From Oscillospiraceae bacterium (GTDB lineage Bacteria > Bacillota > Clostridia > Oscillospirales > Ruminococcaceae): DNA of 64,000 nucleotides. The stretch covers positions 113,304 to 177,303 of the forward strand of contig JAFTXQ010000010.1 of the NCBI GenBank assembly GCA_017461565.1, given 5' to 3'. A program made the position numbers and the translations under genes. This document shows positions 1 to 64,000 of this stretch, one piece after another; position 1 is the stretch's first letter, and every line of letters begins with the position of its first letter. The notes beneath the pieces were generated by a model that saw nothing but the letters and a program-made list of their open reading frames with translations, did not search any database and was not told the origin of the DNA.

Positions 1-114
1 GCAAACGACATAAAAGCCATGCAAAAGTACAAAACGCTGTATTCACCCTGCGGCACGGTAGCCTCAGTCTATCTGTGGGAAGCCGCAAGAGAACTCGACA
101 AAGGAGATCAATAA
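1..114 (+). CDS. C-terminal end of an unidentified protein
   Basis: An open frame enters from the left edge and ends at a TAA that overlaps the next start by one base (TAATG). Only the last 37 residues are visible (ending in RELDKGDQ), too little to assign a family. The overlap and the AAGGAG site inside its last codons indicate translational coupling to the downstream CxxCxxCC protein. Confidence 0.6.
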   Translation, partial: ANDIKAMQKYKTLYSPCGTVASVYLWEAARELDKGDQ

Positions 115-590
115 TGTTAAAAAAGATACTACAGCCTGCCTCCTGCGGAAAATGCAGGATATGTTGCGGCTTCGATGAGAGCGACAAATGGGAGATACCC
201 CTCGTATTTTCGGAGCTGAAATCCTATATCCAGAAGAATTACCCCGAAGCAAAGCTTACGCCACGTGGGAACGAATACGTTTTCGATATGCAGTTCAACG
301 GAAAAGAAGTCATCTTCTGTCCCATGCTTACCGAAACAGGCTGTATGCTGGGCGACAACAAGCCTTTCGACTGCCGTATCTGGCCTTTCCGTGTGAACGA
401 CTTCAACGGGACCAAGGTCATCACTGTATCACCTGTCTGCGAAACCGTTTCCGGGCTTTCGCTCAAGGTTCTTTCCGAATTCGTCAGTGCGGACGGCTTC
501 GCCGACATGCTGTTCAGCGAGGCAAAAAAGCACCCCGATATGGTGAAGCCGTATATAAACGGATATCCTATCGTTGCGGCAGAGATCTGA
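114..590 (+). CDS. YkgJ-family CxxCxxCC metal-binding protein
   Basis: This 158-residue protein carries the cysteine pattern of the YkgJ/UPF0153 family, thought to chelate zinc or an iron-sulfur cluster. An N-terminal CGKCRICC motif is followed by CPML, GCMLG and PFDCRIWPF blocks. The family's reaction is not established. I chose the ATG behind AAGGAG over an in-frame start 13 codons upstream, because it overlaps the previous stop and gives the usual family N-terminus just before the cysteine cluster. There is no signal peptide, so it should be cytoplasmic. It shares a transcript with the truncated upstream gene. A weak hairpin follows at about 611-627. Confidence 0.85.
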   Translation: MLKKILQPASCGKCRICCGFDESDKWEIPLVFSELKSYIQKNYPEAKLTPRGNEYVFDMQFNGKEVIFCPMLTETGCMLGDNKPFDCRIWPFRVNDFNGTKVITVSPVCETVSGLSLKVLSEFVSADGFADMLFSEAKKHPDMVKPYINGYPIVAAEI

Positions 591-745
591 CGCTCCAAAA
601 ATGTATCAGATCGGATACTTATTCCGATTTTCACGCAATAACCATACTTTTTCCGAAAATGTTACGCAGAAATAACATAAAAGCAATCGCTGGTTGGTAG
701 AAATAACAGAGCGACCGTGATAAAATAATATTGCGAGGTGAGAAA

Positions 746-1138
746 ATGACACTGCAATTTGACAATTTCAGAATATTCCGCAAGCAGTGCGGACTTACTC
801 AGGAAGAGGTCGCCGAGAAGCTGGGAGTATCCCGTCAGGCTGTGGCAAAATGGGAACGAGGCGAAACCGCCCCCGATATAGAGTTCTGTATAAAACTTGC
901 AGAGCTGTACGGTACAACAGTTGACGCACTGGTAAGCAAAGCGTACACCCATGACGACGACCCCGACGGCAGAAAGCACGCCTTCGGCGTGGCAAAGGTC
1001 AACGACAAGGGACAGATAACTCTTCCGAAAAAAGCAAGGGATATCTTCAATATAAAATCAGGTGACTCTCTGCTGATACTCGGCGAGGAAGGCAGGGGCA
1101 TCGCAATAATAAACCTCGGCAGTATGCCGACAGAATAA
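746..1138 (+). CDS. XRE/AbrB fusion transcriptional regulator
   Basis: A 130-residue DNA-binding protein. Residues 1-66 form an XRE helix-turn-helix (LTQEEVAEKLGVSRQAVAKW) and about 75-128 form a SpoVT/AbrB swapped-hairpin domain (VNDKGQITLPKKARDIF). The ATG follows GAGGTGAG at 735-742; an in-frame TTG five codons upstream lies over that site and is rejected. It sits 31 bases before an ABC exporter on the same strand, so it probably controls that operon, a common arrangement in Clostridia. The inducer is unknown. Confidence 0.88.
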   Translation: MTLQFDNFRIFRKQCGLTQEEVAEKLGVSRQAVAKWERGETAPDIEFCIKLAELYGTTVDALVSKAYTHDDDPDGRKHAFGVAKVNDKGQITLPKKARDIFNIKSGDSLLILGEEGRGIAIINLGSMPTE

Positions 1139-1169
1139 ATAAAAGCGTAACATTTCGGAGGTAATTACA

Positions 1170-1907
1170 ATGAAAGCAGTCGAGGCTGTAAAGCTGACTA
1201 AAAAATACAAGACCAAGACCGCCGTGGACGGCATCGACTTCCATGTGGAAAAAGGCGAGCTTTTCGCACTTCTCGGCGTAAACGGTGCGGGAAAGACCAC
1301 CACTATCCGTATGCTGACCTGCCTGTCAAAGCCCACGAGCGGCAGTGCAGAGGTGTGCGGTCACAACACTCTCACCGAAAGTGAGGATGTCAAGCGCATC
1401 ATCGGCATTTCGCCGCAGGACACCGCTATTGCGGAAAATCTTACAATAAAAGAAAATCTTCAGCTTGTATGCAGGATATACGGCTTCGACAAGGACAAAA
1501 CGACCGCAAAGATCAACGAGATGACTGACATTTTCGGTCTTTCGGAGGTGCTGAACGACCGTGCCAAGACCCTTTCCGGCGGCTGGAAGCGCAAGCTTTC
1601 CATCGCTATGGCACTGATATCCGAGCCCGAGGTGCTGTTCCTTGACGAGCCTACCCTCGGTCTCGATGTGCTCGCACGCCGTGAGCTATGGAGAGCAATT
1701 GAAGCCCTCAAGGGAAAGATCACTATTATACTCACCACCCACTACATGGAGGAGGCGGAGAGCCTCTCCGACAGGATAGCGATAATGCTGGGCGGCAGGA
1801 TCGCCGCTATGGGCACACTCTCCGAGATCGAACAGATTGCAGGAGAAGAGGGACTTGAAGCGTCCTTTGTAAAGATCGCTGATATGGTAGGAAAGGGGGA
1901 GTTATAA
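1170..1907 (+). CDS. ABC-2 type exporter, ATP-binding subunit
   Basis: A 245-residue ATPase of the drug/lantibiotic exporter type. Visible are Walker A GVNGAGKTT, an ABC signature LSGGWKRK (W in place of the common Q), Walker B LFLDEPTLGLD and the switch histidine in TTHYMEEAE. GGAGG lies just before the ATG. Its stop overlaps the start of the permease gene, so the two are co-translated and form a half-transporter that should dimerise at the membrane. Substrate is unknown; the upstream XRE-AbrB regulator suggests inducible export or self-protection. Confidence 0.92.
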   Translation: MKAVEAVKLTKKYKTKTAVDGIDFHVEKGELFALLGVNGAGKTTTIRMLTCLSKPTSGSAEVCGHNTLTESEDVKRIIGISPQDTAIAENLTIKENLQLVCRIYGFDKDKTTAKINEMTDIFGLSEVLNDRAKTLSGGWKRKLSIAMALISEPEVLFLDEPTLGLDVLARRELWRAIEALKGKITIILTTHYMEEAESLSDRIAIMLGGRIAAMGTLSEIEQIAGEEGLEASFVKIADMVGKGEL

Positions 1908-2674
1908 TGAACCGCTGTATGGCTTTTGCAATACGCAACCTTAAAGAACTGCTGCGTGACCCGCTCAGCTACATATTCTGTCTCGGATTTCCGCTGATAA
2001 TGCTGGTGGTCATGTCTGTTGTAAATTCCAGCATCCCTGAGGAAGCAGGCATGACGATATTCCGCATAGATAATCTGGGACCCGGCATTGCAGTATTCGG
2101 ACTTTCCTTTGTTATGCTGTTCACCTGCCTTTCGGTATCAAAGGACCGTTCAGGCTCGTTTCTGGTAAGACTGTACGCTTCCCCCATGCGTTCCGCCGAT
2201 TTTATTCTCGGATATCTGCTGCCCGTGTTCATTCTGGCAGTGGCACAGTCGCTCATTACAATGCTCTGCGCTCTGATAGTGGGGCTTGTGACGGATATAA
2301 AGCTTGATATCCTCGGTGCGCTTGCGGTAGTACCCGCACTGGTTCCGCTCGGTATATTCTTTATCTCGACAGGTCTGCTGTTCGGTACGCTTTTCAGCGA
2401 AAAGGCGTCCCCGGGACTTTGCTCCATCATTATCTCGCTTTCAGCGTTCCTCGGTGGCGTATGGTTCGATGTGGAGGGCATCGACGGCGTGTTGGCCGAT
2501 ATATGCAACGTGCTTCCCTTCTATCACGGAACAAAGGCGGCAAGAGCCGCACTCGCACTGGACTTCAGCGGCGATTTCTGGATAAGCATAGCGATCTCCG
2601 CAGCTTACGCTCTTGTGATGACCGTACTCTCCATCCTGATATTCAAGAAAAAAATGAGAGCCGATCTTTCATAA
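1907..2674 (+). CDS. ABC-2 type exporter, permease
   Basis: A 255-residue membrane protein with about six hydrophobic segments. It has the ABC-2 permease start (IRNLKELLRDPLSYIF) and ends in a short basic tail (FKKKMRADLS). It overlaps the ATPase stop by one base (TAATG), which fixes its start. It pairs with that ATPase as the transmembrane half of an exporter. The transcript ends at a strong hairpin immediately after the stop codon. Confidence 0.9.
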   Translation: MNRCMAFAIRNLKELLRDPLSYIFCLGFPLIMLVVMSVVNSSIPEEAGMTIFRIDNLGPGIAVFGLSFVMLFTCLSVSKDRSGSFLVRLYASPMRSADFILGYLLPVFILAVAQSLITMLCALIVGLVTDIKLDILGALAVVPALVPLGIFFISTGLLFGTLFSEKASPGLCSIIISLSAFLGGVWFDVEGIDGVLADICNVLPFYHGTKAARAALALDFSGDFWISIAISAAYALVMTVLSILIFKKKMRADLS

Positions 2675-2716
2675 AAAACTGCCCCGATGCTGTTCGATCG
2701 CATCGGGGCAGTTTTT
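2675..2716. terminator. Bidirectional intrinsic terminator
   Basis: A 16-bp perfect stem (CTGCCCCGATGC arm) with a nine-base loop is flanked by A-runs on the left and T-runs on the right. It can end both the exporter operon and the converging minus-strand gene. Confidence 0.9.
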
Positions 2717-2722
2717 ATGCAA

Positions 2723-3205
2723 TTAAAATATGATGTCATCAAACACCGCCGAGCAGGCCTTTGCAAGGTCCTGCGGTGCAAGCTCAAGCTGAGTGCCAAG
2801 CTTACCGCCGCTGACGATGATCCTTTCAAAATCCTGAGCCGTGCTGTGTATGACCGTCCTGTAAAGCTTTTTCATACCTATCGGTGTGCATCCGCCACGG
2901 ATATAACCCGTTACTGCGTTGATATCCTTTACAGGGAGCATTTCAAGGGACTTCTCGCCCACCGTGCGGGCAGCTTTTTTCATATCAAGCTCTTTGTCAA
3001 CGGGCAGTGCAAACACATAGTACTGCTTACTTTTTCCTACCGTGACCAGTGTCTTGAAGCTGCTGTCATAGCTCTGACCCAGCATATCTGCAATATGCAC
3101 TCCATCTACAAACTCTTCACACTCATAGTAATTGACCTTATACTGTATCTTCAGCTTGTCCAGTATACGCATAGCGTTGGTCTTTACGTCCTTTTCCTTT
3201 GCCAT
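2723..3205 (-). CDS. ybaK: YbaK/EbsC-type Cys-tRNA(Pro) deacylase
   Basis: About 160 residues matching the YbaK/EbsC fold that hydrolyses mischarged Cys-tRNA(Pro). Recognisable blocks are KTNAMRILDKLKI at the start, the lysine-containing SSFKTLV segment, LPVDKELDMKKAAR and GYIRGGCTPIGMKK. I chose the ATG behind GGAGG. An ATG five codons upstream is possible, but its AAGGGG site is one arm of a GC-rich hairpin (about 3228-3251). Cytoplasmic. It stands alone between two hairpins. A prolyl-tRNA synthetase with its own editing insertion is at the other end of the window, so this is a backup editing factor. Confidence 0.9.
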   Translation of the reverse strand: MAKEKDVKTNAMRILDKLKIQYKVNYYECEEFVDGVHIADMLGQSYDSSFKTLVTVGKSKQYYVFALPVDKELDMKKAARTVGEKSLEMLPVKDINAVTGYIRGGCTPIGMKKLYRTVIHSTAQDFERIIVSGGKLGTQLELAPQDLAKACSAVFDDIIF

Positions 3206-3267
3206 ATCTCCTCCGTGCATAAGACCGCCCCTTGAGCCGCAGCCAAAGGGGCGTTACTTTTTAAAGA

Positions 3268-3435
3268 TCAGAAGCTGTAAACATCCTCGTCGTCGATCTC
3301 GTCGAAATCGTCCAGCTCGGGCTCCTCGAGGCACTCTGCGATCTTCTTGTTTCTTAACAGGAAGAAAGCGACAAGTCCTGCGGCAAGCGCTGCAAGAGAA
3401 ACGATACCTGCAATAATAACGAACTTTTTAGACAT
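3268..3435 (-). CDS. Small single-span membrane protein with acidic tail
   Basis: A 55-residue reading frame with an excellent GGAGG site nine bases before its ATG. After MSKK comes one hydrophobic span (about residues 5-26), a basic stop-transfer (RNKK) and a strongly acidic tail (DDFDEIDDED). No family recognised. The topology predicts a cytoplasmic acidic C-terminus. It is monocistronic, between deformylase and the YbaK gene, and easily missed because of its size. Confidence 0.75.
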   Translation of the reverse strand: MSKKFVIIAGIVSLAALAAGLVAFFLLRNKKIAECLEEPELDDFDEIDDEDVYSF

Positions 3436-3501
3436 AATGAATACCTCCGTAATTTTCTTAGCTAGTCATATTTTAACATATATTATCGGAAAAATCAAGT
3501 A

Positions 3502-3915
3502 TCATATCAAAATTCCTTCAAGATGATCGCACTCATGCTGGATTATCTGCGCCGTAAAGCCGCTGTACCTGCTGCGGCGCTTCTTCATATCCATACCGAG
3601 ATACTCAACTTCGATCGCTTCGTGACGGGTGACGGGCTTTGTACCAGTATGCGAAAGGCAGCCCTCCTCAGCATCGTAGGTTTTAGGAGAACGCCAGGTT
3701 ATAACGGGATCAAGCATCGCCGTATACCTCGCTCCATCCTGAAACACGATGATTCGCTTAAGCACACCTATCATGTTTGCCGCCATTCCCACGCACTCAT
3801 GGGAGTGTGCCTCCACGGTATCCAGAAGGTCCTGCGCCACAGGGAGATCCTCTGCCGTTGCAGGCGCAGACTTCATTCCGAGAAGAAACACATCTCTGCA
3901 TATAGGTCTTTGCAT
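3502..3915 (-). CDS. def: Peptide deformylase (short clostridial form)
   Basis: A 137-residue metal enzyme that removes the formyl group from nascent protein N-termini. All three family motifs are present: GMAANMIG (motif 1; the usual form is GxGLAAPQ), EGCLS with the metal-binding cysteine, and QHECDH with both metal histidines and the catalytic glutamate. The ATG follows AAGGAGGG and is preferred over an in-frame start 21 codons upstream. It is the last gene of the run that begins with the tyrosine phosphatase, ten bases after the lysozyme stop. It is shorter than housekeeping deformylases (about 150-190 residues), so it may be a second specialised copy. Confidence 0.88.
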   Translation of the reverse strand: MQRPICRDVFLLGMKSAPATAEDLPVAQDLLDTVEAHSHECVGMAANMIGVLKRIIVFQDGARYTAMLDPVITWRSPKTYDAEEGCLSHTGTKPVTRHEAIEVEYLGMDMKKRRSRYSGFTAQIIQHECDHLEGILI

Positions 3916-3925
3916 AATACCCTCC

Positions 3926-4672
3926 TTACTTATCAGCGAGGAGATCCGAAAACTCCTCTGCTGTGCCGTTAAATACATTCATATCAACAAATCTTACGCC
4001 GCCCGAAAGCCCCTCCGCCTTACATCGGTTGGTGTACTGCCAGAACATCCATTCCCTGCCATCGGACAGGACAGGGCAAGTCGTCGGCGTGACCTCTCTT
4101 ATCCATACGGGACATTCCAGAAATCCGCCTGCTATGTAAAGGTCATAGGACTTCTTTGTGGCATAGATGACGGGAGTCTTTCCGTAATGCGCTGAAAGAG
4201 CTTCTATCATATCGGAAAGCTGCGATACGACCTCTGCTTTTTCAGGCAGGTTTTTCTCCTTGTCGCCGTAAAACTCCACATCGATCACCGGCGGAAGCAT
4301 ATCATCACAAACAGGAACAGCGGATATAAAATTCTCCGCCTGCGAAGCCCCTGCGCTGTCATAGCTGAAAAAATGGTACGCACCGCAGGGGATCCCCTGC
4401 TTTCTTGCCTGTTCAAGATTGTACCTGAATCGTGCGTCGATATGACCACTTCCCTCAGTGGCTTTGATAAAAACAAAATCCATTCCCTCGCCGAATGTGC
4501 GCCAGTCTATCTCGCCCTGCCACACCGAAACATCCGCACCACGGACGGGATATTTCTCCTGTGAGGGAGAGTTCAGCAGTATCTCTCCCTCAAGAAAAAG
4601 CAAAGCTGTCACAGCCGCAGCAAGTGAGATCAGGCAGATATAAAACGTAGGATTCTTAACTATATTTCGCAT
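3926..4672 (-). CDS. Membrane-anchored GH25 lysozyme
   Basis: A 248-residue muramidase of glycoside hydrolase family 25. One N-terminal hydrophobic span (about 10-30) is followed by the catalytic barrel, with DVSVWQGEIDW at the first strand, IKATEG, and the acidic pair in VIDVEF. The ATG lies just past the upstream stop with GGTGG before it; a TTG six codons upstream is rejected. It should cleave peptidoglycan outside the cell while tethered. It sits within an operon otherwise devoted to vitamin uptake and phosphatase functions, which gives no obvious metabolic link. Confidence 0.9.
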   Translation of the reverse strand: MRNIVKNPTFYICLISLAAAVTALLFLEGEILLNSPSQEKYPVRGADVSVWQGEIDWRTFGEGMDFVFIKATEGSGHIDARFRYNLEQARKQGIPCGAYHFFSYDSAGASQAENFISAVPVCDDMLPPVIDVEFYGDKEKNLPEKAEVVSQLSDMIEALSAHYGKTPVIYATKKSYDLYIAGGFLECPVWIREVTPTTCPVLSDGREWMFWQYTNRCKAEGLSGGVRFVDMNVFNGTAEEFSDLLADK

Positions 4673-4673
4673 A

Positions 4674-6239
4674 TCAGCCACCGATATCAAGCGTAATGAT
4701 ATTATCGTTTATTCCCTTTGCAAGCCTGCGGGCGGGCGTAGTGTAAAAGTAGTTCTCCGAGAAGAACCCGTAAGGTCTGCCCTCGCTTACTATCTCGCCG
4801 TTGAACAGCAAGCCGCATATATCCGCACAGCCTGCAGCAAGCTCCGTGTCGTGTGTGACGAGGACCACTGCCGCACCGCTGTCCGCTATGCTTTTAAGAT
4901 ATCCGCCCAGCTTTGTCTTTGCGCAGGCGTCTATACCCTTAGTCGGCTCATCCAGCAGCAGCACATCCGGATTTTTCAGCAGCAGCTTTGCCAGTGCGAG
5001 CCGCTGACGCTCGCCGCCCGAAAGGTCATACGGATGGCTGTCCAGAAGACCTGTAAGCGCAAAGCGCTCCGCCATATCCTCCCAGCCCGAAAAGCGGAAA
5101 AGCTCCTCTTTCACCGTATCCTCTGTAAATATCTCACAGGGGTTCTGAGGAAGATAAGCGCAGACGATATTTTTCTTCTGTTTCACACTGCCGCTGAGAG
5201 GCTTTATCATTCCTGCAAGGCATTTAAGCAGCGTAGTCTTGCCGCTTCCGTTGCCGCCCAGCACGGCATAGATCCTGCCACGCATAACCTCAAGCGATGT
5301 ATCCTTAAGCACATCGGGAGTATTTCTGCCATAGCTCACCCACAGACGGTGCGCGGAGATCAGCACCTCGCTAGTTTCGGGTAATCCGAGCGGATGATCG
5401 GCTTTCATACCCTCGACTACTCTGCGGCACAGCTCATCCGTTCTGCCTTCACGCACAGACAGCGGACAATTACCATTGCCCCCGCCCATAGAATACACCC
5501 TCACCGAAACAGGCATTGCCGACATCATTTCATGATCTTTCGGAAGCTTTGTACAGATTTCACGAGGAGAACAGTCCGCTATTATACGCCCATGCTCCAT
5601 AACCATCACTCGGTCGGAGATGTACAGCAGCTCCTCAAGGCGGTGCTCCGCAATTATTATCGTCACACCAAAATCACGGTTCAGCCGTGATACAGCGTCA
5701 ATAAAGGAATTGGCAGCTATCGGATCAAGCTGTGAGGTAGGCTCGTCCAGTAGCAGAAGCTTAGGATGAAGCGCCGCAGCAGAAGCAAGATTCAAAAGCT
5801 GCTTCTGACCTCCCGAAAGCGAAGCCACATCTCTCTCAAACACGTTTTCAAGTCCGAAATAGCTCGCCATCTCACCCACACGACGACGTATCTCATCCGA
5901 CGGTAAGCCTACGCTTTCAAGCGAAAATGCAAGCTCGTGCCAGACCTTATCGGTGACGATCTGACTTTCGGGATCCTGCATAACAAAACCGATATCCCGT
6001 GCAGCATCCTCCAAAGGGACTAACGAGCTATCAGTTCCGCAGTACTGAAGCACGCCTGATATTTTCCCGTGCGGAGCTAGCCCCTGCTTCATCAGCCGTA
6101 ACAGGGTGCTTTTGCCGCAGCCCGAAACGCCGCAGACCGTGACAAAGCTTCCCTCGGGAATATCAAAGCTTATTTTATCCAGTGCTTTCCTACCGTCGGG
6201 ATAGGAAAACGACAGCTCTTTCGCTGAAACAATGCTCAT
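4674..6239 (-). CDS. ECF transporter ATPase, two fused ABC domains
   Basis: A 521-residue protein with two complete ABC ATPase units (about 1-235 and 290-515), as in duplicated ECF/cobalt-type ATPases. Unit 1 has GVSGCGKST, LSGGQKQ and LLLDEPTSQLD. Unit 2 has GGNGSGKTT, LSGGERQ and LLLDEPTKGID. Fusion replaces the usual separate EcfA1 and EcfA2. It overlaps ecfT by four bases (ATGA). No substrate-binding S component is encoded nearby, so the vitamin or metal carried cannot be read from the window; a group II system sharing one energising module among several distant S proteins is likely. Confidence 0.9.
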   Translation of the reverse strand: MSIVSAKELSFSYPDGRKALDKISFDIPEGSFVTVCGVSGCGKSTLLRLMKQGLAPHGKISGVLQYCGTDSSLVPLEDAARDIGFVMQDPESQIVTDKVWHELAFSLESVGLPSDEIRRRVGEMASYFGLENVFERDVASLSGGQKQLLNLASAAALHPKLLLLDEPTSQLDPIAANSFIDAVSRLNRDFGVTIIIAEHRLEELLYISDRVMVMEHGRIIADCSPREICTKLPKDHEMMSAMPVSVRVYSMGGGNGNCPLSVREGRTDELCRRVVEGMKADHPLGLPETSEVLISAHRLWVSYGRNTPDVLKDTSLEVMRGRIYAVLGGNGSGKTTLLKCLAGMIKPLSGSVKQKKNIVCAYLPQNPCEIFTEDTVKEELFRFSGWEDMAERFALTGLLDSHPYDLSGGERQRLALAKLLLKNPDVLLLDEPTKGIDACAKTKLGGYLKSIADSGAAVVLVTHDTELAAGCADICGLLFNGEIVSEGRPYGFFSENYFYTTPARRLAKGINDNIITLDIGG

Positions 6240-7090
6240 TTCAACGCTCCTTGATCGTAGCAGCCAATGCGGCTACGTTTGATATTTTCATGCAATATAA
6301 CGCAGGACGGCATGACGCACATGATCCCAAAAGCGATATACAGCAGCATATCCGCAGCGGACAGACCCACGCCCGATACGGCAGGATAGAACTCAAAAGC
6401 ACCGCCGCCGCATATCATAGCCGATACTGCACTGACTGACACAAGCACCACCGCTAAAAGCTGCACCGTTTCTCTGCCACCCAGGCGGTAGAGAGAATAA
6501 CTTGTCCTGCGTGCAGTTCCGTAGCCTCTCGCTCTCATGGAATCGGCGGAGGTCATCGCCTCCTCGGCGGAATACCCGACCGAAGCAGAGAACGCCTTTA
6601 ACGTATCCCTGATACCGACAGCTCCCTGCGACGCCGAGAAATCCCTTGTTCTGCGAATGAATAAAGGGACTAACCTCAGCCCACAACTAAGCACCAGACC
6701 GCTTACAGGAAGCATACGTCCGAAAAGCCAGATGTATTTATCGGTCGTGATATACTTCACGGCATTTATACTCCAACCTGCCGCTGCCGAAATCATCAGC
6801 CCGAACACCGCACCGTACAGCACAGCCTCGGCTGTAACGGGGAGATCTCCCGCAAAGAAAAGCACCGTATCTCCCCTGTGAACGAATACGGGATTAGTCA
6901 CTGCCGATACAACTGTAACAACAGGCAGCCAGATGACGATACGTATATTCCCTGAAAGGATCAGCAAAAGCGCCGCACCGACAGCGGACTCCGCAAGCGC
7001 TATCGGATCACGGGTGAATATCGTGATACCCAGTACCGCAGCAAGATAAACAAAGCAGCATAGCGGATGGGCACGTTCAAGGCTTCTCAT
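6236..7090 (-). CDS. ecfT: ECF transporter transmembrane T component
   Basis: A 284-residue protein with several membrane spans and the EcfT/CbiQ coupling motifs in its C-terminal half (SADSMRARGYG, the Ala-Arg-Gly signature). It transmits ATPase movement to an S component. Both ends overlap neighbours by four bases (ATGA), with the ATPase downstream and the phosphatase upstream, giving stoichiometric translation. No S component is adjacent. Confidence 0.88.
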   Translation of the reverse strand: MRSLERAHPLCCFVYLAAVLGITIFTRDPIALAESAVGAALLLILSGNIRIVIWLPVVTVVSAVTNPVFVHRGDTVLFFAGDLPVTAEAVLYGAVFGLMISAAAGWSINAVKYITTDKYIWLFGRMLPVSGLVLSCGLRLVPLFIRRTRDFSASQGAVGIRDTLKAFSASVGYSAEEAMTSADSMRARGYGTARRTSYSLYRLGGRETVQLLAVVLVSVSAVSAMICGGGAFEFYPAVSGVGLSAADMLLYIAFGIMCVMPSCVILHENIKRSRIGCYDQGALK

Positions 7091-7551
7091 GAAATAATGC
7101 CCTTCTCTGCGAGATAAGCTATCAGCGCCTCACAGCCCTCTTTAACCTCAGAGTATGTGGTATCGAAATCCCCCGTATACCACGGATCGTATATATCACG
7201 TGGACGTTCAGTTAAATCCAGCAGACGGAGTATCTTCCCATCGGGATCTGCGCCTGCAATGCGTTTCATGTTGACTATATTGCGGCTGTCAGCACCAAGC
7301 AGCAGATCATATTCGCTGTAATCTGCCCTCGTCATCTGTCGTGCACGCTTAAAAGAGCAGTCGATGCCCAGCGAATGAAGTATCCTAACCGTGCCACGAT
7401 GCACGCCGTTCCCGATCTCCTCGGTTGAGGTTGCGGCAGAGGCGACCTCAACGCCTTCAATGCCACGCTTTTTCAGCATATCTCTCAATATAAATTCCGC
7501 CATTGGCGAGCGGCAGATGTTGCCGTGGCAGACCATCAGAATTTTGTACAT
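7087..7551 (-). CDS. Low-molecular-weight protein tyrosine (or arginine) phosphatase
   Basis: A 154-residue phosphatase with the CX5R loop at the N-terminus (VCHGNICRSPMAE) and the catalytic Asp-Pro near the end (DIYDPWYTGDFD). The ATG lies behind GGAGGG; an in-frame start four codons upstream is rejected. The family removes phosphate from tyrosine, or from arginine in YwlE. It is the first gene of the ecfT-ecfA-lysozyme-deformylase operon and has a consensus promoter upstream. Its physiological partner is not evident. Confidence 0.9.
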   Translation of the reverse strand: MYKILMVCHGNICRSPMAEFILRDMLKKRGIEGVEVASAATSTEEIGNGVHRGTVRILHSLGIDCSFKRARQMTRADYSEYDLLLGADSRNIVNMKRIAGADPDGKILRLLDLTERPRDIYDPWYTGDFDTTYSEVKEGCEALIAYLAEKGIIS

Positions 7552-7567
7552 TATACCCTCCAAAGCA

Positions 7568-7610
7568 ACGATAAGTTAGCAAAACCAATACAACTTTGCA
7601 ACCTTATCGT
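7568..7610 (-). other. Inverted repeat in the phosphatase operon leader
   Basis: ACGATAAG and CTTATCGT arms enclose about 27 bases in the 5' untranslated region between promoter and ribosome site. It may be an mRNA hairpin or a regulator site; no known class recognised. Confidence 0.35.
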
Positions 7611-7653
7611 ATCAAAATCCGTTTTATTATATATAAGACGTACTTACATTGGA

Positions 7654-7682
7654 ATTATACAACATCCCATCAGAAACGTCAA
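7654..7682 (-). promoter_or_regulatory. Promoter of phosphatase/ECF operon
   Basis: TTGACG, 17-base spacer, TATAAT on the minus strand, about 100 bases upstream of the phosphatase start. Near-consensus vegetative promoter. Confidence 0.75.
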
Positions 7683-7697
7683 GTCGCAGGAACCTAA

Positions 7698-7725
7698 AAC
7701 GCCCCCGATCAGCATCGGAGGCGTT
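7698..7725. other. Orphan GC-rich hairpin between divergent promoters
   Basis: AACGCC-C-CCGAT pairs with ATCGG-A-GGCGTT around a CAGC loop. It lies upstream of both the minus-strand phosphatase promoter and the plus-strand desulfurase promoter, so it does not terminate either annotated operon. The rest of the 482-base gap (7552-8033) holds the two promoters and the TGTAA array; I see no gene. Confidence 0.4.
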
Positions 7726-7819
7726 CCAGGAATTTTTGGAGGATCTGTTATCATTTCATTTTTGTCTCTGTTCATATTGTAGCAGACACGCCGAAAAAAA
7801 TCAATATATATGACAAAAC

Positions 7820-7929
7820 TGTAATCAAATCCGTGAAATTGTAATTTTTGAGTAACCTTTTTCACTCATTTTGTAATCCTTTTGTAACCTTTTGTAATCT
7901 TACTGTAATAACAGTGAAATAACCGTGAA
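7820..7929 (+). repeat. Helically phased TGTAA/GTGAA motif array
   Basis: TGTAA starts at 7820, 7840, 7872, 7883, 7893 and 7904. Related AGTAA is at 7851 and GTGAA-type variants begin near 7832, 7913 and 7924. Most intervals are about 10-11 bases or a multiple, placing the motif on one face of the helix immediately upstream of the desulfurase promoter. Confidence 0.6.
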
Positions 7930-7945
7930 AAATTTCAAAAAACAC

Positions 7946-7974
7946 TGTTCAAATAACATAAAGTATGCTATACT
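7946..7974 (+). promoter_or_regulatory. Promoter of desulfurase/thiI operon
   Basis: Extended -10 TGCTATACT (hexamer 7969-7974) with a weak -35 TGTTCA 17 bases upstream. The weak -35 next to the TGTAA array is consistent with an activated promoter. Confidence 0.6.
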
Positions 7975-8033
7975 ATATTATGTGGAGTTATGCAACAGAA
8001 AAGCCACACAAAAAGAACAAACAGGAGAACAAA

Positions 8034-9125
8034 ATGATATATCTCGACAACGCCGCCACGACCAGACCCTGTGCTGAGGCTGTGGCTGCCGTCACTGATA
8101 CCATGCAGAGCTGCTTTGGAAACGCAAGCTCCCTGCACAGGCTGGGTCTTAACTCGGAAAAGGTGATAAGCTCGGCAAGAAAAACACTGCTCGCAAAGCT
8201 GGGAGAGGGTGAGATATACTTCACCTCGGGTGCGACTGAGAGCAACAACACCGCTATTTTCGGTGCAGTGGAGACATACCGCAGAAACGGCGACAAGATC
8301 GTCACCACCGCAATGGAGCATCCCGCAGCTGCTAACCCAATAGCAAAGCTTGAGGAACGTGGCATGAGAGTTGTAAGGCTCTCGCCAAAGGATCACGAGG
8401 ACTTTGAACAGGCTGTCGCAGATGCCGTGGATGACAGAACACTGCTTGTAAGCTGTATGGCAGTCAACAACGAAACAGGCTACGCAGTTGACGTAAAACG
8501 TCTGTACAGGCTTGTAAAACGAAAGAACGAAAAGACTATCGTACATATCGACGCTGTGCAGGGCTTTCTGAAGGTCCCTCTGGACGGCGATTTCATAAGC
8601 ATATCGGGACACAAGATACACGGCCCTAAGGGCATAGGTGCATTGTATGTAAAAAAAGGCGTGCGCTTTGCGCCGTTGCTTCTGGGTGGCGGACAGCAGA
8701 AAAAGCTTCGCAGCGGCACCGAGCCTGTGGAACTTATCGCAGGTCTTGAAGCGGCGGTAAAGAACTACCGTGGCAAGACTGAGCGCTTTTCGCAGCTTAA
8801 GTCTCATCTCGTTTCGGCGCTGTCGGAGCTTGATGGTATCAAATTCAACTCCACAGATAAATGCGTGCCGAACATAGTGAATTTCAGCATAAAAGGAGTA
8901 CGCTCCGAGATAATGCTTCACTCGCTTGAACAGCAGGAGATCTACGTTTCCAGCGGATCCGCCTGCTCAAAGGGAAAGACCAGCGGTGTGCTTGCGGCTT
9001 TCGGTGTACCCGACAGCGACGCTGACAGCGCAATAAGAGTAAGCATGTGCGCTGACACCACCGAGGAGGAGTTGGATATCCTCGTTGATAATATAAGAAA
9101 AGGTATTGAAAGGTTCAGAAGATAA
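8034..9125 (+). CDS. Cysteine desulfurase (NifS/IscS type)
   Basis: A 363-residue class V aminotransferase-fold enzyme that takes sulfur from cysteine as an enzyme persulfide. Visible are YLDNAATT at the N-terminus, FTSGATESNN, the PLP lysine at about 194 in SGHKIHGPKG, and the active cysteine at about 311 in SSGSACSKGK. The ATG follows AGGAG; an upstream in-frame start over the promoter is rejected. It directly abuts thiI, so the persulfide most likely feeds ThiI for 4-thiouridine in tRNA, as with Bacillus NifZ-ThiI. Confidence 0.93.
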   Translation: MIYLDNAATTRPCAEAVAAVTDTMQSCFGNASSLHRLGLNSEKVISSARKTLLAKLGEGEIYFTSGATESNNTAIFGAVETYRRNGDKIVTTAMEHPAAANPIAKLEERGMRVVRLSPKDHEDFEQAVADAVDDRTLLVSCMAVNNETGYAVDVKRLYRLVKRKNEKTIVHIDAVQGFLKVPLDGDFISISGHKIHGPKGIGALYVKKGVRFAPLLLGGGQQKKLRSGTEPVELIAGLEAAVKNYRGKTERFSQLKSHLVSALSELDGIKFNSTDKCVPNIVNFSIKGVRSEIMLHSLEQQEIYVSSGSACSKGKTSGVLAAFGVPDSDADSAIRVSMCADTTEEELDILVDNIRKGIERFRR

Positions 9126-10322
9126 ATGAAAGAGATAGTAATGGTAAAATACGGAGAGATCGCACTCAAGGGTCTCAATAAATCCACCTTTGAGGATATC
9201 CTCCAGAAAAACATAAAGCGCCGCCTCAAGGATCTCGGCGAGTTCAGCTATTTCCGCAGACAGTCCACAATATACGTTACTCCTGAGGAGGACATAGACA
9301 TCAGCGTTGTTGTAAAGCGCCTGAGCTATATCTTCGGTATCGGCGCTATCCAGCGCTGTGCGGTATTCCCCAAGGACTTTGCAGTGGTTGCCGAAAACGC
9401 AAAGGAATATCTGCGTGACGCCCTGGAATGCGCAAAGACCTTTAAAGTAGAAGCTAAGCGTGCCGACAAGAAATTCCCCATGGAGACTCCGCAGATACAG
9501 CAGGAGCTTGGAGGCGTGGTATTAAGCGCTTTCCCCTACCTTAAAGTAGACGTGCATGACCCGGATGTTACAGTGCGCCTTGAGATACGTGACAACGGCG
9601 CTTATCTCAGCGCAGAAAGAATAGTCGGCGCAGGCGGTATGCCCGTAGGCAGCAGCGGAAAGGCGCTGCTGATGCTCTCGGGAGGTATCGACAGTCCTGT
9701 TGCAGGTTACATGATGGCGAAGCGTGGACTGGTCGTGGACTGCATACACTACGTAAGCCCGCCCTACACATCCGAAAGGGCAAGACTGAAGGTCGAAGCA
9801 CTTGCTGAAAAAATGACAAACTACTGCGGCGATATCAAGTTCTACTGCGTGCCTTTTACCGAGATACAGGAGGCGCTGCGTGACAACTGTCCCGAGGAGT
9901 ATTTCACTGTTCTTATGAGAAGAATAATGGTAAAGATCGCCAATAAGATATGCGACCGTGAAGGCTACGGTGCGATCATCACAGGCGAAAGCGTTGCACA
10001 GGTGGCAAGCCAGACCCTGACAGCACTGTACTGCACCAACGAAGCAGCTGAATACCCCGTATTCCGTCCTGTTATCGGCATGGACAAGAAGGAGATAATC
10101 GAGATCTCAAGAAAAATAGAGACCTACGAGACCTCCACCCTGCCCTACGAGGACTGCTGCACTGTATTCTCGCCAAAGCACCCAAAGACAAAACCACGCA
10201 TCGAAGATATCAAGGCTGCCGAGGCTTCTTACGATTTTGACAGCATGATAGAAAAGGCTGTTGCAGAAACAGAAATAAAACGCTTTAAATGCGGAGAACA
10301 GACAATAGACCTCTTTGACTGA
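9126..10322 (+). CDS. thiI: tRNA 4-thiouridine synthetase
   Basis: A 398-residue ThiI: ferredoxin-like and THUMP RNA-binding regions (about 1-165), then a PP-loop adenylation domain with SGGIDSP at 185-191 and the conserved CCTVFSPKHPKTKP block near the C-terminus. It uses sulfur from the upstream desulfurase to thiolate U8 of tRNA. It lacks the rhodanese extension of the E. coli enzyme, as is usual in Firmicutes. ATG follows the desulfurase stop directly. Confidence 0.95.
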   Translation: MKEIVMVKYGEIALKGLNKSTFEDILQKNIKRRLKDLGEFSYFRRQSTIYVTPEEDIDISVVVKRLSYIFGIGAIQRCAVFPKDFAVVAENAKEYLRDALECAKTFKVEAKRADKKFPMETPQIQQELGGVVLSAFPYLKVDVHDPDVTVRLEIRDNGAYLSAERIVGAGGMPVGSSGKALLMLSGGIDSPVAGYMMAKRGLVVDCIHYVSPPYTSERARLKVEALAEKMTNYCGDIKFYCVPFTEIQEALRDNCPEEYFTVLMRRIMVKIANKICDREGYGAIITGESVAQVASQTLTALYCTNEAAEYPVFRPVIGMDKKEIIEISRKIETYETSTLPYEDCCTVFSPKHPKTKPRIEDIKAAEASYDFDSMIEKAVAETEIKRFKCGEQTIDLFD

Positions 10323-10323
10323 T

Positions 10324-10860
10324 ATGAACGATACAGAGTACACAAAAATACAGATCGAGATATCACAGCTTGCACAGCATATCGTAAAGGTATGCGCTGA
10401 GCGAAGAAAGACGATATCTTCTGCGGAAAGCTGCACAGGCGGTCTTATCTCCGCTGCGGTAACTGCGATATCGGGCAGCAGCGCTGTGACAGAACTAAAC
10501 GTCTGCAGCTACTCAAACAGGATAAAGGAACAGACCTTAGGCGTCAGTGCCTCCACCCTGAAGCAACACACCGAATACAGCGTACAATGCGCCGAGGAGA
10601 TGGCACGTGGCGTGATGAAGCTTGCAGGGGCTGATTTCGGAGTATCCACCACGGGGGTTGCAGGTCCGACAGGCGGCACCGAAGAGCATCCCATTGGTGA
10701 AGTGTGCATAGCTGTATGCAGCAGAGACCGCACTCACTCGAAAAGATATATATTTGAGCAGAAAAGCGGAAGCAGTTTTACAGCACGTGACTATATCCGT
10801 GCCTGTGCTGTGAGAAAGGCGCTTATGCTGCTTGATCTGATAATAATGACTGAGCAATGA
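10324..10860 (+). CDS. pncC: CinA C-terminal domain protein, NMN amidohydrolase (PncC)
   Basis: A 178-residue stand-alone CinA C-terminal domain that deamidates nicotinamide mononucleotide for NAD recycling. It has the AESCTGGLI start motif, GVAGPTGGTEEHPIG and a helical C-terminus. The N-terminal molybdopterin-like domain of full CinA is absent. The ATG one base after the thiI stop is chosen; a TTG three codons upstream inside thiI is an alternative, and neither has a strong ribosome site. Third gene of the desulfurase operon. Confidence 0.87.
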   Translation: MNDTEYTKIQIEISQLAQHIVKVCAERRKTISSAESCTGGLISAAVTAISGSSAVTELNVCSYSNRIKEQTLGVSASTLKQHTEYSVQCAEEMARGVMKLAGADFGVSTTGVAGPTGGTEEHPIGEVCIAVCSRDRTHSKRYIFEQKSGSSFTARDYIRACAVRKALMLLDLIIMTEQ

Positions 10861-10891
10861 TTTTTCATTAACTGAAAGGTGATGATACCAA

Positions 10892-12148
10892 ATGGCAAAC
10901 TACACAGAAAAGCCCAAAAAGAAAAAGACTACTTCCCGTGACATAGCATTAGATAAGCTGGACTTTTACAATGCGCCGACAACAAAAAGCCCTCAAAAAC
11001 AGGACAAAATAAAGGGCAGGCCAAAGAATGTTTTTGCACGCTTCTGCGAGTCGGCATTCCCTCAAAAAGGCGACAGCAGCACTGAAAAGATCAGAAAGAT
11101 CGTGCTGCTTGCAGCGATAGTAGTTTTCGCTGTTACGATAGCGATCCTGCTGTTCCAGCTGATAAGCATTGACGACGGTGACAGGATAACCAGCAGCACG
11201 CAGAGCCTTGCAGGCGTACACATGGGCACGCTGGATATGGACGATTTTGACGATCCCACTGTCGTGACACCCATCCCCGGCACCACAACAGGCACTTCGG
11301 GCAGCGAGGGCGATTCTGTTCCTGTCGAAGAGGAGACAGAAGAGATAAACGTTACTCCCGTTGTAAACAAGCCTCTTAATGTAAACTTTGACGCACTCAA
11401 GGCAGAAAACCCCGATACCGTAGCATGGATAAAGATCACAAGCACTTACCTCAACGAAGTTGTAGTAAAGGGCGAGGATAACGACGAATACCTGCATACA
11501 GGCTTTGACGGAAGCGAATCCGTTTCGGGAACGATATTCGCACACCACAAGAACAAAATGGACGGCACCGACCAGAACATCATACTGTTTGGTCATAATA
11601 TGCTTAACGGCGACAGATTTGCAAGTGTAAAATATTATCTTCCCAACGACGCCAGCCGTGAGCCTATCGCATTCTATAAGGTGCACCCGACAGTCATGCT
11701 CGCAACACCTAACGGCGGCAGCGAGACCTACAAGATATTCGCAGGCGTGCTTGCAAACACCCAGAGTCAGTACGGCGAGGTGTTCAAATATACAAACAAA
11801 ACCAAATTCAAGAGTCAGGATGACTTTTACAACTTTATCCTCGAGGTAATGGACAGAAGCTGGTTCTATACAGATGTTGACCTGCGCTACGGCGACCAGC
11901 TGCTCACACTTTCCACCTGTATATGGCCTCTCGGCGAGGAGATCGAAACACGCTGGGTAGTATTCGCAAGAAAGGTACGCCCCGGCGAGAGCGAGTATGT
12001 CGACACCTCTGTTGCAACAAGAAACTACAACGCAAAGCTGTTCGACTATTACTACAATATGATCGGCGGTCAGTGGTACGGCAGGAACTGGGACACCTCC
12101 AAGCTGATAGGCTACAAAAAAGAGGATGACGATATCGTTCTCAGCTAA
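10892..12148 (+). CDS. Class B-like sortase 1
   Basis: A 418-residue membrane-anchored transpeptidase. A basic cytoplasmic tail (1-68) and one transmembrane span (about 69-92) lead into a Ser/Thr/Glu linker (about 110-155) and a sortase barrel. Catalytic His235 (LFGHNM), Cys343 (LTLSTC) and Arg354 are all present. Just before the membrane is FPQKGDSSTEKIRK, a motif shared with the next two sortases. First of three adjacent paralogues. No sorting-signal protein is encoded nearby, so substrates lie elsewhere or the proteins act differently. Confidence 0.9.
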   Translation: MANYTEKPKKKKTTSRDIALDKLDFYNAPTTKSPQKQDKIKGRPKNVFARFCESAFPQKGDSSTEKIRKIVLLAAIVVFAVTIAILLFQLISIDDGDRITSSTQSLAGVHMGTLDMDDFDDPTVVTPIPGTTTGTSGSEGDSVPVEEETEEINVTPVVNKPLNVNFDALKAENPDTVAWIKITSTYLNEVVVKGEDNDEYLHTGFDGSESVSGTIFAHHKNKMDGTDQNIILFGHNMLNGDRFASVKYYLPNDASREPIAFYKVHPTVMLATPNGGSETYKIFAGVLANTQSQYGEVFKYTNKTKFKSQDDFYNFILEVMDRSWFYTDVDLRYGDQLLTLSTCIWPLGEEIETRWVVFARKVRPGESEYVDTSVATRNYNAKLFDYYYNMIGGQWYGRNWDTSKLIGYKKEDDDIVLS

Positions 12149-12174
12149 GCACAGCGACCGAAAGGAATGACCCT

Positions 12175-13281
12175 ATGGCAAATACCGAAAAAGAAAACAT
12201 TTTCCTGCGGATACTGAAAGTGATATTCCCGTGGAAGGGCGACAAGTGGACCGAAGTGCTGAGAAAGCTGATATTTATGGTATCAGCAATCGTACTCATC
12301 GTATCGGTCTGGACGCTTATTGCAAACGAAGCGGGACGTTTAGAAGACCATCACAACAACAACGAGCTGAGCGACCTATATCACGGCTCGGGATCAAAAC
12401 CAGGCACCGACAGCTCTGAGACGGTATCCGAAGAGCCCGACACAGCCGAAAGCATTACCCCGGAGACCGAAGCCCCTCAGACTGAGGAGAGCGCTCCGAC
12501 GGAAGACGCTCCGCCCGAGATACGTGAGGAATTTCTTCCGCTGCTGGAGATAAACGAGGATATCGTCGGCTGGATCACGATAGGCGACAAGGACGATCCC
12601 CTGATCGACTATGTAGTGGTACAGGGCGAGGATAACGACTACTATCTGGAGCACAACTACAAAAAAGAAAAAAGCAGAAGCGGCTCTATCTTTGCAGACT
12701 ACCGTGATCCGCTGACAGACGGAGACGAGCCGGACAATATCGTGCTTTACGGACACAATATGGCTTCGGGTGAATATTTCGCAAAGCTCATACGCTTCTT
12801 CAATTACCGCTACGGCACTATGAACGAGCCTGAATATTATCGGCAGTATCCAACCATCACCTTCAGCACACGCTATGAAGAATACACCTACAAGATCTTC
12901 GCAGGAATGATGGTCAACACACAGGAATCCGAGGGCGATGTGTTCTATTACCTGCGTGGCAGGAATTTCACAGACGAACAGCACTTCAACGAATACATCG
13001 GACAAGTGCTTGACCGCTCGACCTTCTATACGGATGTGGATGTGCGCTACGGTGATCCGTTGCTTACGCTTTCCACCTGCATCCTTGATTATCAGAACTG
13101 GGATCTGCGCTGGGTGATGTATGCAAGACGTGTCCGTGACGGAGAGGACCCATCCGTTGATGTAAGCAAGGCTTACACAAATCCCGATCCCCTTTTCTTT
13201 GAAGCTTATTACCGCACCTACGGCGGAAGCTGGGGCGGCAGGAAATGGCCAAGCGAGCTTCTCACAAGCACAAAGAATTAA
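12175..13281 (+). CDS. Class B-like sortase 2
   Basis: A 368-residue paralogue of the preceding gene with a short N-terminus. The juxtamembrane motif FPWKGDKWTEVLRK (18-31) is followed by a span (about 32-50) and an acidic, proline-rich linker (about 75-118). The sortase domain has His194 (LYGHNM), Cys302 (LTLSTC) and Arg312. All catalytic residues are intact, so it is not a decayed copy. It starts 26 bases after sortase 1 behind GAAAGGA. Confidence 0.9.
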   Translation: MANTEKENIFLRILKVIFPWKGDKWTEVLRKLIFMVSAIVLIVSVWTLIANEAGRLEDHHNNNELSDLYHGSGSKPGTDSSETVSEEPDTAESITPETEAPQTEESAPTEDAPPEIREEFLPLLEINEDIVGWITIGDKDDPLIDYVVVQGEDNDYYLEHNYKKEKSRSGSIFADYRDPLTDGDEPDNIVLYGHNMASGEYFAKLIRFFNYRYGTMNEPEYYRQYPTITFSTRYEEYTYKIFAGMMVNTQESEGDVFYYLRGRNFTDEQHFNEYIGQVLDRSTFYTDVDVRYGDPLLTLSTCILDYQNWDLRWVMYARRVRDGEDPSVDVSKAYTNPDPLFFEAYYRTYGGSWGGRKWPSELLTSTKN

Positions 13282-13349
13282 CAAAATGTAAATGCAGTGA
13301 CGGCTGCCATCGTGCAGCCTCACTACTATCACGAAAGGACTGAATTTCA

Positions 13350-14564
13350 ATGGCAGATATGGATATGGGTATTTCAACGCAGCAGCCTAAGAAAAACCCG
13401 AACAGGAAAAAGAAAAAGAAGAAAAAGCAGAACCTATTTATGAGTATCGTCACAGGACTCATCCCCTGGAAGGGCGACAGCGTGACAGAAATATTCAGAA
13501 AGATAATCTTCCTTGCTTCCCTGATAATTCTTGTGGTGGCACTGATTCTTATCGCAAACCATTTTATCACCACGCTTCAGGACCCCAATGCCATTGAAGG
13601 CGGAACCACCTCTGACACTGGCGAGGATCAGGCGCAGTCCTACATAATCGACCTTAAAAACCAGTCGCCTACTCAGGCACAGATAGATCAGATGCCCGAG
13701 GGCACACTGAACGAGGAATACGCAGCCCTTTACGATGCAAATAATGATTTTGTCGGCTGGATCTCGATAGCAGGCACAAATGTCGACTATCCTGTCGTTC
13801 AGTCCCACAACAAGGATGATTTCAAGCCCTGCAACACATACGAAAAGCTTGGCTACTGCAGCTTCTGCGAGAGCATCATGGCAGGCAAGGACTCCGCTAC
13901 GGAATTCTATCTGCACCATGATTTCGACAGAAACTACCTGTTTGCGGGAAACATCTTCGCTGACTACGAGGGCACATTCGGTCCCGACAAGATGCCGAAC
14001 AACACTATACTTTATGGACATAATATGCTCTACAAATATCAGTTCTCGGCGCTCAACAACTACCGCAACAATATAGAGTTCTTAAAATCCTCCCCCGTTA
14101 TCGACTTCAACACCCTGTACAACAACAACAAGTACAAGATCTTCTCAGTGTTCCTCACAAACACAAGCGAGTCGCTCGGTGAGGTGTTCGACTACTACAA
14201 CTACGTTTCCTTTGAAAACAGCGATGAATTCTATCACTATGTAAAGGAATGTATGGACAGAAGCCTTTATGAAACAGGTGTTGATCTTGAATACGGCGAC
14301 GAGCTTATCACCCTCTCCACCTGTGACCAGTCACTTGGCTTCCCCGAAAACGTGCGCCTCATCGTAGTTGCACGAAAGGTACGTGAGAACGAAAGCCCTG
14401 AAGTGGACACATCAAAGATAGTACGCAAAAAGAGCATAAAATACTTTGAAGCATACATCACTGCCTACGGCGACAAGTGGAAGGGCAGAACATGGGATAT
14501 ATCCCTTATAAACGGTATGGCGGAATATTTAAAGAAGCATGGTCTTGAGGACCCCGCCGAATAA
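13350..14564 (+). CDS. Class B-like sortase 3
   Basis: A 404-residue third paralogue. It has a very basic lysine-rich start (about 14-27), the juxtamembrane motif IPWKGDSVTEIFRK, a span (about 52-70) and a sortase domain with His224 (LYGHNM), Cys325 (ITLSTC) and Arg336. A cysteine-containing insertion (about 160-180, CNTYEKLGYCSFC) separates it from the other two. Paralogue divergence with intact catalysis suggests three distinct substrate sets rather than redundancy. It is followed by the SpoIID-domain gene 20 bases later. Confidence 0.9.
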   Translation: MADMDMGISTQQPKKNPNRKKKKKKKQNLFMSIVTGLIPWKGDSVTEIFRKIIFLASLIILVVALILIANHFITTLQDPNAIEGGTTSDTGEDQAQSYIIDLKNQSPTQAQIDQMPEGTLNEEYAALYDANNDFVGWISIAGTNVDYPVVQSHNKDDFKPCNTYEKLGYCSFCESIMAGKDSATEFYLHHDFDRNYLFAGNIFADYEGTFGPDKMPNNTILYGHNMLYKYQFSALNNYRNNIEFLKSSPVIDFNTLYNNNKYKIFSVFLTNTSESLGEVFDYYNYVSFENSDEFYHYVKECMDRSLYETGVDLEYGDELITLSTCDQSLGFPENVRLIVVARKVRENESPEVDTSKIVRKKSIKYFEAYITAYGDKWKGRTWDISLINGMAEYLKKHGLEDPAE

Positions 14565-14584
14565 TACACAATGACGGAGAACAA

Positions 14585-16060
14585 ATGAAGAAGATATCAC
14601 TGTTTAAAGTAATCGTTGCGCTGTGTATCTGCAATGTATATGTGTTTACGTGCGGAGTGATGGGCGTTATAAAAAGCAACCCTGCTGAGGCGGCTGATAC
14701 AGTGACGGAAAGCACTGACTCAAACGAACCGCCCATGGGCGGAACGGTAGATTTTATCTCCCCTGACAGCGCAATTCTTAACGGTGCGGAGCTTGAATTT
14801 CTGGAGCTGCGCCAGCCATCCATGGCGGATAAGGTCATAAGCACCGTAAGTCCGTCGCTTGGATATGATCCGGACGAGTTAACTGCGGAATCAGACGCAG
14901 AGCTTACGCTGACGATCGAGGCGGAAGAGACCGAGGAAGAGCTTGTACTTGAGCCGACCGAGGAGACCGAAGAGATCCCCGATCCGCCCACAAGCACACC
15001 TGTCTCAACGCCTGCAAGTACGCCCGCTTCAACGACCCAGACAACGCCATCGACGCCTGCAAGCACATCAGCTTCAACACCTGAGACAACGACATCTACC
15101 CCTGCAAGCACTCCTGCATCTTCCGGCAGCAAGCCTGATATATCGGGCGGAATACCGGTTGAGGATACCACCACGACACCTCCGACAACTACCACGACCA
15201 CAACTCCCGAGAGCACACCTGAGCCTCAGCCAAGTACGGGCAATTCAGAGGCTGCCAATGAGATACTCACTGTAATGAGCCGTGGTGAGGTGATATCGGG
15301 AAATGCGGTGGATATCATCGCAGGCATAACCCAGACTGAGGTCGGTTATACATTCGCTCCCGAAGCAATAAAAGCGCAGGCAGTTGCGGCTTATACATAC
15401 GTACAGTACTGCAATAAATACGGTACCTATCCTCAGGTAGTAGTCAGCAACAATGTTGCCGACTCCGTAAAGGTACTTGTAGAATCCGTAATAGGCGAAT
15501 GTATCTACTACAACGGCGATATAATCCAGTCTGTATACTGCGCATCCTCGGCAGGATATACCGCATCCAGCATCAATGTTTGGGGCAACGATTATCCTTA
15601 TCTTGCAAGCAGATACTGCGAGCTTGACGCCATGTATGACCCTAACTACGGACGTACCGCAACGTTCACCTCCGCTGATATGAAATCAAAGATATACGAT
15701 GCAACAGGTATCTCTCCCGAGGGAGACCCCTCAACATGGATATCTATCGACAGCCGTGTTGATAACGTATATGTAGGTCAGATGACAATCTGCGGCCAGA
15801 CAACCTATGTAAACAGCAAGGGCAAGACCGTAAAACTGACCGGAACACGCTTCCGTGACACGATAATGAACTACGGTATACGTTCTCATGCGTTTGATAT
15901 TGAATACGACGCAGCAACAGACAGCTTTATCATCACAACGTACGGATACGGTCACGGCGTGGGACTCAGCCAGAACGGAGCAAACGCACTTGCCACCTAT
16001 TTAGGATATGACTACAAGCAGATACTTACGTTCTACTACTCGGGCTGCGAGGTACATTGA
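14585..16060 (+). CDS. Anchored SpoIID/LytB-domain protein with Ser/Thr/Pro linker
   Basis: A 491-residue exported protein. A hydrophobic N-terminal segment (about 8-28) is followed by an acidic stretch, a low-complexity Thr/Ser/Pro linker (about 138-215, repeated STPAST units) and a SpoIID domain to the end. The domain shows AIKAQAVAAYTYV, YCASSAGYTA and YGYGHGVGLSQNGA. SpoIID proteins are lytic transglycosylases acting on denuded peptidoglycan glycans. The linker is typical of wall-spanning or cell-surface proteins. Its position behind three sortases points to a surface-assembly locus. No LPXTG-like tail is present. Confidence 0.85.
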   Translation: MKKISLFKVIVALCICNVYVFTCGVMGVIKSNPAEAADTVTESTDSNEPPMGGTVDFISPDSAILNGAELEFLELRQPSMADKVISTVSPSLGYDPDELTAESDAELTLTIEAEETEEELVLEPTEETEEIPDPPTSTPVSTPASTPASTTQTTPSTPASTSASTPETTTSTPASTPASSGSKPDISGGIPVEDTTTTPPTTTTTTTPESTPEPQPSTGNSEAANEILTVMSRGEVISGNAVDIIAGITQTEVGYTFAPEAIKAQAVAAYTYVQYCNKYGTYPQVVVSNNVADSVKVLVESVIGECIYYNGDIIQSVYCASSAGYTASSINVWGNDYPYLASRYCELDAMYDPNYGRTATFTSADMKSKIYDATGISPEGDPSTWISIDSRVDNVYVGQMTICGQTTYVNSKGKTVKLTGTRFRDTIMNYGIRSHAFDIEYDAATDSFIITTYGYGHGVGLSQNGANALATYLGYDYKQILTFYYSGCEVH

Positions 16061-16072
16061 TCCATAAATGCC

Positions 16073-16107
16073 GAATGGCGCAGTTATTATACTGCGCCAT
16101 TCTTTTT
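16073..16107. terminator. Terminator after the sortase locus
   Basis: A perfect 11-bp stem (GAATGGCGCAG) with an eight-base loop is followed by TTTTT on the plus strand. It may also stop the converging cas transcript. Confidence 0.88.
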
Positions 16108-16146
16108 GTCCATAACTTATTCAGATCCACAAGGGAAAACCTTGAC

Positions 16147-16974
16147 CTATGTAAAATATATTTCAGGAACAAGCTTATCGGGAAAACTCTCTTCGATGAT
16201 ATAGTCATCAAAGCAGCATGGCTGTGTGCAATGTTCCCTTAGCCTGGGCGTCACCGTCTCAAACACCCTGTAAGCAGGATATCTTCCGCTTACAGCATCG
16301 TGCTGCCACCAGTAAAGCCGCTTCATCTGCATACTTCCCTCAGGCCGTGCAGCGCTCGCATCATTTGTAAAGATGCTGTATAGTGCATCCTTCAGCTTGT
16401 CTGCGTCACGCCTGTCAAATCCGGTTTCCGCTGCCCTGAACGGGCATACCGAGCCTTTCATCACATAAAGCCCGTACCTTACATAGCTTTTAAAACCAAA
16501 GGTGTCAGCATTGCGTCTGCCTGCACTCACTGCATTTATGCACCTTGTAAGTGCACTCTCTGCTATCTCAACAGGATGCACGCTTCTGGCACGCTGTATA
16601 GTTACAGGACCACGTATTCCCAACGACCTGTGTTCGGCTGTCCTGATATTGAATGCAAACACCTGCCCGAATGTTCGAACATCGTACCACTTTCGGCAGG
16701 CACCACTGATAAACTGACGGCTGTCGATATATTCCAGCTGATCCGCACGGGCGCTGAGGGTATCCCCACCTAATGATGACGGTGTTATAAATATCTCCTC
16801 GCCTGTCTGTGACAGCCTGTTCCTCAGCTTGCGTTTTATACAGACGTCACTGATAATACCATGTCCGTCGGTATCGATACGTGGTCTTCCGCTGCACAGA
16901 GGATCACCGTTAGGGTTTGCTCCGTCAACGGATATCAGCATCAGAAAATCTATTCTGCCATTCAGCGTCTTCAT
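16147..16974 (-). CDS. cas7: Type I-C Cas7 (Csd2) backbone subunit
   Basis: A 275-residue RAMP protein that coats the crRNA spacer in the type I-C Cascade complex. Diagnostic blocks are SVDGANPNGDP, RPRIDTDGHGIISDVC, CRKWYDVRTFGQVFAF, LGIRGPVTIQRARSVHPVEI, NDASAARPEGSMQM and YWWQHD. It looks complete and under constraint. The ATG has GAGAGGAG nine bases upstream and lies inside the end of cas8, giving a 50-base overlap. Last gene of a three-gene operon. No cas3, cas4, cas1, cas2 or repeat array appears beside it. Confidence 0.92.
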   Translation of the reverse strand: MKTLNGRIDFLMLISVDGANPNGDPLCSGRPRIDTDGHGIISDVCIKRKLRNRLSQTGEEIFITPSSLGGDTLSARADQLEYIDSRQFISGACRKWYDVRTFGQVFAFNIRTAEHRSLGIRGPVTIQRARSVHPVEIAESALTRCINAVSAGRRNADTFGFKSYVRYGLYVMKGSVCPFRAAETGFDRRDADKLKDALYSIFTNDASAARPEGSMQMKRLYWWQHDAVSGRYPAYRVFETVTPRLREHCTQPCCFDDYIIEESFPDKLVPEIYFT

Positions 16975-18121
16975 GATTGACGCTCCTCTCTATAAGCTCA
17001 TTATAATATCGCAGACTGTCGGCCGACGCTTTGTAATCACGCCTCACAAGGGCACTAATGATATCCGCAGGCTGCTTTCTTCTGTCAAGCAGGCAGGAAA
17101 CCATACGCTGAATCGTGTTCTCAACAACCCCGGCTGCACAAGAGCCATTGTTCATTCGCCCGAAAGCCTGTTGCGCAATATGTATTATTCCTATATCCAC
17201 TGCATTTTTCCATGTGCTCATGCACATAGCGTATTGATGTGCTGTGATCCGCCTGTGAAAGGACACAAACAATCTGCCCTTTGATATCTCATCAAACGCC
17301 ATAACGGTAACTTCGCCCTGAGGCAGCGTGGACTTCTCAGCTCCGTAGAACGGCAGCTGTACAGTGTTTCCTGCGCTGTCCCAGACAACGAACACCTTAT
17401 ACCCTGCATGCACGCCGTTGTTTGAAATCAGTCTGCGAAGCACTGCGTGCATTTTGAATGAACACTCCATACCGACAGGATATGAAAAGCCTCGGCTTTC
17501 TGTTCTTTCATCCATGATACGATCACGCTCTCCTAAAGAAATAAGCTTAGCCGAGCTTTTCTCGTTTGTGATATGCTTCTGATGCACCGAGGCAATGGTA
17601 GCAAATTCACCCTTTATGCAACAGATATCAACAGCAGCCGCATTACTTCGCACATAGGATATGTATGAATCTTGAAGCGACTTGTCCTCCCATAGCGCAA
17701 CACCGTCCACTTCAAATCTAACAGTCAGACGTCCGTCATTTTTAATATGCGCATTGAAAAACAAGTCATACGCTATACACCCTTTGTCAAGGTAGTCTCT
17801 TACCGCAATAAGCGCCTGCGTGGAAAACACTGAATCAGCCCAGCCGTTGAGACGCTTCATATAAGCGATGTATTTCTTAGCTTCGCCACACTCGGGCGTC
17901 AGATAACACAGCCTGTCATACAGCGGATGCGGCTCTATGCCGTTTGTGCGGCATACCGAATGTTCTGTAACAGGCGCCGCTATTCTTTCACGTGTATATT
18001 CAGCGCTGATAAATCGTCCGGACCCGCTGAGACGTACCACCACATCCGTATTGATAAACGCATGAAACATAGGTATATCCTCTCCGCTATAAAGCGAAGA
18101 AAGCTCATCAAACCAGTGCAA
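16925..18121 (-). CDS. cas8c: Type I-C Cas8 (Csd1), short form
   Basis: About 399 residues of the type I-C large subunit, against roughly 550-650 in typical members. Family features are APVTEHSVCRTNGIEPHPL, CIKGEFATIASVHQKHI, AKLISLGERDR, VFVVWDSAG and, near the end, VENTIQRMVSCLLDRRKQP. The homology stops where the helical C-terminal part normally begins. The start is uncertain: a TTG (18119-18121) overlapping the cas5 end fits the family N-terminus, while an ATG at 18068-18070 has a better GAGAGG site. It overlaps cas7 by 50 bases. In complete systems it recognises the PAM and recruits Cas3. Confidence 0.85.
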   Translation of the reverse strand: MHWFDELSSLYSGEDIPMFHAFINTDVVVRLSGSGRFISAEYTRERIAAPVTEHSVCRTNGIEPHPLYDRLCYLTPECGEAKKYIAYMKRLNGWADSVFSTQALIAVRDYLDKGCIAYDLFFNAHIKNDGRLTVRFEVDGVALWEDKSLQDSYISYVRSNAAAVDICCIKGEFATIASVHQKHITNEKSSAKLISLGERDRIMDERTESRGFSYPVGMECSFKMHAVLRRLISNNGVHAGYKVFVVWDSAGNTVQLPFYGAEKSTLPQGEVTVMAFDEISKGRLFVSFHRRITAHQYAMCMSTWKNAVDIGIIHIAQQAFGRMNNGSCAAGVVENTIQRMVSCLLDRRKQPADIISALVRRDYKASADSLRYYNELIERSVNHEDAEWQNRFSDADIR

Positions 18122-18797
18122 GAGTGTTCCATTCCTTTGCTTGTCTGTCGCCGATATGCCTGTGTATACATTGCCACGGCGGCGGGAACTCAATTATACC
18201 CTTTTCCATACGGCAGTGGAAAAGACGTTCACTCAACGCACATCGTGTACGTGCATTGTAAGCCTCATCAGGATAAGTAAAGCCATGATGGATGATTCCT
18301 ATATCAAGATCGGTATCGTCATAATACCCATGTTCCACCGAAAATCTACAAGGTGCGACATAGCATGGACAGTCACGGGTGCCTAAAAAAGCCTGTCTTG
18401 CCCCGCCACGTGACAGCATACGCTTTGCCCTGCTGTAATGCATCTCCTCACAACGGTCACATTTAAACTCGGGGCGGTTTTCGTTCCAGATGAAATGCGC
18501 CTGCACATGATAGCGCACATCGCAAAGATATGTGTTGACCGCAAGCTCACATGACTGCGACCTGTATCTCCTGAGCACAACAGACTCTGCCTCGCTGCGT
18601 ATCTGGTTCATTACCCTTACCTTGTCTACGATCCATATTAATGTTGGTTTCCAATACACCGAGGATATTATGCCTTTCAGCGCCTCGTATGTAGGCACAG
18701 GCAGTGTTGCTCTTCCTGCCGCCGCAGTTGTTAACGGGTCTGAAAACAGCGCACGTTCTCCCCATACGCTGAACTCTATAATATTGTCATGCTTCAC
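18108..18797 (-). CDS. cas5: Type I-C Cas5 (crRNA-processing subunit)
   Basis: A 229-residue Cas5d/Cas5c protein, which in type I-C replaces Cas6 as the crRNA endonuclease. Recognisable blocks are IIEFSVWGERALFSDP, PVPTYEALKGIISSVYWKP, VDKVRVMNQIRSEAE and RQAFLGTRDCPCYV. The GTG start lies seven bases after GAGGG; a GTG nine codons upstream is rejected. By hand alignment the catalytic Lys-His pair of Bacillus halodurans Cas5d reads Met-His here (EEMHYSRAKR), so processing activity is open to doubt. First gene of the cas operon with its own consensus-like promoter. Confidence 0.88.
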   Translation of the reverse strand: MKHDNIIEFSVWGERALFSDPLTTAAAGRATLPVPTYEALKGIISSVYWKPTLIWIVDKVRVMNQIRSEAESVVLRRYRSQSCELAVNTYLCDVRYHVQAHFIWNENRPEFKCDRCEEMHYSRAKRMLSRGGARQAFLGTRDCPCYVAPCRFSVEHGYYDDTDLDIGIIHHGFTYPDEAYNARTRCALSERLFHCRMEKGIIEFPPPWQCIHRHIGDRQAKEWNTLALV

Positions 18798-18830
18798 TGT
18801 ATTACCCTCTTTTCGTTTACTCACTAAGAA

Positions 18831-18859
18831 ATTATACAGCTAAAAGCTTCATAAAACAA
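18831..18859 (-). promoter_or_regulatory. Promoter of the cas operon
   Basis: TTGTTT, 17-base spacer, TATAAT on the minus strand; the transcript would start about 30 bases before the cas5 start. The remaining sequence to 19082 is AT-rich and shows no direct repeats or spacers and no gene. Confidence 0.65.
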
Positions 18860-19082
18860 TTGACACATTTTCTAAAATAAAAAACCTGCTGTTTTTTCCG
18901 ATATGGTTTCATATTTTCACAACTGTGCAACAAGCACTAATTTCCTCTGAAAAATTTGTAAACATTGCCAAAACCCTATTTTTCGACATTTTCTTAATTT
19001 CACTATTGTGTACAAAAATGTTGATGATTTTTTGTAATTTATAAAATCAGTAGCATTATCAATAAACCTGATACCAAAAAAC

Positions 19083-19111
19083 AAAAACGGGGCGAGAAGA
19101 ACTCACCCCGT
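19083..19111 (-). terminator. Terminator after radical SAM gene
   Basis: ACGGGGTGAG/CTCGCCCCGT stem with a five-base loop followed by T-runs when read on the minus strand, just past the radical SAM stop. Confidence 0.85.
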
Positions 19112-19123
19112 CAGTTGTTATTA

Positions 19124-20191
19124 TCAAAACAAAATATCTTTAAAGCAGACCTGCTGCTCAAGCTTATCGTAATCCCAGCTATGGCAGGAGCCTCCGCCAC
19201 AGAACTCCTTAGAAGTGCAGGCTGCACATTTTTCATTCTTTTCTGCAAGAGATGTTCTGAAATACTCAAAACGGTTATTCCAGACCTCGGTGAAATCGTC
19301 ACGCAGGATATTTCCCTGTATCGTTTCCGGGCGGCGCTCTATATCAAGACAGGCGCCGATATCGCCGTTTGCCATCACGCTTGCAGTGTATACGCCTGCG
19401 TTGCATAAGAAGTACCAGTCACGCACCTCACGCTCGTAATCAAGTCCGAGATAATGGGTGCATCCATATTCGACAGGCATACCCAGCGCACGTTTTTCTT
19501 TGATGAAACCAAACAGACGACGGTAGTCATCAGCTTCAAGCAGAAGCTCGGGATACTCCTTTGCCCTGCCTATCGGCTCGAGATTTATCACCCTCCAGGA
19601 ATCGATATCTATGCCGCACATTATGTCATAAAGCTCGTCAAGCTCATTGATGTTCTTTTTATGCACCACGGTGGTTATCTGGACATGGCGGAACGTTCCC
19701 TGCCTGATGAGTGCCTCAACGCCACGCATCGCCTTATCGTAGCCACCCTTTGTCCTGCGGAACCAGTCGTGCGTATCTCGCAGACCATCGATGCTTATCG
19801 ATATCGTACCCATTCCGCACTCGTGAAGCTGCTTTGCGACCTCGTCGGTGACAAGGATACCGTTGCTTGTCATGCCCCAGCGGAAGCCAAGCTTGTGCGC
19901 ATAGCCCATGATATCGAAGAACTCCTTGCGCAGCAGCGGCTCACCGCCGGTTATACACAGCATGAGCTTGTCTGTGCCGAAATCATGTTTTATCTTGTCG
20001 AGGAAGTCAAAATACACCTGTACGGGAAGCTCTTCTGATCTTACATCGTTGCAGCGGCTGCCGCAGTGCAGGCAATTCTCATTACATCGTAGCGTAAGCT
20101 CAAGAAACAGGCTGCGGAGCTGTGGTTGCTTCATAAGCTGCTGACGATAATCCGCAAGCATCTTAAGGTGCTTGGTCTTTATATTATCCAT
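19124..20191 (-). CDS. Radical SAM/SPASM peptide-modifying enzyme
   Basis: A 355-residue radical SAM protein. The CxxxCxxC cluster motif (CNENCLHC) is at residues 36-43, CITGGEPLLRKEF is the SAM-binding GGEP segment, and SISIDGLRDTHDWFR is typical of peptide-modifying members. The C-terminus is a SPASM domain for auxiliary clusters (CNAGVY, GDIGACLDI, CAACTSKEFCGGGSC). The ATG follows GGAGA and overlaps by eight bases the preceding 62-residue lipoprotein, whose VYGPP motif recurs six times in the next gene. Context makes these lipoproteins its likely substrates. I cannot assign a named maturase family; it resembles in layout the radical SAM/lipoprotein pairs described in Bacteroidetes. Confidence 0.85.
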   Translation of the reverse strand: MDNIKTKHLKMLADYRQQLMKQPQLRSLFLELTLRCNENCLHCGSRCNDVRSEELPVQVYFDFLDKIKHDFGTDKLMLCITGGEPLLRKEFFDIMGYAHKLGFRWGMTSNGILVTDEVAKQLHECGMGTISISIDGLRDTHDWFRRTKGGYDKAMRGVEALIRQGTFRHVQITTVVHKKNINELDELYDIMCGIDIDSWRVINLEPIGRAKEYPELLLEADDYRRLFGFIKEKRALGMPVEYGCTHYLGLDYEREVRDWYFLCNAGVYTASVMANGDIGACLDIERRPETIQGNILRDDFTEVWNNRFEYFRTSLAEKNEKCAACTSKEFCGGGSCHSWDYDKLEQQVCFKDILF

Positions 20192-20372
20192 CGTTACTTT
20201 CTCCGTTATCGATATTTGCACTCAACGTTGTATCCTCTGTCTGATATGCGCCCTTATCCGTATCAGCAAAACCATTCTCCGCATCCTGAGGCGGCGGTCC
20301 GTATACGCAGCCATTCATATTAAGCACTGCTGCGAACATAGCCGCTGCGGCTGCAAGCTTCTTTACCTTCAT
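20184..20372 (-). CDS. Small lipoprotein with one VYGPP motif, candidate RiPP precursor
   Basis: A 62-residue protein. The signal peptide (MKVKKLAAAAAMFAAVLNMNG) leads to a lipobox-like cysteine at 22, and VYGPPPQD follows that cysteine immediately. The rest is acidic and polar. AGGAGG precedes the ATG, which lies two bases after the upstream stop; the stop codon overlaps the radical SAM start. The single motif directly on the lipidated cysteine suggests that modification happens before or without leader cleavage. Function unknown. Confidence 0.75.
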   Translation of the reverse strand: MKVKKLAAAAAMFAAVLNMNGCVYGPPPQDAENGFADTDKGAYQTEDTTLSANIDNGESNDG

Positions 20373-20374
20373 AC

Positions 20375-21064
20375 TTAATCCTCCTGTCCGTCGATAGATT
20401 CGGCTTCCCTTGTAGCAAACCACTCGGGTGGTCCGTATACACAAGGAGTTATGTTCATTTCAGGCTTGTAAATGTCTATATCAGGCTCAAGTTGACTTTC
20501 ATCGGTATCCTCTGTTTCATCCGTTTCAACGATCTCCTCAGACTCGGAAGCACCTCCAAACCACCCGGGAGGGCCATAAACATCCTCATTCATGTTATCA
20601 GATGGGACAAAATCAGTGATATCGCCTGACTCAGATGTATCTCCAAACCACTCAGGAGGACCGTATACTCCTGCGTTCACATTGACAGAGGGAACAAATA
20701 CATCTCCCGCCTCTTCCGTGAGATACGCTTCGGGTGTTTCCGAAAGATCATCCGTCCACTCAGGCGGTCCGTATACAGCAGGAATTATATTCATTTCAGG
20801 CTCGAAGCTATCTTGAGTCTCCTCGATGACAGGGGGAGGACCATATACATCTGCATTCTGATTATCGGCAGGATCGAACTCATCTGATGTATCATGGCTC
20901 TCTGTGCTTTCAGCCGATTGTACATCAGATGATTCCACACGATAATTGTAGTCATCGGGGGGAGGTCCGTAAACGTTCTGCACTTCATTATCACCACATC
21001 CGCCTGCACTGAAAAGCGCAGTAACAGCTGCCGCAGTGAGTATGGCTTTTTTTCTGGGCTTCAT
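20375..21064 (-). CDS. Multi-repeat VYGPP lipoprotein, candidate multi-core RiPP precursor
   Basis: A 229-residue acidic lipoprotein: signal peptide with lipobox cysteine 23 (FSAGGC), then six VYGPP cores at 31, 73, 97, 133, 162 and 209. From the third onward the core extends to VYGPP(E/G)W(F/T), and several are preceded by an N-(M/V)-N segment. Linkers of about 20-40 residues are rich in Asp, Glu, Ser and Thr and poorly conserved. The aromatic residues (Y, W, F) within an invariant core and a radical SAM/SPASM enzyme two genes downstream suggest modified cores displayed on the cell surface. AGAGGTGA precedes the ATG. Confidence 0.8.
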   Translation of the reverse strand: MKPRKKAILTAAAVTALFSAGGCGDNEVQNVYGPPPDDYNYRVESSDVQSAESTESHDTSDEFDPADNQNADVYGPPPVIEETQDSFEPEMNIIPAVYGPPEWTDDLSETPEAYLTEEAGDVFVPSVNVNAGVYGPPEWFGDTSESGDITDFVPSDNMNEDVYGPPGWFGGASESEEIVETDETEDTDESQLEPDIDIYKPEMNITPCVYGPPEWFATREAESIDGQED

Positions 21065-21206
21065 AATATCACCTCTTAGCTTTAAAATCAGAAATGAGGA
21101 ATTATTGTGCGGCTTCTCCGCAGATCTCGCTCGTCTTGAGAGGATAAGGTTTTCACTTCTTTATAATAAAACTATAAAAATGCGGAAAAAGTTGCATAAA
21201 TGCCGC

Positions 21207-22382
21207 TCAATCCTGCGTGACATGGGAGGTCAGCCTGTTCTTTCTCTCTGAAAGGACAAACATCAGTACTAGTATGGCTACAAGATACCACGGGAACAGC
21301 GAAACGCTTATATTTTCGGCAAGCAGTCCGAAAAGCGGCGGCATGAACGTGGTTCCCACATAGGCGCACGCCATCTGGACTCCGATGACTGCCTGAGAAT
21401 TCTCTGCGCCGAAGCACTCGGGAGTAGCATGGATAAGACAGGGATACACAGGCGCACATCCAAGACCCGCAAGCGAAAGCCCTATGACCGCACCCACAAG
21501 TCCAAACGGCAGGAACATTACAATTATGCCTGCGCCGATGATACCAACTCCTGCCCTGATAAGCTGCTTATCGCTGAATTTATCTGTCAGAAAGCCGTTG
21601 AGAAATCTTCCCACGGTTATGCCGAGATAAAATACCGATCCCAGACCTGCTGCCTCCTCGGCGGAAACACCTTTATCAAAAACGATGTAGCTTACCGCCC
21701 ACAGACCAGCTGTGCTCTCAACCGCACAATAGCACAGGAATGTGAGCATTGCCTCTTTAACACCTCTTATAGAAAGTGTCTTTTTTAAACCAAGACTTTG
21801 TGACGAAATATCAGAAACGTCAGAGTTTTCTGCGGCTTTCTTCTTCCACAGCGGCAACGAGATGATAAGCATTGCCGTAAGCACCGCCTGTATCACAAAT
21901 ATTGCGCAATATCCGCTGCTCCATACACCACCGTTCGTAAGAAAATACGACATTACAAACGGTCCTGTGCAGCAGCCTACTCCCCAGAAACAATGAAGCC
22001 AGCTCATGTGACGGCTCTCGTAATACAGCGCAACGAAATTATTCAGTGCCGCATCCACGCTTCCTGCACCGAGGCCGTAGGGTATCCCCCACAGGCAGAG
22101 CTGCCAGAACCCTGTACTGAGCGAAAACCCTAGCAGCGCAACGGCGGTCATAGCGACGCTGAGAGCGGTCACAAGTCCTGTGCCTAGCTTTGCTATCAAC
22201 CTCTCGCTGAATAGCGCAGAGAGTATCGTTCCGCCCGAAATTATCATACTGACTACTCCCGCATACGAAACAGGAACATTAAGTCCCTCGTACATACTCG
22301 GCCATGCGGCACCGAGAAGTCCGTCAGGCAGACCAAGACTTATAAACGAAATATAAATAATTGCTAAAAGCAGATGTACCAT
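21207..22382 (-). CDS. MFS transporter
   Basis: A 391-residue major facilitator with about 12 hydrophobic spans. It begins IIYISFISLGLPDGLLGAAWP, the style of FucP/YbjJ-like permeases, with a central loop rich in charged residues (about 190-215). The ATG behind AGGAG is taken, although spacing is short; a GTG six codons upstream lacks a ribosome site. It lies 142 bases upstream of the VYGPP lipoprotein operon on the same strand. A role in that system is possible, but nothing in the sequence demands it. Substrate unknown. Confidence 0.82.
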   Translation of the reverse strand: MVHLLLAIIYISFISLGLPDGLLGAAWPSMYEGLNVPVSYAGVVSMIISGGTILSALFSERLIAKLGTGLVTALSVAMTAVALLGFSLSTGFWQLCLWGIPYGLGAGSVDAALNNFVALYYESRHMSWLHCFWGVGCCTGPFVMSYFLTNGGVWSSGYCAIFVIQAVLTAMLIISLPLWKKKAAENSDVSDISSQSLGLKKTLSIRGVKEAMLTFLCYCAVESTAGLWAVSYIVFDKGVSAEEAAGLGSVFYLGITVGRFLNGFLTDKFSDKQLIRAGVGIIGAGIIVMFLPFGLVGAVIGLSLAGLGCAPVYPCLIHATPECFGAENSQAVIGVQMACAYVGTTFMPPLFGLLAENISVSLFPWYLVAILVLMFVLSERKNRLTSHVTQD

Positions 22383-22409
22383 GTTCTCCTCTTCTGACAC
22401 ATTATTGCG

Positions 22410-23063
22410 TCATTCTTTATCTTTTTTATTCTTCACATTTTTATCTATGTCGTCCATCAGCTCGTTCACACGCTCGGTGTGGGACACCTTTGACATACGC
22501 TGACTTTTGTGCATACGGTCAAACTGTTCCATCACAAGCTTTGTGTCTACCGTGTTCTCCTCGGGACTCTTGAGACCTGCGTTTATTTCAAGCAGATAGA
22601 ACGGAGTAGCGGAAGGCGTCTTTATCTCTACATTAAGTCCGAAAAGATAGCTGTAGCTTATCGAGCGCATACCTGTTGTTATTATGACCTCGTAGCCTCT
22701 GCCGCCCTTCTGATTTTTAAGCGGTGCATATTCCACGCTTTTTACATCGTTGTAAAAAAAGAAATCCTTTTCGCCCGAGGGACGTGTCACAACGAACTCG
22801 GTCTCGGAAGCCTCGTACTCATAGTCGTCGTTAAGGGACATCAGGGCGCAGACGACCGCCAGCACCACAAGCATACCGACGCATATACCGAACAGAGTGC
22901 CGGTAATAAAATTGATATCCTCACCGAAATTGAAGCCGCAGGCTATGATCGAAATACCTGTCATCACAAGCCCTGCAAACATCATAGCCTTAAGCATCTC
23001 AACACGTGGATCGACACATTTAAAGCTTCCTCTGCGGCATATCAGGGTGTGTTTGCTCATCAT
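22410..23063 (-). CDS. Two-span membrane protein with C-terminal beta domain (paralogue A)
   Basis: A 217-residue protein. Two transmembrane spans (about 28-48 and 55-78) are followed by a soluble beta-rich segment. The segment shows EFVVTRPSGEKDFFFYNDVKSVEYAPL, GYEVIITTGMRSISYSYLFG and TPFYLLE, and a charged tail follows. The same pattern occurs in the next gene and twice in the gene at 58.7 kb. The beta segment resembles bacterial PH-like domains, but this is only by eye. It overlaps its upstream paralogue by four bases. Function unknown. Confidence 0.72.
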   Translation of the reverse strand: MMSKHTLICRRGSFKCVDPRVEMLKAMMFAGLVMTGISIIACGFNFGEDINFITGTLFGICVGMLVVLAVVCALMSLNDDYEYEASETEFVVTRPSGEKDFFFYNDVKSVEYAPLKNQKGGRGYEVIITTGMRSISYSYLFGLNVEIKTPSATPFYLLEINAGLKSPEENTVDTKLVMEQFDRMHKSQRMSKVSHTERVNELMDDIDKNVKNKKDKE

Positions 23064-23725
23064 CTTCTCCTCCGCTGATTTCTCGGCTGATATGTTATCT
23101 CCATTCCCTCTGTTTCAGTTTCATAACGGGAACGCTCGGTTATCTGCTCTACTACCATTGATTCAAAGATATCCATAACGCCCTCGCTGTCTATTTCGGG
23201 CTTGTGCTTATCCAACAGTCCGCAGTTGTAGCCGAGATAATAGAAAGGCGTGTCATTTAGATCAGTGAACACCTTGTTCTCTCCGAAGATATAGTGATAC
23301 TCCACTGTTCTTATGCTTGTGGTTATCCTTACGATGTAGCCACGATGTCTTCCGAAAAGCCTGAGCTCCTCGGAGTCGATATCCTGAATATCGCTGTAAT
23401 AGAAATATTCAGTAGCCTTTCCGGGTCCCTTTACGATGAACTCTTCCTCGGTCGCCTGATACTCGCATTTTCTGCCTTTGAGTATCAACCCGAACATCGT
23501 ACCGAAGATAAGATATACAGGCAGCATACAAAAGGCGAAAATATAACCGTCACCTCTGCGGGCTGTATTTATTTCCGTAGCAGAAATAGCCACGGGGATC
23601 GTTACTGCCAAGGCAGCAATAAGTATTACTCCGATTATGATAAGATATATCATCTCATGAGGATTTGCTATCCTGAACTCGCCTTTGCGCACTATCATTT
23701 CACGTGCATTTGTAGTTTCATCCAT
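23060..23725 (-). CDS. Two-span membrane protein with C-terminal beta domain (paralogue B)
   Basis: A 221-residue relative of paralogue A. An N-terminal KGEFRIANPHE motif precedes two spans (about 25-50 and 60-82) and a beta-rich domain with EEFIVKG, EYFYYSDIQDI, RGYIVRITTSIRTVEYHYIFG and TPFYYLGY. It ends in a basic RRRR tail. The N-terminal motif recurs as KGQFRTPHKYE in the fused protein at 58.7 kb. The ATG ten bases after AAGGAG is preferred to one overlapping the site. Likely co-expressed with paralogue A. Function unknown. Confidence 0.72.
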   Translation of the reverse strand: MDETTNAREMIVRKGEFRIANPHEMIYLIIIGVILIAALAVTIPVAISATEINTARRGDGYIFAFCMLPVYLIFGTMFGLILKGRKCEYQATEEEFIVKGPGKATEYFYYSDIQDIDSEELRLFGRHRGYIVRITTSIRTVEYHYIFGENKVFTDLNDTPFYYLGYNCGLLDKHKPEIDSEGVMDIFESMVVEQITERSRYETETEGMEITYQPRNQRRRR

Positions 23726-23742
23726 ACCAACCATTCTCCTTG

Positions 23743-25170
23743 TCAGGAAATTCCGCTTATCTCACGATAAAGCTCTCTTGCAAAATTATCTGTCATTCCG
23801 CAGACATAGTCCGTCACAAGCATAAGACGGTGATACGCCTGGTCCGCTTCGGACTTGCCCTCACACTCCATGCGGCATATCTTGAGGTAGTTCTCTGAGA
23901 TGACCGAGATAAGCTTTTTATCTGTTATCCGTTCCTGCGGAGTATCGAACCTGAGCGCCGCACCTGTCAGCTTGTTCAACAGGAAATCCATCATAGTAGC
24001 CACTGAAAGCTCTATCTTAAGTATCTCCTTTGACTGGAATGCATATCTGAATGCGATATCGCTGAGCGCATCGGCAAGCACTGCCGCAGATGAAGCCGCA
24101 AGCAGCTCGGTACGCATCGTACCGTCCATTATGGAGCTATAATTCTCCACAAAAGAATCAGCAGCGGAGTATATAAGCACTCCCTGCATATTCACCATCC
24201 AGTTCTGGACAGCGTTCTCCTCGGGTGAAGGCATACCTCTTTCAACAGCCTTTTCATAACAGTGGACAAGTCTGCGGGCCGCTGCGTCCAGCCTGCCACG
24301 CTGAGCCTCGTCCCTGCATCTTGAAGTGAAGCGGTCGCTCTGAAGCTCACGAAGAAGCTCGTTATAGCTTATCATCCCCTTTTTCACCGCATCTTCAATG
24401 TCAGCAGTCTTATAGGCGATATCATCCGCCGCCTCAAGCAGGAATGTAAGCGGATAGCGGCAATCGACTGCTCCCGTTGCCGAGGATATCTCTCGGTACA
24501 GCTCGTCCTCGGTGTAATAGTATCCCATCTTCTTGTCCTTTATATTGCCGCTTTGTTTGTTGATACCAAGCGAGGACACGGGATACTTTATTATAGTGTT
24601 AAGCAGCGCATAGGTGAGGTTCATTCCGTGTTTATCAATAAGGAAATGCAGCTTTGTAAGCACTCTCAGCGCCTGTGCGTTGCCCTCGAAATTAAGAAGA
24701 TCGCCCTTCATCTGATCTGTAAGCAACTCTTCAACAGGTTTTCCGCAGAAGCTCAGCGCAGATAGATTAGCGCCGAACCAATCCCTTATCGTGTACTCTC
24801 CGAAATGTCCGAACGGAGGATTTCCGATGTCGTGGATAAGTCCTGCGCATTCAAGTATATCACAGCACGCCTCACGCATCTCGGGGGTTATCTCGTCATG
24901 ACCCTCTGCGATAAGACGACGGAACACCGTATCTCCCAGCGAATCCGCAAAGGAGGATACCTCCAGCGAGTGCGTGAGCCTTGTACGGACAAAATCCCCT
25001 CTGTCAAGCGGAAACACCTGCGTCTTGTCCTGCAATCTGCGGAACGAGGCGCTGCCGATTATCCTGTGATAATCCTTGCGGAACTCCGATCGGACATCGT
25101 TTGCGTTTTTTCGCACCAATTCTCTGCTTCGTTTCGGGGAAAGCAGACGTTCCCATGTCATTTTTGACAT
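23743..25170 (-). CDS. dgt: dGTP triphosphohydrolase
   Basis: A 475-residue HD-domain enzyme that splits dGTP (or other dNTPs) to the nucleoside and triphosphate. Visible are HRIIGSASFRRLQDKTQVF, TRLTHSLEVSSFA with a metal histidine, the HD motif in AGLIHDIGNPPFGH, and EAADDIAYKTADIEDA. The ATG lies behind AAGGAG. Length and motif order fit the long dGTPase group. Cytoplasmic; it limits dNTP pools and can protect against phage. Confidence 0.92.
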   Translation of the reverse strand: MSKMTWERLLSPKRSRELVRKNANDVRSEFRKDYHRIIGSASFRRLQDKTQVFPLDRGDFVRTRLTHSLEVSSFADSLGDTVFRRLIAEGHDEITPEMREACCDILECAGLIHDIGNPPFGHFGEYTIRDWFGANLSALSFCGKPVEELLTDQMKGDLLNFEGNAQALRVLTKLHFLIDKHGMNLTYALLNTIIKYPVSSLGINKQSGNIKDKKMGYYYTEDELYREISSATGAVDCRYPLTFLLEAADDIAYKTADIEDAVKKGMISYNELLRELQSDRFTSRCRDEAQRGRLDAAARRLVHCYEKAVERGMPSPEENAVQNWMVNMQGVLIYSAADSFVENYSSIMDGTMRTELLAASSAAVLADALSDIAFRYAFQSKEILKIELSVATMMDFLLNKLTGAALRFDTPQERITDKKLISVISENYLKICRMECEGKSEADQAYHRLMLVTDYVCGMTDNFARELYREISGIS

Positions 25171-25250
25171 ATACTGCTCCTTCGGACAGCGTAACAACAA
25201 TCGCCGCCCACGAATAAAATGTAATGATAGCCGCTTTCAGGTTGTATAAG

Positions 25251-25313
25251 TCCGATACGTCGGGCAATAATATTCACGACGGACGAAGCGGATATCGGAT
25301 GCTGAAAAGCATC
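25251..25313 (+). other. Structured leader before mazF
   Basis: TCCGATA (25251-25257) pairs with TATCGGA (25293-25299), and directly after it GATGCT-GAAA-AGCATC forms a GNRA-loop hairpin at 25298-25313. Only the structure is visible; no known RNA class is recognised. Confidence 0.35.
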
Positions 25314-25348
25314 TTCGGGAAAGGTTCAATGAAAGGAATGATCACAAA

Positions 25349-25690
25349 ATGTTAGTAAAACGGGGAGAAATATACTATGCGGATCTGAGTCCCGTAGTAG
25401 GCTCCGAACAGGGCGGCGTAAGACCTGTGCTGATAGTGCAGAACGATATCGGCAATAAGCACAGTCCCACGGTGATAGCCGCCGCAATTACAAGTCAAAA
25501 GGAAAAGAACAAGCTTCCGACACATATAGAGCTTAATGCCGCCTCCTGCGGACTTGCAAAGGACTCGGTCGTCCTGCTGGAGCAGGTTCGTACATTGGAC
25601 AAAAGGCGCCTTAAGGAGCGCATGGGCGAGCTGGACAGCGACGCCATGAACCAGGTGAACAGTGCCCTGTCGGTCAGCTTCGGGCTGTAA
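25349..25690 (+). CDS. MazF/PemK-family endoribonuclease toxin
   Basis: A 113-residue MazF/NdoA protein, an mRNA interferase. It shows [31 protein letters not shown], split as RGEIYYADL and [14 protein letters not shown], then [20 protein letters not shown] and a complete C-terminus. No antitoxin gene lies in the roughly 180 bases upstream, or downstream before the terminator. A distant MazE or control by other means is required if it is active. An eight-codon frame overlaps its start and is not considered a gene. Confidence 0.9.
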
Positions 25691-25702
25691 AATAAACAGA
25701 AT

Positions 25703-25756
25703 ATCGGGGCAGAACTCCCTTATATCGGGGAAGGATTCTGCCCCGATGGTTTTTTT
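25703..25756 (+). terminator. Terminator after mazF
   Basis: A 12-bp stem (ATCGGGGCAGAA/TTCTGCCCCGAT) with a 21-base loop is followed by GGTTTTTTT. Confidence 0.88.
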
Positions 25757-25831
25757 CGGGTCAATGCGTTTTACTGAACACCAGAATATGTGCAAACTCT
25801 GTTTCAAAGCGAGATGTACGACACCCGCTTG

Positions 25832-26008
25832 TCATTTTGTCTTCCTCATATATGCCCACAGCACCCACTGCCCTGCCGCCAGTATGGCAATAAGCAGCAC
25901 GATGATAACCTGCGCCACGCCCCACTCGGGCATGAATATTATCACTACCAGCAAAGCAAGGGTAAGTATCACCGCATTCTTAAGGAATATACCTGTGCTT
26001 TTTTTCAT
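25832..26008 (-). CDS. Small two-span membrane protein
   Basis: A 58-residue frame whose ATG overlaps the folD stop (ATGA), indicating coupled translation. Two hydrophobic spans (about 11-26 and 31-53) are separated by a short MPEWGV turn, with basic residues at both ends (MKK, MRKTK). No family recognised. It is the last gene of the operon lgt-folD. Confidence 0.65.
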   Translation of the reverse strand: MKKSTGIFLKNAVILTLALLVVIIFMPEWGVAQVIIVLLIAILAAGQWVLWAYMRKTK

Positions 26009-26847
26009 CAGGACTGTATCTTCTTAGCCATAACGGTGTTCTTCATCAGCATAGCGATGGTCATGGGTCCTACGCCGCCCGGAACGGGAGTGATAAAGGA
26101 AGCCTTTTCGGATACCTCGTCAAACTTTACGTCGCCGCAAAGCTTTCCGTCCTCGCCACGGTTGATTCCCACATCGATTACCACTGCACCATCCTTGACC
26201 ATGTCAGCGGTAACAAAGTTTGCTCTTCCCACTGCCGCAACAAGGATATCGGCACGGCGGCAGACCTCCTTGAGGTCCTTTGTACGGGAGTGGCATACGG
26301 TAACCGTACCGTTCTCGTGCAGAAGCAGCATAGCCATGGGCTTGCCAACGATGTTGGAGCGTCCGATAACAACGCACTCCTTGCCGCTTACGTCGATGCC
26401 AGCGCTGTGGATAAGCTCCATGCAGCCTGCAGGTGTGCATGGCAGGAACGCATAATTACCTATCATGATCTTACCGACGTTTGCAGCATGGAACGCATCA
26501 ACATCCTTCATGGGAGAGATACGCTCGATGACCTTTTCCTCGTTGAGGTGCTTGGGGAGAGGAAGCTGAACAAGGATACCGTTGACATTCTTGTCAGCGT
26601 TGAGTGTATCCACAAGCTCAAGGAGCTCTTCCTCTGTTGTCTCCGCAGGAAGCGCATACTCATAGCTCTTTATTCCGCATACCTCGCAAGCCTTTTTCTT
26701 GTTGTTTACATATACACGGCTTGCAGGGTCGTCGCCTACGATAACTACCGCAAGACCTACATCGAGACCCTCACGCTCGATCTGCTGTCTTACCTCTTCC
26801 TTTACCTTAGCGGATACCGCTTTTCCGTCAATGATCTGTGCTGCCAT
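26008..26847 (-). CDS. folD: Bifunctional methylenetetrahydrofolate dehydrogenase/cyclohydrolase
   Basis: A 279-residue FolD that interconverts methylene-, methenyl- and formyl-tetrahydrofolate with NADP. Motifs are [17 protein letters not shown] with the catalytic lysine, [31 protein letters not shown] and [14 protein letters not shown]. The ATG five bases from the lgt stop has AGGAG before it; the frame upstream lies in the lgt tail and is not used. It supplies formyl groups for purines and fMet. Confidence 0.95.
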
Positions 26848-26851
26848 ATAA

Positions 26852-27988
26852 TTACTCCTCACTTTCGTCGTTTTCTGTATTGTCGTCGGCTGTTTCTGCC
26901 GTTTCGTCCTCTTCAATGCTTTCGTCGGATCCTTCAAGCTCGTCCGTGTCAGCATTTTTCTCATCATCAGTGCTGTCTGCGTCATCGGCAAGGATGCTCT
27001 CGGCTACGCCCTCTTTTTCTGCTTTCTTTGCAGCCTTCTTTGCAGCCCGTGCCTCTTCCTCAAGGCGATACTGCTCCTGTGCGTCTGCCCATTCCCTGGA
27101 GTTAACAAAAAGCGGCTTCTGCTTCTTTTCAGTGAGCACCTTGAACACGATAAACAGCACAAGCGCCGCAATAAAGGACACTGCTGCGATGACCTGAGAT
27201 ATCCTCAGCTCGCCTGCCATAAGGCTGTCGGTACGCATACCCTCGATGAATGTTCGACCCAGTCCGTACCATGCGACATAAAGCAGGAATATCTCTCCGT
27301 CATAGCTGCGAAGCTTCTTGGAATAGAAATGAAGTCCCACAAAGCCGAGCAGGCACCACAGGCTCTCGTAAAGGAAGCAGGGATGAACGAGCTGTCCCGC
27401 TTCAACGAAATCATACTGACTGATAATGCTGCCTGTCATACCGAAGAGATAGTTCTCATCAGCAACCGCACCAAACGCCTCCTGATTGATGAAGTTGCCC
27501 CATCTGCCTATGCCCTGTCCGATAAGCAGGCCCAGCGCTGCAAGATCGAACATAGCAGGGATATGCACCTTACGCACCTTGCACATGATAAAGCCAACTA
27601 TGAATGCGCCGATTATTCCGCCGTAGATTGCAAGACCACCGTCACGTATCTCGGTTATTGCAGTGATAAACGTGTACTGATATCTGCCCTGAAGCGTTGC
27701 AAAGATGCAGTAATATGCTCTTGCGCCGATAAATCCGCCGATAAGCGCCGCAAAAACAACATCGAACATTCTTTCATTTTCCACACCGAACTGCTTGTTG
27801 CGGATGTGTGCATAAATATACGCCAGTATTGCGCCCAGGGTTATGATGACGCCGTACCAGTATATCGGTATACCGAATATCTCAAAGCCTCTGAAATAAT
27901 TGATGGAAAGTCCGTCAAACAGATTTGGGAACTCTATCTCAAGCTCCTCTGTGACGCCTGCGGACGCCATCTGCAAAAGTGATGTCAT
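26852..27988 (-). CDS. lgt: Prolipoprotein diacylglyceryl transferase with long acidic tail
   Basis: A 378-residue Lgt that attaches diacylglycerol to lipobox cysteines. About seven spans are followed by the signature [13 protein letters not shown] and by GMRTDSLM. Residues 280-378 are an unusual extension: lysine/alanine-rich ([15 protein letters not shown]), then almost entirely Asp/Glu/Ser/Thr. Typical Lgt proteins end near 270-290. The tail should lie in the cytoplasm; its role is unknown. This enzyme would process the many lipoproteins in the window, including the VYGPP proteins and cyclophilins. Confidence 0.92.
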
Positions 27989-27992
27989 AATT

Positions 27993-29270
27993 TTATTTTC
28001 CTCCGTCCAATGGGTTTATTATTGCAATACAGGAATTCTCCTCGTCAATAGATAAGAGCCGCCTGCACATCTCCTCATAACAGGATTCGGCTACGCCCTC
28101 AACCATTGCGTAGGGAGAAAGGCCTGACAATTCCATGCTCAGCATTGCCTGCGATACAGACTCTGTATTGTTATAGCCACGCACTATATAACCATAGTTC
28201 ATCTTCCTTATGCGTTCAAAATGCTCCTTATCGGGAAGCTGTTCCTTAAACCTGCGAATCTCCTTTTTCATTTCCGAAAGCACTGCATCGGGATCGTCAG
28301 ATTCACCTGTAACAAGCGGAAGCACATATCCCCTTCCCATAAACACGCTTACACGGAATGTATCATTCAATGCGCCGCTGTCCCTCATACGCTTGTAAAA
28401 CTCCGAGGTATCTCCGAAGAGTATATCCATAACGGTATTCAGATAGATATACTCATCCAGCGCCTCCTGTCCGTCAGCGTCCGGCCGCTTGAAGCCGATG
28501 GCAAACTGCGGCTTTGCAACAGGCATCTGCATAACACGGCGGGACTCAGCCACCTCATAAGGCTCCTCGCATGCTATCGTTTCAAGCTGTGCAGACTGTC
28601 TCGGCAGCAGACAGCGCTCGCATACCTCAATAGCCTTATCCATATCAAAATTTCCTGCGATACTGATATACATATTCGACGGGTTGTAAAACGCCTCGTA
28701 TACATCGTAAAGAGTCTTGTCCGTTATCTCCGCTATGCTTTCAACGCTGCCTGCAATATCCGTCCTGATGGGATTTACGCTGTAAACGCCCTTGAGCAGC
28801 TCCATTATCACACGCCAGCCGGGATTGTCAAGATACATGGTAATCTCCTGCGAGATTATTCCACGCTCCTTTTCCACGTTTTCAGGAGTGAAATGCGGCG
28901 ACTGCACAAAATCCAGCAGTATCTCAAGATTGCGCTCGAAATTCTCCGCACAGGAGAAGTAATAGCAGGTGCTGTCGTAAGATGTCACTGCGTTGCAGGA
29001 AGCTCCTGTTTCCGCAAACAGCGCAAATGCGTCCTTTTCGGGACTCTCAAACAGCTTGTGCTCAAGATAATGCGCCGTACCATCCGGGATGGTCTTTACA
29101 TCACCACCGTTCAAGCGGTAGCGGCAGTCTTCCGAGCCGAATTTGACAGCAAACTGTGCGTTGACGGTGGAATAGCTCTCCATCGGGCACAGACATATCG
29201 TAACACCGCTGCTGTGGATATATTTATAGCATTTCTCCCCTATGCGGGAGCTGATGATCTCCTGTATCAT
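27993..29270 (-). CDS. M16-family peptidase-like protein, YfmH type
   Basis: A 425-residue member of the insulinase family with the inverted zinc motif HYLEH intact in GTAHYLEHKLFESPEKD, and a downstream glutamate region (EITMYLDNPGW). It is the catalytic-looking partner of the pair known in Bacillus as YfmF/YfmH; YfmF lacks the zinc motif. It overlaps yfmF by four bases. In Bacillus these genes are linked to EF-P modification; whether that holds here is unknown. Confidence 0.87.
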   Translation of the reverse strand: MIQEIISSRIGEKCYKYIHSSGVTICLCPMESYSTVNAQFAVKFGSEDCRYRLNGGDVKTIPDGTAHYLEHKLFESPEKDAFALFAETGASCNAVTSYDSTCYYFSCAENFERNLEILLDFVQSPHFTPENVEKERGIISQEITMYLDNPGWRVIMELLKGVYSVNPIRTDIAGSVESIAEITDKTLYDVYEAFYNPSNMYISIAGNFDMDKAIEVCERCLLPRQSAQLETIACEEPYEVAESRRVMQMPVAKPQFAIGFKRPDADGQEALDEYIYLNTVMDILFGDTSEFYKRMRDSGALNDTFRVSVFMGRGYVLPLVTGESDDPDAVLSEMKKEIRRFKEQLPDKEHFERIRKMNYGYIVRGYNNTESVSQAMLSMELSGLSPYAMVEGVAESCYEEMCRRLLSIDEENSCIAIINPLDGGK

Positions 29271-30550
29271 TCCGTCACCTCCGGCATAAGAACATAGAAT
29301 GTATCCAGCGAATATTTGCGGCAGGCCTGCTGTATACGCTCGGGAGTCACCTGCTTAAGCTGTTCAATATACTCCTCGGGAGTGATAACGGTGCTGTCCA
29401 TCAGCTGTCCGCTGTACCAGGACGCAATAGCGTTTACGCCGTCATAGATGGAACGTGCATCGTTGATTATTTCGAGCTTTGCACGGGAAAGCTCCTCTTC
29501 GCTGACGCCATTTTCACATACATCCCTGAACTCTGCGAGTATCGCCTCACGGGTGCGCTGAACGTTCTGCGGATCAACGCCTGCATAAGCCGTTATCACA
29601 CGCTTGAAACGGTTTGAAAAGCAGCTGCAGTAATAGCACAGCGATTCTTTTTCACGTATATTCATAAAAAAGCGTGAGGTGGTCATTCCGCCGAGTATGG
29701 TGGAAAGCAGCACGCCTGCGTATCTGTCGTCCATTTCAGGAGCCTTGAAATACATACGTAGTATCGCCTGCTGCATAGGCATATCCTCGCTGATATCAAG
29801 CGTATCTGATTTGAGTATGCTGGGAGCGCAGTGCGGCTGGCAGATGTCGCTTCGCTGAAGCTTAGAAAAAGCTTCTTTCAGCATTCTCTCGCTCTCATTA
29901 AAATCGCTGCAGCCCACCGCAGTTATCTCAATGCGCCCTCTACGGAGCATTTCGGAATATGCTCCGTAAGCTAAGCGTGGGGTTATCATTTCAGCCTGCG
30001 CATGTGTGCCCTGCTCAGAAAGCCCCCACGGCTCGCCCATATACGCATGTTCCGCACCTTTCTGCGCAGCATAATTGCGCTTGTCGTTTATCACACTGTC
30101 AATGGAGTCGATTAGCTCGCTCTGCATCAGCCTTGTGGTCTCCGCAGAAAACGCACCGTCTTCCATGAGCGGATCCAGCAGGCAGTCCAGCAGCAGCTGA
30201 CAGGTGTCCTGCTCGATATGCTCGCCCTCCAGAGCGTAGCGGTCGTCGATAGAAGCTACCGCAAGGGTGCTGCAGCGACTGTCGCCCATTATGGTGGTGC
30301 TGTCGGACATCGAAGCACCGTAAAGCTCCGAAAACCGCATACTCAGCGCCGAGTAATCGGGATATTTTGCACAGCTGTCAACAAGGATGTACGGCACTAT
30401 CGCATAGTCCGCACGGCTGTATCCGTCATCGTCAATATCCGTATAGAAGCTTACCGCTATACGGTTGACCTTAAACCTGGCGTCGGTGATACGGGTGAAC
30501 CATATTCCCTCGCCGATCTGTTTTCTTTCGTAAATCTTAAAACACCTCAC
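29267..30550 (-). CDS. M16-family peptidase-like protein, YfmF type
   Basis: About 427 residues of the zinc-motif-lacking M16 partner. It has the family layout: an N-terminal half with RFSELYGASMSDST and a C-terminal half with GGMTTSRFFMNIREKESLCYYC. No ATG exists near the expected N-terminus. I place the start at a GTG (30548-30550), but the only good ribosome site, GAGGTG, sits seven bases before an ATT codon at 30533-30535. That would give IYERKQIGEG as the first residues and is an equally good fit to the family. First gene of the M16-lgt-folD run. Confidence 0.8.
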   Translation of the reverse strand: MRCFKIYERKQIGEGIWFTRITDARFKVNRIAVSFYTDIDDDGYSRADYAIVPYILVDSCAKYPDYSALSMRFSELYGASMSDSTTIMGDSRCSTLAVASIDDRYALEGEHIEQDTCQLLLDCLLDPLMEDGAFSAETTRLMQSELIDSIDSVINDKRNYAAQKGAEHAYMGEPWGLSEQGTHAQAEMITPRLAYGAYSEMLRRGRIEITAVGCSDFNESERMLKEAFSKLQRSDICQPHCAPSILKSDTLDISEDMPMQQAILRMYFKAPEMDDRYAGVLLSTILGGMTTSRFFMNIREKESLCYYCSCFSNRFKRVITAYAGVDPQNVQRTREAILAEFRDVCENGVSEEELSRAKLEIINDARSIYDGVNAIASWYSGQLMDSTVITPEEYIEQLKQVTPERIQQACRKYSLDTFYVLMPEVTE

Positions 30551-30652
30551 TGCCGATATGTAAAACTCACTGCGCAGACAGCTCTGCACAATTAATCTAT
30601 TATAGTATATCACATTCCTTGGTATATTTCCAGTGCTTTGTGTGAAAATTAG

Positions 30653-30787
30653 CAAAAAAAAAGAGCCATACGGCTCCGGTGCGAAAAAGCTTTCGCAAAG
30701 TGAAATAATAATTATGTGTAGAACAAAAGAAAGGAGACAACTAAACAAAACAAATGAACGGAGATTTAAACTCAGACCATTTATTTG
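30653..30787 (-). ncRNA. Candidate small RNA or attenuated leader
   Basis: A transcript starting near 30786 from a perfect consensus promoter would end about 130 bases later at GAGCC-GTAT-GGCTC followed by nine T. A second hairpin, TGCGAAA-GCTT-TTTCGCA, lies just before it. The middle is unstructured and contains UCUCCUUUC, complementary to ribosome-binding sites. It lies upstream of and co-directional with the M16 operon, so it may be either a free small RNA or an attenuator leader. The rest of the 506-base gap (to 31056) is AT-rich with no convincing gene. Confidence 0.55.
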
Positions 30788-30792
30788 TCTAT

Positions 30793-30821
30793 ATTATATC
30801 GCCTTTTGGTGGTTTTGTCAA
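30793..30821 (-). promoter_or_regulatory. Consensus promoter for candidate small RNA
   Basis: TTGACA, exactly 17 bases, TATAAT on the minus strand. Confidence 0.85.
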
Positions 30822-31056
30822 TAACTTTTTTAATTTTTAATAATTTTCGTACAAATATAACAAAAAACCATATTCGCTTTTGGCATTACGCTGAAAAAAC
30901 ACCACCAATTATGGAACACATTGCCATCCGATATCGGTGACGATCCTGTTTTTTTATTAAGCTTTTTGTAAGATTAATGTTTGCTTTTATTTAAGATTTA
31001 TGGGTTATCATTATCTCAGCGGCAAAACCGCACCATAACCAACAGGAGGTAAAAAA

Positions 31057-32040
31057 ATGAATAAAAGAAACATCATCTGTGCTGTACTTGCAGCATCAAT
31101 GGTCCTGGCAACAGGCTGTTCACAGAAGCCCGATAATTCTTCTTCGGGCGGAAGTACACCGTCACCGTCAAGCAACATCACTGCTCCCGAAACAGCCGAA
31201 ACGGAAAACAGCGACAACGCTTCCGCCGAAGCAGACTCCAAAGCAGTCCTCAAGGACTATGACGGCAGTGCAGAGCCTATGTCCGTGCTTACAGGCGGTA
31301 TGCTTTGCAGCACCGACAAGGGTCTGCTCTACTCCGACGGCACGGCACTGTATCTCGTGAACGGCGAGGAGAGCACAAAGCTTTATGAAGGAAAGGCTTC
31401 ACATATCAACTATGTAAACGGCAGAGTGACATTTATAGGCACAGACGACAAAGGCTCCGCCGATATCTACCTCATGCTTGATCTTGAAAGCAAGGCAAAC
31501 TGCGGTCTAAAGTGCGGCAACGCAGTATATCTTGCATCGGCAGAACACGGAAATTATTACATCGACGCTGACCACAAGCTGCACAGAGTATTCGGCTCCG
31601 ACACCGTTATCAGCGACAATCAGCCCGAAAGCGTTTCGGTTGCAGGAAAATACGTTATCTGGACCGAAGCCAAAAATGGCTATGCTGTAATAGCCTACGA
31701 CTCCGAAACAGGAAAGACCGAAACCATAGCCGAAAACGGCAACCATCCCACAGTGGACGGTAATACTTTGTATTTCGTAAACCAGGACAGCGGTATCACG
31801 GCACTTGACCTTACGAACGGAGAAACATCGGTAGTTTCCGATAATTGCAGACTGTTTTTTGTTCCTGCCGATGATGTTATCTACTATGCCGACGGCGCTT
31901 CGATATGCTCTGTCCCTGTAAGCGGAGGCGAAGCTGAAACTGTTTATACCGCAGAAAACAGTGAGGCTGTCATAAAGGATCTGACCATCCACGACGGAAA
32001 GCTCTACTTCACCGAGGACGGTGCTATGAAGAGCCTTTAA
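31057..32040 (+). CDS. Lipoprotein with beta-propeller-like repeats
   Basis: A 327-residue exported lipoprotein: signal peptide with lipobox LATGC (cysteine 21), Ser/Thr/Pro/Glu linker (about 23-65), then repeated short beta motifs of the DUF5050/propeller type. Examples are LLYSDGTALYLVNG, YYIDADHKLHRV, TLYFVNQDSGITALDL and IYYADGASICSVPV. Such domains usually sense or bind ligands at the surface. AGGAGG precedes the ATG. Monocistronic, ending at a strong terminator. Confidence 0.78.
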   Translation: MNKRNIICAVLAASMVLATGCSQKPDNSSSGGSTPSPSSNITAPETAETENSDNASAEADSKAVLKDYDGSAEPMSVLTGGMLCSTDKGLLYSDGTALYLVNGEESTKLYEGKASHINYVNGRVTFIGTDDKGSADIYLMLDLESKANCGLKCGNAVYLASAEHGNYYIDADHKLHRVFGSDTVISDNQPESVSVAGKYVIWTEAKNGYAVIAYDSETGKTETIAENGNHPTVDGNTLYFVNQDSGITALDLTNGETSVVSDNCRLFFVPADDVIYYADGASICSVPVSGGEAETVYTAENSEAVIKDLTIHDGKLYFTEDGAMKSL

Positions 32041-32109
32041 ATATCATGTCCGCAGCGAGGAAGCGGATATAACTTCCATGCAACAGGTTTATTTCTCTCC
32101 GATATAATA

Positions 32110-32150
32110 TTATCCGCCGTGAAGTACAACGCACGGCGGATAACTTTTTT
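32110..32150 (+). terminator. Terminator after propeller lipoprotein
   Basis: A 12-bp stem TTATCCGCCGTG/CACGGCGGATAA followed by six T. Confidence 0.88.
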
Positions 32151-32155
32151 ATCGG

Positions 32156-32362
32156 TTACATCTCTTCTGCCACAGCGTTTCTTCTGAAAAGCAGCGAAAT
32201 GCACCACGCCGCAGAAAGAGCCACCAGTATATAAACGATCCTGCTTATTGCAGCGCCCTGTCCGCCAAATGCCCAGGCGACCAGATCAAAACTGAAGATG
32301 CCGACAAGACCCCAGTTGAGTCCGCCGACGATAAGCAAGGCAAGTGCGATCTTATCAATCAT
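32156..32362 (-). CDS. DUF378 family small membrane protein
   Basis: A 68-residue protein with two hydrophobic segments and the DUF378 pattern (LALLIVGGLNWGLVGIF, FDLVAW, SRIVYILVALSA). The ATG six bases after AGAGGTG is chosen; the upstream GTG is part of that site. Function of the family is unknown. Monocistronic. Confidence 0.85.
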   Translation of the reverse strand: MIDKIALALLIVGGLNWGLVGIFSFDLVAWAFGGQGAAISRIVYILVALSAAWCISLLFRRNAVAEEM

Positions 32363-32555
32363 ATCGTTCACCTCTTTGAATAAATATCTGCCTTTTATGT
32401 CAGGCAGAATTATTATGCGTAGTTTTCAGTGCGATATCGCTGTAACTTTATGACAATAAATAGCGCCACGCCAATCAGTTTTGTTGGTTTTGCTGTGATA
32501 TTACTGTTGAAAAGCACAATTGTTTTGTATAAAATGACTTTTTTTAAAAAAACTA

Positions 32556-32584
32556 TTGACAAATAGGACAAGTTGGTGTAAAAT
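32556..32584 (+). promoter_or_regulatory. tRNA cluster promoter
   Basis: TTGACA, 17 bases, TAAAAT, ending 43 bases before tRNA-Val. Confidence 0.8.
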
Positions 32585-32627
32585 ATAAAAGTCGTCAGGG
32601 AACACATGATGACAAACGGAATTGAAT

Positions 32628-32700
32628 GGGAGTTTAGCTCAGCTGGGAGAGCATCTGCCTTACAAGCAGAGGGTCACAGGTTCGAGCCCTGTAACTCCCA
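32628..32700 (+). tRNA. tRNA-Val (anticodon TAC)
   Basis: Full cloverleaf: acceptor GGGAGTT/AACTCCC, anticodon loop CTTACAA, TTCGAGC T-loop and an encoded CCA at 32701-32703. Confidence 0.96.
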
Positions 32701-32725
32701 CCAATTTTCCTTAAAGTTTCCCAAC

Positions 32726-32799
32726 GGCCCGGTAGTTCAGTTGGTTAGAACGCCGCCCTGTCACGGCGGAGGTCGTGGGTTCGAGTCCCATCCGGGTCG
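32726..32799 (+). tRNA. tRNA-Asp (anticodon GTC)
   Basis: Acceptor GGCCCGG/CCGGGTC, anticodon loop CTGTCAC, TTCGAGT T-loop, encoded CCA at 32800-32802. Confidence 0.96.
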
Positions 32800-32806
32800 C
32801 CATTAT

Positions 32807-32879
32807 GCGGATTTAGCTCATCTGGTAGAGCGCCACCTTGCCAAGGTGGAGGTAGCGAGTTCGAGCCTCGTAATCCGCT
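32807..32879 (+). tRNA. tRNA-Gly (anticodon GCC)
   Basis: Acceptor GCGGATT/AATCCGC, anticodon loop TTGCCAA, TTCGAGC T-loop, encoded CCA at 32880-32882. Confidence 0.96.
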
Positions 32880-32891
32880 CCAACAAAGATT

Positions 32892-32921
32892 CGTCGTGGA
32901 AATATTCACGGCGTTTTTTTT
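32892..32921 (+). terminator. tRNA operon terminator
   Basis: Seven-pair stem CGTCGTG/CACGGCG (one G-U) followed by eight T, just after tRNA-Gly. Confidence 0.75.
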
Positions 32922-32982
32922 GCGCATTTTTAAAGCTGACTGCTCCCCCCCGCCGCTTCCCTGATTTCAATAAAGATACAGC

Positions 32983-33024
32983 ACTGCCCCGAAGCTCTGT
33001 CATCAGGCTTCGGGGCAGTTTTTA
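32983..33024. terminator. Bidirectional terminator
   Basis: A 13-bp stem ACTGCCCCGAAGC/GCTTCGGGGCAGT followed by TTTTTAT on the plus strand; it overlaps the end of the converging minus-strand gene. Confidence 0.8.
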
Positions 33025-33534
33025 TTCAAACAGGCGCTTCATCTCATCCATAAAAGGCTCATCGTAAAGCTTTGGGTAAAAGCCGAAAACCAGGTCATAA
33101 AACTGCATAGAAGTCAACGACTCAAACTCTCCGAAGAGATAGCCGGGCAGACTCTTCATTGCGTCCGCCATAGCCTTCGCCCTGTCGTATCCGCACTGCG
33201 AAAGCTTCTGACAAATCATATCGTTTCCGTATATGATCGCAGGAATATGTGCGGCAGACTTTTCAAAATCATAATCCAGAACGGGAAACAAAAACGAAAA
33301 ACAGCGCTTCACACTGCGGTATAGCTCCTTATCCGCCGACTTAAGCTCACGCTTTAAGGATCTTATACATTTCACAAGCGGTCTTTCGGCGTTGTTGCAA
33401 TGCGAAAGCGCCGCAGAAAGGCTGTCCAGCGCCGCAATGTAATTATGTGCCTGTGGATCTTTTGAAAGAGCCGAATACAACACGTGAGATATTTTAAGAA
33501 CACGTGCAAGCGCCGCCTTTTCCGTCATAGCCAT
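33022..33534 (-). CDS. Hypothetical alpha-helical protein downstream of queH
   Basis: A 170-residue soluble, mainly helical protein. No family recognised. Features include basic/charged helices (IRSLKRELKSADKELYRSVKR) and a conserved-looking end (FYPKLYDEPFMDEMKRLF). The ATG lies about 11 bases after AGGGGAG, directly downstream of queH with no promoter between, so it is co-transcribed with it. The link to queuosine synthesis is positional only. Confidence 0.65.
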   Translation of the reverse strand: MAMTEKAALARVLKISHVLYSALSKDPQAHNYIAALDSLSAALSHCNNAERPLVKCIRSLKRELKSADKELYRSVKRCFSFLFPVLDYDFEKSAAHIPAIIYGNDMICQKLSQCGYDRAKAMADAMKSLPGYLFGEFESLTSMQFYDLVFGFYPKLYDEPFMDEMKRLFE

Positions 33535-33553
33535 ACTAACCGCTTCTCCCCTT

Positions 33554-34186
33554 TCAGTCTTTTGCACTCTCCTCACGCTGCTGCGCTTCACGCTTCGAAA
33601 AAGCGCACCCGCAATAGTTCTGACGGTACAAGCCATATTCATGAGACAGCTCGATCGAGCGCTTGTAGCCGTTGCGTTTCTTGAAGTCGGACGGCAGGCA
33701 CTTTACAGAGTATATCTCAGAAAGCTCAGCACCGATCTCGTTAAGCTTATCGCAGTTCTTGAGCGGACTTATGGACAACGTTGAACAGAAATAATCAAAG
33801 CCATTCTCCGAGGCAAATGCCGCCGCCCTCTCCAGACGCAGCCGATAACAAGCAAAGCAGCGCTCGCCGCCCTCGGGGATATGCTCAAGCCCCTTCACCG
33901 CCGAGTAGAACTCCTGCGGATCGTAAGCATCCACCACGACCTTAACAGGATTTTTCAGCGGCATCTGCGACACCAGCCTGCATTGCTCCTCAGCACGCTT
34001 TATAAACTCCTCGGCAGGAGATATATTAGGATTATAGTACAATATCGTTATGCTGAAATACTGTGAAAGATATTCAAGGCAATAACTGCTGCACGGCGCA
34101 CAGCAGCTGTGCAGCAGCAGCGATGGAACATCTCCGTTCAAATTTGCTGTTATATCATCAAGCAGTTTCTGATAATTTATTTTCAT
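33554..34186 (-). CDS. queH: Epoxyqueuosine reductase QueH
   Basis: A 210-residue QueH (DUF208) enzyme that reduces epoxyqueuosine to queuosine in tRNA. It has the adjacent cysteines in LLHSCCAPCSSYC, the second pair in GERCFACYRLRLE, and FCSTLSISPLKN. These cysteines bind the [4Fe-4S] and metal centre in this family. The ATG follows AAAGGA. This replaces the unrelated QueG of other bacteria. Confidence 0.93.
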   Translation of the reverse strand: MKINYQKLLDDITANLNGDVPSLLLHSCCAPCSSYCLEYLSQYFSITILYYNPNISPAEEFIKRAEEQCRLVSQMPLKNPVKVVVDAYDPQEFYSAVKGLEHIPEGGERCFACYRLRLERAAAFASENGFDYFCSTLSISPLKNCDKLNEIGAELSEIYSVKCLPSDFKKRNGYKRSIELSHEYGLYRQNYCGCAFSKREAQQREESAKD

Positions 34187-34289
34187 GCTATTTCCTTTCG
34201 GCACGATCTGATAAGTATATTTTACCGCTAAAATCCCCTTATGGCAACACAAATCTAAGAAAATTCATCGGTTTTGTGCAAATTGCCTA

Positions 34290-34318
34290 TTGAAAACGTT
34301 TTACTTTTGTTGTATTAT
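34290..34318 (+). promoter_or_regulatory. Promoter with overlapping palindromic operator of lacI-type gene
   Basis: TTGAAA, 17 bases, TATTAT. The perfect palindrome AAAACGTTTT (34293-34302), typical of LacI-family operators, covers the -35 box, so autorepression is likely. Confidence 0.65.
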
Positions 34319-34391
34319 ATTGATATAGTCCAACTAATTATCGTGGCGCTGCAATTATCAGCCCACTTTTCAGAAAATTGAGGTGAATGGT

Positions 34392-35396
34392 TTGAATATC
34401 ACGATAAAAGATGTCGCAAAGGCTGCCAATGTTTCTGTTGCGACAGTTTCCCGTGTACTCAACAAAAAGACCAATGTCTCAGATGAGGCAGTACAGGCAG
34501 TAAACCGTGCCGTAGAAGAGCTTGGATACAGCCCTAACTTCCTCGGCCGTGACCTGAGAAAGAGCGAGACCAAGCGTATCCTTGCCATCATAGCCTCTAC
34601 CGAGCACAGCTTTTATTCCGAGGTGCTCCGAGGTATGCAGGACGCAGCATATACCCAGGGCTATGATGTGCTTATCGCAACCACAAGAGACGACCCCGAG
34701 CATGAGATGCACCTGCTGAATATGCTGTTCTCAAAAGCGGTGGACGGCGCCGTTCTTCTTGCGCCGAAGCTTGACAGCAAGACTATATCCGAGCTTGCAA
34801 AGAAATACCACCTCGCAATGTGCCTAGAAAGACTCGAAGGCTGTGAGATACTCTGCGTCACCATCGACAACGAGCAGGCAGGCTACGACGCCACAAAGCT
34901 TTTGATCGGCAAAGGCAGAAAAAGGATAGGTCTTATCACCACAAAGGTACGCAGTCAGTCCTCTATCGACAGAGAAAACGGATATAAGCGTGCACTCAGA
35001 GACGCAGGTCTTCCCCTTGATGAAGAGCTTATATACTACGGAGATTACAGCTACGACAGCGGATTTAAGGGCTGCGAGGAGCTTATGCGCCTTAAAACTC
35101 GCCCCGACGCTGTATTTTCCATCTCGGACACCATCTCCATCGGCGCTATGACCTATGCGATAAGGAACGGAATAAACGTCGGCAAGGATGTACTGTTCTT
35201 TGGCTTTGACAACATATCCTATTCGCACATGTTCATCCCGAGACTCTCTACTGTGGAGCAGCCCTGTTATCTGCAAGGCAAGACCGTTATCGAAAGGCTG
35301 ATATCAAACATGAAGGCAGAAGACCCTGACCGCAGCACTATCATGCTTCCCCACTCACTTATCCTGAGAGAATCAACAGGAGACAGTACATATTGA
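34392..35396 (+). CDS. LacI-family transcriptional regulator
   Basis: A 334-residue repressor: helix-turn-helix at about 3-25 (TIKDVAKAANVSVATVSRVL), hinge near 50, then a periplasmic-binding-protein-like sensor domain. The start is a TTG six bases after GAGGTG; the GTG overlapping that site is rejected. The effector is unknown; no sugar operon lies alongside, so it may regulate at a distance. Its own promoter carries a LacI-type palindrome. Confidence 0.9.
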   Translation: MNITIKDVAKAANVSVATVSRVLNKKTNVSDEAVQAVNRAVEELGYSPNFLGRDLRKSETKRILAIIASTEHSFYSEVLRGMQDAAYTQGYDVLIATTRDDPEHEMHLLNMLFSKAVDGAVLLAPKLDSKTISELAKKYHLAMCLERLEGCEILCVTIDNEQAGYDATKLLIGKGRKRIGLITTKVRSQSSIDRENGYKRALRDAGLPLDEELIYYGDYSYDSGFKGCEELMRLKTRPDAVFSISDTISIGAMTYAIRNGINVGKDVLFFGFDNISYSHMFIPRLSTVEQPCYLQGKTVIERLISNMKAEDPDRSTIMLPHSLILRESTGDSTY

Positions 35397-35406
35397 CACA
35401 AAAACC

Positions 35407-35444
35407 AAGACCTGAGAAGACCCGTTTCTTCTCAGGTCTTTTCT
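35407..35444 (+). terminator. Terminator after LacI regulator
   Basis: A 14-bp stem AAGACCTGAGAAGA/TCTTCTCAGGTCTT followed by TTCTTG. Confidence 0.85.
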
Positions 35445-35529
35445 TGTGGCGGATCACCACTTATTATTTCGGTCATTATACAACAGGCTACTTCGGCACT
35501 ATGAAGGCATTACATTCTTATTTTATATA

Positions 35530-35558
35530 TTGACATAATGAGCAAAATGCGATATAAT
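35530..35558 (+). promoter_or_regulatory. Consensus promoter of the Ter-type operon
   Basis: TTGACA, exactly 17 bases, TATAAT, about 70 bases upstream of the VWA gene. A small inverted repeat (ATGAAG/CTTCAT) lies at the start of the transcript. Confidence 0.85.
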
Positions 35559-35631
35559 ATTAAGATGAAGAAGCGATATCTTCATACATTTTCAACAAAA
35601 AACACATTTATCAGATACATTGGAGGCAAAA

Positions 35632-36273
35632 ATGGCAGACTATATAAGACGACTTCCCGTATACCTGCTGCTGGACTGCTCCGGTTCTATGGCCGGCGAG
35701 CCTATTGAAGCGGTAAGACAGGGCATAAAAGCGCTTGTTTCCGAGCTTAAGGGCGACCCGCAGGCGCTTGAAACTGCGTGCCTTTCCGTTATAACGTTCA
35801 ACAGCTCCGCAAGACAGATAAGCCCTCTTACAGAGCTGCTGCTCTTCAAGGAGCCTCAGCTTGTGGCAAGCGGTGCTACCGCACTCGGTGCGGCGCTTAC
35901 CGTGCTTGCAGACTGTATCAGGGACGAGGTGCGCACCTCCACTCCCACGCAGAAGGGCGACTGGAAGCCTCTTGTTTTCCTGCTGTCTGATGGCGCTCCT
36001 ACCGATAAGCTGGACGACGGCCTTGCAGCACTTAAGAAAGTTACCGCAGGAAACATCATCGCCTGTGCAGCAGGTGCAAACGCCAACGTTTCGACGCTTA
36101 AGCGCATAACAAACAACGTACTTATGATGAACAATCTCACAGCAGGAGATATGGCGCAGTTCTTTGCATGGGTGTCAGGCTCGATCAAAGCCTCCTCCAA
36201 GAGCATTGACGCAAAGCCGGGAGAAGCAGTACAGCTGCCTCCGCCTCCCCAGGGATTTGTTATTGTACCTTAA
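35632..36273 (+). CDS. VWA-domain protein, TerY type
   Basis: A 213-residue von Willebrand A domain with the metal-adhesion site intact (DCSGSMAG, the loop threonine in GATALG and the third site DGAPTD). It ends in a proline run (PPPPQGFVIVP). TerY-like VWA proteins accompany TerD proteins in stress systems and probably scaffold them, with the kinase or phosphatase as partner. The ATG is chosen over a TTG that is part of the GGAGG site. First gene of a six-gene operon. Confidence 0.87.
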   Translation: MADYIRRLPVYLLLDCSGSMAGEPIEAVRQGIKALVSELKGDPQALETACLSVITFNSSARQISPLTELLLFKEPQLVASGATALGAALTVLADCIRDEVRTSTPTQKGDWKPLVFLLSDGAPTDKLDDGLAALKKVTAGNIIACAAGANANVSTLKRITNNVLMMNNLTAGDMAQFFAWVSGSIKASSKSIDAKPGEAVQLPPPPQGFVIVP

Positions 36274-36285
36274 TAGGGAGAATTT

Positions 36286-37512
36286 ATGGACAACAACGAA
36301 AATATAAAAGCTCCCACGGAGGATGAACGACTCAGCGACAGAGAGGTAATGGAGCATACCGCTTCAATATGGAAATATAAGCCTATCCGTGACGATGGCA
36401 TGGAAATGCACTCAGAGCAGCACACAAAATATACCCGTGTAAGCCAGGGTGAGATATTCGGTGCAAGAGTACGTGGAAAAAACCACAAGCACGATGGCAC
36501 CAACTGCGATGACTGGTTTGAGACCGCAGCGTCAGATGATCTCTTCATAGCAGTGGTATCGGACGGCGCAGGCTCAAAGACGCTGTCACGTGTCGGAGCA
36601 AGGCTGTGCTGCGAGGGAGCTGTACAATATCTCAAGACTGAGCTTGCTCTCCTGTTTGAAAATGAAGCTGATATAACCTCCAAGCTCTCCTCCGATATAT
36701 CAGGAGACGAATTCATGTATGCCTGCAAAAAGCTTGCACCGCTCGTCCAGGAAGCTGCACGGCGTGCGTTTGACAATATGCTGGCACACTTCAAAACGCT
36801 ATACAACGACGAACAGTGCCGTGACGTACTTGGCAGAAAGCCGCTGCTTTCCGATCTTTACTGTACCTGCCTTGCAGCAGTAGTGATACCGCTGATGGTG
36901 GATGGAAAACAGCAGTGCTTTGCAGCCACCGTGCAGATAGGCGACGGCTGCATCTGCGCTGTAAACTCAAAAGCGCCTGCGGCCAGCTGTCTACGGCTGC
37001 TCGGCGAGGCTGACAGCGGAGCTTATTCGGGAGAGACAGACTTCCTTTCCGAAAAAACGCTGGACGATACTATCCTCGCAGGAAAGACCCGTATCTGCCG
37101 TGGTGAATTTGACGCTGTCATGCTGATGACAGATGGTGCTGCTGACGACTACTTCCCTGCCGACCCTATGATGAAGCGACTTTACCTTGACCTGGGGCTT
37201 AACGGAATAGTTCAGCTCAGAGGAATAGTTCCCCGAAAGGAAGCTCCTGCACCAATCGAATATCCCAGCGTCTCCAAAGATGGCGGCAATGTCACGCTTC
37301 AATACGCAAAGCAGATAGAACAGGACGCAGACAAGCTGTGGGAGCAGCGAGACTGTCTCAAGAGCCGCTCGCTTCAGGCTTACGGCATATCTCTCGGAGA
37401 CAGTGCCGAAAAACGGCTGTGCGTATGGCTGGATAACTACAACGAACGAGGCAGCTTCGATGACCGAACGCTTGTCCTTATACTTCCCGACGCAAAGGAC
37501 GATAAAAGATGA
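36286..37512 (+). CDS. PP2C-type protein phosphatase
   Basis: A 408-residue PP2C-fold Ser/Thr phosphatase. Metal-binding motifs are NCDDW, VVSDGAGS near residue 85-100 and LMTDGAADDY in the C-terminal half. It overlaps the kinase gene by four bases, the normal pairing of antagonistic enzymes. Soluble. It belongs to the phosphorylation-control module described for tellurium-resistance-like operons. Confidence 0.87.
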   Translation: MDNNENIKAPTEDERLSDREVMEHTASIWKYKPIRDDGMEMHSEQHTKYTRVSQGEIFGARVRGKNHKHDGTNCDDWFETAASDDLFIAVVSDGAGSKTLSRVGARLCCEGAVQYLKTELALLFENEADITSKLSSDISGDEFMYACKKLAPLVQEAARRAFDNMLAHFKTLYNDEQCRDVLGRKPLLSDLYCTCLAAVVIPLMVDGKQQCFAATVQIGDGCICAVNSKAPAASCLRLLGEADSGAYSGETDFLSEKTLDDTILAGKTRICRGEFDAVMLMTDGAADDYFPADPMMKRLYLDLGLNGIVQLRGIVPRKEAPAPIEYPSVSKDGGNVTLQYAKQIEQDADKLWEQRDCLKSRSLQAYGISLGDSAEKRLCVWLDNYNERGSFDDRTLVLILPDAKDDKR

Positions 37513-38984
37513 AAAACGGCGATATCCTTACCGCCACGCTGGAAAGCGGTGAAACACTGGAATATGTATTCAGTGCAAACCCTCCACGGGGCGGAATGAA
37601 GCACACCTTTTTCACCCCCGACCGCAAATATGCGGTGCAGTTCTTCAACAATCCACGTGATGCGCAAAGCATGCTCATGCAGGAGCGCATCCGTTCGATA
37701 GTGAGCATATACAATCCCACTCTTTCCGAAAAACAGGGCGGCGCACTGGGAAACACAGAAAAGACCGCAGACTATTTCCGCACGAAATTCTGCTGGCCTG
37801 TGGGAGTGGTAAAGACGCCGGAATTCGGCATCGTCTGCCCAACCTATCCACAGGGCTTCTTCTTCGGCGAAAACGCCTCGGCAGTGCTTCCGTTAAAGGG
37901 AAAAGACAAAAAAAGCACCTGGTTCACGGGCAGAAACCGCAAATATCTCAACAAGTCGGAGCTTGGCGATTTCCGCATGATGCTTAAGATCGCCATAGGA
38001 CTTGCACGAAGTGTAAGACGACTGCATCAGGCAGGACTTGCACACTCTGATCTCTCCTGCAACAATGTGCTTATCGACCCTAAAACAGGCTCGTCGGTGG
38101 TTATAGATATCGACTCGCTCGTGGTGCCTAACAAATATGCGCCCGAGGTCTGCGGAACAAGAGGCTACATAGCGCCCGAAGTGCTTGCGACAATGGAGCG
38201 TGACTCAAACGATCCCCACCGCTGTCTTCCCTGCGTGCAGACCGACCTGCACGCACTTCCTGTGCTGATATACGAATATCTGTTCCTGCGGCATCCGCTT
38301 ATGGGTCCCAAAATATACAGCACAGAATCTGCCGAAAAGGACGACCATCTTGCGATGGGTCCCATGGCGACCTTTATCGAGAACCCGGACGACCGCAGCA
38401 ACCGTCCAGACGATCTGGATGTTACCATCTCCTCACTGTCTGAGGGTCTTGAAAAGCTGTTCTTACAGGCTTTTGTAGACGGGCTTCATAACCCGTCAGA
38501 GCGACCCTCCGCTATGGAATGGGAATCGGAGCTTCTCAGGGCATGGAACAGACTTGTCCCGTGCGAGAATGAGGACTGCGATAAGAAATGGTTCATACTG
38601 AGAGATGAAAAAGAGCCCGTCTGCCCTTTCTGCGGAACACGGAAAACACAGCCGCTGCTGAAGCTGGGGTTCAAGAGCAATATACGTGGAAAGCACGGAA
38701 TATTCCGTGACAAGACCGAAGTTTATGTATACGACGGTATGCCGCTTTTTGACTGGCATCTCTTCTCAAATATACACAACGATGAAAAAGCTGAGCCCGA
38801 AATGCGTGCATATATACGCAGGCACAATGATATGTGGTTGCTGATAAACAATGGCGCAGAAGGTATGCTTTCGCCATCGGGACGACTCGTTCCCAAAGGA
38901 ACGGCAATAGAACTCAGGGACGGAGTGCTGCTGTGCATGGCAGACCGTGAAAACGGTATGCTGGCAGAAGCAACAGTCATCTGA
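37509..38984 (+). CDS. Protein kinase with C-terminal zinc ribbon
   Basis: A 491-residue eukaryotic-like kinase. The catalytic loop is HSDLSCNNVLID (residues ~178-190) and the metal motif reads DID in place of DFG, followed by GTRGYIAPEVL. After the kinase domain comes a zinc ribbon (CENEDCDKKW and CPFCGT, ~355-380) and a beta-rich end that may be FHA-like by position. The glycine loop is weak. The upstream phosphatase and VWA gene indicate a phospho-signalling unit acting on TerD-type proteins. Confidence 0.83.
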   Translation: MKNGDILTATLESGETLEYVFSANPPRGGMKHTFFTPDRKYAVQFFNNPRDAQSMLMQERIRSIVSIYNPTLSEKQGGALGNTEKTADYFRTKFCWPVGVVKTPEFGIVCPTYPQGFFFGENASAVLPLKGKDKKSTWFTGRNRKYLNKSELGDFRMMLKIAIGLARSVRRLHQAGLAHSDLSCNNVLIDPKTGSSVVIDIDSLVVPNKYAPEVCGTRGYIAPEVLATMERDSNDPHRCLPCVQTDLHALPVLIYEYLFLRHPLMGPKIYSTESAEKDDHLAMGPMATFIENPDDRSNRPDDLDVTISSLSEGLEKLFLQAFVDGLHNPSERPSAMEWESELLRAWNRLVPCENEDCDKKWFILRDEKEPVCPFCGTRKTQPLLKLGFKSNIRGKHGIFRDKTEVYVYDGMPLFDWHLFSNIHNDEKAEPEMRAYIRRHNDMWLLINNGAEGMLSPSGRLVPKGTAIELRDGVLLCMADRENGMLAEATVI

Positions 38985-39004
38985 AGCATACGGAGGCCGC
39001 TACG

Positions 39005-40207
39005 ATGGCTGATATAATCAACGATATCCTGACCCGTACCCAGGCAGGCGGCACAGCGCTGCTGCCCTCGGGTGAGTTTGAGGGTCCCATATATATCACA
39101 AAGCCGCTGCGGCTGGTGGGAAACAATACCACCGTATGGACAAGACGTGGCAGCGTGATAGAAGTCACCTGCGCAGGCGCAGTGCTGGAAAATGTGCGTG
39201 CCGAGATTACAGAGTCTGATTTCACCACTGCCGCAATACTTGCACGCTATGGCGCAATAATCAAGGATGTTGAGGTCTTCGGTGCTGTTCAGGGCTTTGG
39301 CATGGAGGACAGACCGTTCAGGTTTCCGAGGCTTATAGAACTCGGCAGCTTTGCTGCAGAGGTAAAAAACACCTATTGCATCAGAGTCAATATGCCGACA
39401 GAAGCTGATATCATCTGCAATACGGCAGGCTTAAGCTTTTCTCCCTCGCATCTTGATGCGGGCGACAACGAGATAAAGATAACAGCAGAAAATTTCAGCG
39501 TCGGTTCCATACTTTACGCAGAGGTGCTGATAAAAACCATGTTCACACGCAGGGTATACGTCAGCGGAAGAGCCAAAAATGATACGGAGCCTGCCGACGG
39601 AAAGCTCTTGTATGAATACTACAAGGCTATCGACGAGCCCTCGGATGTGATCTCCGCCGTGACAAGCGCCCCGATACGTGAAACGCCCCGTGCGGATCTC
39701 CGAAAGGGACAGCGCCTGACGCTTCAACCCTATGTCGGCAGCAGCTTTGATATACGCTGCTCCCACTCCACCCCCGGCATGGAAATAGATCCTTATGTTT
39801 TCCTGCTTGACGATGACGGAAGAGCTTTCGGATACAAGGGCATGGTCTTTTTCGGTAACGACAGCACCGAAAACGGAAGCGTCCGCTATCACGCCGAGGA
39901 TGGGCATATCTCAATGGATATGGATAAGATAGACTATCGTGTGAAACGGGTAATCGTGACCTACTCAATCTACGAGGATCTTACGGGACTGGGATTTTCA
40001 CAGGTGCGCTCCCCCAGAGTTTCGCTGGAAGCAGAAGGAAACGAACGTGTCACATACAGCATGTATAACATCGGAAATGCACCCACTGTTCTGGCACTGG
40101 AATTCTACAAATACAACGACGAATGGAGAGTCTATGCCGCAGGTATGGGCTATAACGACGGAATGGCGAGTCTGTGCAACAGATTCGGTATATCGGTCAT
40201 AGATTAA
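39005..40207 (+). CDS. Beta-helix-like domain fused to TerD domain
   Basis: A 400-residue protein. Residues 1-95 look like a short parallel beta-helix (IYITKPLRLVGNNTTVW, AVLENVRAEIT). The C-terminal part (about 250-400) carries TerD features: IDPYVFLLDDDGRAF, MVFFGNDS, VKRVIVTYSIYE, GFSQVRSPRVSL and a final EWRVYAAGMGY. TerD domains bind calcium, and the acidic residues in IDPYVFLLDDDG fit. The N-terminal addition is unusual. Fourth gene of the operon, 20 bases after the kinase. Confidence 0.75.
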   Translation: MADIINDILTRTQAGGTALLPSGEFEGPIYITKPLRLVGNNTTVWTRRGSVIEVTCAGAVLENVRAEITESDFTTAAILARYGAIIKDVEVFGAVQGFGMEDRPFRFPRLIELGSFAAEVKNTYCIRVNMPTEADIICNTAGLSFSPSHLDAGDNEIKITAENFSVGSILYAEVLIKTMFTRRVYVSGRAKNDTEPADGKLLYEYYKAIDEPSDVISAVTSAPIRETPRADLRKGQRLTLQPYVGSSFDIRCSHSTPGMEIDPYVFLLDDDGRAFGYKGMVFFGNDSTENGSVRYHAEDGHISMDMDKIDYRVKRVIVTYSIYEDLTGLGFSQVRSPRVSLEAEGNERVTYSMYNIGNAPTVLALEFYKYNDEWRVYAAGMGYNDGMASLCNRFGISVID

Positions 40208-40233
40208 CAAATTGAAAGGAACGGTCTGTATAA

Positions 40234-42426
40234 ATGACGGACAACCGAGGCTTCATAAGACACATAGGCTATGACAATGCTGATGTGTTCCGAAATATGC
40301 TGCTTGACAGCTATATAGCAGTGCAGGAAAAAGGGCTGTTCTTCAATGGCAGCCTGCCGCTGGCTTCCACTGCTGAGATATCCGAGGCAGCAGCGTACAC
40401 CGCTGCTCAGTTTGAGGACGCCGAGGCAATACAGCAGGGCTTCGATGCATGGCTCAGATCAAAGAATATAAAACTCATGAACAGCGCTCAGATATGCAGT
40501 ATCCTTGCCGAAGCTATACAAAGCTGCGGAACCAACAAGCGCAACACATATTTTGTGATGCTGTGCTGGCTGATGAAATATCTGTCACAGAAGCATGAAA
40601 AGATACTGTACATCGGAGCGGCTTCACTGAGAGAGCTGTATCTGCTGTATATGATGAGACTTGCCGGCTCTGAGATAACCTACGTTTCATACGGAGAGGA
40701 CAGTGATTTTGCACAGTTCCCATACAAGGACGAGATAACAAACGATGCAGGTCCTCTCTGCGAGCACATAGAGATAGATTTCGAAAACATCGACCTCAGC
40801 AAAGAGGCGCAGCTGAGCGATATGCGCAACAGCGCCGAAAAATACAGCGGACTTGTGGTAAGAGCAGACACCTCGGCAGCAGGTATATTCGAGGACTATA
40901 TCACAGACCATAAAAAACGTGTGATAAAGCGTGGCGGCGCTTATACGGACGGCTGTGAGATACCCGTTTACTTCGCAGCGCTTATCGGTTATGATGAAGA
41001 AGCAGTGTACACAAATATGCTGCTTAAATTCAAGGAGAGCTTCGCAGGGCTGAAAAAGCAGCTCATCTTCATCGAGAACACCCTCGATAATCCCGATGTG
41101 GAAGAAACAAAGGCGCTTGGCAGTATCCCCCGCAGCAGCACACAGGAAATGGTGGACGCACTGGCGATGCTGATAAAGCTTAACGGCGACCCGATGCGCA
41201 CAGCACTTGCACAGAGCACATTAAGAGAGATGCTGAACGGTCTGTTCAATTCAACGGGCAACCAGACAGTCGTGATGAACTACGGCTCAAAGCTCGTTAC
41301 ATGGCTGTACAGATGCACTCAGGGCAGAAAATACGCCGTGCAGTACGAGGATATTCCCGTTATACTGTACTACGGCGATATCTCGCAGGCAGAGCTGTTC
41401 TTCCTGCACTTCATGTCACGCTGCGGCTTCGACGTTGTATACATCACCCCCAACAAGTCCATGCTGGATATGACCGTTGATAAGAACGAGGGCGGAAGGA
41501 TGCAGATATTCCAACTTCCTCTGACTAAGGAAAGCGGAAAATACCCTGACAAGCCCGTGAAAATGAAGATGGCCACCGTAGCCTACTCCGCCGAGAGAGA
41601 GCTTGACACAATGCTCTACAACGGCGACGCAGGTATATTCCGTGATTTCCAGTTCCCGAATTCTCAGGCGATCACTCTTAAAACGACTTTTGAAGAGATC
41701 GGAATACTGTGGAAGCACGAATCAAAATTCCGTTCCGGCTTCTCAGTATCGGGAAACCTTGTCAGTGTGCCCAATATCTTCGCAAAGATAAGCGGTGTAC
41801 GAAACGGCGACGAGGGTGACTACTGGGACGAGGTGCGCTCCCGCCTCACTCCTGAGACTATCATATATATCAAGGAGAACAAACCTGCTCCCGACGGTCA
41901 GCTTGACCTTACGGCATACAGAAGCTTCTACCGCAACGGACAGATAGACATACAAAAGCTTAAAGCCTCTCCCCTCAACCGTTACAGCTACCTGCCCGAC
42001 AGAATACAGGATCTTATCTTCTACAAGTTCCAGGAAGCAGCCGACAGTGGCTATATCAAGCTTCAGGGCGATGACCTGATGTGCAGCATAATCCACTACG
42101 GGCTAGGCTTCGACAAGGATCTGCTGAAGCTTTTACAGCGCTTTGATTTTACAAAGCAGATACCAAAACTAATCTATATTGATGTCGTTGAGGCAACATT
42201 CACCCTTGAGGAATGTATCCGCACGGTGCTTTGCAACCTCCTCGGCTTTGATATACTGGTGTACACCCCAACGGGCTACAAAAATCTGGAGACATTTGTT
42301 GACAGCAGAGCCTTTGAGGAGCACACCATGGACGAATTTCTGTACAACATGGAGGTTCCGAAATTAAAGATTCCCTCCGACGACAAAAACAGCGGATTTT
42401 TCGGAAGGCTGTTCAGGAAAGGATAA
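40234..42426 (+). CDS. YceG-like stress operon protein
   Basis: A 730-residue soluble protein of the YceG_bac type found with TelA and TerD genes in Bacillus yceCDEFGH. Shared features include ILYYGDISQAELFFLHFMSR followed by GFDVVYITPN, and the C-terminal LGFDILVYTPTGYKNLETF. It contains two such repeats and is longer than the roughly 540 residues I recall for Bacillus YceG. Its biochemical role is unknown. It precedes telA by six bases. Confidence 0.78.
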   Translation: MTDNRGFIRHIGYDNADVFRNMLLDSYIAVQEKGLFFNGSLPLASTAEISEAAAYTAAQFEDAEAIQQGFDAWLRSKNIKLMNSAQICSILAEAIQSCGTNKRNTYFVMLCWLMKYLSQKHEKILYIGAASLRELYLLYMMRLAGSEITYVSYGEDSDFAQFPYKDEITNDAGPLCEHIEIDFENIDLSKEAQLSDMRNSAEKYSGLVVRADTSAAGIFEDYITDHKKRVIKRGGAYTDGCEIPVYFAALIGYDEEAVYTNMLLKFKESFAGLKKQLIFIENTLDNPDVEETKALGSIPRSSTQEMVDALAMLIKLNGDPMRTALAQSTLREMLNGLFNSTGNQTVVMNYGSKLVTWLYRCTQGRKYAVQYEDIPVILYYGDISQAELFFLHFMSRCGFDVVYITPNKSMLDMTVDKNEGGRMQIFQLPLTKESGKYPDKPVKMKMATVAYSAERELDTMLYNGDAGIFRDFQFPNSQAITLKTTFEEIGILWKHESKFRSGFSVSGNLVSVPNIFAKISGVRNGDEGDYWDEVRSRLTPETIIYIKENKPAPDGQLDLTAYRSFYRNGQIDIQKLKASPLNRYSYLPDRIQDLIFYKFQEAADSGYIKLQGDDLMCSIIHYGLGFDKDLLKLLQRFDFTKQIPKLIYIDVVEATFTLEECIRTVLCNLLGFDILVYTPTGYKNLETFVDSRAFEEHTMDEFLYNMEVPKLKIPSDDKNSGFFGRLFRKG

Positions 42427-42432
42427 AACACT

Positions 42433-43590
42433 ATGGGATTACAGTTCACACCCGGCGCACAGATCCAGAACGCAGAAACAGTGATCGAGACCACAGCAGC
42501 AGTCGCTGACACAGCGGTACTCGACAAGAAGATCGAAGAGGTCCAGAATTTCAACATCGTTGTGAAGACCGAAGAGATCAAGAACCAGCTTGCAACAAGC
42601 AAGGAGATCGACGCTCTCGTAAGCACCATCAACGTTAACGATGCCAACACCATCGTTAAGTTCGGCTCCGAGGCTGCTGACCAGATCTCCAAGGCATCGG
42701 ATCAGGTACTCAACTCCATGAGCATCGACCAGATCAACGACACGGGCGTTATGCTTAAAAACCTCGCAGCTATCATGGATCAGTTCGATATCGATGAGAT
42801 CAAGGACGAGAAGCCCAGCTTCTTCGGAAACCTCAAGAAGAAGATCGAAAAGATACTTGACAAGTACACCACAATGGGCGGCGAGATCGACAAGATCTAC
42901 GTTCAGCTCAAGCAGTACGAGTCCGAGATCGAAGGCGCAAACGTAAAGCTCAACGATATGTACGAGGCTAACCTCGGCTACTACCAGCAGCTTGTAAAGT
43001 ACATCATGGCAGGCGAGCAGGGCGTTAAGGAGCTTGACGCTTTCATCGAGCAGTATAAAGCAAAGGTAGAGGCGAACCCCGATGACGGCACTATCCGCAT
43101 GGACCTCTCCAACCTGCAGCAGATGAGAGAGATACTCGATCAGAGAGTAATGGACCTTAAGGTCGCAGAAAACGTTGCTATCCAGACAGTTCCCATGCTC
43201 AAGACCATGGAATACTCCAACCTTAACCTTGTAAGAAAGATCAACTCTGCATTCATCATCACAATGCCTGTGTTCAAGCAGGCACTCGCTCAGGCTATCA
43301 TGCTGAAGAGACAGCGCATCCAGGCTGAGTCCCTGAATGCTCTCGATGAAAAGACCAACGAGATGCTCATCAAGAACGCCCAGAACACTGTAAACCAGAG
43401 CAAGGCTATTGCAGCGATGTCCGCAGGCAGCTCCATCAAGGTAGAGACTCTCCAGCAGACATGGCAGACCATCGTTACAGGTATCGACGAGGTACAGGCT
43501 ATCCAGGATCAGGCTCGTGAGAAGCGCAAGCAGGACGCAGTTACCCTTGAGCAGATCAAGGCTGACTACAAAAAGCGCATGAAGGCTTGA
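42433..43590 (+). CDS. telA: TelA-family toxic anion resistance protein
   Basis: A 385-residue, highly helical TelA/YceH protein. It has a central coiled-coil-like segment (about 130-200), the family pattern QTVPMLKTMEYSNLNLVRKINSAFIITMP, split here as MLKTMEYSNLNLVRK and FIITMPVFKQAL, and the end ALNEKT-like region LDEKTNEMLIKNA. TelA proteins occur in tellurite-resistance and membrane-stress operons. Codons are more GC-biased than neighbours, as in highly expressed genes. Last gene of the operon. Confidence 0.87.
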   Translation: MGLQFTPGAQIQNAETVIETTAAVADTAVLDKKIEEVQNFNIVVKTEEIKNQLATSKEIDALVSTINVNDANTIVKFGSEAADQISKASDQVLNSMSIDQINDTGVMLKNLAAIMDQFDIDEIKDEKPSFFGNLKKKIEKILDKYTTMGGEIDKIYVQLKQYESEIEGANVKLNDMYEANLGYYQQLVKYIMAGEQGVKELDAFIEQYKAKVEANPDDGTIRMDLSNLQQMREILDQRVMDLKVAENVAIQTVPMLKTMEYSNLNLVRKINSAFIITMPVFKQALAQAIMLKRQRIQAESLNALDEKTNEMLIKNAQNTVNQSKAIAAMSAGSSIKVETLQQTWQTIVTGIDEVQAIQDQAREKRKQDAVTLEQIKADYKKRMKA

Positions 43591-43617
43591 TATAAGCTGA
43601 ATAAATGTAAATAACAA

Positions 43618-43655
43618 AAGATCGGCTTTTGGAGGATGCTCCGAAAGCCGATCTT
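43618..43655. terminator. Bidirectional hairpin between telA and CYTH gene
   Basis: A 12-bp stem AAGATCGGCTTT/AAAGCCGATCTT. Read on the minus strand it is followed by TTGTTATTT, so it best serves the converging minus-strand operon. Confidence 0.7.
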
Positions 43656-43656
43656 G

Positions 43657-44214
43657 TTATGTCATCTGTTTTTTATACTCTGCCACGAATCTATGCACCT
43701 TACCAAGGCATACGTCCCCTGCGCGTGTGATCCCTATCTTCTGTGCGATATCGGCAAGCAGGATACGTGCCATAGCCTCGTCTGTGAATTCTATCTCCAG
43801 CTCGTAATCCGTTTTTCCGAAATAGCTGCTCTTATCAAGGTCTATCTCGGCGCCATCGAATTTCTTCACACTTCGGAAGGTCGTAAGCTCCCCTATCAGC
43901 GAAACATCAGGCATATCGCCTCTGCCTGAAAGAGCATTCAGGCAATCACCTGTCATAGCTTCGGGAAGCTGCACTCCCAGCCGCTCCTCAAGCTCGATAC
44001 GGGAATAATCCGCACCGTTGGGCAGCTTCATCTGCAAAAGGAACTCGCCGTCTATCTTTCTTACACGGCAGGTGACGTGGCTGTTTACCAGTGTAAGCTG
44101 CGGCGTATCGAAATAGTAGTTAGTCTGTTCGTGCTCCTTATCCCACTGAAATATGGAATGTATTTTTTCATACTGCTCCTCTGTGAGCATAAGCTTGAAT
44201 TCGTTTTCTATCAT
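43657..44214 (-). CDS. CYTH-domain protein
   Basis: A 185-residue CYTH/triphosphate-tunnel protein. The N-terminal ExExK signature reads ENEFK, followed by alternating charged strands (TCRVRKIDGEFLLQMK, DYELEIEF). Such proteins hydrolyse triphosphates or bind organic phosphates in a beta barrel. The second glutamate is retained at the third position only, so activity is uncertain. The ATG lies six bases after GAGG. Co-transcribed with birA. Confidence 0.83.
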   Translation of the reverse strand: MIENEFKLMLTEEQYEKIHSIFQWDKEHEQTNYYFDTPQLTLVNSHVTCRVRKIDGEFLLQMKLPNGADYSRIELEERLGVQLPEAMTGDCLNALSGRGDMPDVSLIGELTTFRSVKKFDGAEIDLDKSSYFGKTDYELEIEFTDEAMARILLADIAQKIGITRAGDVCLGKVHRFVAEYKKQMT

Positions 44215-44222
44215 ATCAGACC

Positions 44223-44939
44223 TCACACATAGCCATAAAGACCCCTTACGCTTACCTCGCCAGAAGTGACTTCAAAGCTGCCGTTATCGTCACGGCACAC
44301 AAGCGCTCCGCTGTCTGCTATATTCTCCGCAAATGCGATACGCTCAACTCCGTTTTTGATGAGCCGCACATCCTTACCAAGGTTTACACATCGCTGTCTG
44401 TATTCCTCGTACACCTCGCAGAACGGATGCGCACAAAGCTCTGCACAAAGCTTTGCGATGTCCTCGGCAAGAGTGATCCTGTCAGCTCCAACACCAGCCA
44501 CCGACAAAAGCGATCCGCCATGAGGAAGCCCTGTACGGCGGAAATACTCCGCAGGCTGTGAAACATTGACGCCAATGCCACAGATGATATAAGTCCTGTC
44601 ACCACTACGGAAGCTTTCGCATAGAATACCACATAGCTTCTGACCATGATGAACTATGTCATTCGGCCATTTTATGCCAAGCTGTGAACCCACGACAGGC
44701 TCCAGTATCCTGCACACTGCGACCGCTGCGCAAAGAGTGACCGCCGATGCATCCGCAGGTGCGTCCAGCAATACGGATAATGGGAGCATACCATCGCTGT
44801 CGAGCCAGATGTGACCCATCCGTCCACGCCCTGACGTCTGCTTCCGTGCAGTCACGGCGTCCCCGTGGGAAAGACCGCTGAAATTATTTCTCAGCCAGGT
44901 GTTTGTGGAGTCGGTTTCGGAAAGCTGTATCAATCTCAT
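44223..44939 (-). CDS. birA: Biotin--protein ligase, catalytic domain only
   Basis: A 238-residue ligase that adenylates biotin and attaches it to carboxylase carrier proteins. Motifs are LSETDSTNTWLRNN, the GRGRMG biotin loop, and IKWPNDIVHHGQKLCGIL. No N-terminal helix-turn-helix is present, so unlike the long form it does not repress biotin genes. It overlaps the upstream phosphodiesterase by four bases. Confidence 0.92.
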   Translation of the reverse strand: MRLIQLSETDSTNTWLRNNFSGLSHGDAVTARKQTSGRGRMGHIWLDSDGMLPLSVLLDAPADASAVTLCAAVAVCRILEPVVGSQLGIKWPNDIVHHGQKLCGILCESFRSGDRTYIICGIGVNVSQPAEYFRRTGLPHGGSLLSVAGVGADRITLAEDIAKLCAELCAHPFCEVYEEYRQRCVNLGKDVRLIKNGVERIAFAENIADSGALVCRDDNGSFEVTSGEVSVRGLYGYV

Positions 44940-45424
44940 TTTTCAAATTCAAATGCGATAATATTCATCTTTATCTCACCACTACTGGATATATCTATGA
45001 CTCCGTAGGTCGGCTTGTTGTGGTTTCTTGGCGAATCGGGGCTGCCCGGATTCATCACGAAAACTCCGTCGATAGCCTCAGTACGATAAAGATGAGTGTG
45101 TCCGTAAAGTGCGATCTTACAGTCGTTCTGCCTTGCCTCGTATACAAGCTGCTCAAGTCCTGAATGGACATTCTGATAATGACCATGGCAGCAGAAGATC
45201 TTATATCCGCTGACAGTGACGATCTGCTGCGACTTGTGCATACCAAAATCACAGTTGCCGCCAACGTACACCATCGCTTTTTCCAGGTGCAGATTCTGCA
45301 CATCACGTGCTTCATTCTCGCCATCGCCGAGATGTATGAACAGATCGGCGTCAAGATTGCGGTTGACTATCTCGTCAAGCACGGCGAAATTTCTATGGGT
45401 ATCAGATACCACTACTATCTTCAT
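44936..45424 (-). CDS. YfcE/MJ0936-family metallophosphodiesterase
   Basis: A 162-residue calcineurin-like phosphodiesterase. Metal ligands are in VVSDTHRN, HLGDGEN, GNCD, CHGH and GHTH. YfcE-type enzymes split phosphodiesters; the natural substrate is unknown. The ATG lies behind AAAGGA, preferred over a start 14 codons upstream. First gene of phosphodiesterase-birA-CYTH. Confidence 0.92.
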   Translation of the reverse strand: MKIVVVSDTHRNFAVLDEIVNRNLDADLFIHLGDGENEARDVQNLHLEKAMVYVGGNCDFGMHKSQQIVTVSGYKIFCCHGHYQNVHSGLEQLVYEARQNDCKIALYGHTHLYRTEAIDGVFVMNPGSPDSPRNHNKPTYGVIDISSSGEIKMNIIAFEFEK

Positions 45425-45632
45425 ATAAATGATCCTTTCATCGAAATACGATAGGTCTGTCATCAAATATTTTTATCAAAACTGCACATTTTATCCAAAA
45501 GCGCACAATGACCCAAGTATAACTATAAGAATTATAGCATAAAATGTTAAATAATAAAAGAGGTTTTGAAACTTTTTCGCTTTTTACACATAAATACATC
45601 CGAAATATTCTGTTTTTTTAGGAGGTAATACC

Positions 45633-45866
45633 ATGAATGACAAGGATTATGACAAGCTTATCAACGCCGCAAGCAAAAAGCTGGGAGCCTCACCCGAAGC
45701 GCTTCGCAAAAACCTTGAAAAGGGCGATGTTTCGGCATTATCCTCAGGATTATCCAAAGCCGACAAGGCGAAGCTGAGAGAGGTGCTTTCAAACAAAGAG
45801 CTTATGGCAAAGCTTAAAAGCGCATCCTCGCCGCAGGAGATAATGAACCTGCTGAGCAATAAATAG
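45633..45866 (+). CDS. Small helical protein, first of a conserved-looking trio
   Basis: A 77-residue soluble, charged, helical protein (begins MNDKDYDKLINAASKKLG, ends SPQEIMNLLSNK). AGGAGG lies before the ATG. It is followed at 26 and 11 bases by two further small genes. Similar small-gene trios occur in Clostridia as far as I recall; function unknown. Confidence 0.72.
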   Translation: MNDKDYDKLINAASKKLGASPEALRKNLEKGDVSALSSGLSKADKAKLREVLSNKELMAKLKSASSPQEIMNLLSNK

Positions 45867-45892
45867 CATAAATGATGAAAGGAGGATAAGCC

Positions 45893-46204
45893 ATGGACAA
45901 CATTGAAGATATCCTCCGTGCGCTTGCAGAGGACGATACGGACGAAGCCTCGGACAGCAACGATAACAACCATGAACAACAAGGCGGCATTTTCGGGGAG
46001 CTTGACCCCGAAATGCTTATCACACTGATGGGACTTTTCGAGAGCATCAACAAGCAGGATGACGGAGAAAGACTCCTGCTTGCACTTAAGCCGCTGCTGC
46101 GTGAGGAAAACCGTGCAAAGATCGACTCGGCAGTGAAATTCCTGAAGCTGTTCTCCGTGCTCCCGATACTAAAGGACAGCGGTATGCTGGGCAAGCTCTT
46201 CTGA
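45893..46204 (+). CDS. Small protein, second of trio
   Basis: A 103-residue protein: acidic/Asn-rich N-terminus (about 8-35), then helices with PEMLITLMGLFESIN and RLLLALKPLLREENRAKIDSA, ending in a hydrophobic LKLFSVLPILKDSG. No recognised domain. The ribosome site is GGAGG. Operon with its neighbours. Confidence 0.7.
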   Translation: MDNIEDILRALAEDDTDEASDSNDNNHEQQGGIFGELDPEMLITLMGLFESINKQDDGERLLLALKPLLREENRAKIDSAVKFLKLFSVLPILKDSGMLGKLF

Positions 46205-46215
46205 AAGGAGATAAA

Positions 46216-46494
46216 ATGGTATGGAACTCGGAGACCTCCACTCTTTATCAGGCAGTGGAGCGCCACAACGCAAAAGCTCAACAACCACTTCCTCCCGAAA
46301 ATGAAGCAGGTAGAAAAAAGGCTGAATGTCAGCGTAAAAGAGAGCCGAAACGCAACACACTTAACTGCGATCCGTTCAGCTCGCTCTTCAATGACCGTGA
46401 CAGCCTGCTTATTGCCGCTGTGATACTTATTCTTCTGCACGAAAAAGCCGATACAAAGCTTATTCTCGCTCTCGCTTTTGTGCTATTTAGCTGA
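46216..46494 (+). CDS. Small C-terminally anchored protein, third of trio
   Basis: A 92-residue protein with a basic middle (about 30-48) and a hydrophobic C-terminus in two parts (SLLIAAVILILLHEK and LILALAFVLFS). It is probably a tail-anchored membrane protein that could recruit its two soluble neighbours. AAAGGAG precedes the ATG. No family name recognised. Confidence 0.68.
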   Translation: MVWNSETSTLYQAVERHNAKAQQPLPPENEAGRKKAECQRKREPKRNTLNCDPFSSLFNDRDSLLIAAVILILLHEKADTKLILALAFVLFS

Positions 46495-46510
46495 TTGTAA
46501 TAAAAACCAC

Positions 46511-46539
46511 TTGCAAAAATGCGAGCTATGGTATATAAT
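46511..46539 (+). promoter_or_regulatory. Promoter of cysE-cysS
   Basis: TTGCAA, 17 bases, TATAAT, directly upstream of the T-box leader. Confidence 0.78.
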
Positions 46540-46748
46540 AAATTATAGTTGATATCAAAGGCGATGACGCAGCAGGAGTACCCGTAAGTTCCGTCCCACA
46601 GAGAGCCGCAGCAAGGTGGAAATGCGGAGGTCGGACACGGCGAAGTGCGGCTGCCAGCCGACATTGTGAACAGCTTATGCTTATTAGCTTTGTCCGTATT
46701 CCTGCGTTAAAGGAGAACAAGGGACAATATCTGTGATCGTAAACGTAT

Positions 46749-46990
46749 CAAGCGTGCGGACGACAAGGCAGATGGGGGCATTCAGTGACAAAAGGCTGTC
46801 AGGAAGTCCTCAGATGCGAGGAGTACGCACCGCAGGCGTATGTGGTATACGTCAAGCGTGCGGACGACGAGGCAGATGGGGGCTTTCAGCAACAAAAGGC
46901 TGTCAGGAAGTCCTCAGATGCGAGGAGCACGCACCGCAGGCGTATGTGGTATACGTCAAGCGTGCGTATGACGAAGCAGATGGGGGCTTA
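46749..46990 (+). repeat. 104-bp tandem repeat within T-box leader
   Basis: Two complete units (46749-46852 and 46853-46956) differ at only five positions. A third unit matches for about 33 bases and then diverges. Each full unit can fold into small hairpins (CCTC/GAGG, TACGC/GCGTA, GTAT/ATAC). The period is not a multiple of three, so the open frame through it is not coding. Confidence 0.9.
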
Positions 46991-47042
46991 CTGACAGCCT
47001 TTTTGTCCGAAGCGAAGTGGAACCGTGATATAGACTTTATCA

Positions 47043-47075
47043 CCTTCGCACCAACGACTTGGTGCGGAGGTTTTT
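47043..47075 (+). terminator. T-box regulatory terminator
   Basis: A 12-pair stem (CCTTCGCACCAA/TTGGTGCGGAGG, one G-U) with loop CGAC followed by TTTTT. Its 5' arm overlaps the antiterminator. Confidence 0.88.
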
Positions 47076-47101
47076 GTTTTATCCCCCGAAAGGAGGCAGA
47101 A

Positions 47102-47776
47102 ATGTTCAAAAAGCTTAAAGAAGAGATAGCTTCCATCAAAGCGAGAGACCCAGCGGTGCGCTCCGCATGGGAGGTATATTTCCTTTATCCGTCATTCAAG
47201 GCAATAAGAGCCTACCGCCGTGCCCACTGGTTTCATGAGCACGGACACTATTTCATCGCACGCTGGATCTCCCAGAATGCAAGAAACCGCACAGGAATAG
47301 AGATACACCCCGGCGCCAAGATCGGCAAGGGTCTGTTCATCGACCACGGCGCAGGCGTAGTCATCGGCGAGACCACCGAGATCGGTGACAACTGTACACT
47401 GTACCAGAACGTTACCCTAGGAGGTACGGGCAAGGATGTAGGAAAGCGTCACCCGACCCTCGGCAACAACGTGATGGTGGGCGCAGGCGCAAGAGTCCTG
47501 GGACCTTTCAAGATCGGAGATAACTCAAAGATCGCCGCCAATGCGGTGGTGCTGGAGGAGGTCCCCCCGAACTGTACCGCTGTGGGAGTACCCGCAAGAG
47601 TAGTAAAACGTGACGGCATCAAGGTCGGCATTACACCCAACAGCGACCTTGACCAGATACACATTCCAGACCCTGTTTCCCAGCTTCTGTGCGAGCATCT
47701 CGTTCAGATAGAAGCACTGGAAAAGCAGGTCAACGAGCTTAAAACAGAGATCAAAACACTCAAGGAGGAAAAATAA
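47102..47776 (+). CDS. cysE: Serine O-acetyltransferase
   Basis: A 224-residue enzyme of the left-handed beta-helix class that makes O-acetylserine for cysteine synthesis. Evidence is the helical N-terminus, IHPGAKIGKGLFIDHG, TTEIGDNCTLYQNVTLGG and NSKIAANAVV hexapeptide turns, and a coiled-coil-like C-terminus (about 195-224). The ATG follows AAGGAGG; frames extending upstream run through the riboswitch. Controlled by the cysteine T-box and coupled to cysS. Confidence 0.94.
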   Translation: MFKKLKEEIASIKARDPAVRSAWEVYFLYPSFKAIRAYRRAHWFHEHGHYFIARWISQNARNRTGIEIHPGAKIGKGLFIDHGAGVVIGETTEIGDNCTLYQNVTLGGTGKDVGKRHPTLGNNVMVGAGARVLGPFKIGDNSKIAANAVVLEEVPPNCTAVGVPARVVKRDGIKVGITPNSDLDQIHIPDPVSQLLCEHLVQIEALEKQVNELKTEIKTLKEEK

Positions 47777-49168
47777 ATGCAGATCTACAACACAATGACA
47801 AGACAGAAAGAGGAGCTTAAGCCCATCACCGACGGCACTATAAAGATCTATGCCTGCGGTCCTACTGTTTACAACCTCATCCACATCGGAAATGCAAGAG
47901 CACTGTGCGTTTTCGACACACTGCGCCGTTACCTCGAATTCAGAGGAAACAAGGTGTTCTACGTTCAGAACTTCACCGATGTTGACGACAAGATCATCAA
48001 AAAGGCAAACGAGCTTGGAATCACAGCTCACGAAGTCTCCGAGAACGCTATCAAGGAATATTTCACCGACGCAGACGGTCTGAATGTGCGCAGAGCGGAT
48101 GTTCACCCCAAGGTTACAGAAAATATGGATATCATCATTGATATCGTAAAGACACTTATCGAAAAGGGCTACGCCTATGAGGCAGGCGGCGACGTTTACT
48201 TCGACACCGCAAAGTTCCCCGAATACGGCAAGCTTTCGCACATGCCTCTCGAAGATCTTCAGGCAGGCGCACGTATCGAGGTAGGCAGCCTCAAGCGTGA
48301 CCCCATGGACTTCGCAGTGTGGAAGGCAGCAAAGGAAGGCGAGCCTTACTGGGATTCTCCTTTCGGAAAGGGTCGCCCCGGCTGGCACATCGAGTGCTCA
48401 GCTATGTCACGTCACTACATCGGCGACACTATCGATATCCACGGCGGCGGTGCTGACCTTATCTTCCCTCACCACGAAAACGAGATCGCACAGAGTGAAT
48501 GTGCAACAGGCTGCCCCCTCGCAAACGTATGGATGCACAACGGTATGCTGAATGTTGACGGCTCCAAGATGAGTAAGTCGAAGGGCAACTTCTTCATGGT
48601 ACGTGATCTCTCCAACGAATACGGCTACGAGCCTATCCGCTTCATGCTGCTGTCCGTTCACTACAGAAGCCAGCTCAACTACACCATTGAAGTAATAGAG
48701 TCCTGCAAGGCTGCGCTCCAGCGTATGTATACCTGCCGTGACTCTCTCAACAGAGCAATAGACGCTGCCGCAGAGGGTGCTGCAAGCGAAGCTGTACTCG
48801 CAGATGTAAAGGCAGCACGTGAGCAGTTTATCAAGGTAATGGACGATGATTTCAATACAGCGGACGGAATCTCCGTTATCTTTGAGCTTGTAAGAAAGAT
48901 AAACACCGCTGTTGCTTCGGGAAATGCAACAAAGGGCGACTTAAATGCGTACAGAGATGAGTTTACAGCATTGACAAATGTACTCGGTCTGCTGTATAAT
49001 AATAAAGAAGATGAAATTCCCGCAGAGATCACCGAGCTTATCGAGCAGCGTAAGGCAGCAAGAAAGGCAAAGGATTTCGCACTGGCTGACTCCATCCGTG
49101 ATAAGATCACAGCTATGGGATATATCGTGGAGGAAACACGTCAGGGTACGATCGTCAAAAAGGCGTGA
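47777..49168 (+). CDS. cysS: Cysteinyl-tRNA synthetase
   Basis: A 463-residue class I synthetase. It has CGPTVYNLIHIGNARAL (zinc cysteine plus HIGN), the zinc site GWHIECSAM, and KMSKSKGN for ATP binding. ATG directly follows the cysE stop. Together with cysE it balances cysteine supply and charging under the shared T-box. Confidence 0.96.
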   Translation: MQIYNTMTRQKEELKPITDGTIKIYACGPTVYNLIHIGNARALCVFDTLRRYLEFRGNKVFYVQNFTDVDDKIIKKANELGITAHEVSENAIKEYFTDADGLNVRRADVHPKVTENMDIIIDIVKTLIEKGYAYEAGGDVYFDTAKFPEYGKLSHMPLEDLQAGARIEVGSLKRDPMDFAVWKAAKEGEPYWDSPFGKGRPGWHIECSAMSRHYIGDTIDIHGGGADLIFPHHENEIAQSECATGCPLANVWMHNGMLNVDGSKMSKSKGNFFMVRDLSNEYGYEPIRFMLLSVHYRSQLNYTIEVIESCKAALQRMYTCRDSLNRAIDAAAEGAASEAVLADVKAAREQFIKVMDDDFNTADGISVIFELVRKINTAVASGNATKGDLNAYRDEFTALTNVLGLLYNNKEDEIPAEITELIEQRKAARKAKDFALADSIRDKITAMGYIVEETRQGTIVKKA

Positions 49169-49203
49169 CCGACAGATCACTGCCCGAAAGAAAGGATAAT
49201 ATC

Positions 49204-49953
49204 TTGAAAAAAATTCTCGCAGCAGTCTGCGCCGCTATGACGCTTTCTCTTGCAGGCTGCTCCTTTACCCCGACCTATAATGTGATGAACGAGTACGACT
49301 TCACCCAGATGGAGCTTGTACAGCTTGAGCCGCCACAGGACGGCGACACCATCGCAATATTCGATACCTCCCTCGGCGAGATACGCACCGTGCTTTATGA
49401 GGAATACGCTCCCAATACCGTTGCTGCATTCATCGAAAAAGCAAACAGCGGATACTACAACGGACTTACCGTTTCAGGCATTATGGACAGTATGTACTTC
49501 CTGTCGGGATACACCATCGATGAGGACGGAAATTATTCCGCCCGTGAGAGCGACGATGAGCTTATCGACAATGAGTGTAACGTAAACCTGTGGCCGTTCA
49601 AGGGTGCGCTTCTTACCTTTTCCGAGAAGCCCGGTTACAGCGATGCACGCTGGTTCATCTGCAATGAGGAGCCTATAACAGAAGAAGACATAACCAACCT
49701 TAAGGACTCGGCATCCAAACGTGAGGATGAAGCAGAGCGTGAAAACCTCACAAATCTGTTTGACAAGTTCTATGAGATCGGCGGATGCTTCGGTGTTTCG
49801 GGCACATATACGGTATTCGGTCAGACCTATTCGGGAATAGAAGTAGTAGAGGACATCTGCGCTATTCCCACAGACGAGAACGGAATACCCAAGGAAGAAG
49901 TTATCATAAGATCCGTTACCATATCGGAATACAGTTCCGAAACAGCGGAATGA
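49204..49953 (+). CDS. Cyclophilin-like lipoprotein 1, divergent
   Basis: A 249-residue lipoprotein: signal peptide with lipobox LAGC (cysteine 19), then a domain resembling cyclophilin. Where active members have IHRV and FQGG it reads VSGIMDSMYFLSG, and the STQF segment reads DARWF. Catalytic residues are therefore largely lost, and peptidyl-prolyl isomerase activity is doubtful. The start is a TTG seven bases after AAAGGA. First of three tandem paralogues. Confidence 0.78.
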   Translation: MKKILAAVCAAMTLSLAGCSFTPTYNVMNEYDFTQMELVQLEPPQDGDTIAIFDTSLGEIRTVLYEEYAPNTVAAFIEKANSGYYNGLTVSGIMDSMYFLSGYTIDEDGNYSARESDDELIDNECNVNLWPFKGALLTFSEKPGYSDARWFICNEEPITEEDITNLKDSASKREDEAERENLTNLFDKFYEIGGCFGVSGTYTVFGQTYSGIEVVEDICAIPTDENGIPKEEVIIRSVTISEYSSETAE

Positions 49954-49971
49954 CCCTGAAAGGAAAATAAA

Positions 49972-50790
49972 ATGAAGATAAAAAGGATATTAATCAGCGC
50001 ACTGCTTGCGGCAAGCCTTGTGTTCACCGCAGGCTGCGGCGGCTCGACAGAAAAGAACCGTGAGACCATCGAAGTGGCCCTTGAAGCAGGCGACACCATC
50101 GCAGAATTCAATATTGAGGGCTATGGCACTATCAAAGCTAAGCTCTACCCTGACATCGCTCCCACAGGTGTTGATAACTTCGTAAAGCTTGCGGAAAGCG
50201 GCTACTACGACGGGCTGACTATCCACCGTGTCGTTAAGGACTTTATGTTCCAGGGCGGCTCACTCAACGGTGACGGCACAGGCGGCGAGGCTGCCGATGG
50301 CGGAACATTCGGAATTGAAATAGATAAAGAAGATTCCCGCCACTACTACGGCGCACTTTGCTACGCCAATGCAGCAGGCAGAAACTCCACTCAGTTCTAT
50401 ATCGTAAACAACAACGAGCCGCAGGATATCACCGAGTTTGACCTTGATATCATCAACAGCAACATAGATACCTGCAAGATGTACAAGGCAATGTATGAAG
50501 CCGGCTCAGACGGATATCTCTATTATGAATCTCAGGAGATATACTACACAAATCTCGCTGATATGCTCAAAAACGCCACTGATGAAGTTAAGGCAAACTA
50601 TGAGCGTGTAGGCGGTACACCTACACTTGACGGCGGTTATACTGTTTTCGGACAGGTATATGAGGGATTTGATGTTATCGATAAGATCTCTGCCAGCGAG
50701 GTAAAAGAAAATGCAGGCGGCGAGCTTTCTCAGCCTGTGAAGACAATAACCATCACATCTGTAACGATCTCAGAATACAGCGCTGAATAA
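49972..50790 (+). CDS. Cyclophilin-type peptidyl-prolyl isomerase lipoprotein 2
   Basis: A 272-residue lipoprotein (lipobox FTAGC, cysteine 20). The cyclophilin core is clear: [29 protein letters not shown], read in parts as [13 protein letters not shown] and [10 protein letters not shown], then [16 protein letters not shown] and [12 protein letters not shown]. An insertion of about 60 residues (around 155-215) precedes the last strands. It should help fold proteins outside the membrane. Confidence 0.9.
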
Positions 50791-50815
50791 TTCGGTGCGA
50801 AAGGACGTGCGTAAC

Positions 50816-51766
50816 ATGAAATTAGGACGTATAATTCTCAGCGCAGTGCTCTCACTGAGCTGCATCCTGGGTGCGGCAGGCTGCAATAATGCGCCGGTAT
50901 CCTCGGTAGGAAATGTTGAAACCCTGAACATAGTTGACGGCGATAAGATAGCCGAGATAAGCATTGAAGGCTACGGCACTATCAAGGCCAAGCTCTTCCC
51001 CGACCTTGCACCAAAGGGCGTGGAGAACTTCATCAAGCTAGCTGAACAGGGATATTACGACGGACTTAAGATCCACCGTGTGCTTGCCGATACAATCATT
51101 CAGGGCGGCTCGCTCTACGGCGACGGCACAGGCGGCAAGGCTCTTATTGATGAAAGCGGCTCGTTTGACCTTGAGACAAGCGAAAAGGCACGCCATTTCT
51201 ACGGCGCATTAAGCTACGCCAATGACTTAGGCAAAAATGCAACACAGTTTTTTATCGTAAACAGCAAGGAGCCTCAGGATATCTCCACGCTGGATACCGA
51301 GCAGATAAAAGCTGCTGCTCTTGCGAATACCGATCTCAAAGCAACTGCAACCGAAGGCTCCAGCGAATACAACACTTACGCATATAAAGAAAAATACTAC
51401 AACTCGCTCGCTACGATGGTAAGCGGTGCTACCGAAGAGGTTGCAGCGAAGTACAAAGAAAATGGCGGTCTGCCTCTCTTTGACGGCGGATACACCGTTT
51501 TTGGTCAGGTGTATGAGGGCTTTGACGTAATGGAAGCCATCTCAAAAGCAGAATTGCAGACAAGTGCAACAGGAGAAAAATCCAAGCCTGTACAGGACAT
51601 CGTAATAACCTCGGTGAAGATCGTCACATTCAGCACCTCTACCGCCGAAACACAGACTGAGGAAAAGGATGACGAAAAGCCCGAAACCGCTGAAACAGGC
51701 GCTTCCACCGCCGACACGACCGATACCACGACCTCACACAGCACTGAAACAGCCGAAAATCAATAA
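50816..51766 (+). CDS. Cyclophilin-type peptidyl-prolyl isomerase lipoprotein 3
   Basis: A 316-residue relative of the previous gene. Lipobox GAAGC is followed by a cyclophilin domain with YYDGLKIHRV, IIQGGS, NATQFFIV and [13 protein letters not shown] Thr/Glu/Ala-rich tail (about 275-316) could extend into the wall. The arginine of the active site (HRV) is kept. The ATG is preferred over a GTG seven codons upstream. The operon ends at a strong terminator. Confidence 0.9.
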   Translation: MKLGRIILSAVLSLSCILGAAGCNNAPVSSVGNVETLNIVDGDKIAEISIEGYGTIKAKLFPDLAPKGVENFIKLAEQGYYDGLKIHRVLADTIIQGGSLYGDGTGGKALIDESGSFDLETSEKARHFYGALSYANDLGKNATQFFIVNSKEPQDISTLDTEQIKAAALANTDLKATATEGSSEYNTYAYKEKYYNSLATMVSGATEEVAAKYKENGGLPLFDGGYTVFGQVYEGFDVMEAISKAELQTSATGEKSKPVQDIVITSVKIVTFSTSTAETQTEEKDDEKPETAETGASTADTTDTTTSHSTETAENQ

Positions 51767-51793
51767 TTGAACCAAATAATTATAAAAAGTAAA

Positions 51794-51826
51794 TCCAGAG
51801 AAGAGCTCACATCTTCTCTGGATTTT
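51794..51826 (+). terminator. Terminator after cyclophilin genes
   Basis: An 11-bp stem TCCAGAGAAGA/TCTTCTCTGGA followed by TTTTATTATTT. Confidence 0.88.
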
Positions 51827-51889
51827 ATTATTTCATAGATGAATTGGATCTTGTACTTCTTAAATAGGAGCTATAAATGCTAAAGCTGT

Positions 51890-52420
51890 TTATTTCAATT
51901 CCCATGAACGAAGTTCTTCATACGGCTCTGCTCTTGCCAACACGATTTTTTCAGCAGTTGCTCCAAAAGCGGTAAACTTTTCCTGAACTATGGAAAATGC
52001 ATCTTTTAATGCATCCGTAGTCAGCTTTACCGCAATCGCCGCATGAGGAACCCACTGGTATGGCATATAGTTCCCTCTGTTACCAATATCAGCATATTTT
52101 AATAACCGTTCATTTACAGTTTTGCAGGTGTTGTATAAAAACTCATTCATTACCGGACCAAGATAAATTACAAGCGGATTGAACACACCGATATTTGCAA
52201 ACCAAATGTAGTCTTTCTTCATTGTTTCAGCAATGATTTCCATTTCAGAGAGCAACGCTTCTTCATTGTCGCTTACAATAGCAGCAACAGTTACATGAGG
52301 CGGAATTTTGGACTGTTTCATATAATCACAGCCTGTTACCTTTGCAACCTCGTCTATCATTTCCTGAATTTTATTGTGAGTTTCTTTGTCGAATTCTAAT
52401 GTTATTGCATAATCAACCAT
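51890..52420 (-). CDS. 2H phosphoesterase superfamily protein
   Basis: A 176-residue protein of the 2'-5' RNA ligase/phosphoesterase fold. The first HxT motif is in PPHVTVAAI; the second is altered to HAA in VPHAAIAVKL. It has lower GC and different codon choice from its neighbours, which suggests recent acquisition. It stands alone, between two hairpins. Substrate unknown. Confidence 0.8.
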   Translation of the reverse strand: MVDYAITLEFDKETHNKIQEMIDEVAKVTGCDYMKQSKIPPHVTVAAIVSDNEEALLSEMEIIAETMKKDYIWFANIGVFNPLVIYLGPVMNEFLYNTCKTVNERLLKYADIGNRGNYMPYQWVPHAAIAVKLTTDALKDAFSIVQEKFTAFGATAEKIVLARAEPYEELRSWELK

Positions 52421-52506
52421 ATTGCTCTCCTAATTTTTAGATTTGACTTGCTATTTATCGCAATTTATATTATAACAAATACATCATAAGATGTCAATAA
52501 AACAAG

Positions 52507-52542
52507 CAAAGCCGCTTTTGACACAAATCAAAAGCGGCTTTG
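52507..52542. terminator. Strong inverted repeat between 2H gene and XRE operon
   Basis: 15-bp perfect arms (CAAAGCCGCTTTTGA) with a six-base loop; on the minus strand it is followed by CTTGTTTTATTG. Probable terminator of the minus-strand gene at 52.6 kb. Confidence 0.65.
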
Positions 52543-52615
52543 TAATACTTCTCTATATTTCCGTCCATCTTTTTTACAGGAGGTTCTGTACTTTTGTTGC
52601 ATTGAAAAAGCGCCG

Positions 52616-53185
52616 TCACTCGTTGTCGCACTGTTCCTGTGCATCCTCTTTTTTCTTGGCGCTTACTGCTATCAGAGTTATGACTGAGGTTATTACCATC
52701 ATCAACATAGCGGTCAGCATGCAGAATTCATCCGTAAGCATACCGTTATTTGCAAAGAAATTGTGTTGCTCTTCCGCCTCAAAATAGTCAGAGAAGTACA
52801 CGTATCCGAACCATACGCACTCCAGAAGGATTATCCACGCCGTATTACGTGCGATCTTGTACTTAACTCCAAGTAAGGTACCGCACGCCAGATTACGTAT
52901 TACCCAGAAAAGATAGCACAGTGCCATGCATACTGCGAGAACGGGAATGATACTCTCGCAGAACTGATAAATGCCTTCATAGATCGCCACTGCAAAAAAG
53001 CTGAGTGCCGCATACACTATCAGCGCCTCTGTAAAAAGCTTTGAGCGCACCTGATTCTGTCGCTCGTCATAAATGTCCTTGCCTGCGCCCTTTTTTCCAA
53101 ACAGCATATCCTGATACTCTTTATTTGACTCGGGATCGCCGAGTATCATCTTCTCGCAAAATTTATCAAAGCTCTTTAAACTCAT
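52616..53185 (-). CDS. Four-span membrane protein paired with XRE regulator
   Basis: A 189-residue protein with an N-terminal charged region (1-50), about four hydrophobic spans (55-75, 82-102, 113-132, 152-175) and a short acidic tail. The pattern resembles DUF6773-type membrane proteins that travel with small XRE regulators; the name is from memory. It starts 17 bases after the regulator with GGAGG before the ATG. Confidence 0.72.
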   Translation of the reverse strand: MSLKSFDKFCEKMILGDPESNKEYQDMLFGKKGAGKDIYDERQNQVRSKLFTEALIVYAALSFFAVAIYEGIYQFCESIIPVLAVCMALCYLFWVIRNLACGTLLGVKYKIARNTAWIILLECVWFGYVYFSDYFEAEEQHNFFANNGMLTDEFCMLTAMLMMVITSVITLIAVSAKKKEDAQEQCDNE

Positions 53186-53201
53186 ACCTATTCCTCCAAT
53201 A

Positions 53202-53405
53202 TCATTTGTCGTCTGTCCAGAACAGCTCGTCAAGGGTCTTTCCGAGTGCCCTGCATATTGCAATACATAGATTTATAGTAGGGTTGTAGTCGCCGTTTTC
53301 CACCGCACTGATCGTCTGTCGTGTGACGCCGATCTTCTTTGCAAGCTCATCCTGTGAGATATCGGCAGCGGCACGGGCGGCTTTCATCCTGAGATTTTTA
53401 GCCAT
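53202..53405 (-). CDS. Small XRE-family regulator
   Basis: A 67-residue stand-alone helix-turn-helix protein of the YozG/Cro type (ISQDELAKKIGVTRQTISAV, then NPTINLCIAICRALGKTLDELF). The ATG lies behind GAGGTGAGG; an upstream start is rejected. It probably regulates its own operon with the membrane protein. Confidence 0.88.
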   Translation of the reverse strand: MAKNLRMKAARAAADISQDELAKKIGVTRQTISAVENGDYNPTINLCIAICRALGKTLDELFWTDDK

Positions 53406-53503
53406 ATCCTCACCTCGATTTGATTGTAACATATATTTTTATATTTGTCAAGTATATTTTACAAAATATCTGATATCTTTATCAAAATGTAAGGTGCGAG
53501 ATA

Positions 53504-53535
53504 CAAAAAAATCTCCGTACTGAGACGTACGGAGA
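53504..53535 (-). terminator. Terminator after SNF symporter
   Basis: TCTCCGTAC/GTACGGAGA stem; the minus strand continues into seven T. Confidence 0.85.
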
Positions 53536-53549
53536 CTTTTATCACAATA

Positions 53550-54944
53550 TTATACATATCCGATGATCGAAGATACAAAGATCACGATCATGAATACAGG
53601 GCAGATAAACTTCACCATCACACGGTAAAGCTTTCTGGACTTGAACTTGCCGTTTATCTCTACCTCGTCCTCTACGATCTTTGTCTTAACGACATATCCG
53701 ATAAGGATGCAGGTAAGCAGAGCAACGATCGGCATGATGATGCTGTTGCTGATGAAATCGAAGAAATCGAGGAACTGCTTGCCGAAAAGCGTTACATCGC
53801 TCCATGAGCTGTAACCCAGTACCGAAAGCATACCGATCAGGAACGAGATTCCTACAACGATAAGACATACAGGGATACGCTTGAGCTTTGTCTTTTCACA
53901 GACGATAGAAACGATAGTCTCCATCAGTGATATTGAAGATGTGAGTGCTGCCAGTGCAACCAGCAGGAAGAACACAACTCCCATTATATGACCGCCGGGC
54001 ATTGTGTCGAATACCTTGGGAAGCGTCTCAAACATCAGCGAGGGACCGGAATTCAGTGCACTCTTGTCGCCACCTGAGAAAGCGAATACAGCGGGGACTA
54101 TCATCAGACCTGCGAGGAACGCCACACCTGTATCGAATATCTCGATGTGATGAACAGAGCCTTCGATGCTGTCATCCTTTCTCATGTAAGAGCCGTAGGT
54201 GACCATGATACCCATAGCGAGCGACATAGAATAGAAGAGCTGTCCCATTGCAGCTACCACGGTCTTGAGAGAGAAGTTCTCAAAGTTGGGGGTAACATAG
54301 TAAAGCAGTCCATCCAGTGCGCCGTCAAGCGTACATGAATATATCGATATCACTATTGTAATAACTATCAGCACTGGCATAAGAAACTTGCTGAATTTTT
54401 CAATGCCCTTTTCAACGCCCAGCATTACGACTACCGCAGTAAGTCCCATGTATATCGCAAGGAAGATACCTGGCTCCACGGGACTTGCGCTTACAAAAGT
54501 ATCAAAGAAAGAGACTACCTTTTCCGCACCATCAACAACTGTCACTGTTTCGGCAGCTGCCGCAGCGCCGCTGCCTGTGAGGAATGTCACAAGGTATTTC
54601 AGCACCCATCCGCCGATAACGCAATAGTAAGGGAAGATTATGACAGGAACCAGTGCCGCAAGCCATCCCAGCGGTGCAAACTTCTTTGAAAGGTCTGAAT
54701 ATGCCCCGATAACGCTCTTGCCCGTTTTACGTCCGATAGCAATTTCCGTTACCATCAGCGCAAAGCCGAATGTCACTGACAGTATCAGATATACCAGCAG
54801 AAATATACCTCCGCCATACTGTGCTGCGAGATACGGAAATCTCCATATATTACCCAGACCCACCGCTGAACCCGCAGCGGCGAGCACAAAACCGATCTTC
54901 GAGGAAAAACCTCCGCCTTTTATGGCTGTCTTTTTTTCGCCCAT
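53550..54944 (-). CDS. Neurotransmitter:sodium symporter family transporter
   Basis: A 464-residue SNF/NSS transporter with about 11-12 spans. The N-terminal signature is GSAVGLGNIWRFPYLAAQYGGGIF, read in parts as GSAVGLGNIWRFPYL and YGGGIFLLVY. Such bacterial proteins import amino acids (for example tryptophan or leucine) with sodium. Lipid-facing and pore residues look intact. The ATG follows AGGAG. Monocistronic. Confidence 0.92.
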   Translation of the reverse strand: MGEKKTAIKGGGFSSKIGFVLAAAGSAVGLGNIWRFPYLAAQYGGGIFLLVYLILSVTFGFALMVTEIAIGRKTGKSVIGAYSDLSKKFAPLGWLAALVPVIIFPYYCVIGGWVLKYLVTFLTGSGAAAAAETVTVVDGAEKVVSFFDTFVSASPVEPGIFLAIYMGLTAVVVMLGVEKGIEKFSKFLMPVLIVITIVISIYSCTLDGALDGLLYYVTPNFENFSLKTVVAAMGQLFYSMSLAMGIMVTYGSYMRKDDSIEGSVHHIEIFDTGVAFLAGLMIVPAVFAFSGGDKSALNSGPSLMFETLPKVFDTMPGGHIMGVVFFLLVALAALTSSISLMETIVSIVCEKTKLKRIPVCLIVVGISFLIGMLSVLGYSSWSDVTLFGKQFLDFFDFISNSIIMPIVALLTCILIGYVVKTKIVEDEVEINGKFKSRKLYRVMVKFICPVFMIVIFVSSIIGYV

Positions 54945-55021
54945 AAATACTCTCCTATTTCAAAAAATACATACTTAAATATTATAAATGATTTTCCTGC
55001 TAAAGTCAAGCATTTTGTCGA

Positions 55022-55056
55022 AATAAATAACGGCACATCGCATATTTGATGTGCCG
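55022..55056 (-). terminator. Terminator of the formate-lyase operon
   Basis: CGGCACATC/GATGTGCCG stem followed on the minus strand by TTATTTATTT. Confidence 0.82.
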
Positions 55057-55066
55057 CCGATGCGTT

Positions 55067-55807
55067 TTATTTTCCCATGCGCCGATCCTTTATTCCACGC
55101 ATTATAGCCGATTTTGCCTCAAGCGTCTCCTGTTCGGACGCAGGTGGAGTTCCATTAAGCTGATATTCAATATTAAGCTTTTCGTATTTTGAAACTCCCA
55201 TAACGTGATACGGAAGCACATCCAGCGCTTTTACACTGCGTAGTCCACCGATAAACCTGCCGAGCTTGTAGAGGTACTCCTCGTCAGTGGTGATATCAGG
55301 AACGACCACATGGCGTATCCACATAGGCACGCTGTTATCCGAAAGATACTGCGCAAACCCGAGGATATTTGAGTTGTCCTGTGCGGTAAGCTCCCTGTGT
55401 AGCGCATTGTCGATATGCTTTATATCCAGCATTACCAGATCGCAGCTTTTTATCAGCCTGTCGAATTTATTGCGTTCATGCTCTGTAAAGGTTATACCCG
55501 AGGTGTCAAGGCAGGTGTGTATTCCCTGTGCCTTTGCCGCTTCAAACAGCTCAGTTACGAAATCTATCTGCATAAGCGGCTCGCCGCCTGTTACGGTGAT
55601 GCCGCCGTTTTTGTAAAACTCCTTGCATCCGTTGTATTCCGTCAGTATTTCGTCCACTGTCACTTCCTTGCCTGTGCTTATCTCCCATGTGTCGGGATTA
55701 TGACAATATTTGCAACGCATAGGACAGCCCTGCATGAACACAACGAAGCGGATCCCCGGGCCGTCCACTGTTCCGAAGCTTTCTGTGGAATGTATTCTTC
55801 CGATCAC
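55067..55807 (-). CDS. pflA: Pyruvate formate-lyase activating enzyme
   Basis: A 246-residue radical SAM enzyme that places the glycyl radical on formate-lyase. CPMRCKYCHNPDTW holds the CxxxCxxC cluster, and TVTGGEPLMQ follows. The start is a GTG five bases after GGAGG; an in-frame TTG lies within that site. It lies 52 bases after the separate glycyl-radical subunit, the substrate it should act on. A strong hairpin separates the two genes. Confidence 0.93.
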   Translation of the reverse strand: MIGRIHSTESFGTVDGPGIRFVVFMQGCPMRCKYCHNPDTWEISTGKEVTVDEILTEYNGCKEFYKNGGITVTGGEPLMQIDFVTELFEAAKAQGIHTCLDTSGITFTEHERNKFDRLIKSCDLVMLDIKHIDNALHRELTAQDNSNILGFAQYLSDNSVPMWIRHVVVPDITTDEEYLYKLGRFIGGLRSVKALDVLPYHVMGVSKYEKLNIEYQLNGTPPASEQETLEAKSAIMRGIKDRRMGK

Positions 55808-55829
55808 TTTGACCTCCAATTACACAGCA

Positions 55830-55853
55830 AAGGACACGGCGCACCGTGTCCTT
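55830..55853 (-). other. Intercistronic hairpin before pflA
   Basis: Ten-bp perfect stem AAGGACACGG/CCGTGTCCTT with a four-base loop and only three T after it on the minus strand. Likely lowers pflA expression relative to the structural genes or stabilises upstream mRNA. Confidence 0.65.
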
Positions 55854-55859
55854 ACTTCA

Positions 55860-56102
55860 TTATATCTTAGTATGGAACGTTCTTGCGATAACATCGTCCT
55901 GCTGTTCCTTTGTCAGCTTGTTGAAGTTTACCGCATAACCCGATACCCTGATAGTGAGCTGGGGATATTTCTCGGGGTGAGCCTGTGCGTCGAGCAGAGT
56001 TTCTCTTGTAAATACATTCACGTTGAGATGGTGTCCGCCCTTCATAGCATAGCCGTCCAGCAGGGTTACAAGGTTATCTATCTGAAGCTTGTTGTTGTCC
56101 AT
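55860..56102 (-). CDS. Separate glycyl-radical domain of pyruvate formate-lyase
   Basis: An 80-residue protein equal to the C-terminal domain of formate-lyase. [18 protein letters not shown] and [15 protein letters not shown] are present, with the radical glycine at position 55 and the DVIARTFH ending. The same architecture exists in the E. coli repair protein GrcA/YfiD, but here the large subunit encoded upstream lacks this domain, so the pair must form one enzyme. GAGGAGGAG precedes the ATG. Both are followed by pflA. Confidence 0.92.
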
Positions 56103-56103
56103 G

Positions 56104-56313
56104 TTATGTCTCCTCCTCATCATCGTCAATACCCTTATGAAGCGTAGGGATATTGCATGCCAGATCTCCTTTGCAGCAATCGGTGCTGCTTTCTGTCTTT
56201 TCCGTGATGCCGTTTCCGTCGCCCTCACGGGTGACGTTTATATGCTCAGAACCTGCGGAGCAGAGTCTGTCCAGAAGCTCCGCAAGGTTTTTGGCCTCTT
56301 CATTACTGCACAT
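56104..56313 (-). CDS. Small protein wedged inside the split formate-lyase operon
   Basis: A 69-residue frame overlapping the pflB stop by 11 bases and ending one base before the glycyl-radical gene. Residues 9-30 ([19 protein letters not shown] then TRE) resemble the start of the glycyl-radical domain ([19 protein letters not shown] and TRE), with about 12 identities. The rest diverges and is cysteine-containing (DCCKGDLAC) and acidic. Its last codons supply the next gene's ribosome site. It could be a decayed duplicate or a subunit. Confidence 0.55.
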
Positions 56314-58396
56314 CGGCAGCCGCCTTTTTCAGTTCTTCCTCGGTCATGTCGAGGTCGAAATCCAGCTCCTCCAGCATAGAGAGTCCTGCCTTGCCAAGCG
56401 CATCGGGAACGATGGAGAACGTGTTGGAGATTCCGTCCTGTGCGTGCTTAAAAGGAAGCTTAGCAACAGAGGAAAGAGAAGCCGCCGCACCGTGAGTGTC
56501 ACGTCCGTGCATGGGGTTTGCACCTGGAGCAAGGGGAACGCCCATCTTTCTTCCGTCGGGGGTGTTGCCTGTCTTCTTACCGTAAACAACGTTTGAAGTG
56601 ATGGTAAGTATTGACATTGTGGGAACACCGTGACGGTAGGTATGGTGACGCTTTATCTTCTCCATAAAGGTCTCAACGATATCCACTGCGATCTTATCAA
56701 CACGGTCGTCATTGTTGCCGTACTTGGGGAAGTCGCCCTCTACCTCGTAATCCACAACGATACCGTTTTCATCTCTGATGCACTTTACCTTTGCGTATTT
56801 GATAGCGGAGAGAGAGTCTGCCACAACGGAAAGTCCTGCGATACCTGTTGCAAAGTAACGCTTGACCTCTCTGTCATGCAGAGCCATCTGCAATCTTTCG
56901 TAGCTGTATTTGTCATGCATATAATGGATGACGTTCAGAGTGTTGACATAAAGACCTGCAAGCCATTCCATCATCTGGTCGTACTTTTCCATTACATCGT
57001 CGTAATCGAGATATTCGCCCTCTACCGCACGGTACTTGGGAGCAACCTGTATCTTGAGGCGCTCGTCCACACCGCCGTTGATAGCGTAAAGCAGGCACTT
57101 TGCAAGGTTTGCTCTCGCACCGAAGAACTGCATCTCCTTGCCGACTCTCATAGAAGACACGCAGCAGGCGATAGCGTAATCGTCGCCGTGGGTGATCCTC
57201 ATAAGATCGTCGTTTTCGTACTGGATGGAGGATGTCTTTATAGACATCTTTGCGCAGTATTCCTTGAACTTCTGCGGAAGATTTACCGACCACAGCACAG
57301 TAAGGTTAGGCTCGGGTGCGGGACCGAGATTATCAAGAGTATGCAGATATCTGAAAGAGCTTTTTGTTACCAGCGGCTTACCGTCGATATTTACGCCGCC
57401 GATGGACTCTGTCACCCATGTGGGGTCGCCCGAGAAGAGCTCGTTGTATTCGGGGGTTCTTGCGAACTTCACAAGGCGCAGCTTCATAATGAAGTGGTCG
57501 ATGTATTCCTGCGCCTGCTCCTCTGTGATGAGTCCTGCCTCAAGGTCGCGCTGGATGTATATATCGATGAATGTGGAGGTCCTGCCGAGGGACATCGCTG
57601 CACCATTCTGCTCCTTTACTGCTGCAAGATAGCCGAAATAGAGCCACTGTATAGCCTCTTTAGCGTTCTTAGCAGGCTTTGAGATATCGTAACCGTAGAT
57701 CTCACCGAGCTTCTTAAGCTCCATAAGAGCACGTATCTGCTCGGAAAGCTCCTCACGAAGCTGGATGTTCTCGCTTGTCATACGTACAGGCGCGGTATCT
57801 AGCTGCTGCTTCTTGTCCTCAATAAGCAGATCAACGCCGTAAAGAGCCACACGGCGGTAGTCGCCGATGATCCTGCCTCTGCCGTAGGCATCGGGCAGAC
57901 CTGTGATGATCGCTGATTTTCTTGCAAGGCGCATCTCGGGAGTGTATGCGTCAAAAACGCCCTGATTGTGGGTCTTTCTGTATTCGGTGAAGATCTTGAC
58001 TACCTCATCGTCTACCTTGTATCCGTTTTCGGAGCAGGCAGCCTGTGCCATTCTTATTCCGCCGAAGGGCTGAAGCGAGCGCTTGAAAGGCTTGTCTGTC
58101 TGGAAGCCGACGATCGTCTCAAGCTCCTTGTCAAGATATCCTGCACCATGGGAGGTTATCGTAGACACTACCTTTGTATCCATGTCAAGCACGCCGCCTG
58201 CCTGTCGCTCCTTTTCGGACAGGTCAAGCACCTGTGCCCAAAGCTTCTTTGTTGCCTCGGTCGGTGCGGTGAGGAAGCTCTCATCACCCTCGTATAAAGT
58301 ATAGTTCCTTGCTATAAAGTCACGGACGTTTACTCCGTCGTTGCTCCACTTACCCGGAACGAAATTCTTCCATTCTTCTGCAAAATAACTCATCAT
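56303..58396 (-). CDS. pflB: Pyruvate formate-lyase core subunit lacking glycyl-radical domain
   Basis: A 697-residue formate acetyltransferase, cleaving pyruvate with CoA to acetyl-CoA and formate. Catalytic cysteines 411-412 are in [29 protein letters not shown] and [17 protein letters not shown] mark the family. After [10 protein letters not shown] the usual glycyl-radical domain is replaced by a short acidic tail ([15 protein letters not shown]) and a stop. The radical domain is a separate downstream gene. AAAGGA precedes tandem ATG codons. Strong minus-strand promoter upstream. Confidence 0.92.
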
Positions 58397-58467
58397 CTAT
58401 TTCCTTTCAGCCGCAGGCGTGTCTGTCTGTATTGCCGCAGCGCTGTATTTCCTGGAAATGGTTTATT

Positions 58468-58524
58468 ACACAAGATTATGTGTTTCACCACTAATATAAT
58501 ACCATATATGCGGGCTATTGTCAA
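58468..58524 (-). promoter_or_regulatory. pfl promoter with palindromic operator
   Basis: TTGACA (58519-58524), 17 bases, TATTAT (58496-58501) on the minus strand. Just past the start site lies the 16-bp palindrome ACACA-N6-TGTGT (58468-58483). A second palindrome GTTAAA-N2-TTTAAC is at 58617-58630. Redox- or carbon-sensing repressors are possible ligands. The 327-base gap 58397-58723 holds these elements and the divergent promoter; no gene. Confidence 0.75.
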
Positions 58525-58653
58525 GCAGAAACTTGAGGTAAAAAACGGTTCAAATCGTGATAATTACCACAATTTTTTGAACAAATCAAAGCGTTGTTTG
58601 CCATATTCGTATAATAGTTAAATCTTTAACCCAAAAACATGATTTTTGATAAG

Positions 58654-58690
58654 ATTACGTGTTGAAAAACAAAGAATTACGTGCTATAAT
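58654..58690 (+). promoter_or_regulatory. Promoter with ATTACGTG direct repeats
   Basis: TTGAAA (58662-58667), 17 bases, TATAAT (58685-58690). ATTACGTG occurs at 58654-58661 and 58676-58683, 22 bases apart (two helical turns), bracketing the -35 box. Confidence 0.7.
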
Positions 58691-58723
58691 TTATCTACAA
58701 AACCTTTAACTGGAGGTAAAGCT

Positions 58724-59986
58724 ATGACATCAAGATTTGGTTCGGCTACGGTAAACGAAGGAATGTTCGGTTATAATTCCTCCGGTACATTCAGATGCGC
58801 CTACGGAAACGAAAAGCCGTTGTTGATCCTTACCGCTGTGATAAGCTTTCTGGTAATAGCTGCGATATACAGCGGATTGTTTTTTGTAAATGTAACTCTG
58901 ATCGGCGGCGAGAGTGCGATGTTCTTTGCTATCGCTACAGTGTGTGCGCTGTGTATATGGGTATGCGTCTGCCTTACCGTTATGAATTTCATCCTCCACG
59001 GCAAGGAGTACAGCTACCATGCGGATGAGCAGAAGATCACCATATACGGCGATGGAAAAAACGTTGATTTCTTTTACATGAACGTTATTTCGGTCAGCTA
59101 TGATCCGCTTATGTTTCTGGGCAGGCAGAGAGGCTTTCTTATAACTGTCCTCACCAGAAAGGGAACATACAGGTTCAAGTACGTATTCCTGCGCAACGAT
59201 GTAAGAAAATCACCCGAGCTGACTCCTTTTCATATAATTGAGGAGCGTCAGAAGATTCTGTTCGATAAGGAGCAGGAGGAAAAAGCTCCCGAAAAACCTG
59301 CTGTCGTTTCGGAGATGGAGGAGATATCCCCGATGCCATCCCGTATGAACTCGCTTGCGGAGGATGTTGCAGAGCTTGAGGCAATGCCTGAGGTCAAGCT
59401 TTCTCCTGCAATTTCAAAGCCGCAGCATACCGTCAGCGATGTTTACGAGCGCCCCTACTATCGCAGCGGCAGAAACGAGATAATAAACGTAAAAACGATA
59501 TCGGATCAGTCCAAAGAGCTTATATCAAAGGGGCAGTTCCGCACTCCGCATAAGTATGAGATATTTATATGGGGTGCATTCTGCATTGTTCTTGCGGTGA
59601 TAATGGCTGAAGCATTTATTGATATGGTTGATGGGCTTACATCTATGGGCACCGGAGGCGGTATATTTTTGATCATTGGTCTGATATGGCTGATCGCAGG
59701 AATAGCGATATACAGAGTCGCACACTACACCATATACAACTATGAAGCAGACAGCAACGAGTTCCGCATATTCCGCAAGAATTACAGCGAGACTATCTTT
59801 TACTGCGATGTCGTAAAAGTAACATACGCCCCTCTGCTGCTTTTGTGGAAGCAGCGTGGTTACAAAGTCAGCATCGTGACGAAGTACAAGACCATCACTT
59901 ATAATTATCTTTTCCTGCAGAACCGAAAACGCCAGGAGCCAAAGGAAACTCCGTTCCATATCATAGAGCAACAGCTTGATGAGTAA
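58724..59986 (+). CDS. Duplicated two-span/beta-domain membrane protein
   Basis: A 420-residue protein made of two tandem copies of the unit seen singly in the pair at 22.4-23.7 kb. Copy 1 (about 22-180) has FFYMNVISVSYDPLMFLGRQRGF; copy 2 (about 265-420) has TIFYCDVVKVTYAPLLLLWKQRGY, read as FYCDVVKVTYAPL. Both end in TPFHIIE. A charged linker (180-262) joins them. About four spans in total. The start follows GGAGG. Function unknown; the beta part may be PH-like. Confidence 0.75.
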   Translation: MTSRFGSATVNEGMFGYNSSGTFRCAYGNEKPLLILTAVISFLVIAAIYSGLFFVNVTLIGGESAMFFAIATVCALCIWVCVCLTVMNFILHGKEYSYHADEQKITIYGDGKNVDFFYMNVISVSYDPLMFLGRQRGFLITVLTRKGTYRFKYVFLRNDVRKSPELTPFHIIEERQKILFDKEQEEKAPEKPAVVSEMEEISPMPSRMNSLAEDVAELEAMPEVKLSPAISKPQHTVSDVYERPYYRSGRNEIINVKTISDQSKELISKGQFRTPHKYEIFIWGAFCIVLAVIMAEAFIDMVDGLTSMGTGGGIFLIIGLIWLIAGIAIYRVAHYTIYNYEADSNEFRIFRKNYSETIFYCDVVKVTYAPLLLLWKQRGYKVSIVTKYKTITYNYLFLQNRKRQEPKETPFHIIEQQLDE

Positions 59987-59990
59987 ATCA

Positions 59991-60030
59991 GACGCCGCAT
60001 GGTAAACTGATACCGTGCGGCGTATCTTTT
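59991..60030 (+). terminator. Terminator after duplicated membrane protein
   Basis: A 13-pair stem (ACGCCGCATGGTA/TACCGTGCGGCGT, one G-U) followed by ATCTTTTT. Confidence 0.86.
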
Positions 60031-60039
60031 TACGCAAAA

Positions 60040-60114
60040 GTTCTCTTTTTGTTCCGAAACCTGTTGACAAAGTTCTCGCAAAGCGGTATAATGTATTTGT
60101 TCTCAATTTGTTCC
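60040..60114 (+). promoter_or_regulatory. dinB promoter flanked by GTTC-N7-GTTC direct repeats
   Basis: Perfect TTGACA (60064-60069), 17 bases, TATAAT (60087-60092). GTTCTC-N5-GTTCC occurs at 60040-60055 and again at 60099-60114, one on each side of the promoter. A lone GTTCTC lies at 60072-60077 in the spacer. No canonical Firmicutes LexA palindrome (GAAC-N4-GTTC) is present. Confidence 0.72.
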
Positions 60115-60138
60115 CTAATTTGCACAAAGGAGTTATAT

Positions 60139-61398
60139 ATGGAAAGAACGATACTGCACTGCGATCTTAATGCATTCTATGCTTCGGTGGAGATACTTCT
60201 GAATCCTGAGCTTAAAGGAAAGGCGGTGGCTGTCTGCGGCAGCAAGGAGGACCGCCACGGTATAGTGCTGGCAAAATCAGATCTCGCCAAAAAATACGGC
60301 GTACAGACGGGTGAGGCTATATGGCAGGCACAGCAGAAATGCCCAGATCTGATAACAGTTCCGCCGAGATTTGACGAATACATGAAATATTCGGCGATGG
60401 CACGCAGGATATATGAGGACTACACCGATCTTATAGAGCCTTTCGGAATAGACGAGTGCTGGCTGGATGTTACAGCGAGCAGACTTCTTTTCGGCAGCGG
60501 CGAGGAGATAGCACAGGAGCTGCGCCGCAGACTTAAGGAAGAGGTTGGTCTTACCATCTCGGTGGGAGTTAGCTTCAATAAGATATTCGCAAAGCTTGGC
60601 TCTGATCTAAAAAAGCCCGACGCAGTGACTGTGATACCTAAGGAGAGCTTCCGCAGTCTTATAGGCGGTCTGCCTGCCTCGGATATGCTGGGCGTAGGAC
60701 GTTCATCTATGAAGTTCCTTAAAAATTACGGTATCCGCACCATAAACGAGCTTGCGGATATGGATGTGCGCTTCCTTGAAGACAAGCTTGGCAAATGCGG
60801 ACGGCAGATATGGCTGTACGCAAACGGTCTGGATGACTCTCCCGTGCGTCACATGTGCTGCTGCGAGCCGATAAAAAGCGTAGGCCACGGAACTACCTGC
60901 ACAACAGATCTTTTCACCGAGGACGAGGTTTGGCAGGTCATTTTCGGTCTTTCACAAGACGTATCAAAACGGCTGAGGAAATACAAGCTCCGTGCAGGAG
61001 GTGTGCAGATAGCGGTCAAGGATAACCTTTTGAGAACAAGGCAGTATCAGCATCCTTTGATTGCGCCTGTCCAGTCCTTTGCGGAGATCGCCGAAAATGC
61101 CTTTTCGCTGTTCAGACAGAACTACAAGTGGGAGCGTGGGGTGCGTGCGCTTACTGTGCGCACGATAAATCTCCTGCCCGAAGCAGATGACGAGCCGCAG
61201 CAGCTTTTCTTTGAAGACAGCAGTGCTTCACGGCGTGAAAAGCGTGACAGGATAGAGCTTGCCATTGAGAGGATACGTTCACGCTACGGCAATGATGCCA
61301 TCAACATGGGAAGTCTGTTTGCAGCCGACGACATAACAGCAGAAGAGATCCCAAACACGATGCCCACGGGAATGAGACTTATAAGCGAGCCAATATAA
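60139..61398 (+). CDS. dinB: DNA polymerase IV (Y-family)
   Basis: A 419-residue translesion polymerase. HCDLNAFYASVE carries the first catalytic aspartate, and FGIDECWLDVT carries the Asp-Glu pair. GVSFNKIFAKLGSDLKKPD is the fingers motif and helix-hairpin elements follow (LGVGRSSMKFLKNYGI). A little-finger domain closes the protein, but I see no beta-clamp motif with certainty. The ATG follows AAGGAG. Regulation by DNA damage is suggested by the flanking operators. Confidence 0.93.
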   Translation: MERTILHCDLNAFYASVEILLNPELKGKAVAVCGSKEDRHGIVLAKSDLAKKYGVQTGEAIWQAQQKCPDLITVPPRFDEYMKYSAMARRIYEDYTDLIEPFGIDECWLDVTASRLLFGSGEEIAQELRRRLKEEVGLTISVGVSFNKIFAKLGSDLKKPDAVTVIPKESFRSLIGGLPASDMLGVGRSSMKFLKNYGIRTINELADMDVRFLEDKLGKCGRQIWLYANGLDDSPVRHMCCCEPIKSVGHGTTCTTDLFTEDEVWQVIFGLSQDVSKRLRKYKLRAGGVQIAVKDNLLRTRQYQHPLIAPVQSFAEIAENAFSLFRQNYKWERGVRALTVRTINLLPEADDEPQQLFFEDSSASRREKRDRIELAIERIRSRYGNDAINMGSLFAADDITAEEIPNTMPTGMRLISEPI

Positions 61399-61523
61399 AT
61401 TCAACAAGGATGTTCTGAGGCTTTTCGATGCGTTCGACGTAATGACTTAAACATGAGTATCCTCCGAAAACGCTATCGACCGACTTTATTTCCCGAGTTT
61501 TGCAGTATATTTTTAAAAAGGAG

Positions 61524-61552
61524 TTGAAATTTTCTGTGATCTGTGGTAAAAT
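61524..61552 (+). promoter_or_regulatory. tRNA-Arg promoter
   Basis: TTGAAA, 17 bases, TAAAAT; same -10 as the tRNA cluster at 32.6 kb. The tRNA starts 14 bases later. Confidence 0.7.
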
Positions 61553-61566
61553 AATCAGTGGTATCT

Positions 61567-61640
61567 GCGCCCGTAGCTCAGCTGGATAGAGCAATAGCCT
61601 CCGACGCTATGTGTCATGCGTTCGAATCGCACCGGGCGTG
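61567..61640 (+). tRNA. tRNA-Arg (anticodon CCG)
   Basis: Acceptor GCGCCCG/CGGGCGT (G-U at the first pair), anticodon loop CTCCGAC, TTCGAAT T-loop, encoded CCA at 61641-61643. Confidence 0.93.
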
Positions 61641-61650
61641 CCAAAATCAA

Positions 61651-61677
61651 AACGCTCCCTGTCGGGGGCGTTTTTTC
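61651..61677 (+). terminator. tRNA-Arg terminator
   Basis: AACGCTCCC/GGGGGCGTT stem with a TGTC loop followed by T-run. Confidence 0.82.
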
Positions 61678-61694
61678 ATGGATAAGACAAAACA

Positions 61695-61731
61695 AAATGC
61701 CACTTCCGGACGATATCGGAAGCGGCATTGT
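61695..61731 (-). terminator. proS terminator
   Basis: AATGCCGCTTCCG stem with one G-U pair on the minus strand, followed by TTTTGTTTTGT. Confidence 0.78.
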
Positions 61732-61742
61732 TTATTTACTTA

Positions 61743-63473
61743 TCATTCCTTAACAGCCATCATTTCCTTGATGAGTTCCTGTACTCTGTCTGCAACAGCC
61801 TCGGGAGCAAGCTTCTCGCTGAAGCTCTTATCACGGGCAGCCACCTCGATAACACCGTCCTTGAGATTTCTGGGGCTTACAACAAGCCTGATGGGGCATC
61901 CAAGAAGATCAGCATCGCTGAACATTACGCCTGCGCTTACATTCGCACGGTCGTCATAAATTACCTCTACACCACGGCTCTGAAGCTCTGCATACAGCTT
62001 GTCTGCATTCTCCTTGACCTGAGCGTCATCAGCTCTTACAGCGCAGATGTGTACCTGCCACGGAGCGATAGCCATAGGCCAGATAGGTCCGTAATCATCG
62101 TGGTGAGCCTCGCATACAGAAGCTGCAAGGCGACCTACGCCGATACCATAGCAACCCATAATGGGAGTCTGCGCATTGCCATCGCTGTCAAGATAGGTCA
62201 TGCCCATGGACTTGGAGTACTTTGTACCGAGCTGGAATATATTTCCTACCTCTATGCCACGTGAAATGGTGATCTCATGTGCGCCACACTCAGGGCAGAT
62301 ACCGCCCTCGATGATCTTGGCAAGATCGATATACTCTACCTCACCCACGTCACGGGAGATATCAAGACCTGTGTAGTGGTACTCCTCCTTGTTTGCGCCG
62401 CAGGAAAGGTTGTTTGTATTCATAAGGGACTTATCATACAGCACTGTGCAGCCACCATTTACGTTAAGTCCGACAGGACCAATGTATCCTGCGTTGAGTC
62501 CGCATTCCTCTGTGATAACAGCAGGATGAACATCATATCCGAGGTGGTTTGTAAGCTTTGTTTCATTGATGTCAAGATCACCACGGATAAATATAACTAT
62601 AAAATGATCGTCAGAATTTCTCTGATATACAACAGCCTTACAGCTCTTGTCAGTAGGAGTCTTAAGGAAATCGCAGATCTCCTCAATAGTATGGATATTG
62701 GGAGTGTATACCTCGGTCAGCGCCTCGGAGACCTCATCACGGGTATTTTCGATGATGCTGTCGGCAGCCTCCATATTAGCACGATAACCGCACTTCTTAC
62801 AGATTGCGATGCTGTCCTCGCCGATAGGTGTGAGCAGCATAAACTCATGAGAGATGCTTCCGCCCATCATGCCACTGTCAGATGCAACAGAAATAACCTC
62901 GGGGATGCCTGCACGGGCGTAAATGCGCTCATAAGCCTTGTGGCAGCGGTAATAGTAATCCTCAAGATCCTCCTGAGAGGTGTGGAAGGAGTATGCATCC
63001 TTCATAGTGAACTCACGCACACGGATAAGACCTCCACGAGGACGTGCTTCATCACGGAACTTTGTCTGTATCTGATATATCATAAAGGGGTACTTTGTGT
63101 AGCTGTTTGCATACTCACGTACGAGATGCACAGCAGCCTCCTCGTGTGTCATACCCAATACCATCTGGGCTTTGTTTCGGTCAGAAAAACGCAGAAGCTC
63201 ACTGCCGATACTCTCATATCTTCCCGACTCCTGCCAGAGAGTAGCAGGCATAACAACAGGGAACATTACCTCCTGTCCATCGATGGCATCCATCTCCTCA
63301 CGGATGATCTGCTCGATCTTACGGGTAACTCTCTTGAGAGGCATATAAGATGAGAAAATACCGTTTGCCACATACTTCATGTAGCCGCCACGTACCATAA
63401 GCGCATGGCTGTCAATGTTACAATCGGAGGGACGCTCCTTGAAGCGGTCGCCTACAAGCTTATCAAGTTTCAT
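61743..63473 (-). CDS. proS: Prolyl-tRNA synthetase (bacterial type)
   Basis: A 576-residue class II synthetase. HALMVRGGYMKYVANGIFS at the N-terminus, the motif 2 region FRDEARPRGGLIRVREF and the C-terminal anticodon domain (IGVGRLAASVCEAH) are clear. Between them is the YbaK-like editing insertion (SDDHFIVIFIRGDLDINETKL in the middle region, about 270-370). The ATG follows AAAGGA. It is controlled by a proline T-box. Confidence 0.95.
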   Translation of the reverse strand: MKLDKLVGDRFKERPSDCNIDSHALMVRGGYMKYVANGIFSSYMPLKRVTRKIEQIIREEMDAIDGQEVMFPVVMPATLWQESGRYESIGSELLRFSDRNKAQMVLGMTHEEAAVHLVREYANSYTKYPFMIYQIQTKFRDEARPRGGLIRVREFTMKDAYSFHTSQEDLEDYYYRCHKAYERIYARAGIPEVISVASDSGMMGGSISHEFMLLTPIGEDSIAICKKCGYRANMEAADSIIENTRDEVSEALTEVYTPNIHTIEEICDFLKTPTDKSCKAVVYQRNSDDHFIVIFIRGDLDINETKLTNHLGYDVHPAVITEECGLNAGYIGPVGLNVNGGCTVLYDKSLMNTNNLSCGANKEEYHYTGLDISRDVGEVEYIDLAKIIEGGICPECGAHEITISRGIEVGNIFQLGTKYSKSMGMTYLDSDGNAQTPIMGCYGIGVGRLAASVCEAHHDDYGPIWPMAIAPWQVHICAVRADDAQVKENADKLYAELQSRGVEVIYDDRANVSAGVMFSDADLLGCPIRLVVSPRNLKDGVIEVAARDKSFSEKLAPEAVADRVQELIKEMMAVKE

Positions 63474-63503
63474 AATAGTGTTCCTTTCATAGTATATAAA
63501 AAT

Positions 63504-63718
63504 AAAAGCCCCAAGCATATCTGCTTAGGGCGAACTTTCAATGTCCGTGGTACCACCTAAATTCGGTAATCAACCGCACTCGTATCTCTATAACGGGAGA
63601 ACCGTCGCCGCCTACTATTAAGTGTTCGGAGCGAAGCTCAAAGATGGGTTCAGAAAGCTTAGATAACGACTCACACCACACGCCGTCTCTCTGTGATCTT
63701 CACAATTCCTACTATTTC
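63504..63718 (-). ncRNA. Proline T-box riboswitch upstream of proS
   Basis: On the minus strand: AGAGAG (63687-63692), candidate specifier CCA (Pro) at 63645-63647 in GAACCCATC, and the T-box bulge AGGTGGTACCACGG (63545-63558). The terminator (63509-63530, CCCTAAGC/GCTTGGGG) ends in TTTT. The specifier is one base after GAA, as in the cysteine leader. Confidence 0.88.
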
Positions 63719-63740
63719 TTATCATAGCTTTTGAATATAA

Positions 63741-63772
63741 AAATTCCGCTGAACTTAATATAAGTTCAGCGG
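63741..63772 (-). terminator. Terminator after tRNA-Asn
   Basis: An 11-bp stem CCGCTGAACTT/AAGTTCAGCGG followed on the minus strand by AATTTTTAT. Confidence 0.85.
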
Positions 63773-63779
63773 ATACTGG

Positions 63780-63853
63780 CTCCCCCGACTGGACTTGAAC
63801 CAGTGACACCCTGATTAACAGTCAGGTGCTACTACCGACTGAGCTACGGAGGA
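63780..63853 (-). tRNA. tRNA-Asn (anticodon GTT)
   Basis: Acceptor TCCTCCG/CGGGGGA, anticodon loop CTGTTAA, TTCAAGT T-loop, encoded CCA at 63777-63779. It lies behind the 5S rRNA on the same strand, so it belongs to the rRNA transcript; a hairpin (TAGGCTCAGTA arm) separates the two. Confidence 0.95.
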
Positions 63854-63893
63854 ATAGAGAGGCTCAGTAAACACCAGTCTACTGAGCCTATTA

Positions 63894-64000
<107 letters not shown>

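Follow-up and report, generated by a model that had tools for sequence, protein, structure and literature searches.

Why does an Oscillospiraceae bacterium encode a radical SAM enzyme next to lipoproteins that repeat one short peptide, and what would the enzyme do to them? The genes that raise this question lie on the minus strand of a 64,000-nucleotide stretch of DNA, the whole of which is here called the window. A preliminary description had proposed three coupled genes for a six-core lipoprotein, a one-core lipoprotein, and a radical SAM/SPASM enzyme, and the ORF list contains all of them where they had been placed. The first (20375..21064) encodes, by ORF list and translation, a lipoprotein of 229 aa in which acidic linkers lie between six VYGPP cores. 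The second (20184..20372) encodes, by translation, a 62-aa lipoprotein with a single VYGPP right after the lipobox Cys (MNGC-VYGPP). The third (19124..20191), recognized by its Pfam domains, encodes the stand-alone enzyme with the cluster motif CNENCLHC. Its ORF as listed begins at GTG 20221; ATG 20191, which has GGAG upstream, gives 355 aa, and overlaps the 3′ end of the 62-aa gene by 8 bases, is the likelier start. As had been expected, both lipoproteins are likely to be lipidated, with lipoboxes recognized by eye (SAGGC and MNGC), and there is no protease or exporter gene in the three-gene unit. The 229-aa protein has no Pfam or NCBIfam match up to E 10, and the 62-aa protein has no Pfam match and one sub-threshold NCBIfam match (AgrD, E 0.89).

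A terminator-like hairpin with a T run (19086..19112, minus strand; 11 pairs, 7 GC) is the probable end of the operon; the scan that found it gave 6 such sites in 2.5 kb versus 2.2 in shuffles. Upstream, 142 bases off the unit and on the same strand, lies a gene assigned by eye to the MFS family (21207-22400). Beyond it on the minus strand lies an overlapping gene pair (22410-23734) whose two products, small membrane proteins of 217 and 224 aa, look alike and are judged paralogous by eye. On the other side, two overlapping minus-strand ORFs (16925-18824) resemble, by eye, Cas5 and Cas8c/Csd1 of CRISPR type I-C.

The cores of the 229-aa lipoprotein, located by translation, lie on the minus strand at 20960..20974, 20834..20848, 20762..20776, 20654..20668, 20567..20581, and 20426..20440 (cores 1 to 6), and that of the 62-aa lipoprotein lies at 20292..20306. 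Six VYGPP in 229 residues are not due to chance: the shuffled protein (n = 20,000) contained at most one VYGPP each time. No two of the six share identical 15 bases; as their codons differ, it is the peptide that is conserved. In the host genome TAYGGNCCNCC has 12 matches, 7 of them within this locus, and the remaining 5 equal the control count (5). YGPP is readable in frame at 3 of these 5: one is a site of the ATPase type (YGPPGLGKT), another falls in a long frame that looks like a protease, and the third lies in a frame without assignment. None of the three is a tagged lipoprotein. W and F had been described as following the cores from the third on; W does follow cores 3-6, but F follows cores 4-6 only, core 3 continuing as EWT.

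A pattern-based scan of 84,980 species, with one genome per species, returned 111 relatives, the best 80 of which were analyzed as loci; by title these belong to Ruminococcus, Lachnospiraceae, Oscillospiraceae, and others, and are mostly MAGs. A YGPP protein of 30-330 aa, encoded on the same strand at most 350 nt upstream or at most 1.5 kb downstream, was present near the enzyme gene in 70 of these 80 loci; when the tetrapeptide was scrambled in nine ways, the count was 0-3 of 80. Three extra partners, namely a seven-core 634-aa protein (L065), a protein with CAYGPGP (L066), and CVYGSPEW on a zinc-ribbon/membrane protein (L054), bring the loci with an adjoining core protein to 73 among the best 80 of 111 relatives. 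Most of these core proteins, not all, have a lipobox. No core was found nearby at L041, L060, L062, L084, L087, L088, and L089, of which L087 and L089 have <100 bases of sequence upstream of the match. Clustering of ORFs of at least 80 aa gave no recurrent neighbor family in more than 8 of the 80 loci, and hence no candidate for an RRE or exporter partner of that size.

The pairing was also evident in whole genomes, scored with a 20-residue core HMM built from units of adjacent proteins at the species-scan loci, not from the sampled genomes. Among 197 genomes of the window's family the enzyme is present in 12 (E ≤ 1e-50) and the core HMM in 10 (E ≤ 0.01). All 10 core-HMM genomes are enzyme-positive and none of the 185 enzyme-negative genomes has a core-HMM match, an absence valid at the sensitivity of the core HMM only, since single weak cores escape it (one-sided Fisher 3.4e-15, uncorrected for kinship). 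One of the enzyme-positive genomes that the HMM misses (G338) nonetheless has YGPP proteins beside the gene; the other (G246) has no core within the 13 kb examined. Among 391 genomes of the class, with the enzyme in 16 and the core HMM in 7, the corresponding counts are 7 of 7 and, at the same HMM sensitivity, 0 of 375 (Fisher 4.4e-11; the window's genome belongs to both samples, and leaving it out gives 1.1e-9). By eye, a YG.P partner lies within 1.5 kb at 15 of the 16 class-sample loci, window included. The partner of L172 carries YGVP, and that of L173, which lacks a lipobox, carries YGSP. No YG.P partner is present at L174, even across the 13 kb of L193, and L194 likewise has no core nearby. 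The conserved enzyme-tag system is real, and the co-occurrence that had been put forward as a check on it is borne out. Examples of the pair come from Bacillota, Bacteroidota, and Spirochaetota, plus one MAG labeled Coriobacteriaceae. A 3.8-kb contig of a MAG labeled Alistipes (L034; Bacteroidota) holds a clostridial pair with an enzyme 63% identical, through mislabeling or transfer. Viral contigs scanned by pattern contained no relative of P0001 or P0006; the P0009 scan yielded 20 weak ones, which are set aside here.

The family constrains the core closely. Among the partner proteins of the best 80 of 111 relatives, a list of 100 that includes some false members (the YGKP flavoprotein at L023 and the downstream protein of L062, both excluded from the count that follows), 95 proteins contain 211 YGPP. 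Y is preceded by V in 166, A in 23, L in 14, I in 5, M in 2, and T in 1, and in relatives this residue can be E, C, or G. Within the frames V-x-GPP and VY-x-PP of the same partner proteins, Y and G are never substituted; the final P is variable (11 VYGP-x). Cys stands at -2 in just 45 of 221 cores, so the Cys donor that would define a sactipeptide or ranthipeptide is not a constant of the family. Three positions upstream of the core have common occupants: F or Y (-11), P (-9), and N (-6). N(-6) is found in every one of the seven window cores, and F or Y at -11 in six of them.

These upstream residues recur inside the signal peptide. Where Cys is at -2 and the core abuts the lipobox, 25 of 30 cases have N(-6), which then lies inside the signal peptide, a typical form being F-x-AALNLNGC-VYGPP; where the first core is farther from the lipobox, N occupies the matching place relative to Cys in 5 of 50 partner lipoproteins. 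The 62-aa lipoprotein of the window, judged by its translation and the family pattern, has both F(-11) and N(-6) within its signal peptide. The F and N typical of internal cores are thus built into the signal peptide as a recognition-like element. Cleavage by signal peptidase II would take off the signal-peptide F and N, and the enzyme therefore probably acts on the uncut precursor, most likely in the cytoplasm and ahead of export. N(-6) is missing in the Bacteroidota partners and in the L175 protein, which places the element with the clostridial form of the system.

What the enzyme does may be approached through its relatives. It matches Radical_SAM (4.9e-24) and SPASM (5.8e-8) and no further Pfam domain; it has one close copy in its own genome, the sole other match there being 25% identical. 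The best NCBIfam model is TIGR04133 (294.5 bits; cut-off 425 not reached). TIGR04103, the model of PlpX-type spliceases, gives 108.7 bits (cut-off 725 not reached), and AhbD, NirJ2, TIGR04053, NirJ, MftC (119.9 bits), and others score above it. Pairwise identity is 24%-28% to PlpX-type, MftC, and NirJ rows alike and does not separate them. The best structural matches (VIA-align) are SuiB, anSME, ChlB, SkfB, and the sactipeptide enzyme 5why, with 14%-22% identity over the aligned parts. In the tree, the clade of the window enzyme contains the TIGR04133 enzymes of Bacteroidota and Treponema and is sister to TIGR04103 plus the trio enzymes, with support of 100/98 for the joint clade, in which TIGR04103 rows represent the PlpX type, PlpX itself being absent from the records analyzed. 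The outgroups are MftC, AhbD/NirJ-type, TIGR04053, and TIGR04347 rows. A first tree, which omitted three of the ownSPASM rows (L002, L099, and L101, which lacked a usable ORF or the cluster motif), gave the same grouping at 94/91, and 100/98 was obtained after row selection: ownSPASM L100 and L102, rSAM_Sinorh, rSAM_Rhizob, and rSAM_Paracl were further omitted because of long-branch flags in the first tree (T4053, likewise flagged, was retained), and AhbD/NirJ-type rows, L172-L175, and L196 were added. The motif CxxxCxHCGS is present in 26 of 26 joint-clade rows versus 0 of 11 other rows. The window clade has lost the seventh of the SPASM cysteines (position 333 of P0001), which the TIGR04103/trio rows keep. 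A residue comparison among the rows used nine outgroup rows, with AhbD left out.

IPR026482 is, we take it, the same family as TIGR04103. TIGR04103 itself is named nif11-class peptide radical SAM maturase 3. PMC11002830 describes PlpX as a SPASM enzyme of IPR026482 that, together with the RRE protein PlpY, cuts tyramine from Xaa-Tyr-Gly and rejoins the chain as an α-keto amide. According to PMC10533398, PlpXY substrates include MYG and LYG, the mass loss is 135.0757 Da, the leader is dispensable, and the splice tags include PIRPLYGLPI and PIRPGYGLPI, which are YGxP. The same paper reports that the majority of YGLP tags inserted in FtsZ were not spliced by PlpXY, so YGxP alone is insufficient for that enzyme. 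Products of the spliceotide class are protease inhibitors (PMC11117315). Among the loci collected here, a Nostoc precursor next to a TIGR04103 enzyme (853 bits) ends in ALYGLPPELF, near the window's VYGPPEWF, and matches leader_Nif11 (4.8e-19). TIGR04103 has a single match at E ≤ 1e-60 in 299 genomes of the window's phylum, under the cut-off (L196), where a precursor with TAYGIARPGG, NHLP-like by eye, lies ahead of the enzyme gene. All three partners seen in Bacteroidota and Treponema carry YGxP, and one clostridial TIGR04134 member carries YGPP.

What the analysis establishes is the gene pairing, the constraint on Y-G, the kinship of the enzyme, and the recognition-like element in the signal peptide; modification of the substrates, splicing as its chemistry, the order of events, and a protease-inhibitor role are inferred. 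A splicease-like modification of the lipoproteins by the enzyme is, in our judgment, somewhat better than an even bet. The enzyme would work in the manner of a splicease and with no RRE partner, converting each X-Y-G-P-P into an α-keto-β-amino residue with a loss of about 135.08 Da per core. Export and lipidation of the modified proteins would follow and leave the cell surface with one to several electrophilic ketoamides, in each of which the P1-like residue is small and hydrophobic (V/A/L/I/M). As the kin of the enzyme include a family that cuts the backbone at Tyr-Gly, keto groups at the surface are possible, and the clostridial X, small to medium and hydrophobic, would correspond to the P1-like residue of a ketoamide inhibitor. 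Their likeliest use would be the covalent, reversible trapping of hostile proteases. Counting against splicing is the lack of an RRE/PlpY gene in the operon, as PlpX acts with PlpY, and counting against the inhibitor role are cores on some apparently cytoplasmic proteins. The score far under the TIGR04103 cut-off, the pairwise identities that set no family apart, the lost SPASM Cys, the lower support in the first tree, the unspliced FtsZ tags, the trio partners of which half have YG, and the loci with no core nearby weigh against the splicease reading as well.

The strongest competing explanation, unlikely on our assessment but a serious one, is that the core Tyr or its neighbor is modified without splicing, by a cross-link from the Tyr Cβ to Gly, Pro, or X, a cyclophane, or an MftC-like Val-Tyr C-C bond. 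The MftC model outscores TIGR04103 on the window enzyme, V is the usual residue before Y, retained SPASM cysteines are common among cross-linking enzymes, and SuiB, anSME, ChlB, SkfB, and 5why head the structural matches. The tree, however, places MftC outside the joint clade, and the V gives way to A, L, I, M, and T, and to E, C, or G in relatives; because it is replaceable, a cross-link would lack a fixed partner. The window VY is moreover internal, whereas MftC uses a C-terminal VY (PMC8326336), and both mftA genes examined end in CGVY. In triceptides and cyclophanes an aromatic residue is linked to the third residue (aromatic-x-x, with a conserved acceptor); the comparison with them covered the Y-G-P of the cores, which is constant.

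VYGPP might instead be a docking site alone, with the chemistry falling on another residue, a lipid, or a cofactor. This is consistent with the presence of cores on a signal peptidase II tail, a DUF805 protein, and zinc-ribbon proteins, and the change at Tyr is itself deduced from kinship and motif; nothing else in common was noticed among the carriers, however, and Tyr-Gly is the motif of PlpX, the characterized sister enzyme, which makes docking alone improbable. Very improbable is the cross-linking of Tyr or Trp to a W or F downstream of the core (-2 Da each) that the preliminary description had proposed: some window cores are followed by W/F and F stands at +6 in 57 of 221 YG.P sites (partners of the best 80 of 111 relatives), but W stands at +5 in just 13 of them, the window's own VYGPPPQDAENG has no aromatic residue in the ten past the core, and it is Y, G, and the prolines that are kept, so the unconserved aromatic residues are optional. 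Tyramine excision, which for PlpXY means a change of -135.0757 Da (PMC10533398), agrees better with kinship and motif than a loss of 2 Da.

A more specific version of the splicease reading can be offered tentatively, as one less likely than not. The signal peptide would be the recognition leader of a lipoprotein splicease (F-11/N-6), so that no RRE partner would be needed, and arrays of ketoamides would be anchored protease traps. Its scope would be lipoproteins and, where a cellulosome is present, dockerin proteins, the tag being also borrowed by membrane and zinc-ribbon proteins. At the R. flavefaciens-type loci (L032, L033, L035-L038, L071, L083, and L195), secreted YGP(P) proteins with dockerin-like repeats lie beside lipoproteins. 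The Pfam Dockerin_1 check was made for L032 and L195 only, and these core proteins of R. flavefaciens and relatives match PF00404 at 2.2e-9 and 4.1e-6, respectively. A dockerin-borne core would sit on the cellulosome; dockerin-borne serpins offer a parallel for inhibitors carried in this way.

Other carriers are scattered. In three enzyme-positive genomes of different families, zinc-ribbon proteins on contigs apart from the enzyme (L150, G221:C1:4200; L183, G433:C5:6173; L187, G653:C39:75122) have a core of the form F-x-P..N..YGPP between the zinc-ribbon motifs and no evident signal peptide. Such a protein was rejected as a general member of the family, being found in 2 of 197 genomes only, with one match weak. 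A signal peptidase II (L159, G327:C47:8767; PF01252, 7.6e-33) in an enzyme-positive genome has MYGPP in its terminal tail, and a DUF805 membrane protein (L157, G274:C42:5623; PF05656, 2.8e-17) ∼0.5 kb from the enzyme has CVYGPP on its C-terminal tail. At L022 (2626-3989), five tandem one-core genes lie ahead of the enzyme gene, the first four with near-identical acidic tails and differing N-termini.

The splicease reading gives the orphan pair TIGR04133/TIGR04134 and its clostridial kin a concrete, falsifiable chemistry. If true, common gut bacteria would make backbone-edited electrophilic surface proteins, RiPP chemistry would reach permanent lipid-anchored proteins, and a leader- and RRE-free enzyme would be useful for installing ketoamides in proteins.

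The system had been called new. The window enzyme does fall below the TIGR04133 cut-off, but NCBIfam already couples a radical SAM/SPASM protein (TIGR04133) with a radical SAM-associated putative lipoprotein (TIGR04134). Among the papers available to the search, none treats rSAM_w_lipo, TIGR04133, TIGR04134, or VYGPP, and none combines YGPP with radical SAM; an earlier description is possible. TIGR04133/TIGR04134, represented here by Parabacteroides, Phocaeicola, and Treponema, is among the closest known systems, with its enzyme in the window clade and its lipoprotein adjacent. The window enzyme, under the TIGR04133 cut-off, likewise has lipoprotein neighbors. In TIGR04134 partners YGxP either follows the lipobox Cys at a distance of at most ∼12 residues (CEYGSP, CEYGTP) or comes immediately after it (SCYGMP), and the members seen have one core and a folded domain, in the L175 protein a carboxypeptidase-regulatory-like domain (sub-threshold Pfam match), whereas the window lipoproteins repeat VYGPP on acidic, apparently disordered chains. 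Neither window lipoprotein matches TIGR04134 (cut-off 39.8 bits), which P0004 (207.1), P0005 (43.7), and the L175 protein (52.3) reach. The Bacteroidota TIGR04134 partners, three in all, came from plasmid-classed records, and 146 genomes of the order of L034 gave one weak match and none above the cut-off.

The PlpX-type spliceases form the sister clade and share with the window system the HCGS motif, an X-Tyr-Gly substrate, and YGxP, which occurs both in the tag derived from PlpA2 and in the precursor from Nostoc. Unlike them, the window operon has no PlpY-like partner, its carriers are lipoproteins, and the seventh SPASM Cys is lost. The three-gene unit holds no extra gene for a PlpY/RRE partner, no neighbor of at least 80 aa is shared by more than 8 of the 80 loci, and P0002 and P0003 gave no match to a Nif11 or NHLP leader. 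The same sister clade includes the GDL-motif trio maturases (TIGR03913), 48% identical to the Nostoc TIGR04103 enzyme, whose partners are tiny DUF1843 peptides. Two loci, L107 and L114, are such maturases, and YG stands near the N-terminus of 3 of the 6 DUF1843 peptides read, which makes splicing by trio maturases possible. MftC, a SPASM radical SAM enzyme that acts on Val-Tyr, resembles the window system in motif, but it lies outside the joint clade and is encoded with MftB, and the window unit has no MftB-like third partner. The substrates and chemistry of SuiB, anSME, ChlB, SkfB, and 5why differ from those proposed here. The window system is thus akin to the curated TIGR04133 and TIGR04103 models and falls outside both.
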